Source: Actinospica robiniae DSM 44927
GTDB lineage: Bacteria; Actinomycetota; Actinomycetes; Streptomycetales; Catenulisporaceae
Assembly: GCF_000504285.1 (NCBI RefSeq)
Contig: NZ_KI632511.1
Location: 7,918,154 to 7,982,153 of the forward strand
DNA length: 64,000 bases
Reading direction: 5' to 3'
Below, piece by piece: positions 1 through 64,000 of this stretch. The position numbers and the translations under genes were made by a program. The first letter of the stretch is position 1. The number at the start of each line of letters is the position of its first letter. The notes below the pieces were generated by a model. That model worked only from the letters and a program-made list of their open reading frames with translations, did not search any database and was not told the DNA's origin.

Positions 1-1
1 C

Positions 2-298
2 CTCGGCATCGGCCGCCCCGCCGCCGGCAAAACCGGCACCACGACGTTGTCGATAGCTACCTGGTTCGACGGCTTCACGCCGCAGCTGGCCACCGCCGTG
101 TGGACCGGCTTCATCAGCCCCAAGCACGGCGACTTCCTCGGCTATATGGAGATCGGCGGCCACTACTGGGCTCAGCAGATCTTCGGCGCCACGATCTCCG
201 CGCCGACCTGGCAGCAGGCGATGGAGGGCGCGCTCAAGGGGCAGTCGGTAGAGGACTTCACCCAGCCCTACGGCTTCCCGCCGATCCCCTCGGGCTGA
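2..298 (+). CDS. Penicillin-binding protein, C-terminal fragment
   Basis: The reading frame is open from the window edge, so the start is missing. About 98 residues remain. They carry the KTGT box of serine transpeptidases (GKTGTT, about residue 10) followed by the typical stretch in which a Trp-Phe-x-Gly-x-Thr-Pro segment precedes ATAVW. This is the last part of the peptidoglycan transpeptidase domain of a class A or B penicillin-binding protein, which cross-links peptidoglycan outside the membrane. The SxxK and SxN motifs lie upstream of the window. The C-terminus ends soon after the domain, with no PASTA repeats visible. Family is fairly sure; subclass cannot be told. Confidence 0.85.
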   Translation, partial: LGIGRPAAGKTGTTTLSIATWFDGFTPQLATAVWTGFISPKHGDFLGYMEIGGHYWAQQIFGATISAPTWQQAMEGALKGQSVEDFTQPYGFPPIPSG

Positions 299-353
299 TT
301 CGCCGTCAGTCCGGCGACGTCGTCGAAGCACCGCCGCGGGATACGCTGAGTCG

Positions 354-767
354 ATGACGGCACCCGACTTCACCGCTCTGCGCCTGGCCGACGGCGTGCT
401 CGCCCCCGCGGACGCGAACGTGGTGCTCGCCGAGTGGATCGCCGAGGGCGCCTCCGGCGAGGAGCCGCTGTACCAGGCGCCCTTGCATCGCCACGAGGAA
501 GACGAGGCGTGGTACGTCCTGGAGGGCAGCCTATGCGTCCGCATCGGCGAGCAGGTGAGCGAGATCTCGGCCGGTGGCGCCGTGATCGTCCCCGGCGGCA
601 TCGCGCACACGTACTGGAACCCGGCGCCCGACCCTGCCCGCTACCTGCTGGTGATGGGTGCTCGTACGTACGCCCTCATCCAGGCGATCCACGCCGCTGA
701 GGACCGTAGCCCGGACGCGTTGCGCCGGCTCTTCCGGGAGTACGGCGCCGAGTTGCTCGACGGCTGA
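354..767 (+). CDS. Cupin-domain protein
   Basis: A 137-residue single-domain cupin. The first cupin motif is visible as HRHEEDEAWYVLEG (His-x-His then Glu, residues about 46-59) and the second as VPGGIAHTYWN (about 82-92), which together would provide the usual metal ligands. Small cupins of this type can be metal-dependent isomerases, dioxygenases or sugar-binding proteins; nothing here picks a substrate. It follows the penicillin-binding protein after 55 bases and precedes the S41 peptidase by 46 bases on the same strand. Start chosen at the first ATG. Cytoplasmic, with no signal peptide. Confidence 0.75.
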   Translation: MTAPDFTALRLADGVLAPADANVVLAEWIAEGASGEEPLYQAPLHRHEEDEAWYVLEGSLCVRIGEQVSEISAGGAVIVPGGIAHTYWNPAPDPARYLLVMGARTYALIQAIHAAEDRSPDALRRLFREYGAELLDG

Positions 768-813
768 TTCGGATGCTTGGAAGCCGTGGATCAGCCGGTG
801 AGGAGCCCGCGGC

Positions 814-1764
814 GTGAACCGTCCGGACCGTCCGAACCCACCCGCGCGACGGTTACGCGCCTACCTGGCCGATGCCGTTGAGGAGATCCGCAAAACTTCC
901 GTGTTCTCCTCTGCGGTGGACTGGGACGAGGTAGAGCGCGAGGCAACGGCAGTACTCGACGTCGCCGACTGCTACGCCGACACCCACGCCTTCCTGCTCG
1001 CGGTACTCCACCGAGCCGGCGGCCCCCACAGCCACCTGACCCCGCCGCCCGGTTCGGCCCCGACCCGCCAACGTAGCCCGCAGATGACAGCGGCCCTGGG
1101 TCCTCCGACACCCACCGGCCACCTCATCGACGAGCCGCCGGCCGCCGTGGCCTACCTGCGCCTGCCGAAGCTGTCCGAAGGCCGCAAGAACACCCGCAGC
1201 TACCTCGCCGCTGGCACCGCGGTCATGAGGAGCCTGATCGCCGCCCGCCCGGCCGGATGGATCGTGGACCTGCGCGCCAACATCGGCGGCGGCATATGGC
1301 CGATGCTCGCCGTCGCCGCCCCGCTGTTGCCCGAAGGCGTCCTCGGGCACTTCCTGCTGCCCGACGGCCGAGCCGAGGTGTGGTCCGCGCACCACGGCCG
1401 GATCAAGCATGACGGCAAGACCATGGCCCGCAGCCGTACCCGTACCCGTACCCACCGCCCCGGCGACGACCAATCCCGCATCGCCGTGCTCACCTCACGC
1501 CACACGTCCAGCGCCGGCGAGGCCGTCGCCCTCGCCTTCCGCGCGCAACCCCGAGCGCGTCTCATCGGCGCCCCCACGGCAGGAATGAGCACCGCCAACC
1601 GCACCCACATCCTGCGCGACGGAACCCGCCTGCGCATCAGCGCGTCCGTCTACGCCGACCACAACCGCGTCCCCGTCGACGGCCCGGTCCCCATCGACGA
1701 GCACCTCCCCGACAACAGCCGCGACAGTGCCCTGAGCGCTGCGCTGCAGTGGATACGCGGCTGA
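814..1764 (+). CDS. S41 family (tail-specific type) peptidase
   Basis: 316 residues beginning with GTG, with a GAGGA ribosome site nine bases upstream. The sequence has the S41 pattern: a strand ending in IVDLRANIGGGIWPML (about residue 150), then TSRHTSSAGEAVALAF (about 230), where the Ser before Ala-Gly is the expected nucleophile, then GAPTAG. The catalytic Lys of classical CtpA proteases is not evident after the Ser, so this resembles the Lys-less members of the clan. No signal peptide or PDZ domain is obvious, which suggests a cytoplasmic hydrolase. Substrate unknown. The gene ends right before the inverted-repeat island. Confidence 0.75.
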   Translation: MNRPDRPNPPARRLRAYLADAVEEIRKTSVFSSAVDWDEVEREATAVLDVADCYADTHAFLLAVLHRAGGPHSHLTPPPGSAPTRQRSPQMTAALGPPTPTGHLIDEPPAAVAYLRLPKLSEGRKNTRSYLAAGTAVMRSLIAARPAGWIVDLRANIGGGIWPMLAVAAPLLPEGVLGHFLLPDGRAEVWSAHHGRIKHDGKTMARSRTRTRTHRPGDDQSRIAVLTSRHTSSAGEAVALAFRAQPRARLIGAPTAGMSTANRTHILRDGTRLRISASVYADHNRVPVDGPVPIDEHLPDNSRDSALSAALQWIRG

Positions 1765-2023
1765 CCGGAGATTCGAGATCTGATGCAGGCTGGTCTGGAA
1801 CCGTGTCTAGCGCGAGTTGATGATCGGCTGGGTGCTGGTGGAGCGTGGTGGTCTGTCGGGTCGGGTGGGGGCGGTCGCTTCGCGTCGCCCTGTTTCGTGT
1901 GTCCACCCACCCACCCGTTGCGTTCGCGGGGCGGCCTGCGGTTTCAAGATCTCGCCTCCGGCGCGGGCCCTTCCCTCGGAGAGAGAGCCGGGGTTTGTGG
2001 GGTGGTGGGGTTGCGGGGGTGTG

Positions 2024-2172
2024 CTCTCTCCTCGGTCGGTCCCCGGAGGCAATCAGGGACCTGCCGGGAGGTCAAGCGGCGGTGGCCCTGGTTGATGATG
2101 GATTTTGCATGGCGCCGCTTGACCTCCCGGCAGAACCCTGATCGGGCTTCGCCTGCCCGACCGAGGAGAGAG
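2024..2172. repeat. Long palindrome in the left arm of the island
   Basis: The outer 16-bp stem pairs CTCTCTCCTCGGTCGG (2024-2039) with its exact complement at 2157-2172. An inner perfect 20-bp stem pairs 2062-2081 with 2113-2132 around a 31-base loop. A shorter pairing involving AATCAGG and CCTGAT lies between them. As DNA it could extrude a cruciform, as RNA it would be a long rod. The same structure recurs at 2895-3043 with a base-pair-preserving change. Confidence 0.9.
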
Positions 2173-2894
2173 CCCACCCCCTGGGGAGCGGTGCGAGCTG
2201 CGCTCGGGCCCGGGTCCCGGCCGGTGTCCCGGTCGCGCTCGGTGCGGAAGGATCCTGCATCGCCCTGATCCGAGCATCCCGGTCCTTGATCCGTGTGAAG
2301 GGTCAGTGGTCCGGCCGCGCTTGCTGCTGAATCGTGCATTGTCGTTCTAGGCCGCCGTCTTCTTCTCTACTGCTTCAACGCCGGGGAGTGCGCCCGAGTG
2401 CCCGGAATCTCCATTATTTTTTCTTTTCCGGCAAAGGCCGGATTCACGGCTTTTGTCGGTGGTGGCGTCTAGTATGGAAGAGTACGGAGGATCGGGACGT
2501 GCGATGGGAGGGGTGGTGGACGGGATGGCTGGTCAGATGGCGTCAGGAGGGTGGCCGAAAGTGGTGCAGGATTTCCCCTTGGCGTGCGACCGGGCCGCGC
2601 GATCCTGTGCAGTGTGTGAGCACCGGGTGGATCCGACCGGGGCGATGCAGAATTCGACGGCAGGCACGATCGGAGCACCGAAGCCTTCGCGCGGATCGAG
2701 GGCCGGGATGTTCGGATCACGGCGATGCAGGATCCTTCCGGATCGAGCGCGGTCCGGCGTGCGGGATTCTGCTGCGAGGTCTGGGATCGGGGTGGAGCGC
2801 ACCGGGGCGATGCACGATTCAGCAGCAAGCGCGACCGGGCCACGGGACGGGACTCGGCCCGAGTGCAGCTCGCACTGCTCCTCCAGGGGGTGTG

Positions 2895-3043
2895 CTCTCT
2901 CCTCGGTCGGGCAGGCGAAGCCCGATCAGGGTTCTGTCGGGAGGTCAAGCGGCGCGATGCAGAATCGAGCATCAGCCCAAGTCACCGCCGCTTGACCTCC
3001 CGACAGGTTCCTGATTGCCTCTGGGGACCGACCGAGGAGAGAG
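2895..3043. repeat. Long palindrome in the right arm of the island
   Basis: Second copy of the nested palindrome. The outer 16-bp stem is 2895-2910 with 3028-3043 and the inner perfect 20-bp stem is 2935-2954 with 2986-3005. Compared with the left copy, the C-G pair at 2064/2130 is T-A here (2937/3003), so both sides of the stem changed together. The loop sequences of the two copies differ much more than the stems. Confidence 0.9.
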
Positions 3044-3316
3044 CACACACCCGCAACCCCACCATCCCGAACCCCAACCCGCCCCGCTACGCCAGCACCC
3101 ACGCGGACCCGGCACTCTCTCCGAGGGAAGGGCCCGCGCCGGAGGCGAGATCTTGAAACCCCAGGCCGCCCCGCTACGCAACGGGTGGGCGGGTGGTCAG
3201 ACGAACCAGGCGACGCGAAGCGCGGCCCGCACCCCGACGACCACCCCGAGCCGACAGATCACCACGCCCCACCGGCACCCAGCCGATCATGAACTCGCAC
3301 TAGAGAGATCTCGAGC

Positions 3317-3937
3317 ATGCCGCTTCCCGAGCACGAACTCGTCGCCACCGCCTCCACCGTGGTCTACCGGAACCGCTGGATCGCCGTCCACGAGGACAAA
3401 ACCCTGCGACACGACGGCGTCGAGGGCATCTACGGCGTTGTCGACGCAGCCGACTTCGCGCTCATCCTCCCCTACACCGACGGCGGGTTTTACCTCGTCG
3501 AGCAGTACCGGTACACGGTGAAGGGGCGGTACTGGGAGTTTCCGGGAGGCTCCTGGGAGGCCCAGCCGGACGCCGATCCCCTCGACGTCGCCCGCGGGGA
3601 GCTGGCTGAGGAGACCGGGCTGACGGCGGGCACCATGACCTCGCTCGGCCACCTCTACCAGGCATACGGGATCAGCGGTCAGGGCTTTCACATGTTCCTC
3701 GCGACCGACCTCACGGTCGGCGAGCCCGACCTTGAGGAGACCGAGGCAGGACTGGTCAGCCGGTGGTTCTCGGAGGCCGAGGTCTGGCAGCTGATCGACG
3801 AGGGCCGCTTCAAGGACGCGCCCTCGATCGCCGCGCTCGCCTGCTTCCAGCGCCACCGGGCGAAGGAGGACGCACGGGGGACGGTGAACTCAGAGCCGGT
3901 CGAGCCAGGCGTGGCCCGGGTGGACGCGGGCGAGTAG
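3317..3937 (+). CDS. Nudix hydrolase, ADP-ribose pyrophosphatase-like
   Basis: 206 residues. The Nudix box starts at GGSWE (about residue 76) and continues to ARGELAEETGL (about 91-101), giving the Glu residues that bind magnesium; the spacing is slightly longer than the canonical box. The N-terminal strand-rich part (KTLRHDGVEGIYGVV) fits ADP-ribose or nucleotide-sugar pyrophosphatases that hydrolyse a diphosphate linkage in the cytoplasm. The ATG begins directly at the edge of the inverted-repeat island and has only a weak purine stretch as ribosome site, so its promoter must lie inside the repeat arm. Its last 48 bases overlap the end of the convergent nucleotidyltransferase gene. Confidence 0.85.
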   Translation: MPLPEHELVATASTVVYRNRWIAVHEDKTLRHDGVEGIYGVVDAADFALILPYTDGGFYLVEQYRYTVKGRYWEFPGGSWEAQPDADPLDVARGELAEETGLTAGTMTSLGHLYQAYGISGQGFHMFLATDLTVGEPDLEETEAGLVSRWFSEAEVWQLIDEGRFKDAPSIAALACFQRHRAKEDARGTVNSEPVEPGVARVDAGE

Positions 3938-4531
3938 GTCGGTGAGGGTTGCGCGCTGGTTCGGATCGAGGTGGGGGAGGGTTTCTTCGAAGTCTGCCTG
4001 GTCTTTTGGGCGCACCTGCTTGGACTTGAAGAGCAGCACGAACTCCGGTGCCAGGTAAGGGATTCCGTCCGCGCTGTGGCGGATGACGGCGTCGTACGGC
4101 AGCCGAATCGTCGGGTCGTGGCGGCAGATCCATGCGTCGCCGTCGTGCGGCTCGCGGAACACGTCGAGGAGGTAGTCGTCGGTTCGCGGGTCGCGTAGCC
4201 AGGTCTGGTGCGTGGCGGCGATGACCTCCGGTGCGGCGCCGCGCCAGAGCCTGCCGCTGCTGACGGCGTCGAAGGCGTAGCCGTCGAATCGCGCGCGGAT
4301 CTCGGCGAAGCGGTTCGCCGGGACGGCGATCTCGAGGTCCCCGTGCTTCCTCGTCTGCTTGCCGCGGAACAGATCCAGCGCCCAGCCCGCGGCCACGTAC
4401 CAAGGCACTGCGACCTCGGCCAGCAGGCGCGCCACCTGGCTCGGAGTCCAGTGATGCGCCCAATTTCCGTCGAGGGCTGCGATCTCCTCAGCGGACAGCC
4501 GCACGCCGCCTTCGAGCTCTGCCTCGCTCAC
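3890..4531 (-). CDS. Nucleotidyltransferase, aminoglycoside 2''-adenylyltransferase-like
   Basis: 213 residues resembling the ANT(2'')/AadB-type nucleotidyltransferase fold: a Gly-Trp-Ala-Leu-Asp-Leu stretch (about residues 47-52), then KHGDLEIAV (about 61-69) in the place of the catalytic acidic pair, then YLLDVFREP and LPYDAVI. Known relatives transfer AMP to aminoglycosides, but many chromosomal members have no proven resistance role. The Asp-x-Glu in the active-site region differs from the usual Asp-x-Asp. Convergent with the Nudix gene and overlapping it by 48 bases. The permuted tRNA-like sequence lies just upstream on the same strand. Confidence 0.7.
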   Translation of the reverse strand: MSEAELEGGVRLSAEEIAALDGNWAHHWTPSQVARLLAEVAVPWYVAAGWALDLFRGKQTRKHGDLEIAVPANRFAEIRARFDGYAFDAVSSGRLWRGAAPEVIAATHQTWLRDPRTDDYLLDVFREPHDGDAWICRHDPTIRLPYDAVIRHSADGIPYLAPEFVLLFKSKQVRPKDQADFEETLPHLDPNQRATLTDLLARVHPGHAWLDRL

Positions 4532-4610
4532 GTCACCAGTCTTTTTCAGTCGGGCGGGGCGGGGCTAGTCCCCGGGGTGGGTTGGCGGATATGGGTATGG
4601 ACACCGCTAA

Positions 4611-4686
4611 GCTGCTCTGCCAGTTGAGCTACGAGGCCTGACGGCCTCGACGGGACTCGAATCCGCAACCCGCCGATTAAGAGTCG
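4611..4686 (-). tRNA. Circularly permuted tRNA-Lys(CUU)-like sequence
   Basis: Read on the minus strand, the 3' part of a tRNA (4686 to 4643: anticodon loop CTCTTAA, anticodon stem TCGGC, variable loop, T arm with TTCGAGT, acceptor CGAGGCC) comes first. A 4-base linker (GTCA) follows, then the 5' part (4638 to 4611: acceptor GGCCTCG, TA, D arm GCTC-AACTGGCA-GAGC, A26, GC). Joined in the normal order the pieces are 28 + 44 = 72 nt with no gap, a perfect 7-bp acceptor stem and a perfect 5-bp anticodon stem (GCCGA/TCGGC). The junction falls between positions 28 and 29. One defect is an A53-C61 mismatch in the T stem. No CCA is encoded. It could be a working permuted gene or a relic of a tandem tRNA pair. 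Confidence 0.65.
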
Positions 4687-4773
4687 ATAAGCGATGGCCT
4701 TCGACCCGCCAGCACCCTCCCCGGGGGCTCGTTGCCGCAACCTTAGGGCCCTGAGTTCGAGCCTGCCAGCGAT

Positions 4774-5478
4774 TTATTGCCGCGGCTGCGGCAGGTAGGG
4801 CGCGATGGCGTGGGCGAGCAGCGGGATCGGCATCGACTGCAGCCAGATCTCGCCCGGACCGGTCAGCGCGACGAGGTGGAAGCCGTTGTCCCCGAACAGG
4901 ATGTTGCGCACGCCCTTGAACCGGGTGATCTGGAAGCTCACCGTCTCCTGGAACAGGCCCACGTGGCCCGGGTGCACCAGCAGCGTCTGGCCCGGCGCCA
5001 GCTGGTAGGTGGTCACCTCGCCGGACAGCTCGATCCAGGCCTCGCCGTTGCCCTGCAGCTTCTGCAGCAGGAAGCCCTCGCCGCCCCACAGACCCGCGCC
5101 GAGGCCGGCCACCGGCGCCGCCGAGGCGTTCACGCCCGGGGTGCCGCACAGAAAGCCGTGCCGGTGCACCATCATCCCGGCGCCCGGCCCGATGCGCACC
5201 GGCAGGATCTGGCCGGGCGCCTTCGTGGCGAACGCGACGATTCCGCCGCCCCCGCCCTGGTTCAGGTACTGGGTCTGGAAGAAGCTGCCGCCGCCGAGGG
5301 CCCGCTTGACCCCGGCCAGGAAGCCGCCGCCTCCGCCCATTCCGTTGCCGGTGGTCTGCGAGACCGCGATGTTGGGCGACATCCACGACAGTTCGCCGTG
5401 TGTGGAGATGACCGACTCGCCCTGGTTGAGGGCGATCTCGAGGACGGGCAGCGTGGTGCCCTTCACAGTGGCCTGCAT
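4774..5478 (-). CDS. AIM24 family protein
   Basis: 234 residues matching the AIM24 (TIM24-like) family of beta-rich proteins: an N-terminal strand block, Gly-rich segments (residues about 46-56 and 74-80), HRHGFLCGTPGV in the middle and the repeated pattern GQTLLVHPGHVGLF near 170. Members are widespread in actinobacteria and often sit near stress or membrane genes; the biochemical role is not settled. The Gly-rich loops here are longer than in many homologues. The gene stands alone, transcribed toward the permuted tRNA-like region. The start is the ATG giving the family N-terminus. Confidence 0.8.
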   Translation of the reverse strand: MQATVKGTTLPVLEIALNQGESVISTHGELSWMSPNIAVSQTTGNGMGGGGGFLAGVKRALGGGSFFQTQYLNQGGGGGIVAFATKAPGQILPVRIGPGAGMMVHRHGFLCGTPGVNASAAPVAGLGAGLWGGEGFLLQKLQGNGEAWIELSGEVTTYQLAPGQTLLVHPGHVGLFQETVSFQITRFKGVRNILFGDNGFHLVALTGPGEIWLQSMPIPLLAHAIAPYLPQPRQ

Positions 5479-5578
5479 GCCTCGGAGCTTACCCGTCGGG
5501 GCGGGTTCGCAACGTGGTGCGGGCCGCCTCCCCGGAACGGGAAGACGGCCCGCGTCGTGCGCGTCGGTCAGCCGGCGG

Positions 5579-7900
5579 CTAGTCGACGTTCAGTGCGTTG
5601 TCATCGACCACGAAGTCCGTGTACAGCGACGCGTCCTCGGAGCCGGTGAACTTGAGCGTGACGGTCTGGCCGACGTACGAGGCCAGGCTGTACGAGTGCT
5701 GGGTGTAGCCGGAGTTGTGGTTCAGGTTGGAGAACGTGGCCAGGGTGCCCAGCACGGTGCCGCTGGAGTTGAGCACCTGCACCTTGAGCGTGTCGTACGC
5801 CGTGGTGGTGGTCGTCTCCGCCGTGTCGATGTGCAGGTAGAAGGAGAACGTGGCCGTGGTGCAGCCGGCCGGGATGGTCACCTTCTGCGCCAGCGTGTCG
5901 GTGTGGGTGGTGCCGTAGCCGTCCATCCAGGCGTCGTAGTTGCCGGAGTGGGCGGGCTCGTCGACCGTGTCCGAGTTGAGTACGCCGGCCGTGGAGGTCC
6001 ACGGGCTGATGGAGCCGGTCTCGAAGCCCGGGTTGCCCAGCAGCTGCGCCGCGCTGCAGCCGCCGCTCGCCGCGTTCACCGTCCAGGTGAAGCTCGCCGA
6101 GCCGGACGCGCCGGTGGTGTCCTGCGCCGTGACGGTCACGCTGAAGGTGCCCGAGGCGGTCGGGGTGCCGGAGATCAGGCCGCTGCTGGAGATCGACAGA
6201 CCGCCCGGCAGACCGGTGGCGCTGAACGTCAGGGTCTGGCCGGAGGCCGAGTCGGTCGCGCTGATCTGCTTCGAGACCGCGGTGCCGACCGTCCCGGTCT
6301 GGTTGCCCGGGCTGGTGACGGTCACCGTGTTACCGGTGGTGGAGTTGATCGTCCAGGTGAAGCTCGCCGAGCCGGACGCGCCGGTGGTGTCCTTCGCCGT
6401 GACGGTCACGCTGGAGCTGCCCGAGGTGGTCGGGGTGCCGGAGATCAGGCCGCTGCTGGAGATCGACAGCCCCGCCGGCAGGCCGGTGGCGCTGAAGGTC
6501 AGGGTCTGGCCGGAGGCCGAGTCGGTCGCGCTGATCTGCTTGGAGACCGCGGTGCCGACGGTGCCGGTCTGCGTGCCCGGGTTGGTCACCGTGACCGTGT
6601 TCGCGCCCGAGGAGCCGTTCGTCAGACCCGTGATGCCGTTCGGGGTGCCGATGCCGGTCGGGCCGTCGTAGCCGGTCTCCGCGGTGCACAGGAACGCCGG
6701 GCTGCAGGACGAGGCGTCCTTGCCGCTGGTGACGTCGTAGAAGTTGGCCGTGTGGTTGTAGACGTCCTGCGCCGGGTTGGCGCCCGCGCTGCCGCCGAGG
6801 GCGTACATCGCCGCCACCATCGGGGAGGACGCGCTGGTGCCGCCCACCTCGTTCCAGCCGCCGTTGCCGTTGGTGGTGTCGTAGACCGCCACGCCGGTGG
6901 CCGGGTCCGCGTCCGCGGCGACGTCGTTGTCGATGCGCTTGGAGCAGCCGCTCAGCCCGAGCGAGGTCTGCCAGCTCGGCTGGGCCTCATACGAGGAGCA
7001 GCCCGAGCCGGTGCCCTCCGAGCCGGTCGTGGTGTTCCACACCGACTCGGTCCAGCCGCGCGAGTTCGAGGCCGTGCTCAGCGCGGTGCCGCCGACGGAG
7101 ACCACGTAGGGCGAGGTCGCCGGGTAGCTCGCGCCGTAGTCCGCGTCGCCCGCGGACACGGTGACCACGACACCCGAGTGGTTGAAGTACGAGTCGTACG
7201 AGGTCTCGGTGGAGTCCTCGCTGCCGCCCCACGAGTTGGAGACGTAGCCGGCCAGGCTCGCCGCCGCGTTGTTGGCGGTGTAGAGGCCGTCACTGGTGTC
7301 GTCCTGCGCCTCGACCAGGACGATGTTGCACAGCGGGCAGATCGCCGACGCCATGTCCAGGTCGAGCGACTCCTCCAGGGTCCAGTCGTCCGAGGACGGG
7401 GCCGTGGAGGGCAGCGGCGAGCTCGCGCCGTTCTGGTTGACCACTCGGAAGCTGGGCACCGCGGGCAGGCCCGCGGCGGAGCGGTAGGCGGCCAGGTCGC
7501 TCGCGGCCGTCGGGTCGTTGTACGCGTCCACGATGGCGATCGTGCGCCCGGACCCGTTCGCGGCCGAGGCCGAGGTCAGGTTGTAGGCGGACTGCAGCTG
7601 CGAGGGACCGTAGCCGACGCCGGAGGGAATGGCGTCGGGCGAGGCAGCGGCGGCGACCGGCTTGATCCCGTCGCGCTTGTACGACATGCAGGACAGTTTG
7701 CCGACGGCGATGTCCGAGCAGACCCGGCTGGCGCCGGAGTTCGTGCTCGTCAACGCCGGCTGCGAGGCGTGCGCCGAACCGGCCAGGGCCGGTGCCGTAG
7801 CGGCCGAGGCCGCCGCGGCGCCGCCCAGGGAGATCGCGGCCCCCAGGGCCACTGCGGTGGCCAGGCTCGCGCCGGCCCGCAGACGTTGGGTGATGCTCAC
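5579..7900 (-). CDS. Secreted sedolisin-like (S53) peptidase with two Ig-like repeats
   Basis: 773 residues from a GTG start. Residues 1-35 form a Sec signal peptide ending near AAAASAA. The catalytic domain (about 95-420) shows the S53 set: EESLD for the Glu/Asp pair, SAGDADYG for the oxyanion Asp, GGTSASSP for the nucleophile Ser. The large N-terminal activation domain of classical sedolisins is absent; only about 60 residues separate the signal peptide from the protease. Two nearly identical 90-residue putative-Ig (He_PIG-like) repeats follow, then a C-terminal domain opening with [15 protein letters not shown] that resembles carbohydrate-binding or adhesion modules. An exported protease, probably surface-targeted. 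Substrate unknown. Confidence 0.88.
6057..6600 (-). repeat. Two tandem 270-bp repeats inside the S53 peptidase gene
   Basis: The segment beginning at 6081 recurs almost base for base at 6351, a period of 270 bp or 90 codons. The repeats encode the two Ig-like modules, including the shared block [20 protein letters not shown]. The high nucleotide identity points to recent duplication or gene conversion. Confidence 0.85.
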
Positions 7901-8463
7901 GCGGTGTGTTCCCCTCTCGGGTGGTGCGGCCAGGCGATCGGGTGTGCCCGGCCGCGTGGGTGATGCGGTCGGCTGGCAGCGGGCGCGCGGGATCGCCGCG
8001 GCGCGGGCGGAGCCGGCCGACCGTTTGCCCCGTCGGGCTGCTCGGCGGGACGGTGCGGACGCGTGGAGCGTGGGTGCGATGGTGCGAGGTGGGTAGTGCG
8101 GCGCCCGATCCGACCGTGCCGAGTTCTGGTGGGTGGTGAACTGTGGGTCTACGCCCGGCGAGCCGGGCGACGGTGCGTCAGGTGCTGCGAACCACGCGGC
8201 TCCGGCATCCGACCGACCGGTCGGTTCCGGATCGCGCTGAGCTGAAAACTAGCGCCGGGCCCGGGAGCGGTCAACGCCGGGCGGGTGGGCACGAACGTCA
8301 AGTTCTACCCAAGTCAACCGGTGTCCGCGACTGTGGTCACCGGGGTTTCGGCGCCCTCGAATGGTCCAGTTCTAGTGGAGGGTGCCGGGCGCGCGGCAGA
8401 GGATGGCGGGGGGCCCCGTGCCGGTGTGCGCCGGGACTCGCGGCCGAGGAAAGGGCTGGGACC
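7901..8463. other. 563-bp intergenic region between divergent genes
   Basis: This holds the upstream regions of the S53 peptidase (minus) and the DoxX protein (plus). The purine stretch GAGGGGAA about ten bases from the GTG of the peptidase is its likely ribosome site. I see no convincing gene, RNA or long repeat in the rest. Confidence 0.5.
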
Positions 8464-9135
8464 ATGGAGTGGACGTGCTGCGGCGGCGAGGGCGCCTCGT
8501 GCGCCGGTCGGCGGGATCTGGGCCTGCTGTTGATCCGTGGGGTGGCCGGCGCGGTGCTGATGGCGCACGGGGCGCAGAAGCTGTTCGGCTGGTTCGGCGG
8601 CAAGGGGATCGAGGGCACCGCGGGCGGGATGGAGTCGATGGGCTTCGAGCCGGGCCGGGAGAACGCGATGGCGGCCGGGCTGTCCGAGGCGGGCGGCGGG
8701 GCGCTGCTCGCGCTCGGGCTCGCCGTGCCGGTCGCGGGGGCCGCGGCGGCGGGCGCGATGTCGGCGGCGACGGCGGTGCACTGGGAGGGCGGCTTGTTCT
8801 CGCAGCACGGGGGCTTCGAGCTGCCGCTGCTGCTCGGCGCGACGGCGGTCGGGGTCGGCCTGACCGGGGCCGGGCGGCTCTCGCTGGACCACGCCACGAA
8901 CCACGTGCTGGATCGGTCGTGGATGGTGGTGGCGGCGTTCGCGGGCACGACGCTGCTGGCGGGCACGGTGGTCAACCGGCGCAACGCGGTGATGGCCAAG
9001 CGCGCCGGGGCGGCCGAGGAGGACCGGGTCGAGGCCGAGGCCGTGCGCAACGCCGAGGACGCCGCCGAGGAGGCGCGGCACGAGGCGGACGAGGCCCGGC
9101 ACGAGTCTGGCGACGGCGGCTCGGCCGCCGGCTGA
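8464..9135 (+). CDS. DoxX family membrane protein
   Basis: 223 residues. The core LLLIRGVAGAVLMAHGAQKLFGWFGG (positions about 20-45; shown here by its key HGAQKL and Gly residues) is characteristic of DoxX/quinol-oxidase-subunit-like proteins with four membrane helices. After the last helix there is a charged tail from about residue 185, rich in Ala/Glu/Arg and ending in repeated EARHEADEARHE-type heptads, likely a coiled coil in the cytoplasm. The ATG is preceded by a purine-rich AAGGGCTGGG. DoxX proteins are linked to redox or oxidative-stress functions in other bacteria. No operon partner is evident. Confidence 0.8.
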   Translation: MEWTCCGGEGASCAGRRDLGLLLIRGVAGAVLMAHGAQKLFGWFGGKGIEGTAGGMESMGFEPGRENAMAAGLSEAGGGALLALGLAVPVAGAAAAGAMSAATAVHWEGGLFSQHGGFELPLLLGATAVGVGLTGAGRLSLDHATNHVLDRSWMVVAAFAGTTLLAGTVVNRRNAVMAKRAGAAEEDRVEAEAVRNAEDAAEEARHEADEARHESGDGGSAAG

Positions 9136-9251
9136 TCTCCGCCGCAGGGTCTTGACAGGGCCGACGGCTCCTGGTGAGCTGGTCTGTCGGCCACTGCGTC
9201 GCGTCGCGCGCACGGACGGTCCGACGGCGAGGACGCGACAAGGGAGTCGTG

Positions 9252-10577
9252 ATGACCGATCGGCTCGGCGAACCGCTGCCCGCGGACCTGCGTGACGAGG
9301 GCGAGCGGCTCACGGCCGACGAGCTCGCCGCGCTCCAGCTCTCCCGGCTGCGCCGCACGCTTCGCCACGCCTACGACCACGTGGAGCTCTACCGCCGTAA
9401 GTTCGACGCGGCCGGGGTGGCTCCGCGGGATTGCCGCGGCCTCGAGGACCTGGCCCGCTTCCCCTTCACCACGAAGGCGGACCTGCGAGATACGTACCCG
9501 TACGGCATGTTCGCGGTGCCGATGGAGCAGGTGCGCCGGGTACACGCGTCGAGCGGGACGACCGGCCGGCCCACCGTCGTCGGCTACACCGAGAACGACC
9601 TGTCGATGTGGGCCGACGTCATGGCGCGCTCGATCCGCGCGGCGGGCGGCCGGGCCGGGCACAAGGTGCACGTCTCCTACGGCTACGGCCTGTTCACCGG
9701 CGGGTTGGGCGCGCACTACGGGGCCGAGCGGGCCGGCTGCACGGTCATCCCCGTCTCGGGCGGGATGACGGCGCGTCAGGTGCAGCTGATCCTCGACTTC
9801 CGGCCCGAGATCATCATGGTCACGCCCTCGTACATGCTCACGCTGCTCGACGAGTTCGAGCGCCGGGGAATCGATCCGCGGGAGACCTCTTTGCGGATCG
9901 GGATGTTCGGCGCCGAGCCGTGGACCGAGCAGATGCGCACCGAGATCGAGCGGCGCGCCGGGATCCACGCGGTGGACATCTACGGCCTGTCCGAGGTGAT
10001 CGGGCCAGGCGTCGCACAGGAATGCGTGGAGACCAAGGACGGGCTGCACGTGTGGGAGGACCATTTCCTGCCCGAGGTGGTCGACCCGGTCTCCGACGAG
10101 GTGCTCGCGGCCGGCGAGCGCGGCGAACTGGTCTTCACCTCGCTGACCAAGGAGGCGCTGCCGGTCATCCGGTATCGGACCAGAGACCTGACCCGGCTGC
10201 TGCCGGGTACGGCGCGGGCTCCGTTCCGGCGGATGGAGAAGGTCACCGGACGCTGCGATGACATGATCATCCTGCGCGGCGTGAACGTGTTCCCCAGTCA
10301 GATCGAGGAGATCGTGCTGCGCACCCCGGGCGTCGCGCCGCACTTCCAGCTCGAACTCACCCGCGAGGGCCGGCTCGACCGGCTGACCGTGCGGGCCGAG
10401 GCAAGGCCGGAGGCGCGCGACGACGCGGACCTGCGCACTGCGGCGGGCGCGGTGATCGTGCGCGCGGTCAAGGACGTGGTCGGCGTCGCGGTGGAGGTGC
10501 AGATCGTCGACCCGGACACGCTGGAGCGCTCGGCGGGCAAGCTCCAGCGAGTCAGGGACCTGCGTCCGAACGATTAG
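9252..10577 (+). CDS. paaK: Phenylacetate-CoA ligase family protein
   Basis: 441 residues, the normal length for the family, starting at an ATG six bases after AGGGA. Motifs of adenylate-forming enzymes are clear: SSGTTGRPTVVGYTEND for phosphate binding (about 98), YGLSEVIGPGVAQEC (about 240), RYRTRDLTRLL, and the C-terminal DDMIILRGVNVFPSQIEE. PaaK makes phenylacetyl-CoA from phenylacetate, ATP and CoA. No other paa catabolic gene is nearby, so it may activate another aryl acid or work as a stand-alone ligase. An upstream in-frame extension to 9174 was not used because it lacks a ribosome site. Confidence 0.9.
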   Translation: MTDRLGEPLPADLRDEGERLTADELAALQLSRLRRTLRHAYDHVELYRRKFDAAGVAPRDCRGLEDLARFPFTTKADLRDTYPYGMFAVPMEQVRRVHASSGTTGRPTVVGYTENDLSMWADVMARSIRAAGGRAGHKVHVSYGYGLFTGGLGAHYGAERAGCTVIPVSGGMTARQVQLILDFRPEIIMVTPSYMLTLLDEFERRGIDPRETSLRIGMFGAEPWTEQMRTEIERRAGIHAVDIYGLSEVIGPGVAQECVETKDGLHVWEDHFLPEVVDPVSDEVLAAGERGELVFTSLTKEALPVIRYRTRDLTRLLPGTARAPFRRMEKVTGRCDDMIILRGVNVFPSQIEEIVLRTPGVAPHFQLELTREGRLDRLTVRAEARPEARDDADLRTAAGAVIVRAVKDVVGVAVEVQIVDPDTLERSAGKLQRVRDLRPND

Positions 10578-10580
10578 CTC

Positions 10581-10655
10581 CCTGGCCCGGCCCGGCCCGG
10601 CCCGCGCCCGCCTCCGCGCCCGCCTCCGCGCCCGCCTCCGCGACCGCGTCCGCGG
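10581..10655. repeat. Low-complexity GC repeats between paaK and the LysE gene
   Basis: CCCGG units are followed by about three copies of a 12-bp CGCGCCCGCCTC-like unit. The region separates two convergent genes and may hinder read-through, though no clear terminator hairpin with a T tract is seen. Confidence 0.7.
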
Positions 10656-11309
10656 TCAGGCCACCTGCGCCGTGCCGCGTTCGAAGACGATCCGGACCGC
10701 GATCCCGGTCAGCATCGTCCCCATCAGGTACCGTTGCGCCCGCAGCCAGGCGGGCCGACGCGCTAGGAAGCCGGCGATGCTGCCGGCGCTCATCGCGATC
10801 GCCGCGTTCCCGCCGACCGCGATCGCGATCTGGGCCAGGCCGAGCGCGAGGCTCTGCTCGGCCACGTGCCCGCGCGCCGGATCGACGAACTGGGGGAGCA
10901 GGGACAGGTACATCACCGCGATCTTCGGGTTCAGCAGGCAGGTGGCCAGGCCCATCGCGTAGAGCTTGCGCGGCCGGTCCGGCTCGAGTTCGCGCGGGGC
11001 GAACACGGCGGTGCCGCCCGGCTTGACCGCCTGGTAGGCGAGGTAGAGCAGGTACCCGGCGCCGGCCAGCTTCACCGCGAGGTAGAGCTCGGGTACGACC
11101 TCGAACACGGCCGCGATGCCTGCGGCTACCGCGGCCAGGTAGACCAGGAACCCGGTGGCGACCCCGAGCAGCGAGATCAGCCCGGCCCGGCGGCCCTGCG
11201 TGATCGAGCGGGACACCAAATAGATCATGTTCGGGCCGGGCGTGAGCACCATGCCGAAGGCCACCGCGGCGATGCCGAGCTCCGCGCTCGCGCTCAAGGG
11301 GAAGTCCAT
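10656..11309 (-). CDS. LysE/RhtB family amino-acid exporter
   Basis: 217 residues with five to six hydrophobic segments. The N-terminal GMVLTPGPNMIYLVSRSITQG (key TPGPN) is the LysE-superfamily signature and the second Gly-rich helix LLGVATGFLVYL follows. Such transporters export amino acids or related compounds by proton exchange. It is transcribed divergently from a MocR-type regulator 88 bp away, an arrangement in which the regulator often controls the transporter; direct repeats between them are a likely operator. Confidence 0.88.
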   Translation of the reverse strand: MDFPLSASAELGIAAVAFGMVLTPGPNMIYLVSRSITQGRRAGLISLLGVATGFLVYLAAVAAGIAAVFEVVPELYLAVKLAGAGYLLYLAYQAVKPGGTAVFAPRELEPDRPRKLYAMGLATCLLNPKIAVMYLSLLPQFVDPARGHVAEQSLALGLAQIAIAVGGNAAIAMSAGSIAGFLARRPAWLRAQRYLMGTMLTGIAVRIVFERGTAQVA

Positions 11310-11335
11310 GCCTCGAAGCTAAGGGCTGCGCTAGG

Positions 11336-11369
11336 CTCGGTGCAATAAGAACTTTGCACTCGGTGCAAT
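11336..11369. promoter_or_regulatory. Direct-repeat operator between LysE and MocR-type genes
   Basis: CTCGGTGCAAT occurs at 11336-11346 and again at 11359-11369, a 23-bp period. An inverted TTGCAC lies at 11354-11359. MocR-type regulators commonly bind direct repeats in divergent promoters, so this is the likely autoregulatory and transporter-control site. Binding is inferred. Confidence 0.6.
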
Positions 11370-11397
11370 CCGGGGCGCGGCCGTGGGAGGTGCGGTG

Positions 11398-12735
11398 ATG
11401 GCGGAGGAGACGCGGCAGGATTATCAGGGTCTTGCCGACGAGGTCGCGGAGCGGATCGCGGTCGGCGCGCTGCGGCCGGGCGAACGGCTGCCGACGCAGC
11501 GGGCCTACGCGCGGCGCCGAGGGATCGCGCCCTCCACCGCCACCAGGGTCTACCGCGAGCTGGTGCGCCGCGGCCTGGTCGCGGGCGAGGTGGGCCGGGG
11601 CACGTTCGTCCGCGCCGCACCCGCCGCGGGCGGGCCCGCCCTGGCCGAGCCGGCCGCCGCGCCGATCGACCTCGAACTCAACTATCCGGTGATCCCCGAT
11701 CAGGCCGCGCTGCTGGCCCGGGCTCTGGGCCCGCTGCTGCGCGGCGACGCCCTCGAGGACGCGCTGCGCCCGATCGGCGTCGTCGGTACGGCCGCGGCCC
11801 GGGAGCGCTTCGCCGGCCTTGCCGCCGAGGACGGGTGGACGCCCGCACCCGCATCAGTGCTGTTCGCGGGCAATGGAAAGCAGGCCGCGGCGGCCGCGCT
11901 CTCCGCGCTCGTGCCGCCGGGCGGTCGGCTCGGCGTCGAGGCGCTGACGTACCCGGTCATCAAGGGTCTGGCCCAGCGCTTGGCCATCACCCTCGTGCCG
12001 CTGCGGATGGACGAGCGCGGAGTGACCCCCGAAGCCCTGATCGCCACGCACCGCGCCAACCCTTTGCGCGCCGTCTACCTCCAGCCGCGCTCGCACAACC
12101 CGCTCGGCCACAGCATGGACGACGCACGCCGCGACGAGATCGCCAATGTCCTGCGACACGAGGGCATGTACGCGATCGAGGACGCCGTCTGGTCGTTCCT
12201 CGCGCCGCCGGGCACGGCCTCGCTCGCGTCTGCCGCGCCGGAGCGCGTGGTGCGCGTCGACAGCCTGTCCAAGCGGCTCGCCCCCGGCCTTTCCGTCGGC
12301 TTCCTCGTCGCGCCCGCGTCGCTGCACGCCGAGCTCGCCAACGCAGTGCGCTCATCCCCCGCCTTGCCCGGCGCGTTCGCCCTCGAAGCCGCCGTGCGCT
12401 GGCTGGGCGACGGCACCGTCGAGCGGATCAGCGCCGCCAAACGCGCCGATGCGGCAGCCCGCGCACGGCTGGCCCGCGCAATCCTGGGCGGGCTCGGCGC
12501 GAGCACGTCGGAGCACTCTTATTCCTGCTGGTGGGAGTTGCCCGAGCCGTGGCGCGCGGAGACCTTCGTCGCGGCCGCGGCCGGACTCGGCATCGCGGTC
12601 ACCCCGGGCGCGGCCTTCGCCGCCGACCCGCGCAGCGCGCCGCGCGCCGTCCGCATCGGCCTCGCCTCGCCGACCCTCGACGTGCTCGAAGACGCGCTGC
12701 GCAGCCTCGCCGAGCTCTGCCGCGCCGGAACCTAG
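11398..12735 (+). CDS. MocR-type GntR/aminotransferase regulator
   Basis: 445 residues. An N-terminal GntR winged helix (residues about 5-75, with GERLPTQRAYARRRGIAPST) is fused to a fold-type-I aminotransferase-like domain. The PLP Lys is expected in VDSLSKRLAPGLSVGF (about 288) and the substrate-side pattern YLQPRSHNPLGHSM is present. MocR proteins sense PLP-linked or amino compounds and regulate vitamin B6, GABA or transport genes. The ATG follows GGGAGG at seven bases. Divergent from the LysE exporter, which is its probable target. Confidence 0.88.
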   Translation: MAEETRQDYQGLADEVAERIAVGALRPGERLPTQRAYARRRGIAPSTATRVYRELVRRGLVAGEVGRGTFVRAAPAAGGPALAEPAAAPIDLELNYPVIPDQAALLARALGPLLRGDALEDALRPIGVVGTAAARERFAGLAAEDGWTPAPASVLFAGNGKQAAAAALSALVPPGGRLGVEALTYPVIKGLAQRLAITLVPLRMDERGVTPEALIATHRANPLRAVYLQPRSHNPLGHSMDDARRDEIANVLRHEGMYAIEDAVWSFLAPPGTASLASAAPERVVRVDSLSKRLAPGLSVGFLVAPASLHAELANAVRSSPALPGAFALEAAVRWLGDGTVERISAAKRADAAARARLARAILGGLGASTSEHSYSCWWELPEPWRAETFVAAAAGLGIAVTPGAAFAADPRSAPRAVRIGLASPTLDVLEDALRSLAELCRAGT

Positions 12736-13262
12736 ACGAGCCTGGCCCTTTTCTCACCGTCTGGCTCGGATCGCCGGACCGGCCCGTTCGGGTCGATCGG
12801 CTGTGCCGCCTGCAACGCGTACTCGACGTAGTTCAACGCGTCGTTGAGCGTGTCGAACACCTCGCGCCCGATCCCGGCCGTGCGCACCGCCGCGGCCCGC
12901 GCCAGCAACTGCGGCGCGAGCACCTGGAAGTCCTCGATGTCGAGCTCGGCGCCCGCGATGCGCGCGGCCAGCTTCCGCTCGGCCTCGGTCAGCTCCGCCA
13001 CCGCGGTCTCGAGCTCCTCGACCCGTCGCCGAGCCCGCTGCGGCCACTCCCGGATCGCCTCGGCGTCAGGCTCCTGCTGCTCGCTGGCCTCCTGGTAGAG
13101 CTCGGCGGCCTGCCGTTCGTGCTCCTCCAGCTCGGCCACCTTCATCAGGGTGCGGCCACGTATGTCGATGAGCTCACGGCGCGCCCGCTGCAGTTCCTCC
13201 AACAGTTCCAGCTGCCGACGGCCCACCGCCTGCAACCGCTCGTCCAGACCCATCCGCGTCAC
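12732..13262 (-). CDS. Coiled-coil protein of unknown function
   Basis: 176 residues, mostly charged alpha-helix: a long Glu/Arg/Ala-rich region (about 8-110) with heptad spacing suggests coiled coils, followed by a short C-terminal domain containing VFDTLNDALNYVEYALQAA. No signal peptide, membrane segment or catalytic motif. Its stop overlaps that of the convergent MocR-type gene by four bases. I do not recognise the family; scaffold or structural roles are possible. Confidence 0.6.
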   Translation of the reverse strand: MTRMGLDERLQAVGRRQLELLEELQRARRELIDIRGRTLMKVAELEEHERQAAELYQEASEQQEPDAEAIREWPQRARRRVEELETAVAELTEAERKLAARIAGAELDIEDFQVLAPQLLARAAAVRTAGIGREVFDTLNDALNYVEYALQAAQPIDPNGPVRRSEPDGEKRARLV

Positions 13263-13384
13263 CCCTCTGCCGTCGCCGCACGGACGATTCCCACCCGTAT
13301 CAACTCAACTCCCTGCAGCCCGCCGGAGTTCCCGTTCGGGCGGGTCGGCGGGTGAAAACCGGGACCGGGCGCGACCATGAGGAC

Positions 13385-13933
13385 ATGTCCGACGTGCACG
13401 GGGTCCCCTCCGCCCCACCACCCGACCCCGAGGGCGACTACGCGCGGGCACCCGAGCCGCCGGGCCGCGACTGGAGGCGCACGCTCGTGCTGAGCGCCGT
13501 CGGCCTGGCCCTGCTGATCATCGCCTACATCATCCTGGCGGCCTTCATCCCGCGCTGGTGGTCGCAGCAGATCGGCCGGGCCGTGGACGGCAGCTTCAGC
13601 ACGGGAACGCTGCTCGGGCTCTGCCTGGGCTTCACCTTCACCGTGGTCCCGCTGGCCGTGCTCACCCTGGCGTGCCGCCGGAATTCGACCTGGCAGCTGC
13701 GGCTGACCTGGTTCATCGTCGCGGTGGTGCTCGCCTTCCCCAACCTGTGCACGCTCAGCGTCGCCGCGGGTGACGGCAGCGGCGCCCACGCCGGCCAGCG
13801 GACCATGGACGTCACCGCGCCCGGCTTCCGCGGCGGCACATTGGCCGGCGCGATCGTCGCGCTCGCGGTGTACCTGTTCGTGCTCTTCCTCATCCTGCGC
13901 CGCCCCCGGCGCGCGGACAGCTATCCGGCTTGA
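13385..13933 (+). CDS. Small multi-pass membrane protein, unknown function
   Basis: 182 residues from the chosen ATG, which follows a GAGG only two bases upstream; a GTG at 13352 is the alternative. After a Pro-rich cytoplasmic start come four hydrophobic segments (VLSAVGLALLIIAYIILAAF; GTLLGLCLGFTFTVVPLAVL; a LTWFIVAVVLAFPNL helix; IVALAVYLFVLFLIL). It resembles the short permease-like proteins common in streptomycetes. The last bases are 31 bp from the convergent Glu-Pro repeat protein. Function unknown. Confidence 0.55.
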   Translation: MSDVHGVPSAPPPDPEGDYARAPEPPGRDWRRTLVLSAVGLALLIIAYIILAAFIPRWWSQQIGRAVDGSFSTGTLLGLCLGFTFTVVPLAVLTLACRRNSTWQLRLTWFIVAVVLAFPNLCTLSVAAGDGSGAHAGQRTMDVTAPGFRGGTLAGAIVALAVYLFVLFLILRRPRRADSYPA

Positions 13934-13964
13934 GCGGGCCGCCGGGCGGAGCGGACGCGGCGGT

Positions 13965-14579
13965 TCAGGCCGAAGCGGCGTCCGAGGCGGCGTCTGACGC
14001 GGCGTCGGGAACGGTACCGGCGGCGGCGGACGCCTTGCGCCGCCGGAGCCCACGCTCGATCGCGCGCGGATGCACCCGCACCCCGAACTCCCGCTCGACC
14101 AGCGCGGCGAGTTCCTTCCATTTCACCGACTTCCGGTGGGAACGCTCGTGCTCCACCCGCTCGAAGATCTCCTCGGTGAGCCGGCTCGCGGTCGCGTTCT
14201 GCTTCGGCTCCAGCTCCGGACCGGCCTCGATCTCGGCGGCGGCGAGGGCGATGGGCTCGGGCTCCGGCTCAGGCTCGGGTTCCGGCTCGGGCTCCGGCTC
14301 GGGCTCCGTCTCGGATTCCGGCTCGGGCTCGGCCGCGGGTTCGGGCTGCGGCTCGGCCTCCGGCTCCGCCTCCATCAGCTCGCCGAACAGGAACGACCGC
14401 GCGCCGTCCGGCTCGCTTCGATCCGGCTCGAGCAGGGCTTGATCGTGCCGCGCGCGGGTGAACCAGAACACGCCCACGCCCACCAGCGCCAGTACGACCA
14501 TGCACAGGACGAGCAGGGCCCACTCCCCGGGTATCGCGTCCTCTCGCGTCCCCCATCCGCCACCGTCTAGCCAGGTCAC
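13965..14579 (-). CDS. Single-pass membrane protein with Glu-Pro repeats and a basic C-terminal domain
   Basis: 204 residues. A membrane helix (about 20-42, [20 protein letters not shown]) is followed by a tract of Glu-Pro dipeptides (about 70-110) made from a short DNA tandem repeat at 14255-14360, and then a basic helical domain (about 128-180) containing [19 protein letters not shown] and ending in [12 protein letters not shown], which has the look of a helix-turn-helix. The extreme C-terminus repeats DAASDAAS. The pieces suggest a membrane-tethered DNA- or protein-binding factor, but I recognise no named family. Confidence 0.55.
14255..14360. repeat. TCGGGCTCCGGC-type tandem repeat
   Basis: Runs of a 6- or 12-base unit (GGCTCC/GGGTTC/GGCTCG) encode the Glu-Pro tract of the membrane protein on the minus strand. 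Repeat number is likely to vary between strains. Confidence 0.7.
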
Positions 14580-14671
14580 TCCAAGATCCTCACCCGGCCC
14601 CCGGACCCCCGCAACCAGGACCCACCCGGACGCACCACGCCCCGCGCGCTCCGATACACCCGTCCAGATGG

Positions 14672-15910
14672 ATGCCCGGCGCCGTTGTTGACCTTAGACT
14701 CGCGGCTGTGGCGCAGGAGATGGCGGAGGACCGGCCCCGCGGCAGCGGCCGGTCGCACGAGAGGCACGAGGGGGCCGCGGACTCCCCGGGCTCCGACGGG
14801 CCTTCGGGGCCCGGGTCCGCGGAACCGGCCGGCTCCACCAGCGGCGCGGTGCGGCCGGAGGCGGAGCAGGAGCGGCGCCGGCGGCTGCGGCACCGGCTGA
14901 CCCAGGCCCTCGCGATCGCGGTGATCATCGCCGTGTTCGCGTTCATCTTCCCGCGGATCGCCTCGTACGGCGCCGCCTGGCGCGTCGTCAGCTCGATGAC
15001 CGCGCCCTGGATCCTGGCCCTGGCCGGGGTCACCGTGCTCAACCTGGTGGTGAACTGGTGGTTCATCACCGCCTGCCTGCCCGGGCTGGGCCTGCCGCGC
15101 GCCGCGGCGATGAACCTGTCCTCGACCGCGGTGGCCAACACGGTGCCGGGCGGCGGCGCCATCGCCCTCGGGGTGAGCTGGAACATGGCCTCGGCCTGGG
15201 GGTTCAGCGGCGAGCAGTTCACCCTCTACACCCTGGTCTCCGGCCTGTGGAGCCAGTTCGCCAAGTTCGGCACGCCCGCGGTCGCGCTGATCGCGCTCTC
15301 CGCGGTCGGCTCGGCCAACCGCTCGCTGGTGCTGGCCACCATCCTCGGCACGGCCGTCTTCCTGGCCGCGCTCGGCGCGGTGATCGCGGCGCTGCACAGC
15401 GACGGGTTCATGGCCGCGCTCGGCCGGGCGGCGCAGCGGTTCATGGACTGGCTCACCGGCCTGTTCCACCGTCAGGGGCCCCGGCACGTCGAGCGCGGCT
15501 TCCTCGACTTCAAGCACCAGGCCGCGCACCTGCTGGCCACCCGGGGCTGGCTGATCAGCATCTCCGTCCTGGCCAGCGATCTGGTCGGCTGGCTGGTGCA
15601 GCTGGCCTGCCTGCGCGCCTGCGGGGTGGGCGCGGCCGAGGTCTCCTGGGAGAAGTCCTTCGCCGGCTACGCGCTGATCCGGCTGCTGACCACCATTCCG
15701 ATCACCCCGGGCGGACTCGGCATCACCGAGGTCGGGCTGACCGCTTATCTCGCCTCGGGCCTCGGCGGCGCGGCCACCGACCGGATCGCGGCGGCGATCC
15801 TGCTCGCCCGCGCCCTGACGTTCGTGGTCCCGATCCCGCTCGGCGCCGTGAACTTCACCGTGTGGAAGTGGCTGCGGCGCCGGGACGATCCGCTCGGCCC
15901 GCTGGCCTGA
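14672..15910 (+). CDS. Lysylphosphatidylglycerol synthase TM-region / UPF0104 family protein
   Basis: 412 residues from the first ATG; GTG 14708 or ATG 14720 are equally possible starts because no strong ribosome site is seen. A disordered N-terminus (about 70 residues) precedes about eight hydrophobic helices of the YbhN/AglD-like flippase family. The conserved [13 protein letters not shown] and the [20 protein letters not shown]-type motif near 345 (key PGGLGITE) are visible. Members lack the C-terminal synthetase domain of MprF and may move lipids or lipid-linked sugars across the membrane. Location: cytoplasmic membrane. Confidence 0.8.
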
Positions 15911-16071
15911 GCCGCCCCGTTTCGCGGCTGCGTCGCAGGTCAGCGCCGCCTTTTCCGACCGCGCCCGGTCCCCGGGTCGCAGGTCCCGCCGGGCTGAGGC
16001 AGGCTGGATACGTAGTCTCTGGCGGACAAGGGCCCATCCCGGGCCCGGCCGTTCGCGGAAGGAGGAAGGCG

Positions 16072-16674
16072 ATGCTGAGGTTGACCCGCTGGATGATCGG
16101 CGCGCTGCTCGCCGTGGCCGGCGCCATCATCGCGATCTGGAGCGTGTTCCTGAACTGGTACGGGAACCGCGACGGCTCGGACATCCGCATCTGGGATCTG
16201 TTCAACCACGCGACGACCACGAACTCGGACACCGCCACCTCACTTCTGCTTCCGATGGCGATCGCCGCCGTCCTGGTGCTGGCCGGGGTGGTGGTCGGGT
16301 GGCGCTGGCTCTGGGCGCTGGCCGGCCTGGTGGTGATCACCACCGTCTACCTGTGGGGTCTGCGGCAGGCGCAGACCGTGCCCGGGCTGCACGCCACGCT
16401 GGTCGGCGCCGGGGTTCCGCTGGCGTTCTCCGGCGGCGCGCTGATGCTGGTCGGCTCGGCCCTGGCGGCGAGGCGGCGGCGCAAGCGGACGCCCGCGGCC
16501 GAGCGCCGCGAGTACGCGGCCGAGCGCGACCACGTCTCACCCGAATGGGCGCCGGACGAGTCGACCCAGGTCGGCGGCGCCACGATGGGCACCGGCGAGC
16601 CGCGATCGGATTACGGCGACGAGCAGGCGGTCGAAGGGGAGGGACAGCGCCGCCGGCACCGCCTGCACCTCTAG
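16072..16674 (+). CDS. Multi-pass membrane protein, unknown function
   Basis: 200 residues; the ATG follows an excellent AAGGAGGAAGG ribosome site. Four hydrophobic helices (residues about 7-27, 60-80, 84-104 and 113-137) are followed by an Arg-rich hydrophilic tail of about 60 residues. No catalytic motif. It lies between the UPF0104 gene and another small membrane protein, all on the same strand with 160-230 bp gaps. Family not recognised. Confidence 0.65.
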   Translation: MLRLTRWMIGALLAVAGAIIAIWSVFLNWYGNRDGSDIRIWDLFNHATTTNSDTATSLLLPMAIAAVLVLAGVVVGWRWLWALAGLVVITTVYLWGLRQAQTVPGLHATLVGAGVPLAFSGGALMLVGSALAARRRRKRTPAAERREYAAERDHVSPEWAPDESTQVGGATMGTGEPRSDYGDEQAVEGEGQRRRHRLHL

Positions 16675-16716
16675 CGGCGCTCACGCGCCGCGCGCGGCGC
16701 GCGAGCCCGCACCCCA

Positions 16717-16752
16717 CCGGCTCGCCCGGACCGATCGGTCCGGGCGAGCCGG
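16717..16752. terminator. 36-bp perfect palindrome, probable terminator
   Basis: Two 18-bp arms with no spacer, centred on CGATCG at 16734/16735, read CCGGCTCGCCCGGACCGA and its exact complement. It lies 43 bp after a stop codon. A hairpin terminator without a T tract, as is common in actinomycetes, is likeliest; a protein-binding palindrome is possible. Confidence 0.55.
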
Positions 16753-16901
16753 TTGCGTCGTGCCCGGATCCGGTCGTCCGCGGGCCGGCAGGCCGGCAAG
16801 GTCTGCCTGAAAAGCCCAACCCGCCGTGCGGCCGGTCCCGTACTCGCCGAGCCTGGACCCAGCGACCCCGCGGGCCCCGGCCCCGGCGGAAGGAGGCGGA
16901 G

Positions 16902-17300
16902 ATGGCGGCCGGAGGAGCCAGGCCCGGCGCGGCGAAGACGGGCACCGTGCTCGCCGCGGCCCTGATGATCCTGGTCGGCGCCCTCGGCATCACCCAGGGC
17001 GCCGCGGCCATCGCCAAGGACGAGATGTACGCGCTGGTCGGCACGTACGTCTACAAGTTCAGCCTGACCACCTGGGGCTGGATCCACCTGGTCGCCGGCG
17101 CCCTGGTGCTGCTGGCCGGGCTGGCCCTGTTCACCGGCTCGGTGCTGGCGCGGGCCCTGGGCATCGCGCTGACCGCGCTGGTGGTCTTCGCGAACTTCCT
17201 CGTCCTGCCCTACCAGCCGGTCTGGTCGGCGGTCATGATCGGCATCGGCGTGTTCGCGATCCGGGCCCTGTTCCACAACGTCGGCCCGGACGCGGTCTAG
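16902..17300 (+). CDS. Four-helix membrane protein, DUF7144-like
   Basis: 132 residues; ATG after GGAAGGAGGCGG. Four hydrophobic segments with the pattern TTWGWIHLVAGALVLLAG (about 58-75) and VFANFLVLPYQPVWSAVMI (about 100-118), typical of the small actinobacterial membrane family often annotated DUF7144. No known biochemical function. Its neighbours are also membrane or stress proteins. Confidence 0.7.
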   Translation: MAAGGARPGAAKTGTVLAAALMILVGALGITQGAAAIAKDEMYALVGTYVYKFSLTTWGWIHLVAGALVLLAGLALFTGSVLARALGIALTALVVFANFLVLPYQPVWSAVMIGIGVFAIRALFHNVGPDAV

Positions 17301-17383
17301 GCCGCGGCCGCTGGATTCGAATCACGGCATCGGAAGCACAGTCCGGTGCGCACGAGCGCACGCGTAGCGAAGGAGCCTGGCAG

Positions 17384-17872
17384 ATGGCGACGTTGACGGT
17401 GTGGAAGTTCGCGGAGGCCGACGCGGCTCAGCGGGCGCTGAGCACGCTGGAGGACCTCCAGCGCCAGCAGCTGATCACGGTTCAGGACGGCGCCGTGGTC
17501 TCCTGGCCGGAGGGGGAGAAGAAGCCGAAGACCACCCAGCTGCACAACTTGGCCGGCGCGGGCGCGCTGGGCGGCGCGTTCTGGGGGATGCTCTTCGGCA
17601 TCCTTTTCTTCATCCCGCTCATCGGCCTCGCGCTCGGCGCCGCGGCCGGCGCGCTCGGTGGCTCGATGGCGGACGTCGGGATCGACGACGCCTTCATCAA
17701 GGAGGTCAAGCAGAAGGTCACGCCGGGCACCTCGGCGCTGTTCCTGCTCTCCTCCGACGCGGTGCTGGACAAGGTCAAGGAGCACGTGAGCGGGATGCGC
17801 GCGGAGCTGATCCACACCAACCTGTCGGCCGATCAGGAGGCCGCGCTGCGTTCGACCTTCAGCGAGGACTGA
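17384..17872 (+). CDS. DUF1269 family protein
   Basis: 162 residues; ATG preceded by AAGGAG. It shows the family layout: an N-terminal ferredoxin-like half (TVWKFAEADAAQRALSTL), a central Gly/Ala-rich hydrophobic hairpin (GAFWGMLFGILFFIPLIGLA, about 63-82) and a C-terminal half with FIKEVKQKVTPGTSALFLLS. DUF1269 proteins are small membrane-associated proteins tied to stress responses in actinobacteria, with no established activity. Confidence 0.85.
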   Translation: MATLTVWKFAEADAAQRALSTLEDLQRQQLITVQDGAVVSWPEGEKKPKTTQLHNLAGAGALGGAFWGMLFGILFFIPLIGLALGAAAGALGGSMADVGIDDAFIKEVKQKVTPGTSALFLLSSDAVLDKVKEHVSGMRAELIHTNLSADQEAALRSTFSED

Positions 17873-17969
17873 CCCTCGCGGGAAGCGCGCGCGGGGGCGC
17901 GGGCAGCGTGTAAGGCCGCCGTCCGGGGTCACTCGTCCGGCGGTACGGAATCGGAGTCGGGAGGCACGC

Positions 17970-19376
17970 GTGAAGACCACAGTCCGCGATTCGGCCGAAG
18001 CCGGCCTGGCTGCCCGCGCCGCGACCCCGCCCACCGCGCACGCCGGGCTGGACCTGCCGTCGGACCGGCTGGACCCGGTGTCCGTGCTCGAGCGCCAGGC
18101 CGCCTCGCGGGTGCCCGAACTCGTGCCGGTGCGGCACGGCCGGATGCTCGCCTCGCCGTTCACCTACTTCCGCGGCGCGGCCGCCGCGATGGCCGCCGAC
18201 CTGGCCGCGACCCCCGACTCCGGCCTGCGCACGCAGCTGTGCGGCGACGCGCACCTGTGCAACTTCGGCATGTTCGCCTCGCCGGAGCGCCGGCTCGTGT
18301 TCGACCTCAACGACTTCGACGAGACCTACCCGGGCCCCTGGGAGTGGGACGTCAAGCGGCTGGCCGCGAGCCTGGAGATCGCCGCGCGGTCGAACGAGTA
18401 CGGCCGCAAGCACCGGCGCGCCATCCAGCTGGCCGCGGTCCGGGCGTATCAGCACGCGATGAACACCTTCGCCGGGATGTCCGAGCTCGACGTCTGGTAC
18501 GCCCGCGCGGACGTCGAAGACCTCAAGGACATGCTCAAGGACCAGCTGAAGAAGGCCCGGCGCAAGGCAGCCTTCGACAAGACCGTGGCCAAGGCCAGGT
18601 CGCGCGACAGCATGCGGGCGATGGCCAAGCTCACCGAGCTGGTCGGCGAGCACCGCCGGATCGCCGCCGACCCGCCGCTCGTGGTGCCGGTCGCGGACCT
18701 GCTCCCGGGGGCCGAGCGCGAGGACCTCGAGGCGGTCGTACGCGGCATGATCGGCCAGTACCGCAACAGCCTGCAGAGCGACCGGCGCCGGCTGCTCGAC
18801 CAGTTCGCCTACGCCGACCTGGCCCGCAAGGTGGTGGGCGTCGGCAGCGTCGGCACCCGCTGCTGGATCGTGCTGATGTTCGGCCGCGACTCCGCGGATC
18901 CGCTGCTGCTGCAGGTCAAGGAGGCGCAGCGGTCGGTGATCTGCGAGTACGGCGGGATGAAGACCGGCCGCGCGGACCTCGGCTGCCAGGGCCGGCGGGT
19001 GGTGGAGGGCCAGCGGCTGATGCAGACCGTCAGCGACATCTTCCTCGGCTGGGCCACCGTGGACGGGATCGACGGGCAGCGGCGCGACTTCTACGCGCGG
19101 CAGCTGGCGGACTGGAAGGGCTCGATCGCGATCGAGGAGATGGTCCCGGCCGGGATGACCGCGTACGGCCGGCTGTGCGGCTGGACGCTGGCCCGCGCCC
19201 ACGCGAGGTCGGGCGACCGGGTGGCGATCAGCGCGTACCTCGGCGAGGACGCGACCTTCGCGCACGCGATCGCCGAGTTCGCCGAGGCCTACGCCGAGCT
19301 GAACGAACGCGACTACGACGCGATGCGTGCGGCGCTGCGCTCCGGGCGGATCACCGCGGAGCCGGATCACCGCTGA
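17970..19376 (+). CDS. DUF2252 family protein
   Basis: 468 residues from a GTG following GGGAGG. Typical family signatures are MLASPFTYFRGAA (about 52), LCGDAHLCNFGMFA (about 92), DLNDFDETYPGPWEWDVKRL (about 113; key DFDET) and a later YARQLADWKGS. The pattern of Asp/His residues resembles a kinase-like fold, but the family has no settled function. It stands 97 bp after the DUF1269 gene and 40 bp before a Nudix gene on the same strand. Confidence 0.88.
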   Translation: MKTTVRDSAEAGLAARAATPPTAHAGLDLPSDRLDPVSVLERQAASRVPELVPVRHGRMLASPFTYFRGAAAAMAADLAATPDSGLRTQLCGDAHLCNFGMFASPERRLVFDLNDFDETYPGPWEWDVKRLAASLEIAARSNEYGRKHRRAIQLAAVRAYQHAMNTFAGMSELDVWYARADVEDLKDMLKDQLKKARRKAAFDKTVAKARSRDSMRAMAKLTELVGEHRRIAADPPLVVPVADLLPGAEREDLEAVVRGMIGQYRNSLQSDRRRLLDQFAYADLARKVVGVGSVGTRCWIVLMFGRDSADPLLLQVKEAQRSVICEYGGMKTGRADLGCQGRRVVEGQRLMQTVSDIFLGWATVDGIDGQRRDFYARQLADWKGSIAIEEMVPAGMTAYGRLCGWTLARAHARSGDRVAISAYLGEDATFAHAIAEFAEAYAELNERDYDAMRAALRSGRITAEPDHR

Positions 19377-19416
19377 GTTCTCCGGTCCGCGGCCCCTCAG
19401 GCGCTATCGTGGCGTG

Positions 19417-20262
19417 ATGGCCAGCACCTTCGAATCAGGCACCTTCGAATTCCCCGTGCCGGAGCACTGGCGCGAACGCGTCGGCCGGTACCTCGACGGA
19501 AGCCTGCCGATCGTGCCGGCCCGGCCCGCCGCCACCGTGGTGCTGCTGCGCGACACGCCGTCCGGCCCCGAGGTCTACCTGGTCAAGCGGGCCGCGAGCA
19601 TGGCTTTCGCGGGCGGGCGCTACGCCTTCCCCGGCGGCCGGGTCGATCCCGACGACGCGCTGCCGCTGCCCTGGCTGGGACCGGACGCGGCCCGCTGGGG
19701 CGAGCGCTTCGGGCTCCCGTCGGAGAACGCGTACGCGCTGGTCGCCTCGGCGGTGCGGGAGACGTTCGAGGAGACCGGCGTGCTGTTCGCCGGGACGGAC
19801 GCCTCCTCCGTGCTCGGCGACGTCTCCGGCACGGCCTGGGAGGAGCAGCGCCGCCGGATCGAGACGCGGGAGATGACGTTGGCCGCGGCCCTGGAGGCCC
19901 GCGACCTGGCGCTGCGGGCCGACCTGCTCGGCGCGTGGTCGCGCTGGGTGACGCCGGAGTTCGAGGAGCGGCGCTACGACACGGCGTTCTTCGTCGCGGC
20001 GCTGCCGGCCGGCCAGGCCGCCCGGGACGTGTCCGGGGAGACCGAGTCGACGGCCTGGACCAGTCCGGCCCAGGCGCTGGCCGACTTCGAGGAGGGCAAG
20101 GTACTGATGCTGCCACCGACCTTCACCACGCTGCGCCAGCTGCTGCCCTACCCGACCGCCGCCGACGCGCTCGCCGCCTCCCGGGAGCGCGCGCTCCATC
20201 CGGTCCAGGCGAGCGTCAGGGTGCGCGAGGACGGCACCGCGGCGCTCATCTGGACGGTCTGA
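19417..20262 (+). CDS. Nudix hydrolase, NUDT19/CoA-diphosphatase-like
   Basis: 281 residues from the ATG at 19417, which avoids overlap with DUF2252. The Nudix box is split: AFPGGRVDPDD (about 67-77) is followed by a long insertion and then VRETFEETGVLF (about 113-124). This insertion between GG and RExxEE is characteristic of the NUDT19/NUDT7-like branch, whose members cleave CoA or acyl-CoA derivatives. Cytoplasmic. Probably cotranscribed with DUF2252. Confidence 0.8.
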   Translation: MASTFESGTFEFPVPEHWRERVGRYLDGSLPIVPARPAATVVLLRDTPSGPEVYLVKRAASMAFAGGRYAFPGGRVDPDDALPLPWLGPDAARWGERFGLPSENAYALVASAVRETFEETGVLFAGTDASSVLGDVSGTAWEEQRRRIETREMTLAAALEARDLALRADLLGAWSRWVTPEFEERRYDTAFFVAALPAGQAARDVSGETESTAWTSPAQALADFEEGKVLMLPPTFTTLRQLLPYPTAADALAASRERALHPVQASVRVREDGTAALIWTV

Positions 20263-20392
20263 CGCGATCAGCGTGCTGCCACGGTAGGCGACTCGCCCGG
20301 ATAAAATCGCTACCGCCTTCGAACCCGTTGCTCTACCGTCGTTTCCGGCCCGCCACTTCGCGCGGGAGTTCTCCGACCGGGAGGGATCGACG

Positions 20393-20488
20393 ATGCGCAC
20401 CCGCTTCGCGATGTCCGACTCCCGGCCTCGGTTCGAGGTGATCCTCGTGTCTTCGCCCGCTCGGTGCGGGCTGCGCGGCCTGCGCTGA
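20393..20488 (+). CDS. 31-residue leader peptide upstream of the EF-G-like gene
   Basis: A short open frame, ATG after GGGAGGGATCGACG, with ribosome site at normal spacing. The peptide starts MRTRFAMSDSRPR and ends SPARCGLRGLR, so Arg is frequent and a Cys-Gly-Leu-Arg run comes just before the stop. Eighteen bases after the stop lies a GC hairpin, and the EF-G-like GTPase starts 94 bases after the stop. This is the layout of translation-dependent attenuation, in which slow or stalled ribosomes on the leader alter the downstream hairpin. Function as a regulator is inferred. Confidence 0.65.
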   Translation: MRTRFAMSDSRPRFEVILVSSPARCGLRGLR

Positions 20489-20505
20489 GTGATCCCGGAC
20501 GCCCT

Positions 20506-20531
20506 CGCCCGACCCCCTGCGGGTTCGGGCG
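20506..20531 (+). terminator. Attenuator-like hairpin before the EF-G-like gene
   Basis: CGCCCGA-CCC pairs with GGGTTCGGGCG (one bulged A) around a CCTGC loop. It lies between the leader peptide and the GTPase gene. There is no long T tract, only GTCTCGTTCTC downstream. Confidence 0.5.
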
Positions 20532-20582
20532 GGCCGGGCAATCGCGCCGTCTCGTTCTCGGCGAACTCAAGGCTGGAAGACC

Positions 20583-22646
20583 ATGGGTACCAACACTCTG
20601 CGTATCAATACCCTGTCCGCTGTGCGCAATCTCGGCATCCTCGCCCACGTGGACGCGGGTAAGACCACCGTCACCGAGCGGATGCTCTACGCCGCCGGCG
20701 CCGTGCACAAACGCGGCGAGGTGCACGAAGGCACGACAGTCACCGACTTCGATCCGCAGGAGCGCTCGCGTGGCATCACCATCTTCGCGGCGGCGGTCAG
20801 CTGCGGCTGGCACTCGCACCGGCTCAATCTGATCGACACGCCCGGACACGTCGACTTCTCCGACGAGGTGGAGCGCTCCTTGCGCGTCCTCGACGGGGCG
20901 ATCGCGGTGTTCGACGCGGTCGCCGGGGTCGAGCCGCAGAGCGAGTCCGTCTGGCGTCGGGCTGATCGGCACGGCGTGCCGCGGATCGTGTTCGTCAACA
21001 AGATGGACCGGGCCGGCGCCGACCTCGACGCCGCGGTGGCCGACATCCGTGCGCGGCTGCACCCGTCGCCGGTGCCCGTCCAGCTGCCGATCGGCAGCGA
21101 AGCCGGGTTCAGCGGCGTGGTCGACCTGGTCCGGATGCGGGCGACGACGTGGGCGCAGGACTCAGGAGACGCGGTGGACGAGCCGATTCCGGCAGCGCTG
21201 GCCGAGCTCGCACGCTCGCGTCGGCACGAGCTGGAGGAGCTGGTGGCCGAGCGGCACGCGGCGGCGCTCGAGGAGTACGCGGCACAGTCGCAGCTGTCTG
21301 AGTCGTCTCTGCGGTCCGCGCTGCGGGAGCTGACGATCTCGGGCGAGCTCGTCGTCGTGCTCTGCGGAGCCGCCTACCGCAACCGCGGGATCGAGCCGCT
21401 GCTCGACGCCGTGGTCGACTACCTGCCCTCTCCGCTGGACCGGGACGCGGTCCGCGGCGTCGACGGCGTGGCGCGGTCCGCGGACCCGGCCGAGCCGTTG
21501 GCGGCGCTGGCGTTCAAGGTCGATGTGGCCGGCCCCGGCCGGCTCACCTACCTCCGGCTGTACTCGGGCACGCTGCGGAAGGGTGACTCAGTGCTCGACG
21601 TCAGTGCCGGCAGGACGGAGCGGATCGGCCGGATCCTGCGGGTGCAGGCCGATCGGCACACCGAGGTCGAGCAGGCGACGGCCGGCGACATCGTCGCCGT
21701 GGCCGGGCTCAAGATGGTGCGCACCGGCGCCACCCTCAGCGCGCCGGCCGCGCCGATCCTGCTCGAACCGCCGACGGCGACCGAGCCGGTGGTCTCCATC
21801 GCCCTCGAACCCGAGCGCGAGGCGGACGCGGAGAAGCTGGGCGCGGCGCTGGCCCGGCTGGCCGAGGCCGATCCGTCGCTCGTCGTGCGCACGGACCGGG
21901 AGACCGGGCAGCTGCTGCTCTCCGGCCTGGGCGAGCTGCATCTGGAGGTGGCGGTGGAGCGGATCCGGGCCGAGCGCGGCATCACCGTGCGCACCGGGCG
22001 GCCGCAGGTGGCCTACCGCGAAGCGGTGGTGCGCGGTGTTTCAGGGTTCGTCTATCGGCACGTGAAGCAGGACGGAGGTCCGGGGCAGTGGGCGCATATC
22101 GTGCTCGACGTGCAGCCGCTCACCGGCCGCGTCGGCGACACCGGATTCGAGTTCGACGACACCATCGTGGGCGGCCGCGTGCCGCGCGAGTTCGTCCGGG
22201 CGGTCGAGGCCGGCTGCCGGGACGCGCTGGCCGAGGGTCCGCGGGCCGGGCATCCGGTCACCGGGCTGCGCGTCGTGCTCGTCGACGGCGCCACCCACGT
22301 GAAGGACTCCTCCGAGGTCGCCTTCCGCACCGCCGGACTGCTCGGCCTGCGCCAGGCCCTGCGGGCCAGCGAGCTGGTCGTGCTCGAGCCGCTGGCCGAG
22401 GTCACGGTGACGGCGCCGCAGGACGTGGTCGGCACGGTGCTCGGGGATCTGACGGCCCGCCGCGGCCGGGTCGCCGACTCGACCGTGCGCGGCGCGACCG
22501 CCGTGGTCACCGCAGCGGTGCCGCTGGCCGAGGTGTTCGGCTACGCGACCCGGCTGCGCAGCCGCACTCAGGGCCGTGGCAGCTTCACCGCCAGGGCGTC
22601 CGGCTACGCCCCGGCCGCGGCGAACGCGCCGGAGCACGTGCGCTGA
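20583..22646 (+). CDS. EF-G-like translation GTPase (ribosomal-protection type possible)
   Basis: 687 residues. GTPase motifs: AHVDAGKTT (G1, about 20), RSRGITI (G2), DTPGHVDFSDEVERSL (G3, about 83), VNKMDRAG (G4, about 137). Domain II-V features include GELHLEVAVERI and VTVTAPQDVVGTVLGDL. The N-terminus is closer to EF-G (HKRGEVHEG) than to Tet(M), but it is an EF-G paralogue, not the housekeeping fusA, since it is not next to rpsL/rpsG/tuf. Such paralogues act in ribosome rescue, antibiotic protection or late elongation. The leader peptide and hairpin upstream suggest induction when ribosomes are slowed. Confidence 0.85.
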   Translation: MGTNTLRINTLSAVRNLGILAHVDAGKTTVTERMLYAAGAVHKRGEVHEGTTVTDFDPQERSRGITIFAAAVSCGWHSHRLNLIDTPGHVDFSDEVERSLRVLDGAIAVFDAVAGVEPQSESVWRRADRHGVPRIVFVNKMDRAGADLDAAVADIRARLHPSPVPVQLPIGSEAGFSGVVDLVRMRATTWAQDSGDAVDEPIPAALAELARSRRHELEELVAERHAAALEEYAAQSQLSESSLRSALRELTISGELVVVLCGAAYRNRGIEPLLDAVVDYLPSPLDRDAVRGVDGVARSADPAEPLAALAFKVDVAGPGRLTYLRLYSGTLRKGDSVLDVSAGRTERIGRILRVQADRHTEVEQATAGDIVAVAGLKMVRTGATLSAPAAPILLEPPTATEPVVSIALEPEREADAEKLGAALARLAEADPSLVVRTDRETGQLLLSGLGELHLEVAVERIRAERGITVRTGRPQVAYREAVVRGVSGFVYRHVKQDGGPGQWAHIVLDVQPLTGRVGDTGFEFDDTIVGGRVPREFVRAVEAGCRDALAEGPRAGHPVTGLRVVLVDGATHVKDSSEVAFRTAGLLGLRQALRASELVVLEPLAEVTVTAPQDVVGTVLGDLTARRGRVADSTVRGATAVVTAAVPLAEVFGYATRLRSRTQGRGSFTARASGYAPAAANAPEHVR

Positions 22647-22813
22647 GCCCGCCGGAGCCTGCGCGGTGGTGCGGGCAGCGCAGGAGGTGGAGCAGGGTCG
22701 GTAAGGGTCGCCCATGATGTTCGGGTGTTCCCTGTTGGTCGCCTCGGGCGTAGCCTGAGGCGACCGGCCGGCTCGCCCGCGCGCGCTTGTCAGCCGTCTT
22801 CGTCAGAATGTCC

Positions 22814-22835
22814 GAGTACCAGTACATCAGTACTC
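22814..22835. promoter_or_regulatory. Inverted repeat before the S9 peptidase start
   Basis: GAGTAC (22814-22819) and GTACTC (22830-22835) form an inverted repeat around a second internal AGTAC. It lies 21 bp before the GTG of the peptidase gene and could be an operator or a small RNA hairpin near the ribosome site. Confidence 0.4.
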
Positions 22836-22855
22836 TTCAACAGGAGGCCCCCGGC

Positions 22856-24871
22856 GTGACGCGGTTCGATGGTCCCTTCGGCGATCTGTCCCGGTTCCTC
22901 GAGATCCCGAGAGTGTCCGGGCTCTCCCTTTCACCGGACGGCGCCGCCCTCGCCGCCGTGGTGCAGAACCTCTCGCCAGACCGCAAGAAGTTCCTCTCCT
23001 CGATCTGGCGGATCGACCCGGACGGCGGCGCGCCGGTCCGGCTCACCCGCTCCGCCGACGGCGAATCGGCCGCCGCGTACCTCGCCGACGGCTCGCTGCT
23101 GTTCACCGCCAAGCGCCCGGATCCGCAGGCGGGGAAGGACGATCCGGCTCCCGACGGCGCCGGCCTGTGGACGCTGCCGGCCGCCGGCGGAGAGGCGCGC
23201 CTGCTGGCCGCGCCCCCGGCCGGAGTAGACGGCGTCGCCGTCGCCCGCGAGGCCGGCACCGTGGTGCTCCGGGTCGGCGTGCTGCCGCAGGCGAAGGACC
23301 TCGCCGAGGACGCGCGGCGGCGCAAGGCCCGCAAGGACGCGGACGTCGGCGCGATCCTGCACGAGGACCCGAAGGTCCGCTTCTGGGACCACCAGCTCGG
23401 CCCGGACACGAAGCGGCTGTTCGCCTTCACCCCGCCGGCGCCGGAGTCGGCCGAGCAGCCCGAACTCACCGATGTCAGCGGCGACATAGGCCCCGCGCTG
23501 GACGGCTACGACGTCACCCCGGACGGACGCGCCGTCGTCGCCTCGTGGGAGGCCAAGCTGCCGAGCGGCGAGCTGCGCGCGGACCTCGTCGTGATCGACG
23601 TGGCCACCGGCGAGCGCCGGACCCTGGCGAGCGAACCAGGCTACGAATACGCCCATCCGCTGGTCTCGCCGGACGGGCGCCTGGTGATCGCCCATCGCTT
23701 CCGGCACGGCGACTACGACCGCTGCTTCAGTTCCAGCCTGTGGCTGCTGCCGCTGGACGGCAGCGAACCGGGCCGCGACCCGCTGCCCGAACTCGACCTG
23801 TGGCCGCAGGTCCAGGCCTGGTCGCACGACGGCGCCGCGGTGTACTTCGTCGCCGACGAGCTCGGGCGCGCCCCGATCTTCCAGCTCGACCTGGCCACCG
23901 GCACCGTCACCCGGCTGACCGGCGACCACGGCGCCTACGCGCAGGTCCAGGTCGCTCCGGACGGCACCGTCTACGCCCTGCGCTCCGCCGTCGACGCGCC
24001 GGCCCGCCCGGTGCGGCTGGCCTCGGGTGTCGCGGATCAGGCCCCGATCCTGCTCGCCGCTCCCGGCGCCGAGCTCGAGCTGCCCGGCCGGCTCGAGAAC
24101 GTGGTCGCGACCGCCGCGGACGGCCAGGAGATCCACGCCCGCCTGGTGCTGCCCGAGGGCGAGGGGCCGGCGCCGCTGCTGGTGTTCATCCACGGCGGCC
24201 CGCACTCGAGCTGGAACAGCTGGACCTGGCGCTGGAACCCGTGGGTGCTGGCCCGCCGCGGCTACGCCGTGCTGCTGCCGGACCCGGCCCTCTCGACCGG
24301 CTACGGGCAGCAGTTCAGCCAGCGCGGCTGGGGTGAATGGGGCGACAAGCCGTTCACCGACCTGATGGCGGTCACCGACGCGGTCGTGGCCCGCCCGGAC
24401 ATCGACGAGACCCGCACGGCCGCGCTCGGCGGCTCCTTCGGCGGCTACATGGCGAACTGGGTGGCCACCCACACCGACCGGTTCAAGGCCATCGTCTCGC
24501 ACGCCGGCCTGTGGCAGCTCGAGCTCAAGGCCACCTCGGACGCGGCGCTGTTCTTCCGCCTCGAGTTCGGCGACATCATGGAGCGGCCCGAGCGCTGGCA
24601 GCGCAACTCGCCGCACCGCCACGTCGAGAACATCCGCACGCCGATGCTGGTGATCCACGGCGACAAGGACTACCGCGTCCCGGTCGGCAACGCCCTGTGG
24701 CAGTGGTACGACCTGCAGCGGCACGACCTCGACGCGAAGTTCCTCTACTTCCCGGACGAGAACCACTGGGTCCTCAAGCCGCAGAACTCAGCCCTCTGGT
24801 ACGAGACGGTCGCCGCGTTCCTGGCGCACAAGGTCCTCGGCGAGCCTTGGCAGCAGCCTGAGTTGCTCTAG
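22856..24871 (+). CDS. S9 family (prolyl oligopeptidase/acylaminoacyl) peptidase
   Basis: 671 residues from the GTG at 22856, chosen for the GGAGG eight bases upstream; longer in-frame starts lack a ribosome site. An N-terminal beta-propeller (to about 400) precedes an alpha/beta-hydrolase domain with GGSFGGYMANW (nucleophile Ser, about 533), HGDKDYRVPVGNA (Asp) and DENHWVLKP (His). This is the S9C-like branch that removes acylated or ordinary N-terminal residues from oligopeptides in the cytoplasm. No signal peptide. A hairpin terminator follows at 24890. Confidence 0.9.
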   Translation: MTRFDGPFGDLSRFLEIPRVSGLSLSPDGAALAAVVQNLSPDRKKFLSSIWRIDPDGGAPVRLTRSADGESAAAYLADGSLLFTAKRPDPQAGKDDPAPDGAGLWTLPAAGGEARLLAAPPAGVDGVAVAREAGTVVLRVGVLPQAKDLAEDARRRKARKDADVGAILHEDPKVRFWDHQLGPDTKRLFAFTPPAPESAEQPELTDVSGDIGPALDGYDVTPDGRAVVASWEAKLPSGELRADLVVIDVATGERRTLASEPGYEYAHPLVSPDGRLVIAHRFRHGDYDRCFSSSLWLLPLDGSEPGRDPLPELDLWPQVQAWSHDGAAVYFVADELGRAPIFQLDLATGTVTRLTGDHGAYAQVQVAPDGTVYALRSAVDAPARPVRLASGVADQAPILLAAPGAELELPGRLENVVATAADGQEIHARLVLPEGEGPAPLLVFIHGGPHSSWNSWTWRWNPWVLARRGYAVLLPDPALSTGYGQQFSQRGWGEWGDKPFTDLMAVTDAVVARPDIDETRTAALGGSFGGYMANWVATHTDRFKAIVSHAGLWQLELKATSDAALFFRLEFGDIMERPERWQRNSPHRHVENIRTPMLVIHGDKDYRVPVGNALWQWYDLQRHDLDAKFLYFPDENHWVLKPQNSALWYETVAAFLAHKVLGEPWQQPELL

Positions 24872-24889
24872 CGGGCCGCAGGCCGCACG

Positions 24890-24920
24890 GCACCGTCCGC
24901 ACTTGAACGGCGGACGGTGC
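24890..24920 (+). terminator. Hairpin terminator after the S9 peptidase
   Basis: GCACCGTCCGC (24890-24900) pairs perfectly with GCGGACGGTGC (24910-24920) around a nine-base loop, 18 bp past the stop codon. No T tract follows. Confidence 0.65.
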
Positions 24921-24976
24921 TGTGTCAGTCTTCGGTCATGGGGCGGCGAGGGCAGGACGACGGTGAGCGCAACGTC

Positions 24977-25141
24977 ATGGCGATCGATGTCATCACCGAC
25001 GGCGGATCACCGATGCGGGCACCGGGAACGCGCCGGTTCCTCGGCAAGACCGGGGAGTTCAGCCTGGAGGTCGTGGGCGAGATGGTGGGCCAGGGGATCA
25101 GCGCGTTCGCCGAGGCCGTCCTCGACTCCCTTCTCGGCTGA
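24977..25141 (+). CDS. Small hypothetical protein (54 residues)
   Basis: A short frame between the S9 peptidase terminator and the P450 gene. It begins MAIDVITDGGSPMRAPGTRR and ends in an amphipathic helix (SLEVVGEMVGQGISAFAEAV). A GGTGAG lies upstream at about ten bases. The helix is compatible with a membrane-binding or protein-binding peptide, but there is no homology I recognise and the frame could be chance. Third-codon-position GC is high, which fits coding but is weak proof at this length. Confidence 0.35.
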   Translation: MAIDVITDGGSPMRAPGTRRFLGKTGEFSLEVVGEMVGQGISAFAEAVLDSLLG

Positions 25142-25215
25142 GCCGTCCGGACGCCGCCGCGCCCGGCCGGAAAACAGCTGGTGATCACCGAAGCAGGGTT
25201 CTTAGGGTGATGGCC

Positions 25216-26430
25216 ATGACCGACGACCAGACGCAACCCCTGCCGCTCGACGACGACTCCTACTATCGCGACCAGACCGCGTTCTTCGGCCGGCTGCGCG
25301 AGACCTGCCCGGTCCGCGAAGTCCAGATGGTCGACGGCAGGCGGGCCTGGGCCGTCACCCGCTTCGAGGACGTGCGCAAGGGGCTGGCCGATCCGCGGCT
25401 GGCGAAGGACCAGCACCACTTCCCGGGCGGCGCGAAGGAGTGGCCGAGCCAGGAGGTCAACCTCCACGCGCACATGCTGCACCGCGACCCGCCGGACCAC
25501 ACCCGGCTGCGAGGCCTGATGCAGCACGCCTTCACGCCCCGGCGGGTGGCGGCGCTGCGTCCGCGGGTGGAGGAGATCACGGCGCGGCTGCTGGACGCGA
25601 TGGCGGCGCGGTCCGGCGACGTCGTCGACCTGCTGGAGGATTTCGCCCGGCCGCTGCCGGTCATCGTGCTCTTCGAGCTCCTCGGCCTGCCGGAGGAGGA
25701 CCGCGAGCGGATCTCGGCCGTGGTCATCGACTACAGCAAGCTCAGTCAGTGGCCCCGGGTGACCCGGACGCTCGCCGCCTATCTCACGGAGCTGATCGCC
25801 GCGAAGCGGGCCGAGCCGGGCGACGACCTGATCTCTGCGCTCATCCACGTCCGCGACACCGACGCGACCGCGGACCTCGGCCCGGCGCTGACCGAGACCG
25901 AGCTGCTCTCCGGGATCTTCCAGCTGATCATGGCGGGCTTCGACACCACGGTGAACCTGATCGCCAACGGCACGGCCGCGCTGCTGGCGCATCCAGAAGA
26001 GCTGGCCCGGCTGCGCGCGGACCCGTCGCTCTTCCCGGCCGCCGTCGAGGAGCTGCTGCGGTTCACCAACCCGCTCAACCACGCCACCGACCGGTTCACC
26101 ACCGAGGAGCTGCGCCTCGGCGGCGTGACCGTGCCCGAGGGCGAGTGGGTGATGCTCGCCACCAGCTCGGCCAACCGGGACCCGGACCGCTTCCCCGATC
26201 CGGACCGGCTCGACCTCGCCCGCGACGCGCGTGGCCACGTCGCCTTCGGCCACGGCATCCACTTCTGCCTCGGTGCGCCGCTGGCCCGGATGGAGGCCGA
26301 GGTCGCTCTCAGAGCTCTGCTGCAGCGCTTCCCGGCGCTGTCACTGGCCGCGGATTCGCTGGAGGAACTGCGCCACCGTCGCACGAGCCTGATGAACGGG
26401 TTTGAGTCCCTGCCCGTCCGCCTCGCCTGA
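25216..26430 (+). CDS. Cytochrome P450
   Basis: 404 residues, normal for bacterial class I P450s. The I-helix motif MAGFDTTVNLIANG (about 237), the K-helix ELLR (about 282) and the heme-binding loop AFGHGIHFCLGAPLARME (about 340, with the ligand Cys) are all present. It would need a separate ferredoxin and reductase, neither encoded nearby. GTG 25207 and ATG 25210 are alternative starts; 25216 has the best spacing from the AGGG. Substrate unknown. Its 3' end overlaps the convergent HEAT-like gene. Confidence 0.9.
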   Translation: MTDDQTQPLPLDDDSYYRDQTAFFGRLRETCPVREVQMVDGRRAWAVTRFEDVRKGLADPRLAKDQHHFPGGAKEWPSQEVNLHAHMLHRDPPDHTRLRGLMQHAFTPRRVAALRPRVEEITARLLDAMAARSGDVVDLLEDFARPLPVIVLFELLGLPEEDRERISAVVIDYSKLSQWPRVTRTLAAYLTELIAAKRAEPGDDLISALIHVRDTDATADLGPALTETELLSGIFQLIMAGFDTTVNLIANGTAALLAHPEELARLRADPSLFPAAVEELLRFTNPLNHATDRFTTEELRLGGVTVPEGEWVMLATSSANRDPDRFPDPDRLDLARDARGHVAFGHGIHFCLGAPLARMEAEVALRALLQRFPALSLAADSLEELRHRRTSLMNGFESLPVRLA

Positions 26431-27331
26431 CCGGGCGGACGGCTCCACGTCGGCCTGATCCCGGTCGGGGCGGGGCAGGCCGAGCGTGAAGTGGAGCAGG
26501 TCGACGGTCTGCTGCGCGAGCAGCCGGTCGGCCGTGGGCAGGTGGGCCGTGAGCAGTTCGCCCGCCTGCCCGCTCGGTTTCGTGTAGACCTGCTCCCGCA
26601 GGGCGCTGTACAGGTCGGTTCGGGCCCGCGCCGCCACCGCGTACTCGGGATCGGCGAGCAGCATGACGTCGACGGCCAGCCGCCAAGTCGTGTCGCGCGC
26701 GGCGAGCAGCCTCATGGCGGCGAGGCGGACCCGTACCGGGCGCGCGACGTCGAGCAGGTCCAGCAGCCGTTCCGGGGCCACGCCGGTGCTTCGGACCAAA
26801 AGGATCTCGACGGCCGCCGCGATGACGGCGGCGCCCTGGTCCTGCTCGATCAGCGGCAGGATCTCGTCGACCTCGATCTTCGCGGCGAGCCGCTTGAGGC
26901 CCCTGATCGCCTCGGTTCGGATCCTGGCTCGGTGATGGTGGAGCAGGGGCCTGAAGTAGTCGTCCGCATCCTCGGCCGAGCCGACTTCGGCGAGTCCCGC
27001 GACGGCCGCGGCGGTCAGCGTGGCGGGCTCGCCGATCAGGTTCCGGTAGACCTCGGCGAAGTCGACGCCGAACGGCCGGAGGTGGAAGCTCGGCCGGCGG
27101 CAGCTGTGTCGAAGGCTTCAACGGATCCCGGTACAGCCGCCCCCGCGCCCCCTCCAGCGCGATCCAGAACCGCGGATCCGCCGTCCTGAGCACGGCTTCG
27201 ACCTCGAGCCGCGCCGCCTCGTCGAGAGCGGGCGTGATCGCCAGCAGCATCCGCCCGGCGTCGACCACGTCGGCGCTCGTCCCCGTCACCGCCCGCCGCA
27301 CGGCCGCGCGCAGCTCGTCTTGGATCAGCAT
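26341..27331 (-). pseudogene. HEAT-repeat-like protein, frameshifted
   Basis: Two frames encode one protein. From the ATG at 27331 the first frame gives MLIQDELRAAVRRAV and runs to about LKPSTQLPP (near 27095). The other frame takes over with FHLRPFGVDFAEVYRN (about 27075) and continues through helical repeats such as AAAVAGLAEVGSAEDADDYF and RTEAIRGLKRLAAKIEV to 26341. The switch needs one base skipped in 27075-27120. Repeated helix pairs with Ala/Leu patterns resemble HEAT repeats (protein-binding scaffolds). Explanations are a true frameshift, a sequencing error or programmed frameshifting. The last 90 bases overlap the P450 gene. Confidence 0.5.
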
Positions 27332-27400
27332 GCGGACAGTGTGGGACAACGCAGGCCCGCAGCGGAAACGAATTGCGATCGCCGCCGCGGCAGGCGGTGC

Positions 27401-28129
27401 TCACCGGTAGGGCACGAGCGCCTCGATCAGCTCGCCGGCCGGCCGGGGCGCGGCGCGCGGGAAGTCGTCGGCGTCGGTGATGTTCAGCCGCGCGATGGTG
27501 GATTCGAGCGCGCGCGAGACGCGGGGGTCGGCGCCGCGGTAGCACTGGGCCAGCAGGCTGCGGACCTCCAGGGCCAGCCGGGGCGGGGCGCCGACGCGGA
27601 CGCGGCGGTCGCGCCGGGCTCCGGCGGCGGCCTCCCGGCGCAACCGCTCGGCCTCGCGGCGCCAGTTCTCGGCGTCGTGGAACTGGCCCTCGGCGCGGTG
27701 CGCGAGGTAGAGGCAGTACGCCGCCTCCGGGTGGCCGTGGCCGGCCGCGAACTTGAACCAGAACCAGGCGGCCAGCGGACGGCCGGACACCTGCAGCAGG
27801 CTGGCCAGCACCAGCGCGCCGGTCGGGTCCAGGTACGGCTGCGTGGTGAGCTCGGCCAGGTCGCCGGCGGCGCCGTGCTGGTGCAGCACCAGCGTGGCGG
27901 CCAGATTCAGCTCGTGCCGGGCCTGCTCCGACTCCGACCGCCCGGCCAGCGCGCCCGGAGCGGGGTGGCTGGTGCGGGCGGCGGCGCGGTCGGTGCGGAA
28001 ACGCCGGGCGCGGTCCAGGATCTCGACCGTCGCCGGCGGGGCGTAGCCGCGGTATTCCGCCTGCAGCAGCGCCAGATCCGCCAGCAGCGAGTCGAGCGGC
28101 GTGGACTCGGCGGACAGGTACGCCGTCAT
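27401..28129 (-). CDS. Sel1/TPR-like helical protein coupled to a sigma-like regulator
   Basis: 242 residues of helix-rich sequence. The central part (about 110-165: GALVLASLLQVSGRPLAAWF followed by KFAAGHGHPEAAYCLYLAHR) has the spacing of Sel1-like tetratricopeptide repeats. No membrane segment. The ATG overlaps the stop of the upstream sigma-region-4 gene by four bases (ATGA), so translation is coupled and the two products probably act together, perhaps as regulator and partner. Function unknown. Confidence 0.65.
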   Translation of the reverse strand: MTAYLSAESTPLDSLLADLALLQAEYRGYAPPATVEILDRARRFRTDRAAARTSHPAPGALAGRSESEQARHELNLAATLVLHQHGAAGDLAELTTQPYLDPTGALVLASLLQVSGRPLAAWFWFKFAAGHGHPEAAYCLYLAHRAEGQFHDAENWRREAERLRREAAAGARRDRRVRVGAPPRLALEVRSLLAQCYRGADPRVSRALESTIARLNITDADDFPRAAPRPAGELIEALVPYR

Positions 28130-28743
28130 GCGCGGACCTCCTTGTACGTGTCCTGATTCTGATCTCGGCCGTCCCGCTCGCCGCCGCGCACGGCGCTGCC
28201 CAGCGCGTCGGCGAGGGCGCGCTTGGCGTAGTAGGTCAGGGAGCTGATCGTCTGGTGGGATACGCCCATCATCGCGGCGGCGCGTTTGACGTCATAGCCC
28301 AGCACATAGCGCAGCGCTATCACCTGGAACTGGCGCTCGGGCAGCCGGGAGATCGCGCTGTAGACGCCGATGGACTCGGCTAGCACGGCGAACTCCTCCC
28401 GAGCGGCCCGCATCGCCCGCAGGAACGCGGCGTTCTCCACCATCTGGTCCCCGGCCCGCTGCGCGAACCGGTCCTCGATCTCGGCGCGCAGCAGGGTGAA
28501 GGCGTGCAGCGGCAGGTTGCGCACCCGCCCGAGGACCTCTTCCCAGGTCTCGTGCAGGCGCAGGGTCACCTCGCAGGCGACCAGCTCGGCCTCGGCGCGG
28601 TCGCCCATGTACAGGTGGGCCAGGCGCACCCAGCTGGCGAAGCTGGACTGGACGAAGGCGTCGAAGGCGACGTCGACGTACTCGGCGGACGCCCGCGGCG
28701 GACGGTCGGCCGGCGCGGGGGAGGGGACGGGCAGGTAGGTCAC
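28126..28743 (-). CDS. Sigma-70 region 4 domain protein (ECF-like)
   Basis: 205 residues. The C-terminal region 4 is clear: AISRLPERQFQVIALRYVLG, then DVKRAAAMMGVSHQTISSLT (about 150-170), a helix-turn-helix that would read a -35 element. The N-terminal half (about 25-120) occupies the place of region 2 but lacks the usual strong -10 recognition pattern, so it may be a divergent ECF factor or a DNA-binding regulator. A hydrophilic tail follows. It is coupled by a 4-bp overlap to the Sel1-like gene downstream. Confidence 0.7.
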   Translation of the reverse strand: MTYLPVPSPAPADRPPRASAEYVDVAFDAFVQSSFASWVRLAHLYMGDRAEAELVACEVTLRLHETWEEVLGRVRNLPLHAFTLLRAEIEDRFAQRAGDQMVENAAFLRAMRAAREEFAVLAESIGVYSAISRLPERQFQVIALRYVLGYDVKRAAAMMGVSHQTISSLTYYAKRALADALGSAVRGGERDGRDQNQDTYKEVRA

Positions 28744-29070
28744 GGACGGCCTCCACCGGTGTCGATCGGGCGCGCGGCCGCGCCCGGCTCCCTGTGCTGC
28801 GGGTGAAAGTGCACGAAGGTCGTCTCTCGGTAGCGCGGCGCCGGTACGGCGGGCTCGGACCGGTATCGGCGAGGGGGCGCGGGGTGACGCCCCTTATCTC
28901 TATCCTGACGAATCGAGGCCGCTGGGATTCAAGCGGTGGTCCGGGTTTTTCGCACCGAGCGTGCCGCCGCGATCACCGCGCGCCCCATCCGCCCCGGGCC
29001 GCGCACTGGCCCAGAGCATCAGGGTTCGGCGATACTGGCGGCGGGAGAACTCGATCCGGAAGGCCGGCAC
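28744..29070. other. 327-bp divergent intergenic region
   Basis: This lies between the sigma-like gene (minus) and the methyltransferase (plus). A GGGGCG/CGCCCC hairpin occurs near 28873-28892 and a relatively A/T-rich patch (CTTATCTCTATCCTGACGAATC) follows it at about 28890-28915, a plausible promoter zone for the methyltransferase. Nothing else is clear. Confidence 0.4.
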
Positions 29071-29874
29071 ATGGACTCAGCGGTGGATCTGCAGCTCGAC
29101 CGGGCGCACTCGGCCCGGATGTACGACTACTACCTCGGCGGCACGACCAACTTCCCGGCGGACCGGGAGGCGGTCAGCCGGGTGCTCACCGCGTTCCCGC
29201 AGGCCCTGATCGCGGCGCGGGCGAACCGGGCGTTCATGCACCGGGCCACCGCCTACCTGGCCGAGCACGGCCTTCGCCAGTTCCTGGACGTGGGCACCGG
29301 CATCCCGACCAAGCCCAACCTGCACGAGGTGGCCCAGTCGCTCGCCCCGGACGCCCGGGTGGTCTACGTGGACAACGACCCGATCGTGCTGGCCCACGCG
29401 CAGGCGCTGCTGATCAGCAGCGGGGAGGGGCGCACCGCCTACGTCGAGGCCGACCTGAACCAGCCCGCTGACATCCTCAAGACCTCGGTGCTGCACGAGA
29501 CCCTCGATCTGAGCCGGCCGGTCGGGCTGAGCCTCAACGCGGTCCTGCACTTCGTCACCGACGACGACGAGGCGCAGCGGATCGTGGACACCTTCACCGA
29601 CGCGCTCGCGCCCGGCAGTGCGCTCGCGATCTCCCACGCCACGGCCGACATCAGCGCCAACCTGGACACCGTCTCCGGCGTCTACCGGTCGGTGGGCACC
29701 GCCGTGGGCATGCGCACTCGCGAGCAGTTCACCCGCTTCTTCGAGCGCTGGGAGCTGGTCGAGCCCGGCGTCACGTTCTCGCACCAGTGGCGCCCGGACG
29801 CCGCCACCGCGGCCTCGGCGATCACCGAGGCCGAGTCCTCCTGCTACGTCGCGGTCGCGCGGAAGCTTGCCTGA
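29071..29874 (+). CDS. SAM-dependent methyltransferase, SAV2177 (DUF574) family
   Basis: 267 residues from the ATG at 29071. The N-terminal ARMYDYYLGGTTNFPADR is the signature of this actinomycete-specific family. The SAM-binding core follows with FLDVGTGIPTKPNLHEV (about 72), VVYVDNDPIVLAHA (about 95) and a VGLSLNAVLHFV strand (about 150). These paralogous methyltransferases are numerous in streptomycetes; individual substrates are mostly unknown. Monocistronic, with YceI downstream under its own promoter. Confidence 0.9.
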   Translation: MDSAVDLQLDRAHSARMYDYYLGGTTNFPADREAVSRVLTAFPQALIAARANRAFMHRATAYLAEHGLRQFLDVGTGIPTKPNLHEVAQSLAPDARVVYVDNDPIVLAHAQALLISSGEGRTAYVEADLNQPADILKTSVLHETLDLSRPVGLSLNAVLHFVTDDDEAQRIVDTFTDALAPGSALAISHATADISANLDTVSGVYRSVGTAVGMRTREQFTRFFERWELVEPGVTFSHQWRPDAATAASAITEAESSCYVAVARKLA

Positions 29875-29981
29875 ACCGCGACCAGGGCGGTGATCGCGGC
29901 CACGATCCACCCCTTGTGCAGGGGCCAGGCCGCGTCCGCGGCGCGCGTCCGCGGCGGGCGAGGACGCGAGCGCCGCCGGAG

Positions 29982-30043
29982 TAGTTGAAAGTTGAACCAA
30001 TGCGCGCTAGGCTCTGGGGCAGACCTAGTTGAACCTTCAACTA
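29982..30043. promoter_or_regulatory. Palindromic operator before yceI
   Basis: TAGTTGAA-CC-TTCAACTA (30026-30043) is a perfect 8-bp inverted repeat. Half-sites of the same sequence lie upstream in tandem (TAGTTGAAAGTTGAACC from 29982). MarR-type repressors commonly bind palindromes of this size; no such regulator gene is adjacent, the nearest being at 32528. Assignment is inferred. Confidence 0.6.
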
Positions 30044-30067
30044 ATGAGCCGATCCGAGGAGCCCGCC

Positions 30068-30670
30068 ATGAGCATCTTCAGCCGCAAGAACGAGTCCGAG
30101 TCCGCCGCCGTGGGCACCGTCGACCGCGACCTGTCCCACCTGACCGGCGACTACACCATCGACCCGACGCACAGCCGGATCGGCTTCAGCGTCCGCCACG
30201 CCATGGTCACGAACGTCCGCGGCCAGTTCACCGAGTACGAGGGCAAGCTGCACCTCGACGGCTCGGACCCGGCCAGGTCCACCGCCGAGCTGGTCATCAA
30301 GGTCGCCAGCGTCGACACCAGCCAGGCCCAGCGCGACGAGCACCTGCGCACCGGCGACTTCTTCGCGGCCGAGGCCCACCCGGAGATCACCTTCCGCTCC
30401 ACCTCTGCCGAGGAGGTCGACGGCGACACCTACCGGCTGCACGGCGACCTGACCATCAAGGGCGTGACCAAGCAGGTCACCCTCGACCTGGAGTTCACCG
30501 GCGCGGCCACCGACCCCTACGGCCTGAACCGGGCCGGCTTCGAGGGCGGCACCACCGTCGACCGCACCGACTGGGGCCTGACCTACAACGCGGCCCTGGA
30601 GACCGGCGGCGTGCTGATCGGCGAGAAGGTCAAGCTGGTCCTCGACATCTCCGCCGTGAAGGCCGCCTGA
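30068..30670 (+). CDS. YceI family protein
   Basis: 200 residues. After a short charged N-terminus the YceI beta-barrel starts at GDYTIDPTHSRIGFSVRHAM (about 29), with RGQFTEYEGKL, STAELVIKVASVDT and the C-terminal KVTLDLEFTG-like strands (here KQVTLDLEF). The family binds lipid-like or isoprenoid molecules and is induced by stress in several bacteria. There is no signal peptide, so this copy is cytoplasmic. ATG after GAGGAGCCC. The strong palindrome 25 bp upstream indicates repressor control. Confidence 0.9.
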   Translation: MSIFSRKNESESAAVGTVDRDLSHLTGDYTIDPTHSRIGFSVRHAMVTNVRGQFTEYEGKLHLDGSDPARSTAELVIKVASVDTSQAQRDEHLRTGDFFAAEAHPEITFRSTSAEEVDGDTYRLHGDLTIKGVTKQVTLDLEFTGAATDPYGLNRAGFEGGTTVDRTDWGLTYNAALETGGVLIGEKVKLVLDISAVKAA

Positions 30671-30686
30671 GCCGGACACCCGGCTC
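30669..30686. terminator. Short hairpin shared by convergent yceI and uspA
   Basis: GAGCCGG (30669-30675) and CCGGCTC (30680-30686) form a 7-bp stem around ACAC exactly between the two convergent stops. It could end transcription from both sides. No T tract. Confidence 0.4.
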
Positions 30687-31138
30687 TACGGCACCACCGT
30701 CACGGGGCACTGGCTGCGCCGTATCGTCCGCGTGGCCTTACGGCCGCAGCCCATGATGATGGCGTCGGCCCGGCGCCGGGCGGCCAGCTCGGTCAGCACG
30801 GCCACCGGATCGCGCTGGGTGGCCACGAACTCCGCCGCGACGTGGTTCTCGGCCCCCAGCGCGAGCACGGCCTCGCGCAGCTCGGTGGCCAGCTCCTCAC
30901 CCGAGTAGTACACGCCCGGGCAGCCGAAGCCCGAGATGATCGGGGTGAAGGAGAAGACCGCCACCAGGGTGCTGCCTTGCCGCCGGGCGAGCCCGAAGGC
31001 GTAGTAGAGCGCCCGCCACGAGGTGTCCGAGCCGTCCAAGCCGACCACGAGGAGGGAAGGGCCGTCCGACCCGAGCTCGAATCCTCGAGCCCGAGCCGTG
31101 TCGGTCCAGTGCTTTTCGCCGGGGTTATTCATCGTCAT
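30686..31138 (-). CDS. Universal stress protein (UspA family)
   Basis: 150 residues. The fold-defining N-terminal strand LLVVGLDGSDTSWRALYYA (about 29-47) and the late Gly-rich stretch DAIIMGCGRKATRTIRRSQC (about 123-142) correspond to the UspA nucleotide-binding elements, although the usual G-x2-G-x9-G-S spacing is altered at the end, so ATP binding is uncertain. Cytoplasmic. It lies downstream of the MFS gene on the same strand with only 15 bp between and may be cotranscribed with it. Confidence 0.85.
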   Translation of the reverse strand: MTMNNPGEKHWTDTARARGFELGSDGPSLLVVGLDGSDTSWRALYYAFGLARRQGSTLVAVFSFTPIISGFGCPGVYYSGEELATELREAVLALGAENHVAAEFVATQRDPVAVLTELAARRRADAIIMGCGRKATRTIRRSQCPVTVVP

Positions 31139-31153
31139 TCGGTCGTTCGGGCA

Positions 31154-32416
31154 CTAGGCGGTGGCCTCGGCGTCCGCGCGCTGCGCGGAGTGGCCGGCGT
31201 GAGCCTGCTCCTGGTCGGCCGCGTCCAGCGCCCGGTGCACGGTGCTGAGCACCACGCCCGCGGCGGCCACGGTCACCGCGCCGATGATGAACGGCACGTG
31301 CGCGTTGTAGTGCTCGACCAGCTTCCCGGCCGCGTAGGGCGCCAGGCCGCCGCCGATGAAGCGGACGAAGCCGTAGGTGGCCGAGGCCACCGGGCGCGGC
31401 ACCGGGGCGATGCTCATCACCGCGGTGGTCACCAGGGTGTTGTTGTTGCCGATGAAGATGCCTGACGTGATCGTGGCCACGATCACCGCGGTGCGGTTGT
31501 CCGGGAACACGCCGATCACCAGGCTGACCACGGCCATCAGGGCCATGTTGCCGTAGAGCGTGCGCGCGGTGCCGAACCTCGCCTTGAGCCAGGGCGCGCC
31601 GAAGATGGCGAAGATCGCGACCAGCACGCCCCAGCCGCAGAAGACCGCGCCGAGCCGCAGCGGGCTCAGGTCCATCAGGAACGGCGCGTACCCCAGGATC
31701 GTGAAGAAGCCCCAGTTGTAGAGCAGGCCGGTGACGCTGGTCAGCGACAGGTTGCGGTGACGCAGGGCCTTGATGGGCTCGCTGATCGAGGAGCGGTGCT
31801 CGGGGCGCGGCGTCGGCTCGACCAGGATCATCGTGGCCACCAGCGCGATCAGCATCAGCACCGAGACCCCGAAGAACGGCCCGCGCCAGCTGACGTTGCC
31901 GAGCAGCCCGCCGAGCAGCGGCCCGCAGGCGATGCCCACGCCGAGGGCGGTCTCGTAGAGCACGATCGCGCCGGCGAACCCGCCGCTGGCCGAGCCGACG
32001 ATGACGGCCAGGGAGGTCGCGATGAACAGCGCGTTGCCCAGGCCCCAGCCGGCCCGGAAGCCGATGATCTGCCCGATGCCGCCGCTCATCCCCGCCGTGG
32101 CGGAGAAGACCACGATCAGCACCAGGCCGGCGATCAGGGTGTGCTTGGCCCCGATCCGGCTCGAGACCCACCCGGTGACCAGCATGGCCACCGCCGTGAC
32201 CACCAGGTAGCTGGTGAACAGCAGCTCCACCTGGCTCGGGCTGGCCTGCAGCTTGCCGGCCAGCGAGGGCAGGATCGGGTCGACCAGGCCGATGCCCATG
32301 AAGGAGATGACGCAGGCGAACGCGACCGCCCACACGGCCTTCGGCTGGCGGAAGGCGCTCGAGGCGGCTGCCCCGGCGGGCGCGGGCGCGCCTCCCGCTC
32401 GGTTCTCGGTGGTCAC
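31154..32416 (-). CDS. MFS transporter, drug:H+ antiporter type
   Basis: 420 residues from a GTG with AGGAGGGG seven bases upstream; a 29-residue longer start is possible. Twelve hydrophobic segments are apparent. After the first helix (VWAVAFACVISFMGIGLVDPILP) the loop contains the DHA1-like pattern and the second helix carries GWVSSRIGAKHTL, the conserved cytoplasmic loop motif. It would export small hydrophobic compounds. A MarR-family gene lies divergently upstream with an operator between, so drug-inducible expression is likely. Confidence 0.85.
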   Translation of the reverse strand: MTTENRAGGAPAPAGAAASSAFRQPKAVWAVAFACVISFMGIGLVDPILPSLAGKLQASPSQVELLFTSYLVVTAVAMLVTGWVSSRIGAKHTLIAGLVLIVVFSATAGMSGGIGQIIGFRAGWGLGNALFIATSLAVIVGSASGGFAGAIVLYETALGVGIACGPLLGGLLGNVSWRGPFFGVSVLMLIALVATMILVEPTPRPEHRSSISEPIKALRHRNLSLTSVTGLLYNWGFFTILGYAPFLMDLSPLRLGAVFCGWGVLVAIFAIFGAPWLKARFGTARTLYGNMALMAVVSLVIGVFPDNRTAVIVATITSGIFIGNNNTLVTTAVMSIAPVPRPVASATYGFVRFIGGGLAPYAAGKLVEHYNAHVPFIIGAVTVAAAGVVLSTVHRALDAADQEQAHAGHSAQRADAEATA

Positions 32417-32501
32417 AACACCCCTCCTGGCTGAGCACGCGCGGACGGCGGGCGCGCCGCCCGGACGGTTCCGGCCGCGCGTGCGCCTCTGCGCCGGAAA
32501 C

Positions 32502-32527
32502 ATATAGACCGGTTATATAATCTGTCA
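32502..32527 (+). promoter_or_regulatory. Operator and -10 box of the MarR/MFS divergent promoter
   Basis: ATATA and TATAT flank GACCGGT (32502-32518), an inverted repeat of MarR-operator size. It overlaps a perfect TATAAT at 32516-32521. Six bases after this -10 box comes the first ATG of the MarR gene, so transcription would begin at or next to the start codon and the mRNA would be leaderless. Repressor bound here would block its own promoter. Confidence 0.55.
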
Positions 32528-33022
32528 ATGGACCTCGCTTCGGCGCACCCCGCGGCTATGCTTCCGACCGTGAGCACTGGCGAGAGCGGGCAGCACGTGG
32601 CCTCCGCCGTGCACGACCTGCTCGCCTCGTTCATCCGGCTCACCCCCCGGGACATGAGCCTGACCTCGGTCGCCGTGCTCTCCACGCTCGAGCGCACCGG
32701 TCCCCGCCGGATCACCGAACTGGCCCTCTCCGAGGGCGTCACCCAGCCCTCCGTCACCGCCCTGGTCGCCTCGCTCACCCGGGAGGGCTACGTCGAGCGC
32801 CGGAGCGACCCGGCCGACAAGCGGGTGGTGATGGTCGCCATCACCGAGGCCGGCGCCCGGTACCTGCACACCCGCCGCGCCGAGAGCACCGGGATCTTCG
32901 CCGACGCGGTCAACCGGCTCTCGGACGAGGAGGCAGCCGTGCTCGTCGCGGCGCTGCCTGTGGTCGAGCACCTGCGCGAGCTGGTCGACGAGCAGCGCAG
33001 CCTGCGCCAGGGCCGCAGGTAG
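32528..33022 (+). CDS. MarR family transcriptional regulator
   Basis: 164 residues. The winged helix is clear: RITELALSEGVTQPSVTALVASLTREGYV (about 57-85; recognition helix around TQPSVTALV) followed by the wing RRSDPADKRVVMVAIT. Helices at both ends would dimerise. The start at 32528 fits a leaderless transcript; a GTG at 32570 is the alternative and no ribosome site precedes either. It probably represses itself and the divergent MFS exporter, released by a small ligand. Confidence 0.88.
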   Translation: MDLASAHPAAMLPTVSTGESGQHVASAVHDLLASFIRLTPRDMSLTSVAVLSTLERTGPRRITELALSEGVTQPSVTALVASLTREGYVERRSDPADKRVVMVAITEAGARYLHTRRAESTGIFADAVNRLSDEEAAVLVAALPVVEHLRELVDEQRSLRQGRR

Positions 33023-33056
33023 CCGACCGCTCTCCGACGGCAGGCGCTGCTTCTGC

Positions 33057-33839
33057 CTAGCGCAGTTCCTTCGGCTCCTGCCCGCCGGCCGGCTCCGGCG
33101 CCGGCTCGATCAGCTGCGGCCCGTTGTTGCGCACGTTGTTGACCGCCGTGCTCACCGGGTCGGCCCGCATCCCGACCGTGGCCGGCACGAGCAGCTCGCG
33201 CGGGTCGCTCTCCCCGGTCTCGGGCGAGAGCCAGGCGTCGTAGCCGTCCGCGCGCACGAGCAGCGGCGCGCGGTCGTGGATGCGGCCGAGCTCGTCCGTG
33301 GCCTGCGTGGTCAGGACCGTGCAGCTCCACATCCACGCGTCCGGGTCGTCGCGCTCGCGCTCCGGATCCCGCCACAGCTCGTAGAGCCCGGCCATCGGCA
33401 GCGTGGAGCCGTCCGGGCGGTGGATGAAGTACGGCTGCTTGCGCGGCTTCCCGCCCGTCTCCGACTTCTCGGGCTGCGCCCATTCGTAGTAGCCGAGCGC
33501 CGGGAGGATGCACCGGCGCTTGGCGAAGGCCTTGCGGAACGACGGCTTGTCCGGCGCGCTCTCCACCCGTGCGTTGATCAACCGGTTCCCGATCGCCGGG
33601 TCCTTCGCCCAGGAGGGCACCAGGCCCCAGCGCAGCGTCCGCAGCTGCCGTTCCCGGACGACCGGCTCCTCGGCGCCTTCCTCGTCGCCCCGCCGCTCGC
33701 GGGTCAGCACGGCCAGGACCGGCTTGGTGGGCGCGACGTTGTAGTCCGGCTCCATCGCGCCTTCCACGGCGACCCGCTCGATGTCGAACTCCCGGGCCAG
33801 CTGCTGCGGGCTGTGCACCGCCACATAACGACCGCACAT
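33057..33839 (-). CDS. SRAP domain protein (YedK/HMCES-like)
   Basis: 260 residues beginning MCGRY; Cys2 becomes N-terminal after Met removal and is the residue by which the family covalently traps abasic sites in single-stranded DNA. Further family motifs are YNVAPTKPVLAV (about 33), LRWGLVPSWAKD (about 68), INARVESAPDKPSFRKAF (about 86) and LPALGYYEW (about 107). It protects DNA by forming a thiazolidine crosslink. A Glu-rich insertion near residue 50 is typical of actinobacteria. Downstream of the phosphopantetheinyl transferase on the same strand. Confidence 0.92.
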   Translation of the reverse strand: MCGRYVAVHSPQQLAREFDIERVAVEGAMEPDYNVAPTKPVLAVLTRERRGDEEGAEEPVVRERQLRTLRWGLVPSWAKDPAIGNRLINARVESAPDKPSFRKAFAKRRCILPALGYYEWAQPEKSETGGKPRKQPYFIHRPDGSTLPMAGLYELWRDPERERDDPDAWMWSCTVLTTQATDELGRIHDRAPLLVRADGYDAWLSPETGESDPRELLVPATVGMRADPVSTAVNNVRNNGPQLIEPAPEPAGGQEPKELR

Positions 33840-33925
33840 GCTCCGAGCCTAAGGTCCCCGCGCGGAAAGTGCCTGCGTAGCGCCGCGAGCCGACGCATGG
33901 TCCGCGGCGCCACGGACCCGCTACC

Positions 33926-34696
33926 TCAGCGGATCGACTCCGTGGACCGGGAGCCCGGTCGGCACGGCGGGATGCGGACCGGCGCCCGCTCCGGCAGCAC
34001 GATCGCGGTCAGCAGCAGGCCGTCGTGGACGAGCCAGCGGCCGGAGAAGCCGGTCAACGCCCGGCCGTGCACCTCCGGACCGGCCACCCGCAGCTGCGCG
34101 GTGAAGGCGCCGGCTTCCGGATCCATCGACACCACCGCGTCGTCGAAGCCGAGCCAGCACCCGGCCAGCGGATACCAGGCCTTGTACACGGCCTCCTTCG
34201 CGCAGAACAGCAGCCGGTCCCAGCGCGTAGCCGGATCCCCGGCCAGCAGCTCGGAGACCATCGCCCGCTCGCGCGGCAGGCTGATCGCGTCCAGCACGCC
34301 CTCGGGCAGCGGCTTGTTCGGCTCGCTGTCGATGCCGATCGTCACCACCTGCCCCACCCGCCCGAGCACCGCGCCGCGATACCCGGCGCAGTGGGTGATG
34401 CTCCCGACGAGCCCGTGCGGCCACAGCGGATCCCCGCGCACCCCCTGCGGAATCGCGGCCGGCTCGGCTCCGAGCCGGGCCATGGCCTGCCGGGCGCACG
34501 AGCGTGCCGTGGCGAACTCGAGCCGGCGGCTCGGTACCGCGCGCGCCACGATCTCGTCTTCGCCCGGGTAGAGCGCCGCGTCCGGCGCGTCCTCCCGGGT
34601 GTCGACGGCGACGGCGGGTTCCGGCGCGATCGCGGCGATCAGCGCGCACGCCTCGGGTCCGCGCCACACCACAGATGACGGATTCGCCGTGTCCAT
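33926..34696 (-). CDS. 4'-phosphopantetheinyl transferase (Sfp/EntD type)
   Basis: 256 residues. The enzyme transfers the phosphopantetheine arm from CoA to carrier proteins of fatty acid, polyketide or nonribosomal peptide synthases. Motifs: GSITHCAGYRGAV (about 97), IGIDSEPNKPLP (metal-binding Asp/Glu, about 119) and FCAKEAVYKAWYP (about 163), in the order found in EntD-like members. No synthase genes occur in this window, so it probably serves clusters elsewhere. It lies between SRAP and the thioredoxin-like gene on the same strand. Confidence 0.9.
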   Translation of the reverse strand: MDTANPSSVVWRGPEACALIAAIAPEPAVAVDTREDAPDAALYPGEDEIVARAVPSRRLEFATARSCARQAMARLGAEPAAIPQGVRGDPLWPHGLVGSITHCAGYRGAVLGRVGQVVTIGIDSEPNKPLPEGVLDAISLPRERAMVSELLAGDPATRWDRLLFCAKEAVYKAWYPLAGCWLGFDDAVVSMDPEAGAFTAQLRVAGPEVHGRALTGFSGRWLVHDGLLLTAIVLPERAPVRIPPCRPGSRSTESIR

Positions 34697-34778
34697 ACCC
34701 GCAGCCTAGAACGCGCGTCCCAGAGCCGGAATCTTCGAGTTCGAGTGCGGCCGTCCACCGCGCGCCCCGGCGGACGCG

Positions 34779-35342
34779 CTACCGGCCCGCCGCCGCGGCG
34801 CCGACGGCCTCGCGGCCGGTGCGCGCCGTCAACTGGCTGACCGAATGGGTGGCGACCCGCACCCGGCCCTCGTCGAGCACGTAATACGTCGGGTACCCCT
34901 CGTTGCCGAGCGCGTCGGCCATCAACTGGGCGTCAGGGCCGTGGACGAGCGTGGTGAGGCCGTGCAGGCGGCCGACGATCTCGTCGCGGTGGCCGCCCTC
35001 GCCGACGACCACGGCGAGCACGCTGTCCGCCGCCCCGGCGAATCCGGCCACGTAGGCCGCGGCGCGGGGCAGCTGTTCCATGCAGGCGCTGCAGGTGGCC
35101 GACATCAGGACCACCAGCTTCGCCCCCCGGGTCATCCAGTCCGCGTCGATGCTCCGACCCTCCTCGTCGTGCACCTGCGCGCCGGACACGACCGTGCCGG
35201 GCGCCGGCAGTCCCTCCTGGTTGCCCGCGGCACTGAGCCGCACCGTGTGGTCGCGGAGTTTGCGGATCACCGCCAAGGTCAGCAGCAGGTTGAGCAAGCC
35301 GAGTGCGCCCACGACGGCGACCGCCGCTGCGAGATAGGCCAT
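34779..35342 (-). CDS. Membrane-anchored thioredoxin-like protein (MauD/TlpA type)
   Basis: 187 residues from an ATG with GAGGAA upstream. One N-terminal membrane helix (about 2-26) anchors an extracytoplasmic thioredoxin-like domain. The active site CSAC is at residues 84-87 in KLVVLMSATCSACMEQLPR, and the cis-Pro equivalent is in NEGYPTYYVLDEGRVR (about 152). The form matches MauD/TlpA proteins, which move disulfides in exported substrates. It lies 83 bp downstream of the six-cysteine peptide gene and is probably cotranscribed, so that peptide is its likely substrate. Confidence 0.8.
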   Translation of the reverse strand: MAYLAAAVAVVGALGLLNLLLTLAVIRKLRDHTVRLSAAGNQEGLPAPGTVVSGAQVHDEEGRSIDADWMTRGAKLVVLMSATCSACMEQLPRAAAYVAGFAGAADSVLAVVVGEGGHRDEIVGRLHGLTTLVHGPDAQLMADALGNEGYPTYYVLDEGRVRVATHSVSQLTARTGREAVGAAAAGR

Positions 35343-35425
35343 GGTTCCTCGAGTCCTTTCCGTCACGGCAGTGCCGCTGCCGGAGGGCCCCGGCAGCGGC
35401 ACTGAGTTCATGGAGCGAGTGAGGA

Positions 35426-35620
35426 TCAGCCGCACCAGTAGTCGGCGTAGCAGATGACGCCGCTGGTCGACCGGCACAGCTGGGTGTAAGCGATCTCACA
35501 AGCCGGCTCGCTGGTGTAGACGCTCGTCGTCAGGCAGTAGTCGACGATGCAGGCGGCGGCGGTCTCCTTGGGCAGGAGCCGGGCGAGCATACGGTCGCCG
35601 AGCTTGAGCGCACGGTTCAT
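35426..35620 (-). CDS. Six-cysteine precursor peptide (candidate ribosomal natural product)
   Basis: 64 residues; ATG after GAGGT. Residues 1-23 form a basic amphipathic leader (MNRALKLGDRMLARLLPK, then ETAAA) with no hydrophobic signal core. The C-terminal 41 residues contain six Cys (24, 29, 41, 49, 57, 63) plus many Tyr/Thr/Ser and end in Trp-Cys-Gly. The Ala-Ala-Ala before Cys24 is an ideal type I signal-peptidase site. Neighbours are a thioredoxin-like protein, an S26 peptidase, an ABC exporter, a MauE protein and a SARP regulator. I infer a disulfide-rich exported peptide; no lanthionine or other RiPP enzyme is present. Confidence 0.7.
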   Translation of the reverse strand: MNRALKLGDRMLARLLPKETAAACIVDYCLTTSVYTSEPACEIAYTQLCRSTSGVICYADYWCG

Positions 35621-35728
35621 ACGTGACCTCGATTGCTTGGCCGGGCTTAGTGCCCGACGTGCGTCATCAGGCTACGACCATACACATACCAGTGTTCTAC
35701 ATCACCTTTACCCGCCGATATCCCCGCC

Positions 35729-35750
35729 CGCTACCGAAACGCTACCGAAA
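35729..35750 (-). promoter_or_regulatory. Perfect tandem 11-bp repeat, candidate SARP binding site
   Basis: On the minus strand TTTCGGTAGCG occurs twice without a gap. SARP regulators bind heptamer direct repeats at 11-bp spacing, so TTTCGGT plus a 4-bp spacer fits. A GATATC lies about eight bases downstream on the minus strand as a possible -10 for the precursor gene. The SARP at 36237-37040 is the obvious candidate. Confidence 0.55.
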
Positions 35751-35764
35751 GCCTGACCGAGACG

Positions 35765-35793
35765 TTGAGCAGCGGCCGCGCGCCACGGACAAT
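35765..35793 (+). promoter_or_regulatory. Promoter of the S26 peptidase gene
   Basis: TTGAGC (35765-35770) and GACAAT (35788-35793) are separated by 17 bp. Transcription would start within a few bases of the GTG at 35802, giving a nearly leaderless message. Partial consensus match only. Confidence 0.4.
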
Positions 35794-35801
35794 GGTTTTT
35801 C

Positions 35802-36230
35802 GTGATCCTCATCAGTCTCGCCGCGGGCGTCGCAGTCGTCATCGCGTGCGCGGCCGTGGTGAGGCGCCGGTTGCTGGTGGTCGTGGTCGACGGCGCCAGC
35901 ATGGCCCCGGCGCTCGAACCCGGCGAACGCGTGCTGGTGCGCCGCCGCACGGCCGGAGTGTCGGTCGGCGACATCGTGGTCTTCCATCTGCCCGGTCGCG
36001 CCGCGGACGGCCAGGCGCGGCTGATCAAGCGGGTGACGGCGGTCCCGGGCGACGCGGTGCCGGCCAGCGTGCGCCGCGTCGTCGGCGCGAGCGAGCAGGA
36101 CCGGGTTCCCGCGCACCGCCTCGTGGTGATCGGAGACGGCCCCGGCAGCGTGGATTCCCGGACCTGGGGCTACCTGCAGAGCTCCCACGTGATCGGCGTC
36201 GTGCTGCGATCCCTGGCGCCGAAGGGCTGA
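35802..36230 (+). CDS. Short S26 family signal peptidase
   Basis: 142 residues from a GTG. One N-terminal membrane helix (about 3-20) is followed by the catalytic Ser in DGASMAPAL (Ser33) and the general-base Lys in RLIKRVTAVPGD (Lys76), then VIGDG and the box ending SRTWGYL. It is about half the length of housekeeping signal peptidase I and lacks its extra domains. Type I peptidases cut after small residues at -1 and -3. Divergent from the six-cysteine precursor, whose Ala-Ala-Ala/Cys junction is a fitting target. Dedicated leader peptidase is the inferred role. Confidence 0.82.
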   Translation: MILISLAAGVAVVIACAAVVRRRLLVVVVDGASMAPALEPGERVLVRRRTAGVSVGDIVVFHLPGRAADGQARLIKRVTAVPGDAVPASVRRVVGASEQDRVPAHRLVVIGDGPGSVDSRTWGYLQSSHVIGVVLRSLAPKG

Positions 36231-36236
36231 GCCCGC

Positions 36237-37040
36237 TCAGGCCACCGGGCCGCCGACCTTGGCGTCCGCGCCGGGCGCGGAACCGTGCCGGATGCAGTGC
36301 GCGAGGTGCTGCAGGGCCGGACCCGGGCTGAGACCGAGCTCGTCGCGCAACTGCGTCCGGCCGTCCTCGTAGCAGGCCAATGCCGCGTGCCGGTGGCCGA
36401 GCCCGAGGTAGGCGTGGATGAGGATCTCCCGGGCGCGCTCGTCCAGCGGGTTGGCGTCGACCTCCGGGCCGAGTTCCTCGAGCACCGACCAGAACCGGCC
36501 CAGTCGCAGGTCGAGCCGGGCCTTGTCCTCGACGGCGATCGAGCGCAGCCGGTTCAGCCGCACCGCGTGCATCTGGATGTCGTCGCAGGGCACGTCGGCG
36601 AACGCGGGTCCGCGCCACCACCGCAGCGCCTGCCCCAGCAGGTCGCAGGCCTTCTCCACCTCTCCGGCGGACGCCAGCGCCGAGGCCTGCTTGGCCTGCG
36701 CGGTGAACTCGTGCATGTCGCAGGCATAGGCCTCGCCGACCAGCTGGTAGCCGGGCGGCCTGGTCACCAGCAGGCTGCCGGCGCGCGAGCTGGCGACCGA
36801 GCCCAGCACCTTGCGCAACGCCGAGACGTGCCCCTGGACCTTGAGCACCGCGCTCGCGGGCGGGTTCTCCCGCCAGATCCGCTCCACGATCCGGCCGACC
36901 GGGACGACCGCGCCGTCACCGAGCACCAGAACGGCCAGCACGGCGCGCGTCTGCGGACTTCCCACCCGTACCTGCGTGCCCTCGATGGACAGCTCCATGG
37001 GGCCGAGGACGGAGACATTCACCGGCAGTGAGGTGTTCAT
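36237..37040 (-). CDS. SARP/BTAD transcriptional regulator
   Basis: 267 residues. An OmpR-like winged helix (about 8-95, with MELSIEGTQVRVGSPQTRAV and VSALRKVLG) is followed by the all-helical BTAD domain (about 100-250; RLNRLRSIAVEDKARLDLRL, then CYEDGRTQLRDELGLSPGPAL). These are the two domains of Streptomyces antibiotic regulatory proteins, usually cluster-situated activators. The ATG overlaps the stop of the ABC gene by four bases. It probably activates the peptide locus through the 11-bp repeat at 35729. Confidence 0.88.
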   Translation of the reverse strand: MNTSLPVNVSVLGPMELSIEGTQVRVGSPQTRAVLAVLVLGDGAVVPVGRIVERIWRENPPASAVLKVQGHVSALRKVLGSVASSRAGSLLVTRPPGYQLVGEAYACDMHEFTAQAKQASALASAGEVEKACDLLGQALRWWRGPAFADVPCDDIQMHAVRLNRLRSIAVEDKARLDLRLGRFWSVLEELGPEVDANPLDERAREILIHAYLGLGHRHAALACYEDGRTQLRDELGLSPGPALQHLAHCIRHGSAPGADAKVGGPVA

Positions 37041-38977
37041 CGATCGTCTTCGCCCCGCTCTGAAGTGACGAGTTGATAGCCCTCGGCCTGGGTCCGGAAC
37101 AGCGCCGCGTAGCCGCCGTCCGCCGCCATCAGCGTGTCGTGGTCGCCCAGTTCGACCACCGTGCCCGCGCCCAGCACCGCGATGACGTCCGCCTGCCTGA
37201 CCGCGGCGAGGCGGTGCGAGATCAACAGGCTGGTACGGCCGGCGCGCAGTTCGGCGAGCTTGCCGTGGATCTCCCGTTCGGCCGCGGCGTCCACCCCCGA
37301 CGACGGCTCGTCGAGGATCAGCAGGTCGGCGTCCCGGCGCAGCAGCGCCCGCGCGAGCGCGACCCGCTGCCACTGCCCGCCGGACAGCGAGACGCCGCCG
37401 GCCCGGGCCTCCCCGGGCGGCACGGCCCGGGTGCCGCGGGCGGTGGTGAGGGCGGCCGGGGCAGCGGCGAACACGCGGCCGAGCATCGTGTCGTAGCCCT
37501 GAGGCAGCGACTCGATCACCTCGTGCACCCCGGCGGCCCGGGCGGCGGCGCGAAGGCGTTCGGGCCCTTGGGGATCGGACGCGTCCAGGGTCGAGACCTC
37601 GCCGACCGCGATGTTGTCGGCGGCGGTGAGCTGGTAGGTCATGTAGTCCTGGAACAGCACGCCGATGCGCCGGCGCAGCGCGACCGGGTCGAGGTCGCGG
37701 ATGTCGGTGCCGTCCCAGGTGATCGTGCCCCGTTCGGGTTCGTACATGCGGCACAGCAGTTTGACGAGGGTCGACTTGCCGGCGCCGTTCAGGCCCACCA
37801 GCGCCAGGGAGCGGCCCGCGGGGATCACCAGGTTCACCCCGCGCAACACCCAGTCGTGGTCGGGGTGGTAGCGGAACCAGACGTCGCGCAGCTCCAGGCC
37901 CTCACACAGCGGCCCGGCCGCGGCGCCCGGCCCGTGCGCCGCGGACGACGCGGCGGCCCCCACGATGGCGTGGTAGTGCCCGTACAGGGCGAGGGCGGGC
38001 CCGACGTTGCCGATCTGGACGACCACGCTCGCCAGTGCGCCCTGCATGCCCGCGAGCGCCGCGGTGATCAGGGCGAGATCGCCGATCGTCGCGTGCCCGG
38101 CCCGGATCCGCGCGACGGTGGCGAACAGGGCGACCGTGGAGACGGCCGCGGTCAGCAGGCCGAGCGCGGTGTCGGTGCGCAGCGTCAGCTTGTCGACGGA
38201 CCGTTCGCCCTGCTGCGAGGCGCGCACCTCGCCGAGCAGCCGGCCGCGGAACAGCGTGCCGAGGCCGAACAGGCGCATCTCGGTGGCGGCGCGCGGGTCG
38301 AGGATGAGCGTGGTGTAGAACACCTGGCGGCGCAGCATGGGGCTCATCCGCGCCTGCACGTCCACTCGGCGGCCGGAGAGCATCAGCTGGGCCGCCACCG
38401 CGGGAACCGCGGACAGCAGCACCAGCAGCGTGGTCAGCGGAGAGACGGACCACAGCGCGAGGCAGAACCCGATCGCGGTCACGGCCGGCTGCAGGGCGCC
38501 CAGGACGGCCTGCAGCAGTTGGGTCATGCCGCCGGTGGTCGCCTGCTGCGCCAGCTTGAGCCGGTCCTGGAAGCCGGGGTCTTCGAGTTCGGCGATACCG
38601 ACCGGCGCGACGACCGCGCCGAAGAGCTCCGTCATGCCGATCTCGGTGGCACGCCGGGAGAGCTCGCGGTCCGCGTAGCGGCCGAGGTACTGGGCCGCCG
38701 CCACCGCGGCGCCGAGTGCGCACAGGGCCGCCAACGGCGCCGCCGTCGGCCCGATCGGCCGTTCGACCAGCCGGTTGACCACGAGCTTGGTCAGCCAGGC
38801 GACGACGACCGGGGCGAGACCCGCGGTCAGCGCGCACAGCAGCTTCGCGCTGAGCGCTCGCGGCGCGGCGCGCCACAGTTCGCGCAGCGCGGCCGGCAGC
38901 AGCCGGGCACGGCCCGCCGATTCCCCTCGCGGGCCCGGTCGTCCGCCCGCCTGTGCTTGAAGGCCACCCGAAGACAT
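37037..38977 (-). CDS. ABC transporter, fused permease and ATPase (peptide exporter type)
   Basis: 646 residues from the ATG with GGGAGG upstream. Six membrane helices lie in residues about 35-330, then an ATPase domain with VGLNGAGKSTLVKLL (Walker A, about 395), LSGGQWQRVALARALLR (signature, about 535), LLILDEPSSGVD (Walker B) and SHRLAAVRQ (H loop). It is a half-transporter that would dimerise. No C39 peptidase domain is present, so leader cleavage must be by another enzyme, fitting the S26 peptidase here. Coupled to the SARP gene. Likely exporter of the six-cysteine peptide. Confidence 0.85.
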   Translation of the reverse strand: MSSGGLQAQAGGRPGPRGESAGRARLLPAALRELWRAAPRALSAKLLCALTAGLAPVVVAWLTKLVVNRLVERPIGPTAAPLAALCALGAAVAAAQYLGRYADRELSRRATEIGMTELFGAVVAPVGIAELEDPGFQDRLKLAQQATTGGMTQLLQAVLGALQPAVTAIGFCLALWSVSPLTTLLVLLSAVPAVAAQLMLSGRRVDVQARMSPMLRRQVFYTTLILDPRAATEMRLFGLGTLFRGRLLGEVRASQQGERSVDKLTLRTDTALGLLTAAVSTVALFATVARIRAGHATIGDLALITAALAGMQGALASVVVQIGNVGPALALYGHYHAIVGAAASSAAHGPGAAAGPLCEGLELRDVWFRYHPDHDWVLRGVNLVIPAGRSLALVGLNGAGKSTLVKLLCRMYEPERGTITWDGTDIRDLDPVALRRRIGVLFQDYMTYQLTAADNIAVGEVSTLDASDPQGPERLRAAARAAGVHEVIESLPQGYDTMLGRVFAAAPAALTTARGTRAVPPGEARAGGVSLSGGQWQRVALARALLRRDADLLILDEPSSGVDAAAEREIHGKLAELRAGRTSLLISHRLAAVRQADVIAVLGAGTVVELGDHDTLMAADGGYAALFRTQAEGYQLVTSERGEDDR

Positions 38978-39076
38978 CTGTGCACCTCCCACCCGTGGCG
39001 ACGACGATCAGCCCTCGTTCGCCCCGTTCCCGTTTTCGTCGTGGCGCCTGTAAGCGCTTCCACGCCCGCGCTAACG

Positions 39077-39105
39077 AGGATCACGTAGTTGCGCATCCGT
39101 GTCAA
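39077..39105 (-). promoter_or_regulatory. Promoter candidate of the ABC-SARP operon
   Basis: On the minus strand TTGACA (39105-39100) is followed after 17 bp by GATCCT (39082-39077). The -35 box is perfect, the -10 weak. The similar TTGACAC/GAATCT arrangement before the MauE gene suggests shared control of the two units. Confidence 0.4.
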
Positions 39106-39239
39106 TGGTCTGTGTAGTGTCTCAGGTGGCTGATGTGAAATGCCGCCGGGGAACGTCTCGTCCACCGCATGGCCGGAATGAAAGGACGATGAAAAAGCCG
39201 CAATTCACACAGACCCGCCTCGACCTGCGGGCAGTGCGC

Positions 39240-39761
39240 TCAACTGGTACGGAGCAGGTCCATCAGGTCGTCGAAGGCGGAGACGACGGTGACGCCCACG
39301 ACCGCGCCGAACGCGCAAAGTGACACGCCCGCCGCCGAGAGCGAGTGCCCGTAGGGCGAGCCCGACGCGAGGCCCGCCACCGCCGCCGTCAGCAGCAGCG
39401 CGTTGCGCACGACGTGCTGCGCCGAGACCGGGGTCTCGGACGCGCCGAAGCAGTTGCACGACACCCGCCGCCCCGCCCTGACCGTGCGCACGAGCGTCAC
39501 CGTGAACGCGGCGAGCAGCAGAGCCGCGGCGGCCAGGCCGAACCGGTTCGCACCGGGCGCGAGCGCGGTCAGGCAGATCGCCACCTCGAGCGCGCAGACG
39601 CCGACCGCCGTGACGCGGGCCAGGCGCCCGTGCAGGCCGGCCAGGCTGGTCACCGAAGCGGCGAAGCGCTCGAAGGCGGCCCGGCCGCGCAGCTTGCCGA
39701 ATGCCGACACGCCGAAGACGCCGCAGATCAGCATGCTCAGACAGAGCGACGAGTAGGCCAC
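39240..39761 (-). CDS. MauE/DoxX-like redox membrane protein
   Basis: 173 residues from a GTG with GAAGGGGG upstream. Four hydrophobic segments (about 5-20, 48-68, 72-92, 118-165) surround the key SCNCFGASETPVSAQHVVRN motif at 101-120, where CxCFG is the MauE signature. In methylamine dehydrogenase maturation MauE works with MauD to form disulfides outside the membrane. Here it lies near a MauD-like CxxC protein and a six-cysteine peptide, which suggests a dedicated oxidation pair. MauE itself may shuttle electrons to quinone, an inference from the DoxX/VKOR-like fold. Confidence 0.8.
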   Translation of the reverse strand: MAYSSLCLSMLICGVFGVSAFGKLRGRAAFERFAASVTSLAGLHGRLARVTAVGVCALEVAICLTALAPGANRFGLAAAALLLAAFTVTLVRTVRAGRRVSCNCFGASETPVSAQHVVRNALLLTAAVAGLASGSPYGHSLSAAGVSLCAFGAVVGVTVVSAFDDLMDLLRTS

Positions 39762-39806
39762 CGCGCAACCCCCTTCCGGCAGGCCGGTGCGGCCGCCGAC
39801 TCCAGC

Positions 39807-39836
39807 AGATTCGCGTACTGCGATGCGCGGTGTCAA
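39807..39836 (-). promoter_or_regulatory. Promoter candidate of the MauE gene
   Basis: On the minus strand TTGACA (39836-39831) is followed after 18 bp by GAATCT (39812-39807), giving a leader of about 40 bases before the GTG. It resembles the promoter of the ABC-SARP operon. Confidence 0.4.
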
Positions 39837-39954
39837 TCGCCCGGGTAGCTCGGTGCATGAGTAACGACGGTCAGATATCAAGTGACACGCGAAAAGGTGA
39901 GCCGAGTGGCCGCGACTTCCCTGACGTGCTCCGGCGCAGGCGCCCGAAACGAAT

Positions 39955-39980
39955 CAGGCCCCCGAAGAATCGGAGGCCTG
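39955..39980 (-). terminator. Terminator of the tRNA pair
   Basis: CAGGCC-x-CCGA pairs with TCGG-x-GGCCTG around AGAA (one internal mismatch), 14 bases beyond the 3' end of tRNA-Val on the minus strand, followed by ATTCGTTTCG. Confidence 0.65.
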
Positions 39981-39994
39981 AACTGCGATGAAGC

Positions 39995-40069
39995 TGGTGG
40001 ACGATACTGGGATTGAACCAGTGACCTCTTCCGTGTCAGGGAAGCGCTCTCCCGCTGAGCTAATCGTCC
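39995..40069 (-). tRNA. tRNA-Val(GAC)
   Basis: Full cloverleaf on the minus strand: acceptor GGACGAT/ATCGTCC, D arm with AGCTCAGCGGGAGAGC, anticodon loop CTGACAC giving anticodon GAC, T arm with GGTTCAATCC. CCA is encoded. It is 29 bases downstream of tRNA-Gly and cotranscribed with it. Confidence 0.95.
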
Positions 40070-40098
40070 GCGGTTCCTGGATCACTCCGGAACTACAG

Positions 40099-40170
40099 AG
40101 CGGACGACGGGATTTGAACCCGCGACCCTCACCTTGGCAAGGTGATGCTCTACCACTGAGCCACGTCCGC
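40099..40170 (-). tRNA. tRNA-Gly(GCC)
   Basis: Full cloverleaf on the minus strand: acceptor GCGGACG/CGTCCGC, D arm GGCTCAGTGGTAGAGC, anticodon loop with TTGCCAA giving GCC, T arm GGGTTCAAATCCC. CCA is not encoded. First gene of a two-tRNA unit. Confidence 0.95.
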
Positions 40171-40365
40171 ATGTTGCCTGGGGATCTTGGCTTTCGCTGC
40201 GCTCCCTGGCGACGAGTAGAACTCTAGCGGATCCCGGGGGTGGAATGCACATCCGGCGTTCACCTGGGTGTTCAGCCGCGTCGCTGGGCCGGACGAGTGA
40301 ATGGATGAGTAGGTTAGGGCGCGGGTCGCCGGGCGGTGGCCGCGAGGCGCCTACGCTGCGTCGAC

Positions 40366-41511
40366 ATGACCAGCCTGACTACTCCGAAAGAGACCGGGCG
40401 CGGCGCGGACATCCCGGCGCCGCGCGGTGGACAGGGCGTGCGCCTGCTGGTGCTGGGCGTCGACGAGGATGCCCGACTGCTCCGGGAACGCGCCGCCGCC
40501 GCGGGGTTCGAACTGGCCCAGCGTTATTCGGCGCGCGTCTCGCACGTCGCCTACGGCGCGGGGGTGGATCCGCAGGACGGCCGCTACGCCAAGATCCGCG
40601 ACGCGGGCCTCGCCCTGCTGCCGATCCAGACCTGCGCGGCGGAGCTCGGCCTCGCCAAGCCGGCCGAGCCGCCGGTGCCGCCGGTGCCGGCGCAAGCCGA
40701 GCCCCGGCTGGAGGAGCGGCAGCCGGCGCGGGAACGGGAGCCGAAGCACGAGTCGGAGCCGGCGTCCGAGCCCGAGTCGGACGAGTTCCCCGAGGACGAC
40801 CTGCTCGACGAGCCGGGCGGCCCGGACCCGCTGGCCTACCCGCCGCTGGACGAAGAGGAGCCGGGCGAGCCGAGGCCCGAGGAGCTCGACCCGACCGCCG
40901 TCGCCCTCGCCGCGGCCGCCATCGGCGTGGACCGGTGGCCGACGGACTTCGAGGTCGTCGAGATCATCGAGGTGGTCGAGACCGACGAAGCCGATGAAGC
41001 CGATGAAGCCGACGAGTCCGTCGAGGTCGAGCAGGACACGGATACGGCCGTCGCCCCCGCCACCGAGCCGGCCGCAGAGGACGAAGACGACGAGGACGAA
41101 GACGAGGACGACGAGGACGACGAGACGCTCGAAGACATCGAGGTCCACGAAGAGGTCGCCCTCGTCGACCCGGTCATCGACGGCGAAGCCGTCGCGGCCC
41201 CGACGCCGGGCCCGCGCCTGCTCGTGCTCTCCGTCGTCTGGGCGCTCATCCCGCTGATCAGCCTCGGTCTGCTCACCCCGCTCGCCTTCGGCTACGCCGC
41301 CGTCCGGACCCGCTCGCGGCTCTACGCCGCGGCGACCCTGGGCTACGCCTTGGCCGTCGTCCTCGCCTTCGCGCTCTCGGCGGAGCACCCGCAGCCCGGC
41401 TCCACCGCCAACGGCACCGGCGGCCTGCTCACCTTCGCCCTCGCGCTGTCCTGGCTCGGCGGCACCGGCCACGCGCTCAGCGCCCGGACGCGGGTCTTCG
41501 GCAAGGGCTGA
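40366..41511 (+). CDS. Possible BRCT-domain membrane protein with acidic linker
   Basis: 381 residues from the ATG at 40366. The N-terminal 85 residues (RLLVLGVDEDARLLRERAAA, then RVSHVAYGAGVDPQDGRYAK and KIRDAGLALLPIQT) have the strand-helix order of a BRCT domain, including the position where BRCT proteins read THLV. A long disordered linker follows, Pro/Glu-rich then almost pure Asp/Glu (about 215-270). Two to three membrane helices end the protein (about 290-370), like TM2-type proteins. BRCT proteins bind phosphopeptides or DNA ends; one fixed to the membrane would be unusual. Assignment tentative. Confidence 0.6.
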   Translation: MTSLTTPKETGRGADIPAPRGGQGVRLLVLGVDEDARLLRERAAAAGFELAQRYSARVSHVAYGAGVDPQDGRYAKIRDAGLALLPIQTCAAELGLAKPAEPPVPPVPAQAEPRLEERQPAREREPKHESEPASEPESDEFPEDDLLDEPGGPDPLAYPPLDEEEPGEPRPEELDPTAVALAAAAIGVDRWPTDFEVVEIIEVVETDEADEADEADESVEVEQDTDTAVAPATEPAAEDEDDEDEDEDDEDDETLEDIEVHEEVALVDPVIDGEAVAAPTPGPRLLVLSVVWALIPLISLGLLTPLAFGYAAVRTRSRLYAAATLGYALAVVLAFALSAEHPQPGSTANGTGGLLTFALALSWLGGTGHALSARTRVFGKG

Positions 41512-41578
41512 AGCGCGCTCGACGGATCGTCAGCTGACCACGCCGTGCCCGCGGTGAATGATCCCCGCGGGGCCGGCG

Positions 41579-42175
41579 TCAGCTGTTGTGTCGTTGCCGG
41601 ATCTTGATCGGGCCGAAGACGGGGTGCCCGTTGACGATCACCGTCGGCGCGCCGGGAGCCGGCGTGCCGGCCGCCTTGTTGCTGATGCGGGCGGTGTTCG
41701 TGCTGGACGGACTTATCTGGGCCGCCCAGCCGTCCGGCAGGATCAGCCGGATCCATCCGGTCTTGGTCACCGCTTCGACCTCGATCTGCTCGTAGGCGCA
41801 GGTCGCCTGCGTGAAGTCGATGGTGATGATGCCCGACTTGGTCTCCGCGAGAATCTTGCGCGGGACGGTCCAGTGACCGGCCTGCTTGAGGTTGGGCGCT
41901 GTAGTTCTGAGCACCAGGGTCTCGGGCTCCGGCAGGGCTGATCGGGATGCCGGCAGCAGGGGAGCGGTGGGGAGGTCGGCCGTTATCACCCGCAGCTCGC
42001 CGTATGTGCGCGCGAGATAAGCCTGCTCCAGCCGCTCGTCCAGCTCGGCGAGATCGATGCGGCCCTCGGCGGCGGCGGAACGAAGCCGCTCGGCCGTAGC
42101 CTCGCGGTCCGCATCCGCCGCGCGCACCTCGTCCGCCGGGAGTGCAGGCGGCGTCTGTCCGTCCGGGTCGCTCAT
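41579..42175 (-). CDS. DUF1707 domain protein
   Basis: 198 residues. The N-terminal DUF1707 domain (about 16-68) has the standard pattern VRAADADREATAERLRSAAA, EGRIDLAELDERLEQAY and ARTYGELRVITADLP. The rest is a beta-rich domain (IITIDFTQATCAYEQIEVEA, about 117) like those found in cell-wall-stress response proteins, rich in repeated short strands. No membrane helix. Function unknown. Divergent from the sigma factor gene 197 bp away. Confidence 0.85.
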   Translation of the reverse strand: MSDPDGQTPPALPADEVRAADADREATAERLRSAAAEGRIDLAELDERLEQAYLARTYGELRVITADLPTAPLLPASRSALPEPETLVLRTTAPNLKQAGHWTVPRKILAETKSGIITIDFTQATCAYEQIEVEAVTKTGWIRLILPDGWAAQISPSSTNTARISNKAAGTPAPGAPTVIVNGHPVFGPIKIRQRHNS

Positions 42176-42311
42176 CGCACCCTCAAATCAGGAAGCTGGC
42201 ATGGCACCATGCCGTCATGGTACCGAGCGGCGCTCCACCGTGCTGCCTGCCGTCCCCGGGTGGCGACTGAGCCGGATCGCCGTGCCGGGGCGAAGAATCC
42301 GCGTAGGGCAC

Positions 42312-42340
42312 GCAACCCTATTGAAGTGTCCTGACTCTAG
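42312..42340 (+). promoter_or_regulatory. ECF-type promoter candidate before the SigE-family gene
   Basis: GCAACC (42312-42317) and CTCTAG (42335-42340) are 17 bp apart, 32 bp before the sigma-factor ATG. AAC-type -35 boxes are typical for ECF sigma factors, so this may be an autoregulated promoter. The match is only suggestive. Confidence 0.35.
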
Positions 42341-42372
42341 TTGTCGACCTGGTCAGAACGAAAGGCGGAGCA

Positions 42373-42879
42373 ATGCAGCGAAGAACCGAGTTCGCCGAGT
42401 ACGCACGGGCCCGGCAGGGGCACCTGCTTCGCACGGCCTACCTCCTGTGCGGCGATCCGCACCAGGCGCAGGATCTGGCGCAGGAGGCGCTCACGAACCT
42501 GTGCCGCTTCTGGTCGCGGGCCAGCCGGGCCGACTCCGTGGACGCCTATGCGCGGCGGGTGCTGGTCAACGCCTTCCTGGCGAACGAGCGCAAGCTCAAG
42601 CGCGAGCGGGATACGCACATCGCGCTCGCGCTCGACGCGCCGCCGCCACGCTCCGAGGATTCGGACCTGCGGCTCGAACTCCTGGCCGGCTTGGCCCAGC
42701 TGGGGAAGCGGGGCAGGGCGGTGCTCGTACTGCGCTTCTGGGAGGACCTGAGCGTCGAGGCGACCGCGGCCGTGCTGTCCTGCAGCGTCGGGACCGTCAA
42801 GAGCCAGACGTCGCGGTCGTTGGTACGGCTGCGCGAGGTGCTCGGCGCCGATTGGGTCGGCAGCATGCCGGCCGAGTAG
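42373..42879 (+). CDS. SigE-family ECF sigma factor
   Basis: 168 residues. Region 2 spans LLRTAYLLCGDPHQAQDLAQ to EALTNLCRFW (about 18-48) and region 4 spans LELLAGLAQL to VGTVKSQTSRSLVRLREVL (about 97-158). This is the small ECF factor group abundant in streptomycetes. The gene after it encodes a membrane protein with a short cytoplasmic N-terminus, a common sigma/anti-sigma arrangement. ATG after AAAGGCGGA. Confidence 0.9.
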   Translation: MQRRTEFAEYARARQGHLLRTAYLLCGDPHQAQDLAQEALTNLCRFWSRASRADSVDAYARRVLVNAFLANERKLKRERDTHIALALDAPPPRSEDSDLRLELLAGLAQLGKRGRAVLVLRFWEDLSVEATAAVLSCSVGTVKSQTSRSLVRLREVLGADWVGSMPAE

Positions 42880-42938
42880 GCCTCCGTCGCGATCCCAGGT
42901 AAGCCCGTGTTCTTATGATGAAAGAAGGATGCTGCGAC

Positions 42939-43838
42939 ATGCAGGACGATCAGCTGGAGATCGGCGAGGCTCAGGTACGGAGCCTGTTCGAGACGATTTC
43001 GGACGGATATCAACCATCTGCGGATCTAGTCCCCGGCGCCTTAGCGGCAGCCAGACGGGCGACGCTGCGGCGTACGGTCGGCTACACCCTGGGCGCGGGC
43101 GTGCTGGCGGCGGTCGGCTCCCTGGCCATCGTCCTTCCGGGCAGCGGCACGGGTGCGTCGAGGTCGGCCACCACGAGTTCCACCGGCACGGGTGCGTCGA
43201 GGTCGGCCACCACGAGTTCCACCGGCGCGGCGACGGTCGTTTCGTCCGCGATCGGTCGGCAGTGCACCGGCGCCTATCTGCCCTGGACCTCCGGATCCGA
43301 CGCGTCCTTCTACGGCAAGGGCAGCAACAGCCAGCGGGCCACGATCTGCGAGCAGGATCTTCATGCGCTCGCGCAGCTGCTGCCGGGTTTCAAGGTCTCG
43401 CAGAGCTCGGAGCCCTATAGCGCGGCGCTCAACGAGATGATGCCGGACCAGGTCGCGCAGCTGGGTTCCGGGATGAAGCCGGACACGCCCGTCCTCAACC
43501 CGTGGCAGTACGACGTGGACAGCCACGACACGCCGGGGATCCTCATGATCGAGTACTCGCGCGACGCCGACGGGCTCGAGTTCTGCAACCCGTGCTCGCT
43601 GAACACGCGGCTGGCGCACGGTTTCACGCTGGTCGACACCATCAAGGACTCGGCGTCCGGCAAGGCGGACGCGGTCGTCGGCGTGCAGCTCAAGACGCCG
43701 CAGGGCGAGGACGTCATCGTCTACCTCGGTGCGGGGTCGAACCGCGGCGCGCCCGCGATCGACCTGGTCAAGCTGGCCGAGAACTCCGCTTTCACCGCCA
43801 TGCTGGCCGCCGACCTGGACATCATCGGCGACAACTGA
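42939..43838 (+). CDS. Membrane-anchored protein, possible anti-sigma partner
   Basis: 299 residues; ATG 42939 is nine bases after GAAGGA, better than the ATG at 42915. A short cytoplasmic N-terminus (about 1-48) precedes one membrane helix (about 50-68). Outside the membrane come a Ser/Thr/Gly linker made of two identical 13-residue repeats, then a domain of about 215 residues with Cys pairs (QCTGAYLPW, RATICEQ and FCNPC). No zinc-binding anti-sigma motif is visible. Location next to the SigE-like gene suggests it controls that factor or reports the cell-surface state. Confidence 0.6.
   Translation: MQDDQLEIGEAQVRSLFETISDGYQPSADLVPGALAAARRATLRRTVGYTLGAGVLAAVGSLAIVLPGSGTGASRSATTSSTGTGASRSATTSSTGAATVVSSAIGRQCTGAYLPWTSGSDASFYGKGSNSQRATICEQDLHALAQLLPGFKVSQSSEPYSAALNEMMPDQVAQLGSGMKPDTPVLNPWQYDVDSHDTPGILMIEYSRDADGLEFCNPCSLNTRLAHGFTLVDTIKDSASGKADAVVGVQLKTPQGEDVIVYLGAGSNRGAPAIDLVKLAENSAFTAMLAADLDIIGDN
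43146..43223 (+). repeat. Two exact 39-bp tandem repeats
   Basis: 43146-43184 and 43185-43223 appear identical and encode GTGASRSATTSST twice, the linker outside the membrane. Slippage would change its length by 13 residues. Confidence 0.9.
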
Positions 43839-43924
43839 GCCCGCGGCCACGGATACGGCTACGTCCGGCGACAGGGTGCTTCGATCCGGTAGCCGTCGGC
43901 CCGGTGCGCTGTCACGATGACGCC

Positions 43925-46324
43925 ATGGGGTCTAGCACCGGGGTACCGGTCAACATGCTCACGCTCCAGATCCTGCCGGCCGGTTCGGAACGGTATTTCG
44001 ACGGCAGCAGGCCCGTCACGATCGGCCGCGACACGGCGGCCGACGTGGTCGTCCTCGACGCCTCGACCTCCCGGCAGCATGCCGTGCTGCGGCTCGAAGG
44101 CGCGCGCTGGGTCTTCGAGGACCGCGAATCGTCCAACGGCAGCTTCCTCGACGGGGAGCGGATAGGCCGGCTGTCGGTGGACCGGGCGATGATCCTGTCG
44201 CTCGGGTCGCAGGACGGCGGCTGCCGGATACGGCTGGTGCCGCCGACGCCGGGCGGCGCGCTCGACCCGCACACCCCCACTGTGCCGGTGTTCGCCGGCG
44301 CGTCCACCGCTCCGGGCACCTTCACCGGCACCTACCGCACGTCCTCTCGCGTGCGGATCGGACGGGCGCTCGACAACGACATCGTGGTCGACGACCTGCT
44401 CGCCTCGCGGCACCACGCCGAGCTGCGCACCGCGCACGACGGCGCCTTCGAGCTGGTCGATCTCGGCAGTCACAACGGCACTTACGTCGACGGCCGGCGG
44501 GTGAACGGGCGGCAGCGGCTGCGCGAGGGCGCGCTCGTCGCCGTCGGGCACACCCTGCTCCGGCTGCAGCACGGCACGCTCGAGGAGTACGTGGACGCGG
44601 GGGAGGCCTCGTTCGCGGCACTCGGGCTCACCGTGAACGCCGGTCGCAGGGTTCTGCTCGACGAGGTGAGCTTCGCGCTCGAAGGCGGGCAGTTCCTGGC
44701 CGTGCTCGGGCCGACCGGCGCCGGCAAGTCGACCCTTCTCAAGGCCCTGACCGGTTCGCGGCCGGCCGACCGCGGATCAGTGCTCTACAACGGCCGGGAC
44801 GTCTACGGCTCGTATGCCGAGCTGCGCAACCGGATCGGCTACGTGCCGCAGGACGACATCCTGCACCCGGAGCTGACCGTCAAGGCCGCGCTGGACTACG
44901 CCGCCCGGCTGCGCTTCCCGCCCGACGTGCCGGCCGCCGAGCGCGCCGCGCGGGTGGCCGAGGTGATGACCGAGCTCGGGCTCGAGCACCGGGCCGACGT
45001 GCGGGTGGCCTCGCTCTCCGGCGGCCAGCGCAAGCGCACCTCGGTGGCGATCGAGCTGCTCACCCGGCCCTCGCTGCTGATTCTGGACGAGCCGACCTCC
45101 GGCCTCGACCCCGGCTACGAGAAGAGCGTCATGCAGCTGCTGCGCGATCTCGGCGACGGCGGCCGCACCGTGCTCACGGTCACCCACTCGATCCAGAGCC
45201 TTGATATGTGCGACCGGATCCTGTTCCTCGCGCCGGGCGGGCAGACGGCGTACTTCGGGCCGCCCGCGCGCACGCTCGGGTACTTCGGGCAGCCGGGCTA
45301 TCCGGAGGTCTTCCAGCAGCTCGACCGCGAAACCGCGGGCGCGGCGAAGCAGGCCTTCGCGGACTCCGAGATCAACCGCGAGTACGTGGCCGAACCGCTT
45401 GCGGCGCAACGCGATCGGATGCAGCTGGCCGCCGCGCATCCGGAGGCGCCGCGGCGCAACCCGCACTCCTGGCGGCAACTCGGCACGCTGATGCGCCGCT
45501 ACCTCGCGCTGATCTCCGCGGACAAACGCAATACCCTGCTCCTGTTCGCGCAGGCGCCGGTGCTCGGGCTGCTCATGCTCGCCGCGTTCGGCAAGGACAA
45601 CCTGGTGCCGGGCACGGCCGGGGCCGCGAGCAACTCGACCACGGTGCTGCTCGCGCTCACCCTCGCCGCCAGTTATCTGGGCGCGGCCAACTCGATCCGG
45701 GAGATCGTCAAGGAGCGGCCGATCCTGACCAGGGAACGCTCGGTCGGGCAGTCCGCGGCGGCCTACATCCTCAGCAAAGCCCTGATCCTCGGCGTGATCA
45801 CCGTCGTCGAGTCGTTCGTGCTCACCTTCCTGGCGCTGCTGCGCCAGGGCGGCCCGGCGCACGGCGCGCTCCTTCTCGACGGGAAGCTCGAGGTGGCCAT
45901 CGGGGTCTCGCTGGCCGGTCTGAGCGCGATGGCGCTGGGATTGATGGTCTCCGCCCTGTCCGGCAACGCGGACAAGGTCATGACGATCCTGCCGGTGATC
46001 CTGTTCGCCCAGTTCGTGCTCAGCGGCTCGGCGTTCCCGGTGCGCGGGACGGCCGGTCTGGATCAGATCTCGTATTTGTCGAGCGCCCGCTGGGGCTACT
46101 CGGCCGCCGCCGCGACGGTCGACCTGGACAAGCTGCTGCAGGACGGGTGCAACGGCCAGCACGCGCCGTCCGGGGCGGTCATGGCCTCGCAGTGCGACCC
46201 CGCGCACGCGCCGACGAAACGGGCCTGGACCGAGGACGTCGCGCTCCTCGGCGCCCTGACCGTGCTGGAGCTGATCGGCGCCGGGATCGCGATCCGGCCG
46301 ATCGGGCGTCCCCGGCGCAGCTAG
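43925..46324 (+). CDS. FHA-domain ABC transporter (Rv1747-like)
   Basis: 799 residues. Two forkhead-associated domains come first (about 20-85 with RPVTIGRDTAADVV and SSNGSFLDG; about 135-205 with VRIGRALDNDIVV and SHNGTYVDG), which bind phosphothreonine. Then an ABCG-type ATPase with LGPTGAGKSTLLKALTG (about 262), SLSGGQRKRTSVAIELL (about 361) and LLILDEPTSGLDPG, and six membrane helices (about 530-790). In mycobacteria the relative Rv1747 is controlled by Ser/Thr kinases through its FHA domains. Here it is likely an exporter of a cell-envelope component under kinase control. Confidence 0.9.
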   Translation: MGSSTGVPVNMLTLQILPAGSERYFDGSRPVTIGRDTAADVVVLDASTSRQHAVLRLEGARWVFEDRESSNGSFLDGERIGRLSVDRAMILSLGSQDGGCRIRLVPPTPGGALDPHTPTVPVFAGASTAPGTFTGTYRTSSRVRIGRALDNDIVVDDLLASRHHAELRTAHDGAFELVDLGSHNGTYVDGRRVNGRQRLREGALVAVGHTLLRLQHGTLEEYVDAGEASFAALGLTVNAGRRVLLDEVSFALEGGQFLAVLGPTGAGKSTLLKALTGSRPADRGSVLYNGRDVYGSYAELRNRIGYVPQDDILHPELTVKAALDYAARLRFPPDVPAAERAARVAEVMTELGLEHRADVRVASLSGGQRKRTSVAIELLTRPSLLILDEPTSGLDPGYEKSVMQLLRDLGDGGRTVLTVTHSIQSLDMCDRILFLAPGGQTAYFGPPARTLGYFGQPGYPEVFQQLDRETAGAAKQAFADSEINREYVAEPLAAQRDRMQLAAAHPEAPRRNPHSWRQLGTLMRRYLALISADKRNTLLLFAQAPVLGLLMLAAFGKDNLVPGTAGAASNSTTVLLALTLAASYLGAANSIREIVKERPILTRERSVGQSAAAYILSKALILGVITVVESFVLTFLALLRQGGPAHGALLLDGKLEVAIGVSLAGLSAMALGLMVSALSGNADKVMTILPVILFAQFVLSGSAFPVRGTAGLDQISYLSSARWGYSAAAATVDLDKLLQDGCNGQHAPSGAVMASQCDPAHAPTKRAWTEDVALLGALTVLELIGAGIAIRPIGRPRRS

Positions 46325-46355
46325 GAGCTGTACGGGCGCGGCCGAGCACGCCCGG

Positions 46356-47321
46356 TCAGAGCCAGCCGCGGTCCCGCGCCGCCGCGCCGGCCTGGAACCG
46401 GGTGCTCACCCCGAGCTCCTGCAACAGGGCACTGATACGACGCTGGGTGGTGCGGGCGGACCAGCCGAGGGCGCGCGAGACCGCCTCGTCGGTCAGGCCG
46501 GCCGCGAGCAGGCTCAGCAGCGACCGGGTCCGCTCGTCCGGCTGGTCGAGCTGGTCCGGGGACCGGCGCGGGCCGGCCACCAGCGGCACCGCCTGCGACC
46601 ATTCGTGCTCGAACAAGGCGGCCAGCGCCCGCAGCAGCGGGCCGGAGCGGATCACGAAGGCGCTCTCCGCGCCGTCGGCGGGAATCGGCAGCACCGCCAC
46701 CGCGTCGTCCGCGAGCACCAGCTTGACCGGCAGGTTCGCCCGGACCCTGGCCTGCTCGCCGGACGCGGCACCGGCCAGCACGTCGCCCTGGAACCGGCCC
46801 GGCCAGGCCAGCGCCTCGCGGCTGTAGACGGTGCGGTAGCCGACCCCCTCCCGGCGCTGGCGGGCCGGCTGGGCCGGCCGCTCGAACTGCCCTTGCGGGT
46901 ACGGCGGCCGGTCCAGGCAGCGCACCTCGCGCTGGGCCGCGTCGTAGAGCCGGCTGATCCGCAGCGCCACGGCGGCGCCGCCGCTGACCACCTCGATCGC
47001 CGCGCCCTCGTCCTGGGTGGCGCCGGCGTCGCGGAAGAGCTGGGTGAGCCGGTGCATCTCGGTCTTGGCCGCGCTCAGCCGCTCCTCCTGGCGGCCGATC
47101 AGCTCGCCCAGCGCCACATCGGGCGCGGCGGCCTCGTACCGCGGCGGCCGGCCGTGGCGCACCGCGAGGCCGTCCTGCACGAGCCGCAGCAGCACCCCCG
47201 CGGTCTGCGTCTCGGTCATGCCGCAGTCGGCGGCCAGACGGGCCGCGTCCGCCCCCGGCCGCGTCATCAGGGCCTGGTAGACCGTGATCTCGCGGCTGGA
47301 CAGGCCGACCGCTTCGAGCAT
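46356..47321 (-). CDS. TrmB-type/LuxR-type two-HTH regulator
   Basis: 321 residues; ATG after GGAGGGG. An N-terminal TrmB-like winged helix (about 4-70: LSSREITVYQALMTRPG, ETQTAGVLLRLVQDGLA) is joined to a sensor-like middle region and a C-terminal LuxR helix-turn-helix (about 270-315: LLSLLAAGLTDEAVSRALGW, SARTTQRRISALLQEL). This architecture is frequent in streptomycetes. The ligand is not known. No obvious target operon beside it; the FHA-ABC gene is convergent. Confidence 0.82.
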   Translation of the reverse strand: MLEAVGLSSREITVYQALMTRPGADAARLAADCGMTETQTAGVLLRLVQDGLAVRHGRPPRYEAAAPDVALGELIGRQEERLSAAKTEMHRLTQLFRDAGATQDEGAAIEVVSGGAAVALRISRLYDAAQREVRCLDRPPYPQGQFERPAQPARQRREGVGYRTVYSREALAWPGRFQGDVLAGAASGEQARVRANLPVKLVLADDAVAVLPIPADGAESAFVIRSGPLLRALAALFEHEWSQAVPLVAGPRRSPDQLDQPDERTRSLLSLLAAGLTDEAVSRALGWSARTTQRRISALLQELGVSTRFQAGAAARDRGWL

Positions 47322-47425
47322 GTTCCCCTCCTGCGTCCCCTGACGGAGCCATCGCTCCACCGCACCCGCGTCGCGGGCGAGCATACGACATGCGACCGAA
47401 GATTCCCCGCGTCGCGCGGCGCGCC

Positions 47426-48028
47426 TCACATGAGCGCGCGCAGGATCCGGTCGAGGAACAGATCGCACGCATCCTCGTCGTACCACAGCTCCTCGCTGAC
47501 CACGATCAGATCCGCCTCTATGCGCCGCCCCCATTTCCGGTCCAGCGGCAGCATCGCCACCTGGAGGCGGAACGGCGCGCTGGTGCGGCCGAGTTCCTGC
47601 TCGATCCGTTCGACCGTCCGGCCGGCCGTCCCGCCGTGGTCGCGCCGCCTGAGGCGCCGGTCGCGGAACTCCTCGAAGCGCTTGCGGTGCCAGTCGTGCG
47701 CCTCGTCCACGACGGCGTCGAACAGGGCCCGCAGCGCGGTCCCCGGCTCCGGCGGGTCCATCGACTGGACCGAGGAGACGTCAGGCTGCTGACTCCATCG
47801 GTCGATCGTGACGGCCCGCTCCCACCAGGCGCTCCACTCCTCGGCCGCCGCGGCGGTCGCGTGCGCCACGAGCTCGGCGCGCAGCGGCACGGCCGGGGCC
47901 AGCGGCGGCAGCGGGTAGTCGGCCGGCGCCGCGAGGCCGGCGGCGTCGCGCACGTACAGCAGGGTACTGAGGTGGCGGTCCGGGCCGGAGTTCCGGATCT
48001 CCCAGCTCAACGTGTTCCCGTGTCTCAT
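47426..48028 (-). CDS. Hypothetical protein, 200 residues
   Basis: I do not recognise a family. The sequence begins MRHGNTLSWEIRNSG, has a Trp-rich helix (EEWSAWWERAVTIDRW, about 63), a basic stretch (DRRLRRRDHGG, about 122) and a C-terminal hydrophobic/acidic region with LIVVSEELWYDEDACDLFLD. No signal peptide or membrane helix, so cytoplasmic. It lies 22 bp downstream of the lipoprotein gene's stop on the same strand... that is, it is followed upstream by that gene only, and may be cotranscribed with the regulator region. Confidence 0.55.
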   Translation of the reverse strand: MRHGNTLSWEIRNSGPDRHLSTLLYVRDAAGLAAPADYPLPPLAPAVPLRAELVAHATAAAAEEWSAWWERAVTIDRWSQQPDVSSVQSMDPPEPGTALRALFDAVVDEAHDWHRKRFEEFRDRRLRRRDHGGTAGRTVERIEQELGRTSAPFRLQVAMLPLDRKWGRRIEADLIVVSEELWYDEDACDLFLDRILRALM

Positions 48029-48050
48029 GACTCGACGATAAGCTCCCGAC

Positions 48051-48860
48051 TCATCCGGTGGAAGGACTCTGCTTCACCCCGGCGCCGGCCGGGGGCAGGG
48101 TGTTCTGGTAGGCGAACAGGGCGAGCTGGGTCAGCACCGTCGCCGCCTGGGCCGAGTTCAGCTCGCCGAACGGGATCTGCAGCACGAACGTGCGGTTGCC
48201 GTCCGCCAGCACGAGCTCGGTCTCACCGCCCGAGGCCGACGCGGTGGCCGTGGCCGAGGCCGTCGCCGACGGGATCGCCGAGGCCGAAGCCGGGGCGGCG
48301 GAGGACGAGGCGGCCGCCGTGGCCGGGACGCTCACCGTCTGCGGCTCCACGATCAGCGTCGCGGGATGGCCGCCGACCGAGATCTGCGCGGCGGTCGCGC
48401 CGTTCTCAGCGTCCTGCTCCGCGGTGTCCGCGGCCCGGCTCACCGCGTTCGCGGCGGTGTCGTAGGTGGCGATGGCGATCTCCACCGCTCCGTCGCTCTG
48501 CCGGCCGAAGGAGTCGAGCCCGACGCCGAAGATGCACGCCACCCGCCCGGTGCGTTCGATGGTGGGCAGCGCCGCGTAGGAGGCGTACTTGGTGCCGGTG
48601 GCCACGCCGGCCCCGAAGACGTTCTCCAACTGGGCCTGCGTGAGCATCGCCGAGCAGGTGCGCGGCAGCGCGCTCGCCGCCACCACCGGTCCGGACAGCG
48701 GCGAGTACGAGGTGGGCCGCGCCGACGTGCTTACCGCCGCGACCTCCGTTGCCGGGGCGGTCGCGGCCGTGCGCGAGGACGAATGCAGCAGCGCGCAGCC
48801 GCTCAGCGCGAGCATCGCGCCGGAGCCGGCGGCCATTGCGGTGAGCAGGCGAGTGCGCAC
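48051..48860 (-). CDS. Putative lipoprotein
   Basis: 269 residues from a GTG; an ATG 24 bases upstream is the alternative. A lipoprotein signal (RLLTAMAAGSGAMLALSGC) ends in the lipobox LSGC, so Cys would be lipidated outside the membrane. A Ser/Ala/Thr linker follows, then a domain of about 130 residues (TCSAMLTQAQLENVFGAG, then VACIFGVG) of the kind found in DUF3558-like lipoproteins, and an Ala/Ser/Thr-rich low-complexity insert (about 180-215). Function unknown. The gene lies between the hypothetical gene downstream and the SIMPL gene upstream. Confidence 0.7.
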   Translation of the reverse strand: MRTRLLTAMAAGSGAMLALSGCALLHSSSRTAATAPATEVAAVSTSARPTSYSPLSGPVVAASALPRTCSAMLTQAQLENVFGAGVATGTKYASYAALPTIERTGRVACIFGVGLDSFGRQSDGAVEIAIATYDTAANAVSRAADTAEQDAENGATAAQISVGGHPATLIVEPQTVSVPATAAASSSAAPASASAIPSATASATATASASGGETELVLADGNRTFVLQIPFGELNSAQAATVLTQLALFAYQNTLPPAGAGVKQSPSTG

Positions 48861-48926
48861 GGCTCGACACGCTACTCCGCACACGGCGCGCAGGGGATCA
48901 GCGGGTTTATATCGGGCCGGCCGCCG

Positions 48927-49679
48927 TCAGTCCTGCGGCCGGATCTCGAACATCGGCTGGGTCGCCGAGAAGCGCGCCTCCACCGAGGCCCGCACCTCCT
49001 GCGAGGCCGGCTCCAGGTCGAGCACCGGCGGTTCCGGCGAGCTGCTGCCGAACCCGCCGCCGCCCGCCGCCGCGCGCGGCTGGAACACCGCGTGCGGGGG
49101 CCGGTGCACCTCGGTCTGCATCAGCCCGGAGTCGGCCAGCTCGATCAGCCCGGTGATCCGGGCGCCGAGCGCCTCCGCGTAGTCCTGAGCCCGGGTCAGC
49201 GCCTCGCCGACGGCCCGGGTCCTGGCCTTGCGGTACACCGGCGAGGTGCGCCGCAGCCGCCAGCGCGGGCCCTCCAGGTGCGCGGCCTCCAGGTCCGCCA
49301 CCCGCGAGACGATCTCGCCGAGCGCGGCGAAGTCCGCTATCGACACCTCCACCCGCACCACGCCGCGGTAGGCCCGGACCTTCTCGTCCCGGCCGCCCTT
49401 GCGCACCTCCGGGTGCACGGCCACCCCGGAGGACTCCACCTTCTCCACCGAGTCGCCGTAGGAGCGCAGCAGTTCGAGCACTTCGTCGTTGCGCTTGACC
49501 AGTCGTTCGAAAGCCTCGCGCCGGTCCTTCGCCTGCGCCGAGACCACCACGGTCAGGTCCACCAGTTCCGGTTCCACCGTCAGCAGCGCCTCACCGCGCA
49601 CGCTGATTACCGCCGGGGAGCCCACCTGCTCCACTACGGCCGAGGCGCCCGCGCGGGCGGGGTCGTGGGCATGGTCCAT
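48927..49679 (-). CDS. SIMPL (DUF541) domain protein
   Basis: 250 residues. The domain is recognisable from ISVRGEALLTVEPELVDLTV (about 25), DEVLELLRSYGDSVEKVESS (about 68) and ARTRAVGEALTRAQDYAEAL (about 150). Related proteins such as the mammalian IRAK1-binding SIMPL and bacterial YggE are linked to stress, but the bacterial role is unsettled. No signal peptide is seen, unlike many DUF541 members, so it may be cytoplasmic. A Gly/Pro-rich stretch (about 200-215) precedes the last segment. Start: ATG ten bases after GGAG. Confidence 0.8.
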   Translation of the reverse strand: MDHAHDPARAGASAVVEQVGSPAVISVRGEALLTVEPELVDLTVVVSAQAKDRREAFERLVKRNDEVLELLRSYGDSVEKVESSGVAVHPEVRKGGRDEKVRAYRGVVRVEVSIADFAALGEIVSRVADLEAAHLEGPRWRLRRTSPVYRKARTRAVGEALTRAQDYAEALGARITGLIELADSGLMQTEVHRPPHAVFQPRAAAGGGGFGSSSPEPPVLDLEPASQEVRASVEARFSATQPMFEIRPQD

Positions 49680-50060
49680 GACGTCCGCACTCCATTCGTC
49701 CTGACCTTCGAGGGCACGGCAAGGGCTCCAGGCCGTGCCTGCGTCGACCCGTGTTCGCACGTCCTTCGCCGTCTGGTCCGACGCTAGCGGAACACGGCGC
49801 CCTCGTGAGGTCGGGCGGGCCGAGTGCTGCGAATTCGAAATATGATTCGCCGTTCAGCCTCCGGCGACGGCCCGGCCGGCCGCGCGGCGGGCGCGCGCCG
49901 AACGGCCGCGGAACCGGAGCGCCGCGGCCGGGAATGGCCGCGCCGCCTCGATCGTTGGCAGACTAGAGAGGGAAGGGCGCCTTCGTGCGCCCGCGTCCCG
50001 CTTCCGCGCGAGCGTCTTGGCCGCCGCGGACGACCGCCGACCTAGGAGAAGGGTGAGACC
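49680..50060. other. 381-bp divergent intergenic region
   Basis: Between the SIMPL gene (minus) and the PAC2 gene (plus). An A/T-richer patch at 49828-49850 (GAATTCGAAATATGATTC) stands out and could hold promoter or operator elements. Otherwise nothing is recognisable. Confidence 0.4.
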
Positions 50061-51035
50061 GTGGCTGATCCCACCTCTGCCGCCCGGGCGCTGTACACGT
50101 ACGACTCGGACGGACTGGCCGCCCTGGCCGCGGCCCGCGAGCCGGCTCGCGCCAGCATGAGCGGGCAGCGCGGGGGCGATCTGGTGCTGCTCTACCACTT
50201 CACCGGCTTCATGGACGCCGGCCAGGCGGCCGAGCAGGCGCTGGACTACGTCCTCGGCGGGGACGAGACCACGCTGGTGGCCGTGTTCGACGCCGACCGG
50301 CTGGTGGACTACCGGGCGCAGCGGCCGCTGATGACCTTCAACGCCGACCACTGGTCCTCGTACGAGGCGCCGGAGCTGGCCGTGCGCCTGGCCAAGGACG
50401 CCATCGGCACCCCGTTCCTGGTCTTCTCCGGCCCCGAGCCGGACACCGAGTGGGAGCTGTTCAGCAAGGCCGTGGTGCATCTGGTCGACGAGCTCGGGAT
50501 CACCCTGGCGGTCAACTTCCACGGCGTGCCCTTCGGCGTCCCGCACACCCGGCCGGTGCACCTGATCCCGCACGGCAACCGCCGCGACCTGCTGCTCGGG
50601 TACCCCAAGTGGTTCGACCAGGCCCAGGTCCCGGGCAGCGCGATGGCGCTGACCGAGTACCGGCTGGCCCAGGCCGGCAAGGACGTGTTCGGCCTGGCCG
50701 CGCAGGTGCCGCACTACGTCTCGCGCTCGGCCTACCCGGCCGCCGCCGTCCGCATCCTGGAGGCGGTCACCGCCGCCACCGGCCTGGTGCTGCCCGCGCA
50801 GGAGCTGCGCGACCGGGCCCAGCGGGTGGCCGTGCAGATCGAGACCGAGGTGGGCCAGGGCGACCAGGAGCTCAAGGGCGTCATCCGCAGCCTGGAGGAG
50901 CAGTACGACGCCGCCGAGGGCGCGGCCGGCCGGCCCAACCTGCTGGCCGAGCAGACCAGGCTGCCCAGCGCGGACGAACTCGCCAGCCAGTTCGAGGCCT
51001 TCCTCGCGGAGCACGACGAGCAGTCGGAGGGCTGA
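50061..51035 (+). CDS. PAC2 family (proteasome assembly chaperone-like) protein
   Basis: 324 residues from a GTG after AGAAGGGTGAG. The PAC2 fold covers about 40-260: DLVLLYHFTGFMDAGQAAEQ, FDADRLVDYRAQRP, LVFSGPEPDTEWELF and GVPFGVPHTRPVHLIPHG. A helical Glu/Gln-rich C-terminus follows. Actinobacterial PAC2 proteins are conserved; the eukaryotic relatives assist proteasome assembly, but a bacterial equivalent is not proven. A strong hairpin lies after the stop. Confidence 0.88.
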   Translation: MADPTSAARALYTYDSDGLAALAAAREPARASMSGQRGGDLVLLYHFTGFMDAGQAAEQALDYVLGGDETTLVAVFDADRLVDYRAQRPLMTFNADHWSSYEAPELAVRLAKDAIGTPFLVFSGPEPDTEWELFSKAVVHLVDELGITLAVNFHGVPFGVPHTRPVHLIPHGNRRDLLLGYPKWFDQAQVPGSAMALTEYRLAQAGKDVFGLAAQVPHYVSRSAYPAAAVRILEAVTAATGLVLPAQELRDRAQRVAVQIETEVGQGDQELKGVIRSLEEQYDAAEGAAGRPNLLAEQTRLPSADELASQFEAFLAEHDEQSEG

Positions 51036-51047
51036 GCGGAGCTTGCA

Positions 51048-51085
51048 GCGGCGTGCGCCGGACCGAGGGGTCCGGCGCACGCCGC
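51048..51085 (+). terminator. 17-bp perfect hairpin after the PAC2 gene
   Basis: GCGGCGTGCGCCGGACC (51048-51064) pairs exactly with 51069-51085 around GAGG, 13 bp past the stop. A strong transcription terminator without T tract. Confidence 0.75.
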
Positions 51086-51186
51086 TCTCCGCTGGAGCCG
51101 GCGGCGCCGCCGACGCTCGCGGCGGGGTGCCGGCCGGACTCAGCAGATTGACGGTGGGGGGAAGATCGGCGCGGTTGCCCGCCTCG

Positions 51187-52227
51187 TCAGCCGGCCGCGT
51201 CGGCCAGGCTCAGCGTGCGCCAGGGGCTGGCCGGGTCCTCGCACAGGATCCGGTGCACCTTGCGCAGCGGCCGGTAGTACTGCTTGCGCTCGGCGTCGCC
51301 GAAGTGCAGCAGCCGGCCCAGCAGATAGCCGGCGGAGAACTCGCGCCAGTCGCGGTAGCGCTCGGCGGCCAGGCTCCCGACCCGCAGCACCTCCTCGCGC
51401 GCCTCGTCCTGGTCGCAAAGGCGGGTCGCGGCGGCCCAGCGGGCCAGGTTCACCGCCCGGCCGTAGAACCAGGCGTCCCCGGGCGGGGGCGCGGCTCCGG
51501 CGGAGTCCGGGTCGGTGATCCCGTCCCGGCGCATCGCGGCCAGGTGCGCGGCGACGACGGCGGGATCTGCGGCCGGCTCCTGCTCCCGGGAGCGCTCGCC
51601 GAGCAGGTCCTCGAGCGCGGCCCGCCACTGGCCGGAGTCGGTGATCTGCCAGCCGTCGCGCAGCAGCCGCGCGTCGGCCAGGTAGTCGTTGTAGACCTCG
51701 CCGATCGCGTTCCAGGGCACCTCGTTCTGCACCGCCAGATGCGCCCCGCAGGCCAGCGCGGTGGCCAGCGGGCCGGTGCGCTCCCAGCTGTCCAGCGCGG
51801 TGAGCCGGTCGCCGTAGTCGCCCAGCGGGCGGATCTCGTCCGGGTGCTGGTCCACCCACGCGGCCAGCTTCTTCACCGGTATCCGGCCCTCGTGGTCCGT
51901 GCCCTGATTCACCACCAGCTGCCAGGTCAGCGGCCGGCAGCGGCGCAGCATCGAGCGCAGCGTCATGGCGTGGTAGACCAGGTACGGCCCCGGGTCCACG
52001 GTCTGATTGGGCGTCACCGCGAACACCCGGGTCGCCCCGCCCAGATCGCGCACCAGCCCGAGCGGCGCCTCCGGGTCGTTGATCGACTCGTCGGCCAGCC
52101 GGCGCGAGCCGAACACCAGCACGTGCGTGTCCGACAGCGCCCGCAGATAGCCGTCCAGATCTCCGCGGCGCAGCGCCTCGCGCAACCGCTGTTCCACCGT
52201 GGCGGACTCCGGTACCACCACTCCCAT
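51187..52227 (-). CDS. DUF1266 domain protein
   Basis: 346 residues. The C-terminal 170 residues fit DUF1266: AVNLARWAAATRLCDQDEAR (about 258), YRDWREFSAGYLLGRLLHFG (about 290), plus EVPWNAIGEVYNDYL earlier. The N-terminal half resembles the SseB-like or actinobacterial partner domain (LREALRRGDLDGYLRAL, VLVFGSRRLADES, AVTPNQTVDPG). Proteins of this kind appear near type VI or cell-envelope systems in other bacteria, but none is present here, so function is open. Divergent from the 6C RNA and the SPFH gene. Confidence 0.72.
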   Translation of the reverse strand: MGVVVPESATVEQRLREALRRGDLDGYLRALSDTHVLVFGSRRLADESINDPEAPLGLVRDLGGATRVFAVTPNQTVDPGPYLVYHAMTLRSMLRRCRPLTWQLVVNQGTDHEGRIPVKKLAAWVDQHPDEIRPLGDYGDRLTALDSWERTGPLATALACGAHLAVQNEVPWNAIGEVYNDYLADARLLRDGWQITDSGQWRAALEDLLGERSREQEPAADPAVVAAHLAAMRRDGITDPDSAGAAPPPGDAWFYGRAVNLARWAAATRLCDQDEAREEVLRVGSLAAERYRDWREFSAGYLLGRLLHFGDAERKQYYRPLRKVHRILCEDPASPWRTLSLADAAG

Positions 52228-52356
52228 CGACGCACCCCCGAAGCGATAAGCAAAAGCCCGGCCAGTCTAATCGAGACCTCTGACTAAGGACGGCGCCACC
52301 CGATCGTGCGTTCCCCTTCCCTCCGGGCTCCGGACGGGGTATGGTCATGCTCATTG

Positions 52357-52470
52357 AGGCGCGTTCCACTATCTCCCCCCCGTAGTGGAATGCAGACCTC
52401 CCACCGGTCCTCAGTGACCGTGTCCGGTGGCCCCGCGCTCCCCCCGTGGCGCGGGGCCACCCCCTTTTCC
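52357..52470 (+). ncRNA. 6C RNA
   Basis: Two hairpins whose loops are runs of cytosines, the defining feature of actinobacterial 6C RNA. Hairpin 1 has stem 52361-52371/52383-52393 (GCGTTCCACTA with its complement, one G-T pair) and a loop with seven C. Hairpin 2 has stem 52427-52437/52450-52460 (GTGGCCCCGCG) and a loop with six C, followed by CCCCCTTTTCC. The C-rich loops can pair with G-rich ribosome sites. Termini are approximate. Located 130 bp before the SPFH gene. Confidence 0.82.
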
Positions 52471-52598
52471 CGCGTCTTTCCTCCCACCACCGGCGAACGC
52501 CCCGCGTCCGCCGGTTACCTCCGGGCGCGGACGGCAGTAGGGTGACGCCAGCGGTCCCGGTGGGAGGGGCCTGACAAGGGACGAGGGGGCTGGGACGA

Positions 52599-53447
52599 AT
52601 GCCCGGTGTACGCAATGTGATCTCCACGCTCGACGCGCAGGGACGCGAGGTGATGGGCCCGGGGGTGCTGCTCTACCACTACGCGGATCCCAACATCCTC
52701 AACGGTTCGCTGATCACGGTCGAGTCCAACCACTTCTGTGTGCTCAAGTCGCGCGGCGCCATCCTCAACGTCTACGACACCGGCCAGTTCCAGCTCGAGA
52801 CGCCGGACCGGCCGCTGTTCGGGTCCATGCAGCGCTCGTTCTACGGCGGCCAGTCGCCGTGGCAGTACGAGGTCATCTACATCAACCGGGCCAAGAGTGT
52901 GATCAAGTGCCGCGGCACGGCGCTCTCGCGCGAGATGGCCGAGCTCTCCTACGAGGTCGACTACTACATCCACGTGGAGACCAAGGAGGACGCGCTCAAG
53001 CTGGTCCAGCACATGCCGGTGGCCGGCCACTCGGTCAACGCGGCCGAGATCAACGACTACGCCGCGCCGGTGGTCGAGCAAGCGGTCAACCAGATCGTCC
53101 AGGTCACCCCGCTCGAGCAGGTCAACGAGAAGATCCACGAGATCAGCGAGCTGGTCTCCGGGCACCTGCAGGCGTTCCTCGCGGTGTACGGGATCACCCT
53201 CAACGACGTCAAGGTGCTGATCGCGCCGCGGGACGAGCGGATGCGCGAGCTGCTCTCGCTGCGCGCCTTCGGCATGACCGAGCAGGAGGCCATGCGCGCC
53301 TACCTCGCGCTCAAGCTGGCCGACCGCGGCCTGGCCGTGGCCGTCAACGCGCTGCTCGGCGAGCCGCTGCAGGTCGCCCTGCTGCCGGCCGGCCTCTACG
53401 GCGACATCACCCAGCTGGGCTTGGGCAACGCGAACGGCAGGCAATGA
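52599..53447 (+). CDS. SPFH (band-7/stomatin-like) domain protein
   Basis: 282 residues. The band-7 fold is seen in GVLLYHYADPNILNGSLITV, LYDTGQ-like NVYDTGQFQLETPD (about 58) and the helical tail EQAVNQIVQVTPLEQVNEKI, where SPFH proteins oligomerise. No N-terminal membrane helix, so it may be a peripheral ring protein, related to the virion-core-like branch. Its stop overlaps the start of the next gene by four bases, so the two products are made together. Expression may involve the 6C RNA just upstream. Confidence 0.82.
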   Translation: MPGVRNVISTLDAQGREVMGPGVLLYHYADPNILNGSLITVESNHFCVLKSRGAILNVYDTGQFQLETPDRPLFGSMQRSFYGGQSPWQYEVIYINRAKSVIKCRGTALSREMAELSYEVDYYIHVETKEDALKLVQHMPVAGHSVNAAEINDYAAPVVEQAVNQIVQVTPLEQVNEKIHEISELVSGHLQAFLAVYGITLNDVKVLIAPRDERMRELLSLRAFGMTEQEAMRAYLALKLADRGLAVAVNALLGEPLQVALLPAGLYGDITQLGLGNANGRQ

Positions 53448-53953
53448 CCCAAGGCGCCTTCGAGCCGCTGCTCGGCGTCGACCGGTACACCGACGCCGGG
53501 CGGCTGCGGGCGGACGACCTTGCCGTGCGCTCGTGGGCGGCCGAGCAGCTGGCCCGGGCGGCCCAGCGGATCGGGGAGGCGGTGGTGGACTACCAGCGCG
53601 TCATCCTGCCGCCCTCCACCCGCGAACAGCCCTTCCCGCCGCCCGAGCTGAAGCTGCCGATGGACACCGGCCGGCGGTGCCAGCAGCGGTACACGGCGGC
53701 CGCGGACCGGCTGCGCAACGCGCCCTTCCCGCCGGACCCGAAGAAGGCCTGGAAACGGCTGCGCGGGCCGGGATCGGCGCAACTGCTCGAACTCGACCGG
53801 GTGCTGCACAGCCAGGCGGAGTACGCGGCCGCGGTGGTGGCCGGCGTGACCGCGCCGACGCTGCGGGACCTGGCCGTCGCCGAGGCCGAGAGCGCGCTCG
53901 CGGAGCTGAACGGCACCCTGGACGAGCGGCTGAGCTACCTCAGCGGACTGTGA
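53444..53953 (+). CDS. Helical protein translationally coupled to the SPFH gene
   Basis: 169 residues. The ATG overlaps the SPFH stop (ATGA). The sequence is mostly helical: RSWAAEQLARAAQRIGEAVV, a Pro-rich turn (PPSTREQPFPPPELKLP, about 55), then QRYTAAADRLRNAPFP and a C-terminal AEAESALAELNGTLDERLS. No known domain. The obligate coupling suggests it is a partner of the SPFH ring, perhaps an adaptor. Confidence 0.65.
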   Translation: MTQGAFEPLLGVDRYTDAGRLRADDLAVRSWAAEQLARAAQRIGEAVVDYQRVILPPSTREQPFPPPELKLPMDTGRRCQQRYTAAADRLRNAPFPPDPKKAWKRLRGPGSAQLLELDRVLHSQAEYAAAVVAGVTAPTLRDLAVAEAESALAELNGTLDERLSYLSGL

Positions 53954-53965
53954 CGCCGAAGCACT

Positions 53966-53998
53966 GACGGGCCGTCCGATCCCGGTCGACGGTCCGTC
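53966..53998 (+). terminator. Hairpin after the SPFH operon
   Basis: GACGGGCCGTC and GACGGTCCGTC form an 11-bp stem (one G-T pair) around an 11-base loop, 13 bp past the stop. Low-complexity CCGGAACCGGAGCC repeats follow to 54040. Confidence 0.5.
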
Positions 53999-54047
53999 AG
54001 CCGAAGCCGAAGCCGGAACCGGAACCGGAGCCGGAGCCGGCGCAGCG

Positions 54048-54776
54048 TCAGCCGACCAGGCGCAGCACGGCCTCGAGTCCGCGCTCCCCGGTCTTGGGCT
54101 CGGACGGGAGCAGGTAGGCGCGCAGGTTCGCACTCACCGCGCCGCCGTCGCGCGGGGCGTTGTCGCCGACCATCAGGGTGCGGCGGGGGTCGGCGCCGAG
54201 GTCGGCGCAGGCCTTGAGGAACATCCGCGGGTCCGGCTTCTCCAAGCCGAGCTCGTAGGAGAGCGCGTACGCCGCGACATAGTCGGCCAGCCCGTTCTCG
54301 GCGAGGATCTCGCGCAGGTCGAACGGGATGTCGCTGACGATGCCGACCGGCACGCCGCGGGCGGCGAGTTCGCGCAGCACCGGGGCGGTGTCCGAGTAGG
54401 GGTACCAGCTCTCGCCGGGCAGCACCTGCTCGTAGGCGAGCTCGGTGACGCCCTCGAGCGCGGGCACTTCGCCGAACCAGGCCAAGGTGGCCGCGTGGTG
54501 CCGCTCTGCCGAGGTGTCCCGGCCGACCTGCGCCTCGAGCACGTGCGGCAGCGTCGCGGCCTCGCGCACCTGCGCGGCCACCGCGGCGGCCTCGAGCGTG
54601 CCCGGGTCGCGCCCGGCCCGCTCCCAGACCCGGGTGAGGAAGCGCTCGGTCGGCAGCATCCGGAACAAGGTGTTGGCGAAGTCGAACAGCACGGCCTCTA
54701 TCGGCGGCACCGGCCCGGCCAGGTCGTCGTCCGAGGTCGGGAAGGCGGTCGGCAAGCTGTACAGGTGGGCGCTCAT
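54048..54776 (-). CDS. HAD family hydrolase
   Basis: 242 residues from the ATG at 54776, with GAAGGA about eight bases upstream. HAD motifs: motif I AVLFDFANTLF (about 29; the usual second Asp is Asn/Ala-shifted, so DFAN replaces DxDGT), motif II GIVSDIPFD (about 145), motif III KPDPRMFLKA (about 180) and motif IV LMVGDNAPRDGGAV (about 202). Altered motif I still keeps the nucleophile Asp but lacks the general-acid Asp at +2, which would slow phosphatase activity. Dehalogenase-like or carrier functions are possible. Confidence 0.78.
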   Translation of the reverse strand: MSAHLYSLPTAFPTSDDDLAGPVPPIEAVLFDFANTLFRMLPTERFLTRVWERAGRDPGTLEAAAVAAQVREAATLPHVLEAQVGRDTSAERHHAATLAWFGEVPALEGVTELAYEQVLPGESWYPYSDTAPVLRELAARGVPVGIVSDIPFDLREILAENGLADYVAAYALSYELGLEKPDPRMFLKACADLGADPRRTLMVGDNAPRDGGAVSANLRAYLLPSEPKTGERGLEAVLRLVG

Positions 54777-54978
54777 GAACCGCATCCTTCCACGCCGAGG
54801 TGAACGCTCCGGGCTCGCCGCCGCCCGGGCGCCCCGGGGCAGAGCCCGCGGTGATCTAGCCCACACCGACGGTCGCCGTGGTCACGGACGGTAGGCGGGT
54901 GCGGTTAACCTGGATGGCGTATACCCGGGCGCCCCAGTGCGGCCCGAAGGGATCCTGCGCCCGAGGGGAGTGCGAGCC

Positions 54979-55275
54979 ATGCGCCAACCGCTGGCGGAAG
55001 TATGGGAGCGGTTCGGTCCGCGGCTGCCCGAGCTGGCCTTCGAGCCGGGCCTGGCCGCGGCGGTGGACCAGCACGCGGCCGCGGTGCGCGACGTGCTCGG
55101 CGGGGCCGAGGCCTTCCCGCACACCCTCGGCGACTACATCCTCGGCTTCCTCGAGGCGCTCGAGGAGTCCGACTGGCGCGAGCACGCCGGCTACGACTTC
55201 GCCAGCCTGCGGCTGACCGCGGTGTCCTGGCTGATCCGCGAGCACCGCATCTCGCTCCGCTCCAACCCGCTCTGA
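54979..55275 (+). CDS. Small conserved-type protein, 98 residues
   Basis: ATG after GAGGGGAG at seven to eight bases. The protein starts [20 protein letters not shown] and contains a helix-rich body with [20 protein letters not shown] and a C-terminus rich in Arg/Ser. It resembles the small actinobacterial proteins sometimes annotated DUF6401, but I am not certain. Cytoplasmic. It precedes the two Cys/His proteins on the same strand by 90 bp. Confidence 0.55.
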
Positions 55276-55366
55276 CCTGCGGGTTCATCGCTGAGCCTGC
55301 AAGCTCGCCGGTACCGGCCTAGGGTGATTGAACGGCCTTCATCCGTACCACGAGGAAGGGCTCACC

Positions 55367-55891
55367 ATGGACGGTTTCGCGGCGAGGAACGACGCGACGA
55401 CGCTGGCCCGGGGCGGCTTCTCGGCCAGGCCCAAGACCACGGCCAAGCCCCGGCACAAGAACGACCGCTCTTGGTTGAACACGCACGCGCTCGAGGCGCG
55501 GCGCACCGGCAAGGCCAAGGACGAGCTGCTCGAGAACGAGAACCCGCCCCGCGAGGCGATGGACCAGCGGGTGCCCGAGGTGCCCAAGCACGAGAGCGAG
55601 CCGCAGGCCCGCGAGCGGGTGCGCCGCGACATCGGCAGCCACGTCCTGGTCTACGAGCTCGGCGCCCCGGACAACCCCGACGACGTCTCCGAGGTGTTCA
55701 GCGACGTCCGCGGGATCAACATGCACTGGGCGGCCCGCTGCGTGACCCACGACCAGACCCGCTACTTCGCCGAGCACCGGCGGGCGCTGCAGGCGGTGAA
55801 GACCTCGCACACCTGGTGCCCCGGCTGCGCCGCCGCGGTGGCCGCCAACCGCCGGATCCACAAGTCCCGTCCGCGGCGCCGGCTGGCCTGA
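55367..55891 (+). CDS. Cys/His-motif protein A
   Basis: 174 residues; ATG after GAAGGGCTCACC. The N-terminal half is basic and disordered, with many Lys/Arg/Glu. The C-terminal half carries a Cys-x-Thr-His motif (RCVTHDQTRYFAEHRRALQ, about 125) followed 20 residues later by TWCPGCAAAVAANRR, a candidate zinc site of C-H plus C-x2-C. The same signature occurs in the next gene, so the two are likely related. No named family. The gene pair ends close to the phosphoribosyltransferase. Confidence 0.6.
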   Translation: MDGFAARNDATTLARGGFSARPKTTAKPRHKNDRSWLNTHALEARRTGKAKDELLENENPPREAMDQRVPEVPKHESEPQARERVRRDIGSHVLVYELGAPDNPDDVSEVFSDVRGINMHWAARCVTHDQTRYFAEHRRALQAVKTSHTWCPGCAAAVAANRRIHKSRPRRRLA

Positions 55892-55927
55892 GAGCCGCCC
55901 GCGCGCGAGCAGAGCAGGGAGAGGCGG

Positions 55928-56455
55928 ATGAGGCAGAACGCGAAGAAGGAGGTCGAGCGGGCCGAGATCGCCTTGCAGCGCGTGCGCGCCAAGGCGGCGG
56001 CGCTGCTCGCTCCGGAGCTGCCGAAGCAGAGCACGTACGTCTACCGGATTCTGCGGCACCGCGACTCCGGGGTCCGGGTGCGGGTGCTCGACACCCAGGC
56101 GCCGGACGCGCCGGCGGGCCTGTTCGACCTGCCGCTGCGCTTCGTGGTCGAGTGCGAGACGCACGGCGGCCCGCCGCAGTCCTACGCGACCCCGGGAGCC
56201 GCGATGGGCGCCGCCCGCCGCTCGTACGAGTGGTGTGGGGGCTGCGCCCAGGTGATGGGCCCGCGCCCGGCCGAGGGCAGCCGCCCGCGCTCCCACGCCG
56301 AGCGCCGCCGCCGGATGCGCGGCCAGCCGCACGGCGCCGCCCACGGGCCGGAGCACGGCTCCGGCCACGGCCTGCACCTGCCGGATCTGCACCGGCCCGG
56401 TCACGGCGGCCACGAGCGGGCGCGGGACGACCGGGCGGACGACGGCAAAGAGTGA
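55928..56455 (+). CDS. Cys/His-motif protein B
   Basis: 175 residues; 36 bp after protein A. It opens with a helical basic part (MRQNAKKEVERAEIALQRVR), then a strand-rich part with YVYRILRHRDSGVRV. The shared motif is VECETHGGPPQSYATPGAAM followed by EWCGGCAQVMGPRP, again Cys-x-Thr-His and Cys-x2-Cys. The tail is rich in His, Gly, Arg and Asp (HGPEHGSGHGLHLPDLHRPG), which could bind metal. Probably a paralogue of protein A that arose by duplication and diverged. Function unknown. Confidence 0.6.
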   Translation: MRQNAKKEVERAEIALQRVRAKAAALLAPELPKQSTYVYRILRHRDSGVRVRVLDTQAPDAPAGLFDLPLRFVVECETHGGPPQSYATPGAAMGAARRSYEWCGGCAQVMGPRPAEGSRPRSHAERRRRMRGQPHGAAHGPEHGSGHGLHLPDLHRPGHGGHERARDDRADDGKE

Positions 56456-56530
56456 AACCCCCGTTCCCGAAGTCCGCCGAGGACGACAAGGAGTGGACAC
56501 CCCGACCAGGCTCGCGCGCGGTTCGGATGC

Positions 56531-56540
56531 GAGAATTCTC
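56531..56540. promoter_or_regulatory. GAGAATTCTC palindrome before the phosphoribosyltransferase
   Basis: A perfect 10-bp palindrome three bases before the ATG at 56544. It could be an operator or simply chance; no ribosome site is seen in this stretch. Confidence 0.25.
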
Positions 56541-56543
56541 AGC

Positions 56544-57041
56544 ATGAGCGAGGCGCGCGAGATTCTCACCTGGGACACGTTCGGACAGGCGGGCCGGGAG
56601 CTCGCCCGCATGATCGCCGCGGACGGCTACCGGCCCGACGTGATCGTGTCCGTCGCCCGCGGCGGGGTGTTCGTGGCGGGGCTGCTCGCCTACGCCTTGG
56701 ACTGCAAGAACATGAACCTGGTCAACGTCGAGTTCTACACCGGCGTCGGCACCACCCTGCCGATGCCGGTGATGCTCGCGCCGGTGCCGGACGTGGTCGA
56801 CTTCTCCAACAAGCGCGTGCTGATCGCGGACGACGTGGCCGACTCGGGCAAGACGCTCAGGCTGATCTACGACTTCTGCCGGGACACCGTGGCCGAGGTG
56901 CGCTCCGCGGTGATCTACCAGAAGCCGAGCTCCTCGGTGCGCTGCGAGTACGTCTGGAAGCACACCGCGGAGTGGATCAACTTCCCGTGGAGCGACCAGC
57001 CGCCCGTGGTCGGCCGGACCGGCCAGGTGCTCGACGCCTGA
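56544..57041 (+). CDS. Phosphoribosyltransferase family protein
   Basis: 165 residues. The PRPP-binding motif is VLIADDVADSGKTLRL (about 92-107), with the two acidic residues and the Thr/Gly turn. A second basic loop appears in RGGVFVAGLLAYAL (about 40). This resembles the hypoxanthine/xanthine-guanine type and the actinobacterial proteins annotated phosphoribosyltransferase. It would attach a ribose-5-phosphate to a purine base or analogue in the cytoplasm. GTG 56493 is an alternative start. Convergent with the ABC-F gene. Confidence 0.85.
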   Translation: MSEAREILTWDTFGQAGRELARMIAADGYRPDVIVSVARGGVFVAGLLAYALDCKNMNLVNVEFYTGVGTTLPMPVMLAPVPDVVDFSNKRVLIADDVADSGKTLRLIYDFCRDTVAEVRSAVIYQKPSSSVRCEYVWKHTAEWINFPWSDQPPVVGRTGQVLDA

Positions 57042-57068
57042 CGGGCTCCGCGCCCGCCCGCCGAGCCC

Positions 57069-58706
<1,638 letters not shown>

Positions 58707-59382
58707 GACGTCGCAGTATGTCGCCTCGACGGCGCCCCTGTCATCCGGTTATGAACCGGCCCGCCCCGCGGCAACAGGACGGGCCGGCAACGCAGTGCGG
58801 TGCACGGGATCACTGCATAAGGAGAAGTCGCGTGCCCGCACTGCGGCAGATGATACGCGGAGGCCGTCAGCGCACTCCAGCAGCGTCCGCTCCTTATCCG
58901 CGCGGGTGTGTACGAGCCGTGACTCGCTGTTCTCGACTGAGAGGAGCCTGAGTTCCTTAAGGTAGCTCTCCGTGGCGGTGGTACGGGTGCTGAGCTGCGC
59001 CTCGCCTGCTACCTCGACGAGCGTGGCGGCAAGGCCTGAATGGTTGTCGAAACCTGATGAAGACGGCTGATAAGCCGACTCCAGATATTCCGCGCCCGCT
59101 CGGAATTCCGCACTGAACCGGTCAGGTGACTCAGTGTTCTGAGAACTCCGGTAGAGCGCTATCCCGGGCGGGGCTCCTCGTCAGCGGCATGCGCCGGTGG
59201 CTGATCTCGCGAGGGCGCGGTGGCCGATGCTGTTCACAAGACGCTCACCTATATCGGTGATCGAAGATACTTCTCGCGGTGAGACTCACCTGCGTCGGTG
59301 AACGCCGACTCGACGCTGTCCCGCGGCAACGGGGCCCCGTCGATCAAGTCACGCACGGTAGCTGTATTTAAGGAGAAGTCGC
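58707..59382. other. 676-bp intergenic region with probable PHO boxes
   Basis: The first 250 bp contain no clear gene; a 38-codon frame from GTG 58832 follows a GGAGAAGTCGC ribosome-site block but has no recognisable content. The last 150 bp hold the PhoP-like repeats described separately and the ribosome site AAGGAG of the PstS-like gene. Confidence 0.5.
59232..59303 (+). promoter_or_regulatory. Candidate PHO boxes before the PstS-like gene
   Basis: GTTCACAAGAC and GCTCACCTATA (59232-59253) are adjacent 11-base units with the GTTCACC-type core bound by streptomycete PhoP. A second cluster contains ACTCACCTGCG (59284-59294) and GTTCACC on the minus strand (59303-59297). The repeats lie 80-150 bp before a PstS-like gene, which matches known pstS promoters. 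Confidence 0.6.
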
Positions 59383-60534
59383 GTGCGCGCTCTTCGTTCG
59401 ATCGTCCTTGCGGGAGTGGCCGTCGCCGCTCTCGCGGTGGGCACCGGTGCGGCCCTGGCCGACCCGTCCAGCACCCCGCCGGTGACGGCCATCGTCGCGA
59501 CCGGGTCGGACACCATCCAGTACCTGGCCGACCAGTGGTCCACCGACTACAACGCCACCAGCCCCGCCAACCCGTTCTACAGCTGGGACGCGGTCAACCC
59601 GTCCACCGGCCTGCCGGGCGACACGATCTCGGCCAAGAACGACGCGTCCTGCTCGATCACCCGCCCGAACGGCTCCGGCGCCGGCGTCGCGCAGCTGGAG
59701 CTCAAGAAGCAGAACGCGGCCAAGACCGAGTACTGCGTCGACCTGGCCCGCATGTCCCGCAACATCAAGACCTCGGACGGCTCGGGCATCGCGTCCGTCC
59801 TGTTCGCCAAGGACCTGATCACCTACTCGATCTACAACGGCGGCAACGGCGTCACGAACCTCACCGACGCGCAGCTGACGGCGGTCTTCTCCTGCGACGC
59901 CAAGCTGCTCAACGCGTCGAACCCGAACGCGCCGGTGACCTGGAAGGAAGTCGGCGGCACCAGCACCGACGCGATCATCCCGGTCCTGCCGCAGGCCAGC
60001 TCCGGCACCCGGCAGCAGTGGCTCGCCGACATCGCCGTCACGACCCCGGGCACCTGCGTGGTCAACGGTGCCAACGCCTCCGGCGCGGCGATCGAGGAGA
60101 ACGAGGGCACCAACGACGAATTCACCGCGACGGGCGACCCGACCGGCTACAAGGACGTGCTGTTCCCGTTCTCGGGCGGCAGCTTCGTCTGCCAGGCCTA
60201 CACCGCCAAGTGCCCCAACACCACCGGCAGCCTGGTGCTCGAGAACATCGACGGCAAGGCCCCGCTGACCGCGGCCCACGTCATCAACGTGAGCGGTCTG
60301 ACGGCCTTCCCGTCGACCTACATCCGCAGCCTGTTCCTCACCTCGCTCAACGCCGGTACCGCTGCGGCGCCGGCCATCCCGACCAGCCCGATCAACCTGC
60401 GCTCGTTCCTGGGCAACGGCGACAAGAGCGGCTGGATCTGCGGTGCGAACGGCACCAGCACCGCCGCGGCGACGGACATCACCAACTACGGCTTCGCCGT
60501 CGCCTCCAACTGCGGCACGCTGACCGGCCAGTGA
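59383..60534 (+). CDS. Secreted PstS-like substrate-binding protein
   Basis: 383 residues from a GTG with AAGGAG at nine bases. A Sec signal peptide (SIVLAGVAVAALAVGTGAAL, cleaved near ALA-DP) leads into a PBP-like domain: VTAIVATGSDTIQYLADQWS (about 36), SITRPNGSGAGVAQL (about 87), VDLARMSRNIK and LPQASSGTRQQWLADI (about 204). The pattern of Ser/Gly/Thr loops matches phosphate-binding proteins, but the lipobox of classical PstS is missing, so it is released or wall-associated. Preceded by probable PHO boxes, it likely answers phosphate limitation. No Pst permease gene follows. Confidence 0.8.
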   Translation: MRALRSIVLAGVAVAALAVGTGAALADPSSTPPVTAIVATGSDTIQYLADQWSTDYNATSPANPFYSWDAVNPSTGLPGDTISAKNDASCSITRPNGSGAGVAQLELKKQNAAKTEYCVDLARMSRNIKTSDGSGIASVLFAKDLITYSIYNGGNGVTNLTDAQLTAVFSCDAKLLNASNPNAPVTWKEVGGTSTDAIIPVLPQASSGTRQQWLADIAVTTPGTCVVNGANASGAAIEENEGTNDEFTATGDPTGYKDVLFPFSGGSFVCQAYTAKCPNTTGSLVLENIDGKAPLTAAHVINVSGLTAFPSTYIRSLFLTSLNAGTAAAPAIPTSPINLRSFLGNGDKSGWICGANGTSTAAATDITNYGFAVASNCGTLTGQ

Positions 60535-60890
60535 GCACGACGGCGCCCTGCTGACCGAGGGCGCCGGCTGACGAGCCCAGAGGTCCCGGTGCGCGCCGAG
60601 CGCGCCGGGACCGGGCCTCCGCCGAGCCCGCGGCAACGGGCCCGGCGCCACGGAGGCGAAGCACGGAACGCTGCGTCCACGGAGAAGTCGCGTGCACATC
60701 TCAGGGGCGTGCTCGCCGTCGATCAGGGGATCGCGAAGGTCCTCCACCGCCGTCCCGCCCCGCCCACAGCCCACGCACCCCCGCACCCCCGCACCCACCC
60801 GCCGTCTTCCGGTGTTTTCGCGGACACCGGAACCCCGGGCCGGGGCGCCGCCCCGGCCGACGAGAACTCATGCAAGGAGAACCGACCGAC
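60535..60890. other. 356-bp intergenic region
   Basis: A copy of GGAGAAGTCGCGTGC at 60681-60695, identical to the block at the start of the PstS-like gene, occurs here with no gene attached. A C/A-rich run of CCCGCACC-type units follows (60755-60800). The real start of the next gene has its own AAGGAG. Confidence 0.5.
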
Positions 60891-61472
60891 ATGCGTATCT
60901 CTGCTCAGCGCGCCATCGCGCTGCCCGTGGCCGCGCTCAGCGCGGTGGCGCTCTCGGGCCTCGTCGCGACCACGGCCTCCGCCGACACGGTCAGCGGCTC
61001 CGTCACCCTCACCGTCGACGCGTCGTTCCTGGGCCAGCTCGCCGCGCACGGGATCGGCTTCGTGCCGCGGCACTACACCTCGCTGAGCTACGCCGACGGC
61101 GCGGCGAACGTGACCTTCGCCGAGACCAGCGGCAACGCCGAGATCAGCACCTACTCCGGCACCGAGAGCTACAGCGGCGGGATCCTCGGCTTCGACCTGC
61201 GCACCGGCCAGGCCGTGAACCTCGACACGCTCATCTTCGACCTCGGCGGCACCACCTTCTACGGCGAGTCCTCGGCGAGCGGTGGCGAGACCGCGCTGCT
61301 CGACCTCGCCGGCGCGCAGAACGGCTACCAGGACGGCACCTCGGAGACCTACTCGGCCACCTCGCTGACCCTGGACCCGGCCGGCGCGGCGTACCTCAAC
61401 AGCGCTCTGCACACGACGGCGTTCGTCGCCGGCACGGTGGTCGGCTCGTTCACCGCGGCCTGGACCGACTAG
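60891..61472 (+). CDS. Small secreted protein of unknown function
   Basis: 193 residues; ATG after AAGGAGAACC. A signal peptide (RAIALPVAALSAVALSGLVA) is cleaved near ASA-DT. The mature part is a Ser/Thr/Gly-rich beta protein with strands such as GSVTLTVDASFLGQL and VNLDTLIFDLGGTTFYG. No Cys residues in the mature chain. It lies between two PstS-like secreted proteins on the same strand, so a shared function at the cell surface is likely. Family not recognised. Confidence 0.75.
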   Translation: MRISAQRAIALPVAALSAVALSGLVATTASADTVSGSVTLTVDASFLGQLAAHGIGFVPRHYTSLSYADGAANVTFAETSGNAEISTYSGTESYSGGILGFDLRTGQAVNLDTLIFDLGGTTFYGESSASGGETALLDLAGAQNGYQDGTSETYSATSLTLDPAGAAYLNSALHTTAFVAGTVVGSFTAAWTD

Positions 61473-61627
61473 GCACCGCGGTCTTCACGGCATCAGAGCA
61501 CTGCCGCGCCGGTTCGTCACAGGCCTCTGCGACGAGCCGGCTTCGGCGCGAGCGGAAGGACCCGCGCGTGGGCCGCGGGTCGTGCGGGCGAGACGGCCAA
61601 GGCCGCAGCGGAGAAGTGGTGGAGGAC

Positions 61628-64000
61628 ATGGAGAACACAACGAGCAGACGGCCCGGCTTCGGGGCCCGGTTGAGGATTGCCGCGCTCGTCCTCGCGGCGG
61701 CCGCCGCGGTGGTCGGGTCGGGCTCGGCCCCGGCCGCGAGCGCGAGCACGCACAGCGCCGCGGCCGCTTCCGATGCGGCCGCTTCCGCCGCGGCCGTGCC
61801 GGGCTTGTCGGCGACGGACGCGACGACCTGCGCCCCGACCGGCGCGGGCGGCACCACCTGCACGAACACCTACAGCGGGGACACCGCCTGGGACTGGTAC
61901 GCGGGCGCGGGCGACGGCACCGGCGGGATGACGGGCGAGACCCCGACGGTGACGGTGGACCAGACGGTCAACCTGACCAACCAGATCGTGCACGTGTCCT
62001 GGCAGAACTTCACGCCGTCGATGAACGGCAACTTCGAGGGCGGATACCAGGAGAACAGCGAGTTCTACCCGGTCGCGATCATGCAGTGCGCGGGGACGGA
62101 CCCGGTCGCCTCGTTCCCGGACTTCAACTGCAACACCCTGGTGGTCAGCCAGTCGACGGCCACCCAGGACGGCACCGCGGTGGAGAGCTACACGCGCAGC
62201 GGGACGTCGCAGGAGCCGACCGACTGCCTGGCCGTGCAGCCGGCGGACTCGGTCTGCGGCACCGGCTACGCCGACATCCAGGTGCAGACGAAGGAGCAGG
62301 ACGCGGCTCTCGGCTGCGACCAGACGCACCCCTGCTCGATCGTGGTGATCCCGTCGTTCGGCGGCGATCCCTACACGCCGAATTGCGAGGACCACACCGA
62401 CGACTACCAGGACGCGACCTGGGCCCTGGACCAGTTCCGGCCCTGGATGCGGGTCTGCGGGTGGAACGACGCGATCACGGTGCCGATCTCCTTCGCGCCG
62501 ATCCCGTCGACCTACTGCCCGGCGAAGGACTACGCCTTCACCGCCGCCGGCTCCTCCATGCTGGAGAAGGCGATGGGGCAGTGGCAGCCGTCCTGGTGCC
62601 AGTCCGGCGGCGGCACGGACCAGGTGGACTTCGACTACGACTCCGGGATCGGCGAGTACCAGGCCCGCGAGCAGTTCCTCTCCGGCGGCCAGGCCGTGAC
62701 CAGCACCGTGGACACGGCGCTGGTGACCGATCCGGCCTCGACCTCGGCGACCGCGGGCTCGTCCCGGAAGTTCACCTACGCGCCGATCGCGACCACCGCG
62801 ATATCAATCGCCTACTACATCGACAGCGACACCACGCAGGAGCCGGTCACCGACATCAAGCTGGACGCGCGGCTCGTGGCGAAGCTGCTCACCGAGTCCT
62901 ACTCGCTCCAGTTCGGCGGCTGCCCGGCCGGCCAGCAGAAGGAGACCGCCGCCTGCGACCCGGCGGTGGGCGGGAACTGGCCGACCATCTTCAGCGATCC
63001 GGAGTTCTACCAGCTCAATCCGCAGTACACGCCGGACGACTTCCTGCTGACCGGCAACGACGCGGTCGACGGCGCGTTCCTGCCCATGGTGGTGTCCGGC
63101 GAGAGCGACCTGACCTGGGAGCTGACCCGCTGGGTCGCCTCCGACCCGGATGCGCAGGCGTTCCTCGAGGGCAAGCCGGATCCGTGGGGCATGCACGTCA
63201 ACACGAACTACGAGAAGTTCGCCTACCCGCTCAACAGCTTCGTCGTCCAGGACCTCGGCTGGACCGACCCGAACGGGCTGAACGAGCCGCTCTACAAGAC
63301 GATGCAGGAGGCGTGGGCCCCGGTCACCGGCGTGGACAACGTCGCGGCCGACCTGGCCGAGTGGCAGAGCAGCGACTTCCAGTTCGCCGCCACCTGCCCG
63401 AACACCACCAGCGCGGCCTTTCCGCCGTGCCCGGACGGCATCGCGCCGAACAACCCGCGGGCACCGGTGGAGGACTTCCCGCACCGCGCCCTGTTCGCGG
63501 TGATGGACTCGGGCACCGCCTCGGCCTTCCGCTTCCCGACCGCCGAGCTGGTCAACGCGGCGGGCAACGCGGAGGCGCCGACCACGGCGGCGATGTCCGC
63601 TGCCGTCACCGCGATGAAGACCAATCCCGACGGCGTCACGCAGTACCAGGACTTCACCGCCACCGCGGCGAACGCCTATCCGCTCACTGAGGTGCAGTAC
63701 GCGATGGTGCCGACCTGCGGCCTGAGTTCGGCCAAGGCGAGCGCGATCGCGAACTTCCTTACCGACGCGGCCGATTCGCAGACCTACGGCGTCGCCCTCG
63801 GCCAGCTTCCGCCGTGGGGCGGGTACCTGGCGCTGAGCCCGGCCCAGCAGCGAAAGACGCTCGCGGCGGCTTCGGCGGTGCGCGCGCAGAGCTGCAAGAC
63901 CGTCGGCGGTGACACGACCGTCAGCGGCAAGTCGGCCGGCAGCGGCGGCGGGGGCGTTCCGACGGGCGGTACCGGCGGTGGAACCGGCGCCGGCGCGGGC
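61628..64000 (+). CDS. Large secreted PstS-like protein, 3' end missing
   Basis: The frame is open to the window edge: 791 codons and no stop. A signal peptide (LRIAALVLAAAAAVVGSGSA) precedes a mature chain with several Cys. PstS-like elements are AAGSSMLEKAMGQWQPSW (about 306), DYDSGIGEYQAREQFLSGG (about 337) and FTYAPIATTAISIAYYI (about 381), and then DIKLDARLVAKLLTESY. An extra N-terminal domain (to about 220) and a Gly-rich stretch at the edge (GTGGGTGAGAG) suggest a linker to a wall or membrane anchor. Likely a surface-attached ligand-binding protein; ligand unproven. Confidence 0.75.
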   Translation, partial: MENTTSRRPGFGARLRIAALVLAAAAAVVGSGSAPAASASTHSAAAASDAAASAAAVPGLSATDATTCAPTGAGGTTCTNTYSGDTAWDWYAGAGDGTGGMTGETPTVTVDQTVNLTNQIVHVSWQNFTPSMNGNFEGGYQENSEFYPVAIMQCAGTDPVASFPDFNCNTLVVSQSTATQDGTAVESYTRSGTSQEPTDCLAVQPADSVCGTGYADIQVQTKEQDAALGCDQTHPCSIVVIPSFGGDPYTPNCEDHTDDYQDATWALDQFRPWMRVCGWNDAITVPISFAPIPSTYCPAKDYAFTAAGSSMLEKAMGQWQPSWCQSGGGTDQVDFDYDSGIGEYQAREQFLSGGQAVTSTVDTALVTDPASTSATAGSSRKFTYAPIATTAISIAYYIDSDTTQEPVTDIKLDARLVAKLLTESYSLQFGGCPAGQQKETAACDPAVGGNWPTIFSDPEFYQLNPQYTPDDFLLTGNDAVDGAFLPMVVSGESDLTWELTRWVASDPDAQAFLEGKPDPWGMHVNTNYEKFAYPLNSFVVQDLGWTDPNGLNEPLYKTMQEAWAPVTGVDNVAADLAEWQSSDFQFAATCPNTTSAAFPPCPDGIAPNNPRAPVEDFPHRALFAVMDSGTASAFRFPTAELVNAAGNAEAPTTAAMSAAVTAMKTNPDGVTQYQDFTATAANAYPLTEVQYAMVPTCGLSSAKASAIANFLTDAADSQTYGVALGQLPPWGGYLALSPAQQRKTLAAASAVRAQSCKTVGGDTTVSGKSAGSGGGGVPTGGTGGGTGAGAG

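What the first reader, a model, noticed from the sequence alone, without database searches (positions are those of the whole stretch)
4611..4686. Circularly permuted tRNA-Lys(CUU) in a bacterium
The 3' part precedes the 5' part with only GTCA between. Rejoined, the parts are exactly 28 and 44 nt, total 72, with a perfect 7-bp acceptor stem, canonical D arm and a perfect 5-bp anticodon stem formed across the junction. Chance alone would not give both. Permuted tRNA genes are known from some algae and archaea; I know of no established bacterial case. The A53-C61 mismatch and the lack of a known bacterial splicing route argue for caution. TTA occurs at both break points.
Basis: partly seen in the sequence, partly recalled or inferred. 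Interest (0 to 1): 0.85.

Follow-up and report, generated by a model that had tools for sequence, protein, structure and literature searches.

The report
Orphan Y RNA resembling permuted tRNA
What looked like a transfer-RNA gene written in the wrong order is most likely the tRNA-imitating part of a Y RNA, a small RNA that partners the ring-shaped Ro60 protein; it belongs to a broad group in actinobacteria and phages whose members often imitate the whole tRNA, anticodon loop included.

Summary
In detail: minus strand 4686..4611 reads 44 nt of a tRNA's 3' part, GTCA, then its first 28 nt. A long 5'/3' stem encloses the unit (4726..4687 with 4610..4570). Homologues with the same permuted order occur in phages and relatives, mostly just upstream of a Ro60 gene: a Ro-like gene in 72 of 89 viral loci, TROVE within 5 kb for 66 of 71 full-length matches in relatives. 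That is the setting of Y RNAs. This genome has one Ro60 gene with two Y RNAs beside it; the window copy is 4.56 Mb away and shares 21 of 26 leader bases with one of them. Two intact tRNA-Lys(CUU) genes exist; no splicing endonuclease was found. Unusual: 82 of 102 viral units carry a perfect, covarying anticodon stem, with 23 anticodons, absent from Rfam's YrlA consensus. Whether that variant is in print I could not check. Against: Rfam's score is below cut-off and not specific, and congeners without detected Ro60 carry another permuted tRNA-like pair.

The parts
4570..4726 (-). Whole inferred Y RNA (about 157 nt); true transcript ends unknown
   Evidence: Leader and trailer form a long closing stem, -50.6 kcal/mol as a duplex, against a best of -39.1 (this leader with other trailers) and -36.1 (other leaders with this trailer)
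4687..4726 (-). 5' strand of the presumed Ro-binding module, with GGCGGGUCGAAGG and ending in GCUUAU
   Evidence: 21 of 26 bases identical to the leader of the rsr-linked Y2 in L053; the helix next to the tRNA module is CAUCGCU/AGCGGUG
4570..4610 (-). 3' strand of the presumed Ro-binding module
   Evidence: Pairs with the leader; AUAUCCGC shared with Y2
4611..4686 (-). tRNA-like effector module: circularly permuted cloverleaf
   Evidence: Rfam RF02553 YrlA 37 bits over 4608-4674, below the cut-off of 69; R1 91 bits (the window was one of its 52 training rows); leave-window-out nhmmer E 1.1e-17
4674..4686 (-). Anticodon-like hairpin, loop CUCUUAA (CUU)
   Evidence: same loop in 5 of the 25 fully armed copies in relatives
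4611..4612 (-). Positions 27-28 (GC), pairing with 42-43 at 4672-4673 across the break
   Evidence: This helix is intact in 101 of 102 viral units and shows changes on both sides in 37 cellular copies
4650..4666 (-). T arm, with the A53-C61 mismatch
4632..4649 (-). Acceptor-like hairpin, 7 bp closed by GTCA
   Evidence: in homologues UUCG (18), GAAA (11) and GCAA (10) are the commonest loops of 102
4614..4629 (-). D arm with GG in the loop

Best explanation
It is a bacterial Y RNA of the tRNA-mimic (YrlA-like) type. Shown here: a tRNA-like module in circularly permuted order, an acceptor hairpin closed by a short loop, a long 5'/3' stem, and linkage of most of its homologues to Ro60 genes. Inferred from work on YrlA and Rsr that I read at second hand: the 5'/3' stem binds this genome's Ro60 orthologue (Rsr, G000:C1 near 3.362-3.364 Mb) while the tRNA-like module docks an effector such as the exonuclease PNPase and is modified by tRNA enzymes, so the RNA tethers or gates Rsr for decay of structured RNA. 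It is not cut and rejoined into a tRNA. This copy is an orphan, apart from the two Y RNAs directly upstream of rsr and from a further armless pair at 2.64 Mb, and carries the complete anticodon hairpin that Rfam's YrlA consensus lacks.
For: The permuted unit is conserved in phages SM23 and GMA2; 102 distinct viral units, 10 from named phages and 92 from viral contigs. A Ro-like gene lies on the held DNA in 72 of 89 viral loci with a unit, on the same strand for all 74 units scored, downstream of the unit for 65. 66 of 71 full-length matches in relatives are within 5 kb upstream of TROVE on the same strand, against 0 of 30 partial matches. All 59 genomes with those 71 matches have TROVE, which 80 of the 147 searched have. 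Own genome: one TROVE + vWA_Ro60 gene with two Y RNAs upstream, one sharing 21 of 26 leader bases with the window copy. Closing stem. Rfam YrlA is a sub-cut-off match.
Against: Rfam's YrlA score (37 of 69 bits) is below the cut-off, and sub-cut-off YrlA matches also ring in 7 of 14 control genomes, so that match is weak by itself; Y1 (34.8) and phage SM23 (37.7) also miss the cut-off. Y2's R1 score (38.3) is no better than that of the ordinary tRNA-Val/Gly pair in the window (38.4); Y2 rests on its place and leader. The two congeners have neither TROVE nor vWA_Ro60 yet carry another permuted tRNA-like pair, as this genome does at 2.64 Mb, with no Ro-like gene in the fetched DNA around it, so such RNAs can occur away from Ro60. 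No Ro gene lies in the window and no sigma-70-type promoter was found. A53-C61 is broken only here. Free folding prefers another structure (-77.2 against -67.5 kcal/mol with the cloverleaf enforced). No RNA or binding data.
Confidence: 0.88

Rival explanations
1. A true circularly permuted tRNA-Lys(CUU) gene whose transcript is circularised at 28/29 and opened at the acceptor end.
For: Complete cloverleaf with canonical anticodon loop; permuted tRNA genes with intervening sequences of 1 to 74 bp exist in algae and archaea (passages of PMC3978253).
Against: No tRNA_int_endo gene (the control rings in 4 archaea); two intact tRNA-Lys(CUU) genes; Ro60 linkage of homologues; acceptor hairpins often ending in UUCG or GNRA tetraloops; long leader/trailer stem.
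Confidence: 0.03
2. A chance or degenerate arrangement: abutting halves of two tandem tRNA genes, or att-site scars of integrative elements.
For: The genome holds a tRNA-Lys 3'-half remnant 76 kb from an intact copy, like an integration scar, and neighbouring ordinary tRNA genes do match model R1, up to 56.6 bits over its full length (L044:4-129).
Against: The same order, break point and leader recur in phages and relatives with compensatory pair changes across the break; the full-length matches that I took score 63.5 bits or more, and 66 of 71 lie near TROVE against 0 of 30 partial ones.
Confidence: 0.01
3. A Y RNA relic that no longer works, left by a phage or by rearrangement of the rsr locus.
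For: Orphan position, A53-C61 mismatch, no promoter match; absent between the same flanking genes in congener G002.
Against: All other stems are intact, the leader matches that of the genome's own Y2, and the congeners without it also lack detected Ro60.
Confidence: 0.2

Closest known systems
YrlA Y RNA (Rfam RF02553; Salmonella YrlA, PDB 6CU1)
   Same: 5'/3' stem plus tRNA-like module with T arm, closed acceptor hairpin and D arm in circularly permuted order; Salmonella yrlA lies in an operon with rsr (passage)
   Different: Rfam's consensus structure has only 3 nt where this family has a 3-bp, 7-nt anticodon hairpin; the window copy is 4.56 Mb from rsr
Y RNAs upstream of rsr in relatives of the same order
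   Same: Same module order and linkage; 25 of 37 high-scoring copies have the complete anticodon hairpin, 5 of them with loop CUCUUAA
   Different: Next to rsr in 66 of 71 cases; the armed copy here is not
Phage Y RNAs beside 'Ro-like RNA binding protein' genes (e.g. FuzzBuster, Sixama, Forza, Magritte, Cashline)
   Same: Permuted unit with leader and trailer
   Different: Phage-encoded; other anticodons
Circularly permuted tRNA genes of algae and Thermofilum pendens
   Same: 3' part precedes 5' part
   Different: Those use bulge-helix-bulge splicing to make tRNA (passages of PMC3978253); no endonuclease was found here

Membership tests
Bacterial Y RNA (Ro60/Rsr partner) | Ro60 (TROVE) gene in the genome | tested here: met
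   G000:C1:3363231, TROVE + vWA_Ro60
Bacterial Y RNA (Ro60/Rsr partner) | Long stem pairing the 5' and 3' ends, with a Ro-binding element | tested here: met
   Stem. Element GUCGAAGG shared with rsr-linked Y2; that GNCGAAN0-1G is the bacterial Ro-binding motif is recalled, from no call
Bacterial Y RNA (Ro60/Rsr partner) | Family members lie beside Ro60 genes (usual, not strictly defining) | tested here: met
   66 of 71 full-length matches in relatives and 72 of 89 viral loci; not the window copy itself, nor the pair at 2.64 Mb
Bacterial Y RNA (Ro60/Rsr partner) | Binds Rsr and an effector | not testable with these tools
   No binding data
Rfam RF02553 YrlA as modelled | Score at or above the gathering cut-off (69 bits) | tested here: not met
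   37 bits; Y1 34.8 and SM23 37.7 also miss it; sub-cut-off matches ring in 7 of 14 controls. Not filed under RF02553
Rfam RF02553 YrlA as modelled | T arm, closed acceptor hairpin, D arm in that order, inside a common stem | tested here: met
   Alignment
Circularly permuted tRNA gene | 3' part before 5' part of a complete cloverleaf | tested here: met
   with the A53-C61 mismatch
Circularly permuted tRNA gene | Bulge-helix-bulge at the junction | tested here: not met
   By eye from the fold: leader and trailer pair with each other next to a three-way junction with 2-3 nt linkers; no two bulges around a 4-bp helix. No motif program was run
Circularly permuted tRNA gene | tRNA-splicing endonuclease in the cell | tested here: not met
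   PF01974 not found in the own genome; rings in the 4 archaeal controls
Circularly permuted tRNA gene | Yields a mature tRNA | not testable with these tools
   No RNA data

The most novel reading that the evidence does not exclude
Actinobacterial and phage Y RNAs form a widespread class of complete, permuted tRNA decoys. Their anticodon loops keep the tRNA rules (U33, purine 37, A38, U36 with A37, G36 mostly with G37) while 34-36 diversify, as if each baited a particular anticodon nuclease or anticodon-modifying enzyme. Because the loop lies in the strand that joins the Ro-binding stem to the effector module, its cleavage could act as a tripwire that remodels the Ro particle during phage attack or stress.
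Probability: 0.2. Interest if true: 0.8.

Novelty: new variant of a known kind. Interest (0 to 1): 0.5.

Why it matters
It removes a candidate for the first bacterial permuted tRNA gene and explains such units: they look like Y RNAs that tRNA finders miss or mislabel as ordinary tRNAs and that fall under Rfam's cut-off. It also exposes a clean test: why would a Ro60-bound RNA keep a perfect anticodon loop of changing identity? [quoted passage not shown] RNAs with real anticodon loops make that idea directly testable.

Tried and rejected
Rejected: a permuted tRNA gene and tandem or att-site tRNA fragments (see rivals). A permuted group I intron was considered and set aside because leader and trailer are only about 40 nt each; not tested with a model. 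A ribozyme in the flanks: no ribozyme family was among the 5 matches for window 4500-4850 at E up to 10. Own-genome att scar: real, but a different sequence. Plasmids: no match for the 300-base region; for the 157-base RNA, partial matches at E up to 1 in 17 records, none covering 80%. A regex reading of 30 cellular loci failed on 20 and was replaced by the model alignment.

Searches show a further permuted tRNA-like pair at G000:C1 near 2.64 Mb and in both congeners, so this is now told and the confidence lowered from 0.90 to 0.88. The leader identity is 21 of 26, not 20.

Limits: the 52 rows of A2 were chosen by me (51 for intact anticodon and 27-28/42-43 stems, plus the window), so the 100% there is by construction; the fixed-register figures are 82 of 102 and 101 of 102, against partner-shuffled means of 14.4 and 33.8. 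To count as a unit a sequence had to match the GSTTAY / variable-region / T-arm pattern, show an acceptor hairpin closed by 3-12 nt and a D-arm pattern; the script also preferred loops near 4 nt, so 'closed' and loop length are partly built in. Sequences are related, not independent. The window was in the training set of R1. The cellular copies come from the loci returned for the top; R1 contains the anticodon stem, so they lean towards armed copies, and A3 is fitted to that structure. The iterated Ro profile was checked with Pfam on five of its loci, all positive, besides the genome's own Ro; it also found Ro in 17 of the 31 viral loci where my script saw no unit. In one search, 71 full-length and 30 partial matches were copied by hand from the cut-off list; the partial ones were not all taken. 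Of the other R1 matches, many overlap or lie between ordinary tRNA genes (and the annotations); they were not gone through one by one, and L213 was not resolved.

Full report
WHAT IS THERE. On the minus strand, 4686..4611 reads CGACTCTTAATCG-GC-GGGTT-T arm-CGAGGCC-GTCA-GGCCTCG-TA-D arm-A-GC: the 3' 44 nt of a tRNA, four bases, then its first 28 nt. The acceptor stem is 7 bp, the anticodon stem is 3 + 2 bp across the break, and A53-C61 is mismatched. ARAGORN and Rfam at gathering cut-offs report only tRNA-Val and tRNA-Gly near 40 kb.

The bases on either side pair with each other: 4726..4687 with 4610..4570, -50.6 kcal/mol as a duplex. Across 100 leader/trailer pairs (the window plus 99 viral units) the mean is -30.1 against -19.0 for swapped partners, and 47 of 100 own pairs are more stable than the 5% most stable swapped ones. 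The ends of such a transcript would be locked together beside the anticodon stem. Folded freely, the region prefers another structure (-77.2 against -67.5 kcal/mol with the cloverleaf enforced), so the cloverleaf rests on comparison, not on energy.

IDENTITY. blastn against phages found the unit in Microbacterium phage SM23 and Gordonia phage GMA2; queries with those two units found more. I opened 12 phage regions. Six show a gene annotated 'Ro-like RNA binding protein' (FuzzBuster, prophiGD43A-5, Sixama, Forza, Magritte, Cashline). GMA2's unannotated neighbour is TROVE + vWA_Ro60 by Pfam. SM23's neighbour, annotated 'RNA-binding protein', matches my Ro profile in two successive frames. Myrna, Phabba, Big4 and Pumpernickel show neither annotation nor profile match within 1.5 kb. 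Rfam's YrlA (Y RNA-like) matches the window at 37 bits: E 9.7e-7 in a 351-base search, 6.5e-6 for the whole genome, below its 69-bit cut-off. Sub-cut-off YrlA matches also occur in 7 of 14 control genomes, so this match is only a pointer.

VIRAL SURVEY. With stricter unit rules and the named phages, 102 distinct units remained, 10 from named phages and 92 from viral contigs. A Ro profile started from the genome's own Ro found a Ro-like gene on the held DNA of 72 of 89 viral loci with a unit, always on the same strand (74 of 74 units scored), downstream of the unit in 65 and upstream in 9. It also found Ro in 17 of the 31 viral loci where my script saw no unit.

CELLULAR SURVEY. The model R1 was searched in 147 relatives and TROVE in the same 147 (present in 80). 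All 147 have some R1 match at E up to 0.001; neighbouring ordinary tRNA genes score too (up to 56.6 bits over the full model at L044:4-129). The 71 full-length matches that I copied from the printed list score 63.5 bits or more; 66 lie within 5 kb upstream of TROVE on the same strand, and of 30 partial matches none does. All 59 genomes with those 71 matches have TROVE. The five exceptions are the window copy and single matches in G078, G010, G013 and G050; the G050 one lies at the end of its contig.

THIS GENOME. It has one TROVE + vWA_Ro60 gene. Directly upstream are two Y RNAs: Y1, L053:360-477 (R1 64.3 bits), and Y2, L053:515-632 (38.3 bits, no more than the ordinary tRNA-Val/Gly pair of the window, 38.4). 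Y2 is called from its place and from its leader, which shares 21 of 26 bases with the window copy, including GCGGGTCGAAGGC and GCTTAT. The window copy is 4.56 Mb from rsr, with no Ro-like gene in the window. It lies between an AIM24 gene and a gene with a weak adenylyltransferase match. In congener G002 these two genes are neighbours with almost no gap (by eye) and no R1 match; G001 has no R1 match near AIM24.

A RESULT AGAINST A SIMPLE STORY. ARAGORN calls no tRNA there. By eye they lack the 7-nt anticodon hairpin. My Ro profile finds nothing in the 12-14 kb fetched around them, and the congeners have neither TROVE nor vWA_Ro60, though their assemblies are in 420 and 940 pieces. So permuted tRNA-like RNAs can persist where no Ro60 is detected: a divergent Ro, another partner, or a missing contig would explain it. 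For the window copy, the shared leader with rsr-linked Y2 and the linkage of its own family keep the Y RNA reading ahead.

WHY NOT A tRNA GENE. Two tRNA-Lys(CUU) genes of different sequence are intact. No tRNA-splicing endonuclease was found, while the control rings in four archaea. The commonest acceptor loops among 102 units are UUCG (18), GAAA (11) and GCAA (10), which suits permanent hairpins; that the hairpin is closed at all was a condition of the count. A short intervening sequence alone would not exclude a permuted tRNA: T. pendens has one of 1 nt (PMC3978253, passages).

THE UNUSUAL PART. Rfam's YrlA consensus has 3 nt where these RNAs have a hairpin (structure line). Of 102 viral units, 82 have a perfect 3-bp anticodon stem in a fixed register, against a partner-shuffled mean of 14.4 and maximum of 26; the 27-28/42-43 helix is intact in 101, against 33.8 and 50. 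In the 82: U33 in 78, a purine at 37 in 81, A38 in 77, and 23 different anticodons. U36 goes with A37 in 52 of 52 and G36 with G37 in 18 of 21; U36 is commoner than in ordinary tRNAs of the same set of loci, 52 of 82 against 103 of 285. These sequences are related, so no p-value is given. In 37 copies from 29 loci of relatives, not in the training set but picked by a model that contains the stem, 25 have the full hairpin with a 7-nt loop (CUGAUAA 8, CUCUUAA 5, CUGUUAA 3, CUGUCAA 3, CUGCUAA 2, CUCAUAA 2, two others once each); of eight loci with two copies, seven pair a full hairpin with an incomplete one. In this genome the rsr-linked copies lack the canonical hairpin and the armed CUU copy is the orphan. 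That the orphan is a relocated or separately acquired armed member is inference.

MECHANISM. Shown: architecture, covariation, linkage. From the literature, as passages: the YrlA basal stem binds Rsr, the tRNA-like domain binds PNPase, and DusA and TruB modify it (PMC8394870); the D. radiodurans Y RNA tethers Rsr to PNPase (PMC7790460); 6CU1 superposes on tRNAs by circular permutation (PMC11472068); YrlA candidates in mycobacteria and in one Mycolicibacterium prophage (PMC9569102; PMC8190616), and Ro60-like proteins in mycobacteriophages (PMC12363180). Inferred: the window RNA does the same with this genome's Rsr.

LITERATURE LIMITS. The primary Y RNA papers (Chen 2014, Wang 2018, Sim and Wolin 2018) are not held; Sim 2020 was not tried. 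From memory, Chen 2014 reports Y RNAs in more than 250 bacterial and phage species with a tRNA-like domain. My searches for permuted tRNA with phage, Streptomyces or Actinobacteria, and for Y RNA or YrlA with anticodon or permuted terms, listed no paper whose title or abstract start describes anticodon-armed Y RNAs; that is weak evidence, since the core papers were not searched.

VERDICT. Observation confirmed; permuted tRNA gene rejected; most likely a Y RNA of a full-cloverleaf variant.

Noticed in passing
G000:C1 near 2639950-2640250 (L228, L231); G001:C166:7146-7402 (L219, L221); G002:C154:11970-12202 (L215, L222): A tandem pair of permuted tRNA-like units without anticodon hairpin, conserved in three congeners, sub-cut-off YrlA matches, no Ro-like gene in the fetched flanks; two of the genomes have no detected Ro60.
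   Followed up: partly
G000:C1:6463391-6539665 (outside the window; L002, L003): A tRNA-Lys(CUU) 3'-half remnant 76 kb from an intact tRNA-Lys(CUU), with identity starting at the anticodon region: probably an element integrated at tRNA-Lys.
   Followed up: partly
L041:3001-3067, L044:1498-1569, L046:1476-1554, L049:1491-1558, L051:1458-1534: Phage records annotate an ordinary tRNA over the Y-RNA leader and 3' part (SM23 tRNA-Asn, Myrna tRNA-Asp, GD43A-5 tRNA-Thr, Big4 tRNA-Ser, Magritte tRNA-Arg).
   Followed up: partly
L046:1491-1930, L052:1320-1580, L051:1183-1587: Some phage loci hold two or three R1 matches in a row, apparently several Y RNAs near one Ro gene.
   Followed up: no
L041:3184-4875: SM23's Ro-like gene appears split over two successive frames, annotated as 'RNA-binding protein' and 'hypothetical protein'.
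   Followed up: no
L042:3282-3338: A Pistol ribozyme match (56.8 bits) in the GMA2 tRNA array, just after a tRNA-Trp and near the Y RNA.
   Followed up: no
L042:2561-2972: A tmRNA match (94.6 bits) upstream of the GMA2 Y RNA, where the record annotates a hypothetical protein.
   Followed up: no
window:3890-4531 (-): Gene beside the Y RNA with a weak aminoglycoside-2''-adenylyltransferase match (PF10706, E 9.1e-8); function not inferred.
   Followed up: no
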